Shown: in pieces, positions 1 through 11,479 of the stretch
Layout: every line of letters begins with the position of its first letter
Position numbering within the stretch: the stretch's first letter is position 1
Origin: Pseudomonadota bacterium
GTDB taxonomy: Bacteria > Pseudomonadota > Gammaproteobacteria > Burkholderiales > Burkholderiaceae_D
Assembly: GCA_023435945.1 (NCBI GenBank)
Contig: JAEZLB010000314.1
Location: 1 to 11,479, forward strand
Direction: 5' to 3'
DNA length: 11,479 nucleotides
The notes under the pieces: generated by a model
Told to the model about the DNA's origin: nothing
Seen by the model: only the letters and a program-made list of their open reading frames with translations
Database searches by the model: none
Program-made: the position numbers and the translations under genes

Positions 1-94
1 GTCCTGCAGAGAAAAAGACTCAGTAGATTTCATCAATTGCCGCAAGGTCGTCGGACACGCCAGACGGCATGAACCCGACTAAGGTGTTAATGGA

Positions 95-1516
95 TCATGC
101 TCGGCCGTAGCGGTCTTGCAGGCGCACGATGTCGTCTTCGCCCAGGTATTCTCCGGATTGAATTTCTATAAGTTCAAGAGGAATTTTTCCCGGATTTTCC
201 AGCGAATGCACGACTCCGACCGGAATGTAGGTGGACTGGTTCTCGGTTAGTAGATATTCGTTGTCGCCATTGGTGATCTTTGCGGTGCCCGATACCACCA
301 CCCAGTGTTCGGCACGGTGGTGATGCATTTGCAGTGAAAGCTTGGCACCTTGTTTGACGGTAATGCGCTTGACTTGAAAACGATTGCCCCTGCCTATGGA
401 ATCGTAAGCGCCCCACGGGCGGAAAATCTTGCGATGCTGAGTCGCTTCGGGACGTTGAGCATCGCTGAGTCGTTTCACCACCTGCTTGGCCTGCTGGGCA
501 TGATCGGCGTCCATAACCAGTACCGCATCCGGCGTTTCGACAATGACCACATTTCGCAGGCCGACCGCAACCACCAGGCGGTTGGTGCCATGCACCAGGC
601 AACTTTCGCATCCTTCTAGCAATGCATCGCCCTGGGTGGCATTGTTGTGTTCATCTTTGTCGGCGGCTTCCCATACCGAGGACCAGGAACCGATGTCGCT
701 CCAGTCGGCATTTAGCACGACCATTGCCGCATTTTGCGTGCGCTCCATGACAGCATAGTCGACGGCAATATCCGGATTCTTGCCATAGGCAGCCGCATCC
801 AGGCGAATGAAGTCGATGTCCTGTGCGGCGTCTTTCAGGGATTCGCGGCATGCTTTCAGCACTTCGGGCTGATGCATTTCCATTTCATCCAGGAAGGTAC
901 GGGCGCGGAACAGGAACATGCCGCTGTTCCAGTAATAGTTGCCGTTCGCGATGTACTGTTCAGCCGTGTGCCGATCCGGTTTTTCCACGAACTCCAGTAC
1001 CGGCCGCGCACTGTCAGGATCGGGTTCATTGGCGCAGATATAGCCATAACCGGTTTCTGCACGCGCCGGTTTGATGCCGAAAGTCACCAGCTTGCCGTCG
1101 AGCGCAGCCCTGGAGGCGACCTCGATGGCGCGATGGAAGGCAGCCGTGTCCTTGATCAGGTGATCGGACGGCAGTACCAGCATCAACGGATCTTCATGCT
1201 TGGCTAAAGCGCAGAGTGCTGCGCTGGTGATGGCCGGCGCAGTATTGCGGCGCATCGGCTCCAGCAGGATCTTTGCATGGTGTATGCCCGCTTCGCGCAA
1301 TTGCTCGGCGACGACGAAGCGCGAGGATTCGTGCGTGACCATCACGGGTTCCGTTACCTGCGGCAGGCCCGATACTCGCTGTACCGTGCGTTGCAGCAGG
1401 CTTTGTGTTCCCAGGAGCTGGAGAAACTGCTTGGGGTAAGTGTCGCGTGACAGCGGCCAAAGACGTGTGCCCGATCCACCGCACAGGACTACCGGAATGA
1501 GAGGACTGGAATTCAT
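95..1516 (-). CDS. manC: Mannose-1-phosphate guanylyltransferase / mannose-6-phosphate isomerase (ManC/AlgA type)
   Basis: A 473-residue bifunctional enzyme of the type II phosphomannose isomerase/GDP-mannose pyrophosphorylase family; length is normal. The N-terminal nucleotidyltransferase part carries the signature GGSGTRLWPLSR (residues 13-24), then LEPMRRNTAPA (85-95), PSDH (116-119) and FVEKP (176-180). The C-terminal cupin part carries the metal-binding HHHRAEH run (398-404) and ends with the family-typical GEDDIVRLQDRYGR. It makes GDP-mannose from mannose-1-phosphate and GTP and interconverts fructose-6-phosphate and mannose-6-phosphate in the cytoplasm, feeding exopolysaccharide, capsule or O-antigen synthesis. 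Its ATG overlaps the stop of the upstream hydrolase gene in an ATGA (1513-1516), and its own ribosome binding site is weak, so translation is probably coupled. After the TGA the same frame stays open for 22 further codons (to about 28), probably by chance. No phosphomannomutase is present in the window. Confidence 0.95.
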   Translation of the reverse strand: MNSSPLIPVVLCGGSGTRLWPLSRDTYPKQFLQLLGTQSLLQRTVQRVSGLPQVTEPVMVTHESSRFVVAEQLREAGIHHAKILLEPMRRNTAPAITSAALCALAKHEDPLMLVLPSDHLIKDTAAFHRAIEVASRAALDGKLVTFGIKPARAETGYGYICANEPDPDSARPVLEFVEKPDRHTAEQYIANGNYYWNSGMFLFRARTFLDEMEMHQPEVLKACRESLKDAAQDIDFIRLDAAAYGKNPDIAVDYAVMERTQNAAMVVLNADWSDIGSWSSVWEAADKDEHNNATQGDALLEGCESCLVHGTNRLVVAVGLRNVVIVETPDAVLVMDADHAQQAKQVVKRLSDAQRPEATQHRKIFRPWGAYDSIGRGNRFQVKRITVKQGAKLSLQMHHHRAEHWVVVSGTAKITNGDNEYLLTENQSTYIPVGVVHSLENPGKIPLELIEIQSGEYLGEDDIVRLQDRYGRA

Positions 1517-2046
1517 GATCGTACCGTTGCGAAATAAGCCTGGGTGTAAGGATGAACGCTTGGCAGATAAGCGACGCGATCTTCGTCAATCCATTGATAT
1601 TCACTGTGCTGCTGTTTGGGCAGGTGCCATTCGTGCCGGTTTATCCTCAAGCGGTAAGCCAGCACAATGTAATGGGTGGTCCTGCCTGCTATGCCCGTGA
1701 AGTCGGTCTCATAGAAGTGTTCATAGATGCCGATCAGGCTGGCCTCGGAACGCATGGCGGAGACGCCGGTTTCCTCTTGTATCAGACGGGTAAAAGCCTG
1801 GTCCAGCTTTTCTCCCTTGCGCACGCGCCCGCCCGGCACGAACCAGTAGTCCTTGGCAGGGGGATTCTTGCGCAGGCCCAGCAGGATTCTTCCCTGCGCA
1901 TCCTCAATGATCAGATCGATGGAAACCAGCGGAGCATTGGCAACCACTGCTGCAAAGACTTCGGCCGAGAGTCGTTCCGGGGAGCCGACAGGAGCGGAGG
2001 AGTCGCTACTGGGGCGAACCAGTGCGGCGCGGGTGTCAGTAGGCAT
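1513..2046 (-). CDS. gmm: GDP-mannose mannosyl hydrolase (Nudix family, Gmm/WcaH type)
   Basis: A 177-residue Nudix-type protein. The APLVSIDLIIED stretch (residues 38-49), YWFVPGGRV (67-75) and the modified Nudix box from GGRV to EETG (72-94) match the GDP-mannose mannosyl hydrolase branch, as do the YEHFYETDF and THYIVLAYR stretches. Family members hydrolyse GDP-mannose (often GDP-glucose too) to GDP and the free sugar by attack at the sugar carbon. The protein is about 20-25 residues longer at the N terminus than typical Gmm; the family-like part begins near LSAEVF (residue 26). The ATG at 2046 is the only good start, as no ATG or GTG lies between it and the conserved part. It overlaps the wcaJ-like gene by 11 bases and manC by 4. 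Placed beside manC, it probably tunes the GDP-mannose pool or recovers GDP. Substrate choice among NDP-sugars is inferred. Confidence 0.88.
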   Translation of the reverse strand: MPTDTRAALVRPSSDSSAPVGSPERLSAEVFAAVVANAPLVSIDLIIEDAQGRILLGLRKNPPAKDYWFVPGGRVRKGEKLDQAFTRLIQEETGVSAMRSEASLIGIYEHFYETDFTGIAGRTTHYIVLAYRLRINRHEWHLPKQQHSEYQWIDEDRVAYLPSVHPYTQAYFATVRS

Positions 2047-3445
2047 TCTTGCCAGTCCATCCCTTGAATGCGGTCCAGAGTATGATCTTCAGATCCATCC
2101 AGAATGACCAGTGCTCGATATAGTGCAGATCAAACTGCACGCGCTTGGCCATTTTTTCATCGGTGTCGGTTTCGCCGCGGAAGCCATTGACCTGCGCCCA
2201 GCCGGTGATGCCTGGCTTGACACGATGGCGCAGCATGTACATTTCCAGCCGCTCCTTGTACATCTCGTTGTGCTGAAGGGCGTGCGGACGGGGGCCGACC
2301 ACTGACATTTCTCCACGCAGCACGTTGATGAACTGCGGCAGTTCATCCAGGCTGGTGCGGCGCAGGAAACCACCAAAAGGCGTGATGCGCGGATCGTTCT
2401 TGGTCGCCTGCGTTACTTTTCCATGCTCCTGGTGCATTTTCATGCTGCGGAACTTGTACATGTCAAACGGCCGCCCATTCAGGCCCAGGCGCTTCTGCTT
2501 GAAAAAGACCGGGCCGGGCGAGCTCATCTTGATGCCAACCGCGATAACCAGGAACAACGGTGCGAGCAGCAGGAGTGCTACCGCTGCAAACAGCTTGTCG
2601 AACAAATCCTTGACAATGCCCCCCACGTCATTGGCGGCAGGCTGATTTAGTTCAACCGTGGGCACCCCCAGGAAATTGGTGATCTTGCTGTTGAAGATAC
2701 GCATGCTCAGCGTATCCGGCACCCAGCGTATGTCTACCAGCGCATTGCGCAACAGATACTGCAGGCTGTGAAGCTGCTGGGAGGCGCTTAGCGGCAGAGT
2801 GATCCAGATCTCATGGATATTGTTCTGCAATACATAATCGTTGATATCTTCCAGTGCATTGATCTTGTCGACCTGATGGGTGTCGATGGCGGTGGGATGC
2901 TGGTTGCCGGTATAAATGGCTTTCACTTCATAGCCATACCAATGCTGCTGGTTGGTGCGCTGAAACATTTCTTGACCGGTGCGTCCAAAGCCAACGATGA
3001 GCACATTCTTGTTATTCAGGCCACGCTTACGCAGTCCGCGCAAGAAGGAATGCAGAATGAAGCGGGATACCACAAGAAAGACAATGCCGGTGCCGTACCA
3101 GTAGAACAACCACAGGCGGGACAGCGCGGAAATCTGATTAATCAGAAAGGCAAAGAACAATCCGATCAGCAATACCACGCCCCATGATATGGCCAGTTGA
3201 CGGAACAGAGCCGGCATCGTGCGCCCGCGCCACGAACTGTATAAATGCAACTGTGGGAACAGCAGGAAGGCTACTCCACAGCAGAAATAAAGCAGGATGA
3301 GATGAACAGCTGCGGCTTCCTGATCAACAGCGCCGCTAAACCTGATAAGTCCGGCAAGCTGGCCTGCCAGCCATAAAGAGAGGACCTCAATGATGCGTAC
3401 TGAGAATTCCAGGCGAGAAGAGTTTCTGCTGATTAAGTCTTGCAT
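2036..3445 (-). CDS. wcaJ: Undecaprenyl-phosphate sugar phosphotransferase (WcaJ-like, polyprenyl glycosylphosphotransferase)
   Basis: A 469-residue membrane protein, the usual size for the WcaJ/PssY-type initiating enzyme. Four hydrophobic segments lie near residues 20-36, 45-66, 84-103 and 110-130. A Rossmann-like cytoplasmic domain with VLIVGFGRTG (148-157) follows. A fifth hydrophobic segment (about 284-305) leads into the C-terminal bacterial sugar transferase domain, with KFRSM (331-335), the catalytic-type SLDELPQ (365-371), VGPRPH (383-388) and KPGITGWAQVNG. The family transfers a hexose-1-phosphate, commonly glucose, from the UDP-sugar to undecaprenyl phosphate at the inner membrane. 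This is the first step of exopolysaccharide or capsule repeat-unit assembly. It is the first gene of the visible operon, followed with overlaps by gmm and manC. The ATG at 3445 has no strong Shine-Dalgarno sequence. The exact sugar cannot be read from the sequence, and a role in another glycan is possible. Confidence 0.9.
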   Translation of the reverse strand: MQDLISRNSSRLEFSVRIIEVLSLWLAGQLAGLIRFSGAVDQEAAAVHLILLYFCCGVAFLLFPQLHLYSSWRGRTMPALFRQLAISWGVVLLIGLFFAFLINQISALSRLWLFYWYGTGIVFLVVSRFILHSFLRGLRKRGLNNKNVLIVGFGRTGQEMFQRTNQQHWYGYEVKAIYTGNQHPTAIDTHQVDKINALEDINDYVLQNNIHEIWITLPLSASQQLHSLQYLLRNALVDIRWVPDTLSMRIFNSKITNFLGVPTVELNQPAANDVGGIVKDLFDKLFAAVALLLLAPLFLVIAVGIKMSSPGPVFFKQKRLGLNGRPFDMYKFRSMKMHQEHGKVTQATKNDPRITPFGGFLRRTSLDELPQFINVLRGEMSVVGPRPHALQHNEMYKERLEMYMLRHRVKPGITGWAQVNGFRGETDTDEKMAKRVQFDLHYIEHWSFWMDLKIILWTAFKGWTGKNAY

Positions 3446-3505
3446 GATGAGAATTCAATACCTTTTGGACCTAAGTGCTCACAGATCGCTCTGACGACCA
3501 GTCAT

Positions 3506-3544
3506 GACCTCTCGAAGCTCGATCCCTCTCCCGGAGGGGAGGTC
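3506..3544. repeat. Nested inverted repeats able to form a compact three-way junction
   Basis: GACCTC (3506-3511) pairs with GAGGTC (3539-3544). Inside, TCGA-AGC-TCGA (3512-3522) forms one small hairpin and CCCTC-TCCCG-GAGGG (3524-3538) forms a second. Only one base (3523) is left unpaired at the junction. The element lies about 60 bases upstream of the wcaJ-like start codon, so on the minus strand it may be part of that gene's 5' leader. Competing pairings among the C/T- and G-rich runs exist. No function is assigned. Confidence 0.4.
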
Positions 3545-3603
3545 TCAAGAATGGAGTCATGGTAGCCAATCTGCCTGTTAGAAGAATGCAAAGTGCGGCC
3601 CGA

Positions 3604-3617
3604 TTGAGGGGCGTCAA
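3604..3617. promoter_or_regulatory. Possible FNR/CRP-superfamily operator
   Basis: TTGAG-GGGC-GTCAA fits the TTGA-N6-TCAA core recognised by FNR/Anr/Dnr-type regulators (best consensus TTGAT-N4-ATCAA). It lies within a perfect 6-base inverted repeat, GATTGA/TCAATC (3602-3619). It sits between divergent genes, about 200 bases from the globin start and 160 from the wcaJ-like start. Towards the globin, the spacing to TACAAT (3632-3637) is 14 bases, too short for a classical class II site. Towards wcaJ, a weak TCTAAC (3577-3582, minus strand) lies 21 bases away, near class II spacing. A chance match is possible. Confidence 0.3.
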
Positions 3618-3714
3618 TCCGAAACAGAAGGTACAATGGCGTTCACATGCACCCAGGAAAAATCCGTGTTTTTCCACGGAAATAAAAGCGATAACCAGCA
3701 GGCTTGTTGCCTGG

Positions 3715-3747
3715 CCGGTCTAGACGGCAGAAAGAATCCGTAACCGG
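3715..3747 (+). promoter_or_regulatory. Interrupted hairpin in the putative globin 5' leader
   Basis: CCGGT (3715-3719) pairs with ACCGG (3743-3747) and ACGG (3724-3727) pairs with CCGT (3738-3741). This leaves a CTAG bulge on the 5' side, one unpaired A on the 3' side and a 10-base loop. Two simpler hairpins precede it: TCCGTG/CACGGA (3663-3668/3675-3680) and CAGGC/GCCTG (3699-3703/3709-3713). Together they suggest a structured leader RNA if transcription starts near 3644. No known riboswitch class was recognised. Confidence 0.35.
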
Positions 3748-3766
3748 TGAAAGCCAATGAAAGAAG

Positions 3767-3806
3767 TTAGGCGCAAGGCTTCCCGAGTTGCCTTGCGCTG
3801 TCCTAA
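3767..3806 (+). promoter_or_regulatory. Long hairpin abutting the truncated globin ribosome binding site
   Basis: GCGCAAGGC (3771-3779) and GCCTTGCGC (3790-3798) form a perfect 9-bp stem with a 10-base loop. An outer TTAGG (3767-3771) can also pair with CCTAA (3802-3806) if a few bases bulge on the 3' side. The globin Shine-Dalgarno sequence AAGGGA (3805-3810) begins within the last bases of this outer arm, 4-5 bases before the ATG at 3815. The fold could therefore partly hide the ribosome binding site. There is no T-run after it, so it is not a typical terminator. Confidence 0.5.
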
Positions 3807-3814
3807 GGGAAACG

Positions 3815-4216
3815 ATGACGAATACCGAATCCACAACCTTGACTGCCTACGATGTCATAGGAGGCGATGCCAAAGTCCGCGAACTGGTGGATCGTTTCTA
3901 CGATTTGATGGAGCTGGAGCCCGAATTTGCGGGCATCCGTGCGATGCATCCCGCCTCGCTCGAGGGCTCACGTGACAAGCTTTACTGGTTCTTGTCCGGC
4001 TGGATGGGCGGACCGCAGATGTTTGTCGAACGCTTCGGTCATCCGCGCCTGCGTGCGCGGCACCTTCCTTTTTCCATTGGCATCAGCGAGCGCGATCAAT
4101 GGTTGCATTGCATGGACATGGCGATGCGCGATGTCGGCATCGAAGCGCGCCTGCACGCCGCCTTGATGGAATCCTTTTCGCAAACGGCGGACTGGATGCG
4201 CAACAAGCCGGAATAA
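3815..4216 (+). CDS. Group II truncated haemoglobin
   Basis: A 133-residue single-domain globin of the TrHbII class (2-on-2 fold), a cytoplasmic haem protein. Diagnostic stretches are YDVIGG (residues 12-17), DRFYDLM with the B10-type Tyr29, LSGWMGGP (60-67), and FGHPRLRARHLPF with the probable proximal (F8) His83, followed by DQW with the group II Trp at G8 (Trp96). Family members bind O2, NO or sulfide and are linked to oxygen or nitrosative-stress chemistry; the substrate here is not determined. The ATG at 3815 is chosen because AAGGGA (3805-3810) lies at good spacing. A TTG at 3788 in the same frame would start inside a hairpin loop and add nine residues not seen in the family. It is followed after 38 bases by rmuC on the same strand. 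The structured leader and an FNR-like dyad upstream hint at regulation by oxygen or NO. Confidence 0.92.
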   Translation: MTNTESTTLTAYDVIGGDAKVRELVDRFYDLMELEPEFAGIRAMHPASLEGSRDKLYWFLSGWMGGPQMFVERFGHPRLRARHLPFSIGISERDQWLHCMDMAMRDVGIEARLHAALMESFSQTADWMRNKPE

Positions 4217-4254
4217 AATAAGGTGTGCGCCACCATAGTCAAGCGGGTTACATC

Positions 4255-5730
4255 ATGATTGCTCCAGACACCTATATCCTTCTTGCTCTTGCCCTGGTCA
4301 TCATCGCATTGCAGGTGGTACTCCTGCTGCGCAACGGCAAGAGCCGCCAGGAATCGCAATTGCTGCAGATGCAGCGCGACCTGGAGCACCAGGTTCAGCA
4401 CGCCAATGAACGTACCGAACGAGAGTTGCGCCAGGAAGTGCAGATCAGTGCACAAAGTACGCGCCAGGAAATCGGCGCTCACCTGGCCCAGTTCCAGCAA
4501 ACGGTGGCAACGCAATTAACGAGCGTGGCCACGTTGCAGAATACGCAGATAGACGGCTTTGCCCAGCAACTGGCCAAATTGGTGGAAGCCAATGCACGCC
4601 AGCTCGAATCCATGCGCCAGGCCATCGCCGAGCAGGCCAAGTCCGGGCGCGAAGAGCAGGCGCTGGCGCTGAAGCACCTGGGCGATACGCTGAACCAGGC
4701 CTTGTCGGCGCTGGCCGAATCGAATATGCAGCGCATGACGGAAGTGCGCAATACCCTGGAGAACAAGCTGCGCGAACTGCAGGCCGACAATGGCGCTCGT
4801 CTGGAGGAAATGCGCAAGACCGTGGATGAAAAGTTGCATGCCACCCTGGAACAGCGTCTGGGCGAGTCTTTCCGCCTGGTATCGGAACGCCTGGAGAAAG
4901 TGCACCAGGGCTTGGGCGAGATGCAGCAACTGGCGCTGGGTGTCGGCGATCTGAAGCGCGTGCTGACCAATGTGAAAACGCGTGGTACCTGGGGCGAATT
5001 CCAGCTTGCCAACCTGCTGGAACAGATGCTCACGCCAGACCAGTATCAGAAGAATGTGGAAACCGTGCCGGGCAGTGGCGAACGCGTGGAATTCGCAATC
5101 AAGCTGCCGGGCCAGGACGATGGCGGCAGGCCGGTATGGCTGCCCGTCGATGCCAAGTTCCCGAAAGAACAATACGAACGCCTGGTCGATGCCGCCGAGC
5201 ATGCAGATGCCGATGGTGTCAATGCAGCGGGTAAGGAGCTGGAGCGCGTGGTGCGCAGCGAAGCCAAGACCATCTGCGAAAAATATGTGTCGCCACCGCT
5301 CACCACCGATTTTGCCATTCTGTTCCTGCCGACTGAGGGCCTGTATGCGGAAGTCATGCGCAGGCCTGGACTGGCCGACGAAATCCAGCGTCTGCATCGT
5401 GTGACCATTGCCGGGCCGTCCACGCTGGCAGCGTTGTTGAACAGTCTGCAAATGGGCTTCCGTACGCTAGCGCTGGAGAAACGCTCGTCCGAAGTATGGC
5501 AGGTGCTGGGTGCGGTCAAGACCGAGTTCGCCAAGTTCGGCGATGTGCTGGCGGCCACCAAGGCCACCCTGGAAAAAGCCGCCCGCAATATCGAGCAGGC
5601 GGAAACCCGCAGCCGCGTGATGGCGCGCAAACTGAAGACAGTGGAGGCGCTGCCCAGCGAAGCGGCGCAGCGCCTGCTGGGACCGGATACCTTGGAAGTC
5701 GGAGATGAGTCGGATGACAAGCAGGCATAA
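4255..5730 (+). CDS. rmuC: DNA recombination protein RmuC
   Basis: A 491-residue RmuC family protein. One N-terminal membrane segment lies near residues 6-27 (LLALALVIIALQVVLLL). A long Gln/Glu/Arg-rich coiled coil (about 30-215) and the conserved RmuC domain follow. The domain contains TRGTWGEFQL (242-251) and PVDAKFP (297-303); Glu248, Asp299 and Lys301 resemble the acidic/lysine pattern of PD-(D/E)XK nucleases, which is inference. RmuC was described as limiting inversions at short inverted repeats in E. coli and has been linked to defence against foreign DNA; its biochemical activity is poorly settled. The ATG at 4255 begins directly with the membrane segment. An in-frame GTG at 4225 would add ten hydrophilic residues and has its AAGG too close. 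The 3' end overlaps dsbD by 26 bases. Confidence 0.92.
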   Translation: MIAPDTYILLALALVIIALQVVLLLRNGKSRQESQLLQMQRDLEHQVQHANERTERELRQEVQISAQSTRQEIGAHLAQFQQTVATQLTSVATLQNTQIDGFAQQLAKLVEANARQLESMRQAIAEQAKSGREEQALALKHLGDTLNQALSALAESNMQRMTEVRNTLENKLRELQADNGARLEEMRKTVDEKLHATLEQRLGESFRLVSERLEKVHQGLGEMQQLALGVGDLKRVLTNVKTRGTWGEFQLANLLEQMLTPDQYQKNVETVPGSGERVEFAIKLPGQDDGGRPVWLPVDAKFPKEQYERLVDAAEHADADGVNAAGKELERVVRSEAKTICEKYVSPPLTTDFAILFLPTEGLYAEVMRRPGLADEIQRLHRVTIAGPSTLAALLNSLQMGFRTLALEKRSSEVWQVLGAVKTEFAKFGDVLAATKATLEKAARNIEQAETRSRVMARKLKTVEALPSEAAQRLLGPDTLEVGDESDDKQA

Positions 5731-7681
5731 GGGCATGCCGGCAAACAAGGGCCTGGCAGCCCTGCTGCTGGGTTTGTTTTTCATTGCCACGCTAATGATG
5801 GCATTGCCGGTTCACGCGCAATCCGGCGCCATGCTGGCCTCTGCATCATCGATGGATAGCCCGCTGAGCCGCATCAAGCGCTTGTTCTCCAGCGAACCCG
5901 AATTGCTGCCTCCCGATCAGGCTTTCATCGTCAATGTGCGCACAGCAGATGAAAACACGCTGATTGCGAGCTTCGTGCCAGCCAAAGGTTATTACCTGTA
6001 CCGTGAACGCCTGCAGTTCCGCGTGCTGGAACCGCAGAGCATGCAAGTGGCTGGCACCACCATGCCCGACGGCATCATCAAGGCCGATCCGACTTTCGGC
6101 AATGTAGAGGTTTATACTACTCCCTTCGATGTTCGCATTCATCTGGCGCGAGATGCCGCCGCGTCGCTTGAAGGCCGCCTGTTTTATGGTTATCAGGGCT
6201 GCGCGGAATCCGGCGTGTGTTATCCGCCCGAGGAAAAGGAGTTCTCGTTTACGCTGACGGCTGCCGGTGCTTCCGAGGCACCAGGTTCGGCTGCAATGGC
6301 CGCCGCAACGACGGGCGACTCTGCTTCGCTGCTGCCAGACTGGCTTGACCCCGATAACAGCGCCGCGCTGTTTGCCGGCGGCAGCGTGACCTGGCTAGTA
6401 CTCGCCTTCTTCGGTTTTGGCCTGCTACTGTCGCTGACACCTTGCGTATGGCCGATGATTCCCATCCTATCCGGCATCATCGCCGGGCAGGGCGCGGGCC
6501 TGGGTCGTGGTAAGGCCTTCCTGTTGTCCTCCGCTTACGTGCTGGGCATGGCCATGGTGTATGCGGTTGCCGGTGTGGCCGCCGGACTGAGCGGCTCCTT
6601 GCTGTCGGCTGCCCTGCAGACCCCCTGGGTGCTGGGCGGCATGGCGCTGGTATTCGTTGTGCTGGCCCTGTCCATGTTCGGCCTGTATGAATTGCAGCTG
6701 CCCGCCTTCCTGCAAAGCCGGCTGGCTGCCACCAGTAATCGCATCAGCAAGCGCACGGTATTCAGCGTCTTTGCCATGGGCGGTGTGTCGGCCATCATTG
6801 TCGGCCCCTGTGTGGCAGCACCACTGGCCGGCGCCTTGCTTTACATCAGTCAGACCCAGGACGTGGTGCTGGGTGGGCTGGCGTTGTTTGCAATGGCACT
6901 GGGGCAGGGTGTGCCGTTGCTGGTCGTCGGAACTTCGCTCGGTGGCGTGCTGCCGCGTGCCGGCGCGTGGATGAGCAAGATCAAGACCTTCCTCGGCATC
7001 CTGTTGCTGGGTGCAGCCGTGTGGATAGTCTCTCCTTTCCTGCCACTGTCGGTCATCATGGGATTGACGGGGGGCTTGCTTGTTTTTTACGCAATCCAGT
7101 TGCGGACATTCGATGCATTACCGATGAACGCGGGCGGCGCCGCTCGTGCGGGCAAGGGCCTGGGCCTGATAACGCTGCTGATAGGAGTCATGTATCTGGT
7201 TGGCGCGTTCTCGGGAAGCCGTGACTTCTTCCAGCCGCTTGCCGGACTGACCGGTGCAAAAAATGAACAGGTCGCGACTGCGTTGCCATTTCAGCGCGTG
7301 GCATCGGTGGATGAATTGCAAACCATTCTGGATCAGAATGCCGGCCGTTACGTGATGCTGGATTTCTACGCAGACTGGTGCGTATCCTGCAAGGAAATGG
7401 AACGGTTCACATTCTCCGACAAGGCAGTGCAGACCAAGCTGAAGGATGTGCTGCTGCTCAAGGCGGATGTCACTGCCAACAATGCCCAGGACAAGGCCTT
7501 GCTGGCGCGCTTTGGTTTGTTCGGGCCGCCGGGCATCATCTTCTTCGACGGCGCGGGTCAGGAAATCCGTTCACGCCGCGTGGTGGGTTACATGGAAGCC
7601 AATCGTTTTCTCAGGGTGCTGGAGCAGGTATTTCCTGCACGCGCTCCGATGAATGCTCTTGCCGAAGGCGCTGTTTCTTAG
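5705..7681 (+). CDS. dsbD: Thiol:disulfide interchange protein DsbD
   Basis: A 658-residue three-part protein (E. coli DsbD is about 565). An N-terminal signal sequence (core LAALLLGLFFIATLMMALP, ending near AHA-like HAQ) leads to a periplasmic alpha domain with the redox pair in GCAESGVCYPP (Cys166, Cys172). The multi-spanning membrane domain carries the electron-carrying pair in LTPCVWPM (Cys247) and VGPCVAAPL (Cys369). The periplasmic thioredoxin-like C-terminal domain has DFYADWCVSCK (Cys559, Cys562). All six redox cysteines of the family are present. The protein passes electrons from cytoplasmic thioredoxin to periplasmic DsbC/DsbG-type and cytochrome c maturation proteins. The ATG at 5705 follows GGAAG (5694-5698); an ATG at 5714 with GGAG (5701-5704) is equally plausible. 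It overlaps rmuC, so the two are probably co-transcribed. No clear terminator follows. Confidence 0.95.
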   Translation: MSRMTSRHKGMPANKGLAALLLGLFFIATLMMALPVHAQSGAMLASASSMDSPLSRIKRLFSSEPELLPPDQAFIVNVRTADENTLIASFVPAKGYYLYRERLQFRVLEPQSMQVAGTTMPDGIIKADPTFGNVEVYTTPFDVRIHLARDAAASLEGRLFYGYQGCAESGVCYPPEEKEFSFTLTAAGASEAPGSAAMAAATTGDSASLLPDWLDPDNSAALFAGGSVTWLVLAFFGFGLLLSLTPCVWPMIPILSGIIAGQGAGLGRGKAFLLSSAYVLGMAMVYAVAGVAAGLSGSLLSAALQTPWVLGGMALVFVVLALSMFGLYELQLPAFLQSRLAATSNRISKRTVFSVFAMGGVSAIIVGPCVAAPLAGALLYISQTQDVVLGGLALFAMALGQGVPLLVVGTSLGGVLPRAGAWMSKIKTFLGILLLGAAVWIVSPFLPLSVIMGLTGGLLVFYAIQLRTFDALPMNAGGAARAGKGLGLITLLIGVMYLVGAFSGSRDFFQPLAGLTGAKNEQVATALPFQRVASVDELQTILDQNAGRYVMLDFYADWCVSCKEMERFTFSDKAVQTKLKDVLLLKADVTANNAQDKALLARFGLFGPPGIIFFDGAGQEIRSRRVVGYMEANRFLRVLEQVFPARAPMNALAEGAVS

Positions 7682-7868
7682 CCATTTCTAGGGCGTTGTT
7701 CAGGTGATCCCGTCAGATGTCTAAGGACGGTGAAGGAATCCTTGTAACAGTGAGGAAGCGTACATGTCGTATGCAGATGTAAGCAGTCGTGACAGGTGTT
7801 TCAACTAATCTGAATGTTCATGTTAGGCTTCAGCCTTGTTGCATACAGATTCTGGAGTCCTTTCACGC

Positions 7869-8924
7869 ATGTCCTGCATTAGCGCTTCTGCAAAAAAAAT
7901 TATTCATCCCTTTGTTCTCGCCACAGCACTCTCTTCGGCATTTGTCTCAGTCGCTGCACAGGCTGCTACGGTCACCTTCAGCAATGGCGATCGCCTTTCA
8001 GGTGAATTGCTGCAAGTTGATGCCGATACGCTGCGCTTCAGTTCCGGCATGCTGGGCGAAGTGTCCATACCGTGGGACAAGGTGCAAGCCGTGGTGTCTG
8101 ATGAGGGCATGAATATTTTCCGTCCGGGGCAAGACCAGGATCCGGACAACGACAACCAGGCTTCGGTGGAAGACGGGAATGCTGCAATCGCGCAGACAGC
8201 GCAGCAGGAATTCGCAGCCGCTTCGCAGGATGCGGAAGCCGTTGCACCGAGCCAGCCCCTGTTGGACGAGGCGATGAAATATTCGGGACAACTCGATGTA
8301 GGCGGCACTTTCAATCGCGGCAATTCCAACGATGACCAGTTCAGTATATTGGGCGAGCTGACCGCACGTACCTCACAGCGCCGGTATACGTTCGGACTGG
8401 TGGTCAATGAGGGGCGGTCGTTTGGCGTGACCACGGTTTCCAATCGCCGCCTGCAAGGGCAGTACGATGCTTTCCTGAATGAACGGGACTTCCTGTTTGT
8501 GAGGGCAAGGGCAGAGCAGGATGAGATGGCAGATCTGGATTTGCGCGCAGCACTGGGTGGTGGTGTGGGTCGCCAGTTCATTGATAATGAGGCGACCAAA
8601 CTCTCTGCGCAGGTTGGTGTGAACTATGTCAATGAGGCCTATGCCGATGGCAATGACCAATCCTTCCCGACTTTGAGCATGGGCCTGAAGCTCGACCACC
8701 AGTTCTTCGAGCGTCGCCTGGTTTATTTTCAATACATGGATGTGGATACCAGTATGCGTGATACCAGTGATACCTTGCTCAGAACCCGCCTGGGATTGCG
8801 TGTCCCTATCACGCAAGGACTCAATGTCAGCACCCAGTTGAATCATGACTATGCCAATCAGCCTGCGGCAGGCAAGAAGAAGTCAGATACAGCGTTGATA
8901 TTCAGTGTGGGCTACGGATTCTGA
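7869..8924 (+). CDS. Outer-membrane DUF481 beta-barrel protein (YdiY-like) with N-terminal LSm/SH3-like domain
   Basis: A 351-residue exported protein. The N terminus (positive KK, hydrophobic core FVLATALSSAFVSV, cleavage-like AAQA|ATV near residue 32) is a signal peptide. A short domain follows, FSNGDRLSGELLQVDADTLR up to IPWDKVQAV, resembling the small LSm/SH3-like barrel often seen at the start of DUF481 proteins. After an acidic, Ala/Gln-rich linker comes the DUF481 region (from about YSGQLDVGGTFNRGNSN), rich in alternating beta strands and ending in SVGYGF. The terminal Phe is the usual outer-membrane insertion signal. Relatives are described as salt-induced outer-membrane proteins; the function is unknown. 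The ATG at 7869 follows GGAG (7854-7857); a TTG at 7836 in frame would add 11 residues before the signal peptide. The gene stands alone between dsbD and a strong terminator. Confidence 0.85.
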   Translation: MSCISASAKKIIHPFVLATALSSAFVSVAAQAATVTFSNGDRLSGELLQVDADTLRFSSGMLGEVSIPWDKVQAVVSDEGMNIFRPGQDQDPDNDNQASVEDGNAAIAQTAQQEFAAASQDAEAVAPSQPLLDEAMKYSGQLDVGGTFNRGNSNDDQFSILGELTARTSQRRYTFGLVVNEGRSFGVTTVSNRRLQGQYDAFLNERDFLFVRARAEQDEMADLDLRAALGGGVGRQFIDNEATKLSAQVGVNYVNEAYADGNDQSFPTLSMGLKLDHQFFERRLVYFQYMDVDTSMRDTSDTLLRTRLGLRVPITQGLNVSTQLNHDYANQPAAGKKKSDTALIFSVGYGF

Positions 8925-8993
8925 GCATTTGAGTGCGGAGCAGTACACGAGCCAGAAAGCTGCAAATAGGCCAGTTCTCTGAATGGCGGTATT

Positions 8994-9027
8994 AAAAACA
9001 AGGCAGCCATCTGGCTGCCTTGTTTTT
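8994..9027. terminator. Strong bidirectional intrinsic terminator between convergent genes
   Basis: AAAAACAAGGCAGCC (8994-9008) and GGCTGCCTTGTTTTT (9013-9027) are perfect 15-base complements around the four-base loop ATCT. The arms end in A5 and T5, so a GC-rich stem followed by a U-tract is made in both directions. It ends the DUF481 gene on the plus strand and the moaA-moeA unit on the minus strand. The moeA stop codon (9026-9028) lies on the edge of the stem. Confidence 0.93.
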
Positions 9028-10312
9028 ATATCAGGCCTTCGAACAAGACCACATCGACCTCATCGCCGGCCTGAATTCCGCCCTGTTCGTGATTCAGCAC
9101 GATCATGCAATTGGCTTCCGACATGGAGCGCAGGATGCCCGAACCTTGCGAGCCGGTGATGTTCACGACGCGTCGCCCTTGGTCGTCGAGAGCAAGGATG
9201 CCGCGCTGATATTCGGTGCGGCCCGCTTTCTTGCGTATCGGGGTTTGCGAGATGGCCCTCATCATCGGTAAGGGCTGTGCATCCGCACCCATCATGTGCA
9301 GCAAGGCTTCTCGCGCAAAGAAGTAGAAGGTCACCATCACGGCCACCGGATTGCCGGGCAGGCCGAACAGATAAGCGCTCTTGCCATTGGAGTTGATGCG
9401 GCCGAAGGCCATGGGGCGGCCCGGGCGCATGCCTATCTTCCAGAAAGTCACATCACCGAGCTGGGCCATCATCTGCTTGGTGTAATCGGCAGCGCCCACT
9501 GAAACGCCACCTGAAGTAATGATGGCGTCCGCATTCTCGCAGGCCGACCGGAAAGTCGCTTCCAGCAGCTCCGGTTCATCCTTTACCACGCCCATGTCGA
9601 TGATGTCGCAACCCAGGCGCGTGAGCATGCCGTAGATGGTGTAACGATTGCTGTCATAGACGCAACCCTCATCCAGCGGTTCGCCTATGGAGCGCAGTTC
9701 ATCGCCGGTGGAAAAGAATGCCACGCGCAGCCGGCGTGTCACGGGCACTTCTGCGATGCCCAGCGAGGCAAGCAATCCAAGGTCCGCAGGGCGCAGAATT
9801 TTTCCTTTTCTGAGGGCGGGCTTGCCTGCTGCAAGGTCTTAACCAGCCAGGCGCCGGTTGTCGCCGGGTTTCACTACGCCGGCCGGCAGCGTAATCTGCT
9901 GCGCGCTGGCAGCGCGGACGAATTCCTGCGGCACCACCGTGTCGCACCTGGCGGGCATCACGGCACCAGTCATGATTTGTACGCATTCGCGCGGTTTTAC
10001 TTCGCCTTCATGGGCACGGCCGGCATAAGCAGTGCCTATCACTGTCAGTATGAGGTCCTTGTCCTGCTGTAGATCGCTGCCGCGCAGCGCATATCCGTCC
10101 ATCGCGGAATTGTCGTGTGCAGGCACATTGATCGGGCAGATGATGTCCTGGGCCAGTACACGGTTCAGTGCACTCCGGATTGCGACTTTTTCAGTCGCCT
10201 GGATGGGCGTGACGAATTGCCGGATGATTTGTTGCGCGTGAGATACCGGCAGTGCATCGGGATCATAATCGGACAGGCAACTGACGACTTCTGACAGGGT
10301 AGGTTGAGTCAT
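9026..10312 (-). pseudogene. moeA: Molybdopterin molybdenumtransferase MoeA, interrupted by an in-frame TAA
   Basis: The whole 429-codon reading frame is MoeA, but codon 158 is TAA (9839-9841). The upstream piece (157 residues, 9842-10312) has the N-terminal MoeA features DNSAMDGYA (67-75) and IMTGA (113-117), and stops right after PGDNRRLAG. The frame continues with no shift: DLAAGKPALRKGKILRPADLG follows directly, then FSTGDEL, GGVSVGAADY (268-277), MRPGRP (295-300), GLPGNPVAV (317-325) and the C-terminal domain to the end. The family has Glu where the stop lies (G-E-D), so a single GAA-to-TAA change explains it. Intact MoeA ligates molybdenum into adenylylated molybdopterin with MogA-type activity upstream. 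The downstream piece could start only at a poor TTG (9775) or internal ATGs without a clear ribosome binding site. The gene is next to moaA, 48 bases after its stop. Everything else looks under selection, so the lesion is recent or a sequencing error. Confidence 0.9.
9839..9841 (-). other. moeA: Premature ochre codon (TAA) at codon 158 of moeA
   Basis: The plus strand reads TTA here, i.e. TAA on the coding strand, between GGT (Gly157) and GAC (Asp159). A plus-strand C at 9841 instead of A would give GAA (Glu) and one continuous MoeA of 428 residues. TAA is not a selenocysteine or pyrrolysine codon, and no slippery run adjoins it, so programmed recoding is unlikely. Confidence 0.9.
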
Positions 10313-10360
10313 TTTCTTGTTCTCTCAACGGAAGGAGGAGGGCAGTGTTCGTGCGAGCGA

Positions 10361-11476
10361 TCAACCGCCGATATAGGACATTTCGACTTTTCTATCCGCG
10401 CGTTTCAGTTCGCCGGTATTGGCCATGCGAAGTTCGGAATAACGGTCATTGCGTGCACGCCACAGGTGAGCGATGACAGTGGAAATTTCCTCATTGCTGC
10501 TGCCATTGCGCAGCAATGCGCGCAGGTCATGACCGCCGGTCGCAAACAGGCAGGTAAACAATTTGCCTTCCGTAGACAGGCGGGCGCGTGTGCAGGTGCT
10601 GCAGAAAGCTTGCGTGACGCTGGAAATGACGCCGATCTCGCCGCCGCCATCGGTGTAGCGCCAGCGCTCGGCAGTCTCGCCGGTGTAATTGGGCGAGATG
10701 GCTTCCAGTGGCATCTCGGCGGAGATCCGGCGTACCACTTCAGCCGACGGGATGACTTCATCCATCTTCCAGCCATTGGAGCTGCCTACATCCATGTATT
10801 CGATGAAGCGCAGGATGAAGGGCGAGCCTTTGAAATAACGCGCCATCGGCACGATTTCGGAATCGTTGGTACCGCCCTTGACCACCATGTTGACCTTGAT
10901 CGGACCCAGTCCGACCTTGTGCGCGACGTCGAGTCCGTTCAGCACATCGGACACAGGGAAATCCACGTCATTCATGCGACGGAAAACCGTATCGTCGAGC
11001 GCATCCAGCGAGACGGTCACGCGTTTTAAGCCTGCATCTTTCAGAGATTGCGCCTTGCGCGCCAGCAGGGAAGCGTTGGTAGTGAGCGTGAGATCCAGTT
11101 CGCGGCCGGAAGGTGTGCGTAGCGCGGCCAGCATTTCGATCAGGCGCTCGATATTCTTGCGCAGCAGCGGCTCACCACCGGTCAGGCGGATTTTCTCGAC
11201 GCCGTGCGTGACGAACAGTTTGGCAAGGCGCGTGATCTCCTCGAAAGTAAGCAAGGAGGAGTGCGGCAGGAATTTGTAATCCTTGTCGAAGACTTCACGC
11301 GGCATGCAATACACGCAGCGGAAATTGCAGCGGTCCGTGACCGAAATCCGCAAGTCGTGCAGGGGCCTGGCCAGCGTATCGGACAGCAGGCCGGTAGGCA
11401 CCTCCAGATGTTCCGGAATCGCGGGAACGGATTCCAGATAGCGGTGATCGACGAGTGGGATGATTTTTTCAGTCAT
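10361..11476 (-). CDS. moaA: GTP 3',8-cyclase MoaA (molybdenum cofactor biosynthesis)
   Basis: A 371-residue radical SAM enzyme, full length. The N-terminal cluster motif CNFRCVYC (Cys50, Cys54, Cys57) binds the SAM-coordinating 4Fe-4S cluster. GGEP (100-103) is the SAM-binding GGE motif. The C-terminal cluster cysteines are Cys292, Cys295 and Cys309 ([10 protein letters not shown], then FTCLF), which bind GTP through the second 4Fe-4S cluster. The chain ends in the required Gly-Gly (370-371). It converts GTP to 3',8-cyclo-GTP, the first step of molybdopterin synthesis, which MoaC completes. The ATG at 11476 lies three bases from the window edge, so its ribosome binding site and any earlier start cannot be seen. 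No Met occurs between it and the cluster motif. It is followed by moeA on the same strand; MoaC, MoaD/E and MobA genes are not in the window. Confidence 0.95.
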
Positions 11477-11479
11477 GGG

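Follow-up and report, generated by a model that had tools for sequence, protein, structure and literature searches.

Does a single in-frame stop codon in a molybdenum cofactor gene mean that its carrier has lost molybdenum insertion? The question is raised by the window, the whole 11,479-nucleotide stretch of DNA analyzed here, in which moeA is interrupted by a TAA. A preliminary description had proposed that the strain keeps MoaA and loses molybdenum insertion, and nitrate reductase activity with it, unless a second moeA, re-initiation or suppression compensates, or unless the stop is a sequence error. We weighed these outcomes against the window and the relatives of the gene.

A single TAA divides the moeA frame

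The moeA gene lies on the minus strand, starts with the ATG at 10312, and comprises 429 codons, the last being the TAA at 9028-9026. Codon 158 is also a TAA (9841-9839, minus strand), the sole stop besides the true end; apart from it, the frame is open from 10312 to 9026. The internal stop in moeA of this contig is therefore confirmed as an observation, and so are the other structural points of the preliminary description: one nonsense codon divides an otherwise well-kept moeA, both pieces share one frame (their starts, 10312 and 9775, are separated by 537 bases), and the later motifs GGVSVG, MRPGRP, and GLPGNPVAV are all intact in the piece downstream of the internal TAA. The features of the locus are as follows.

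10361-11476, minus strand: moaA (GTP 3',8-cyclase), intact; TIGR02666 at 384.7 bits (cut-off 284.05)
9842-10312, minus strand: N-terminal MoeA piece, 157 codons upstream of the stop; MoeA_N at 118.4 bits, profile positions 2-132 of 160
9839-9841, minus strand: internal TAA; Glu in relatives; E. coli MoeA position 141 by alignment, adjoining D142
9776-9838, minus strand: 21 conserved codons that follow the stop, up to the first in-frame ATG, GTG, or TTG; 76% mean identity; hold the invariant Asp
9026-9775, minus strand: C-terminal MoeA piece with the true stop; PF00994 at 119 bits, PF03454 at 76.6 bits
8994-9027, no strand assigned: perfect inverted repeat, each arm 15 bases or longer, overlapping the true moeA stop; A-rich start, T-rich end

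The domains of the C-terminal piece are the molybdopterin-binding domain (MoCF_biosynth) and MoeA_C (domain IV), so that MoeA_N, MoCF_biosynth, and MoeA_C stand in order within a single frame, which one stop interrupts. No uninterrupted full-length product above the curated MoeA cut-off of 440 bits is encoded, the N piece scoring 153.4 bits and the C piece 383.5 bits. The intact relative P0001 is 428 amino acids long, equal to the number of codons of the window moeA before the last stop, and its MoeA_N domain is covered to position 160 of 160 in the profile search.

Upstream of moeA, moaA encodes 371 amino acids with 94% identity to P0241, and the two genes are separated by a gap of 48 bases (10313-10360) that holds no gene. 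An upstream moaA was found for 62 of 80 genomic relatives; the gap measures 7-118 bases in 11 of these, the nearest five relatives among them, and 582-832 bases in the other 51. For 18 of the 80 no upstream moaA was seen, five of which had too little DNA. We considered and rejected the idea that the operon had decayed by losing an intervening gene, as the nearest five relatives share the short gap. At the other end of moeA, the inverted repeat at 8994-9027 probably serves as a two-way terminator common to moeA and the facing DUF481 gene. It was not listed by our promoter and terminator pattern scan, and between 8900 and 10450 such patterns were in no excess over shuffled sequences. Elsewhere in the window, 95-3445 (minus strand) holds polysaccharide genes, namely a WcaJ-type glucose phosphotransferase, a GDP-mannose mannosyl hydrolase-like NUDIX protein, and a mannose-1-phosphate guanylyltransferase/isomerase. 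The dsbD frame as listed begins 26 bases within the end of rmuC (5705-5730), and its true start may be further in.

The interrupted position is an invariant glutamate in relatives

The nearest relatives of the window moeA are Oxalobacteraceae. Closest among the genomic relatives are L001-L006, which comprise Herminiimonas-labelled MAGs, Noviherbaspirillum, and Keguizhuia and show 82-84% identity over the C piece. The proteins P0001 to P0005 are closer still, at 88-93% identity for the C piece and 78-85% for the N piece. The 157-amino acid N piece is itself a listed protein (P0121) with one member, found on a single 25,497-base contig, and the protein listed after it is 82% identical; the window C piece is absent from the 120 proteins listed. 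P0001 had matches at E values up to 1e-150 in 338 of 392 genomes, the other 54 being without a match at so strict a limit, and none of the P0001 matches listed contained an internal stop.

To describe the site, 116 of the 120 listed proteins (420-436 amino acids) were combined with 77 of the 80 loci, giving 193 sequences, or 187 after removal of identical ones. At the stop site all 187 aligned relatives have Glu, followed in every case by Asp; in this wider alignment positions 157-160 read G, E, D, and L without exception. A Glu codon likewise replaces the stop in all 80 genomic relatives, in keeping with the preliminary description, which had expected Glu where the TAA stands and had called for this comparison. 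A stop at this site was found in neither the 80 loci nor the 187 aligned proteins. All 80 genomic relatives have the same 66-base interval as the window between the two pieces, measured from where the N piece ends to where the C piece begins; their frame is unbroken over the available DNA (3 of the 80 pass its 5' edge), and the 21 residues past the stop share a mean of 76% identity with them. As judged from these alignments, the match to relatives across the break exceeds chance. The stop aligns with position 141 of E. coli MoeA, directly before D142, a residue that we take to matter for activity. In the sense codons of the window moeA, 108 of 3843 possible single-base changes create a stop, so that one such lesion is unremarkable and not improbable in itself.

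The remaining gene shows ordinary constraint

At sites conserved in at least 98% of sequences, the window moeA carries one change before the stop and none after it, compared with averages of 0.26 and 0.57 in the other 187; at sites conserved in at least 95%, it carries one and none versus 0.52 and 1.44. The one change before the stop is at position 59 and is common to P0001 and P0004. We also calculated pN/pS against the 5 of the 80 loci that had gap-free matches over both whole pieces. The values for the window were 0.374 (N piece), 0.146 (linker), and 0.185 (C piece), and those among the five relatives were 0.365, 0.197, and 0.166. Neither relaxed constraint nor further lesions in moeA were seen in the conserved-site test or in pN/pS; such marks of a pseudogene would be expected to be missing if the lesion were very recent. 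The intact conserved sites and ordinary pN/pS indicate that ordinary constraint acted on moeA up to the very recent past, or continues to act on it. The statement that decay has barely begun thus holds, provided that the stop is real.

A second MoeA-type gene in relatives

The family of G004, the genome of Noviherbaspirillum suwonense that contains locus L004, is related to the source of the window. MoeA_C matches in its 195 genomes numbered 0 in 2, 1 in 7, 2 in 182, and 3 in 4, so that 186 of 195 had at least two; these are domain matches counted by eye from a table rather than proven whole genes, in genomes that came with no completeness value. At least two MoeA_C matches were also present in 22 of 22 hand-picked genomes behind the 80 relatives.

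The second MoeA-type gene was located between thrC and moaE in all six loci fetched (L083-L088, hand-picked). It is uninterrupted in all six and keeps GED and four further motifs. The first of our six motif patterns failed for L088; it failed even for the intact P0001, which shows that this pattern was too narrow. The L086 copy is 38.6% identical to P0001, a representative of the window type. Against the MoeA equivalog model, which has a cut-off of 440 bits, the two paralogues scanned reached 409.2 and 387.9 bits and three window-type proteins 575-583 bits; given these scores, the paralogue may not be equivalent to the window type.

Functional data on duplicated moeA genes come from two other bacteria. 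In the betaproteobacterium Cupriavidus necator, according to the portion of PMC11540253 available to us, moeA1 and moeA2 knockouts are slightly less fit, and its authors hold that each moeA can partially compensate for the other. In Methylorubrum extorquens, the accessible part of PMC13197769 describes moeA copies specialized for W or Mo.

Discussion

Judged from relatives, molybdenum insertion has probably not been lost in this cell. The preliminary description's forecast of lost molybdenum insertion and nitrate reductase activity does not stand as the likely outcome, in view of the at least two MoeA_C matches in 186 of 195 and 22 of 22 genomes and the slight impairment of the C. necator knockouts in the part of that study seen by us. 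That physiological claim had no more support than any single internal stop would give. The alternatives that it named, a sequence error and a second moeA, were in our judgment the right ones.

The reading that we prefer, and to which we give about an even chance, is that the TAA is a very recent, isolated nonsense change in an uncultured member of the Oxalobacteraceae, which probably has two moeA genes and in which one of them has thereby become a null allele. Translation would end after 157 residues, and the molybdopterin-binding and C-terminal domains would be unmade, or made only as a dead piece. The stop would then be present in the cell, this genome would carry the paralogue that its relatives have between thrC and moaE, and molybdenum insertion would continue through that paralogue. 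Such a loss would be tolerable given the multiple MoeA_C matches in both genome sets, the intact paralogue in six of six loci, and the slight knockout effect in the available C. necator text. Some considerations count against a null allele. The stop is known from one contig and is unaccompanied by a second lesion, as an error would also predict. Redundancy is not universal, 7 of the 195 genomes having one match and 2 having none. Finally, the paralogue is possibly non-equivalent, as suggested by its scores below 440 and by the W and Mo specialization described in the accessible part of the M. extorquens study.

The stop would also be explained by a faulty base call or consensus in this single contig, or by the assembler's adoption of a minority variant, with the population carrying a normal MoeA of 428 amino acids. 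We consider this a serious possibility, somewhat short of an even chance; this weight and that of a real null allele are our judgment and were not computed. An error would account for a stop that is seen in one contig, at a site invariant in 187 of 187 relatives, and in a gene without other decay. There is also precedent: in the part of PMC11017572 available to us, of 10 pseudogenes selected from one public genome, 6 turned out to be errors, and spurious internal stops are linked to low coverage and low read quality. Against this, the family matches of the 8 other window genes that were scanned show no sign of truncation, so that the contig is not rich in errors, and the usual presence of a second copy makes moeA a gene in which true null alleles are likely to survive.

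It is very improbable that the gene works in two parts, with the N piece joining a C piece translated from a start beyond the stop to form an active enzyme. The idea draws on the conservation of both pieces and on the in-frame start codons within 71 codons past the stop (TTG 9775; GTG 9748, 9742, and 9724; ATG 9628). A split enzyme is also thinkable because a MoeA active site sits where subdomain II of one monomer meets III/IV of its partner, as stated in the portion of PMC9458074 that was accessible. The details of the site speak against it. The first in-frame ATG, GTG, or TTG comes only 21 codons after the stop; the purine-rich stretch in this interval precedes ATT/CTG at 9799-9794 and no ATG, GTG, or TTG; MoeA_N is cut at position 132 of 160; and the gene is split here in none of the 80 relatives. 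Moreover, the Asp adjoining the stop, invariant in 187 of 187 and corresponding to E. coli D142 by alignment, is absent from both products, so that re-initiation should not yield a working enzyme and is unlikely as the rescue once suggested.

Readthrough or recoding of the TAA into full-length MoeA is the least credible reading, even with a downstream frame that is fully conserved: TAA is the terminal codon of the globin gene, of rmuC, and of moeA itself in the window and is thus a working, normal stop here, the window has no Rfam match at gathering thresholds, and none of the 80 loci or the 187 aligned proteins has a stop at this site. Recoding would have been marked by relatives sharing the stop or by TAA being unused as a terminator, and we found neither. 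Selenocysteine is inserted at TGA and pyrrolysine at TAG, and neither is known to use TAA.

If the null allele is real, it would offer a natural test of whether the two Oxalobacteraceae moeA copies are interchangeable. A further step, that the lineage is just starting to shed its moaA-linked MoeA and to rely on the moaE-linked paralogue alone, appears doubtful to us; if true, the window would be a snapshot of the first step from a duplicated cofactor enzyme to one working copy, before other decay. By itself the stop is of little importance, being ordinary either way, as a fresh loss that is probably tolerated or as a sequencing error. Its lesson is that reads and paralogues should be checked before physiology is drawn from one internal stop in a singleton contig.

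Compared with known MoeA systems (NF007960/PRK10680; E. coli MoeA, PDB 1FC5 and 1G8L), the window pieces share the three Pfam domains, their order and frame, and the motifs. P0001 aligns with E. coli MoeA over residues 32-427 and scores 582.5 bits (cut-off 440). Unlike E. coli MoeA, the window moeA has a stop at the position of residue 141, leaving pieces of 153.4 and 383.5 bits that each fall below 440. As with the internal-stop pseudogenes of bacterial assemblies in the available part of PMC11017572, a single internal stop interrupts a gene that is intact in its neighbors; unlike those pseudogenes, the window moeA had no near-identical neighbor among the proteins compared by which a real stop could be told from a spurious one, the closest being 93% identical over the C piece. 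A close parallel in gene order is the C. necator moaA-mobA-moeA2 arrangement, in the portion of PMC11540253 available to us, where moeA2 is likewise close downstream of moaA and a further moeA lies elsewhere in the genome. In contrast to that arrangement, the window has no gene between moaA and moeA, and its moeA may, by its neighborhood, be the ortholog of C. necator moeA2.
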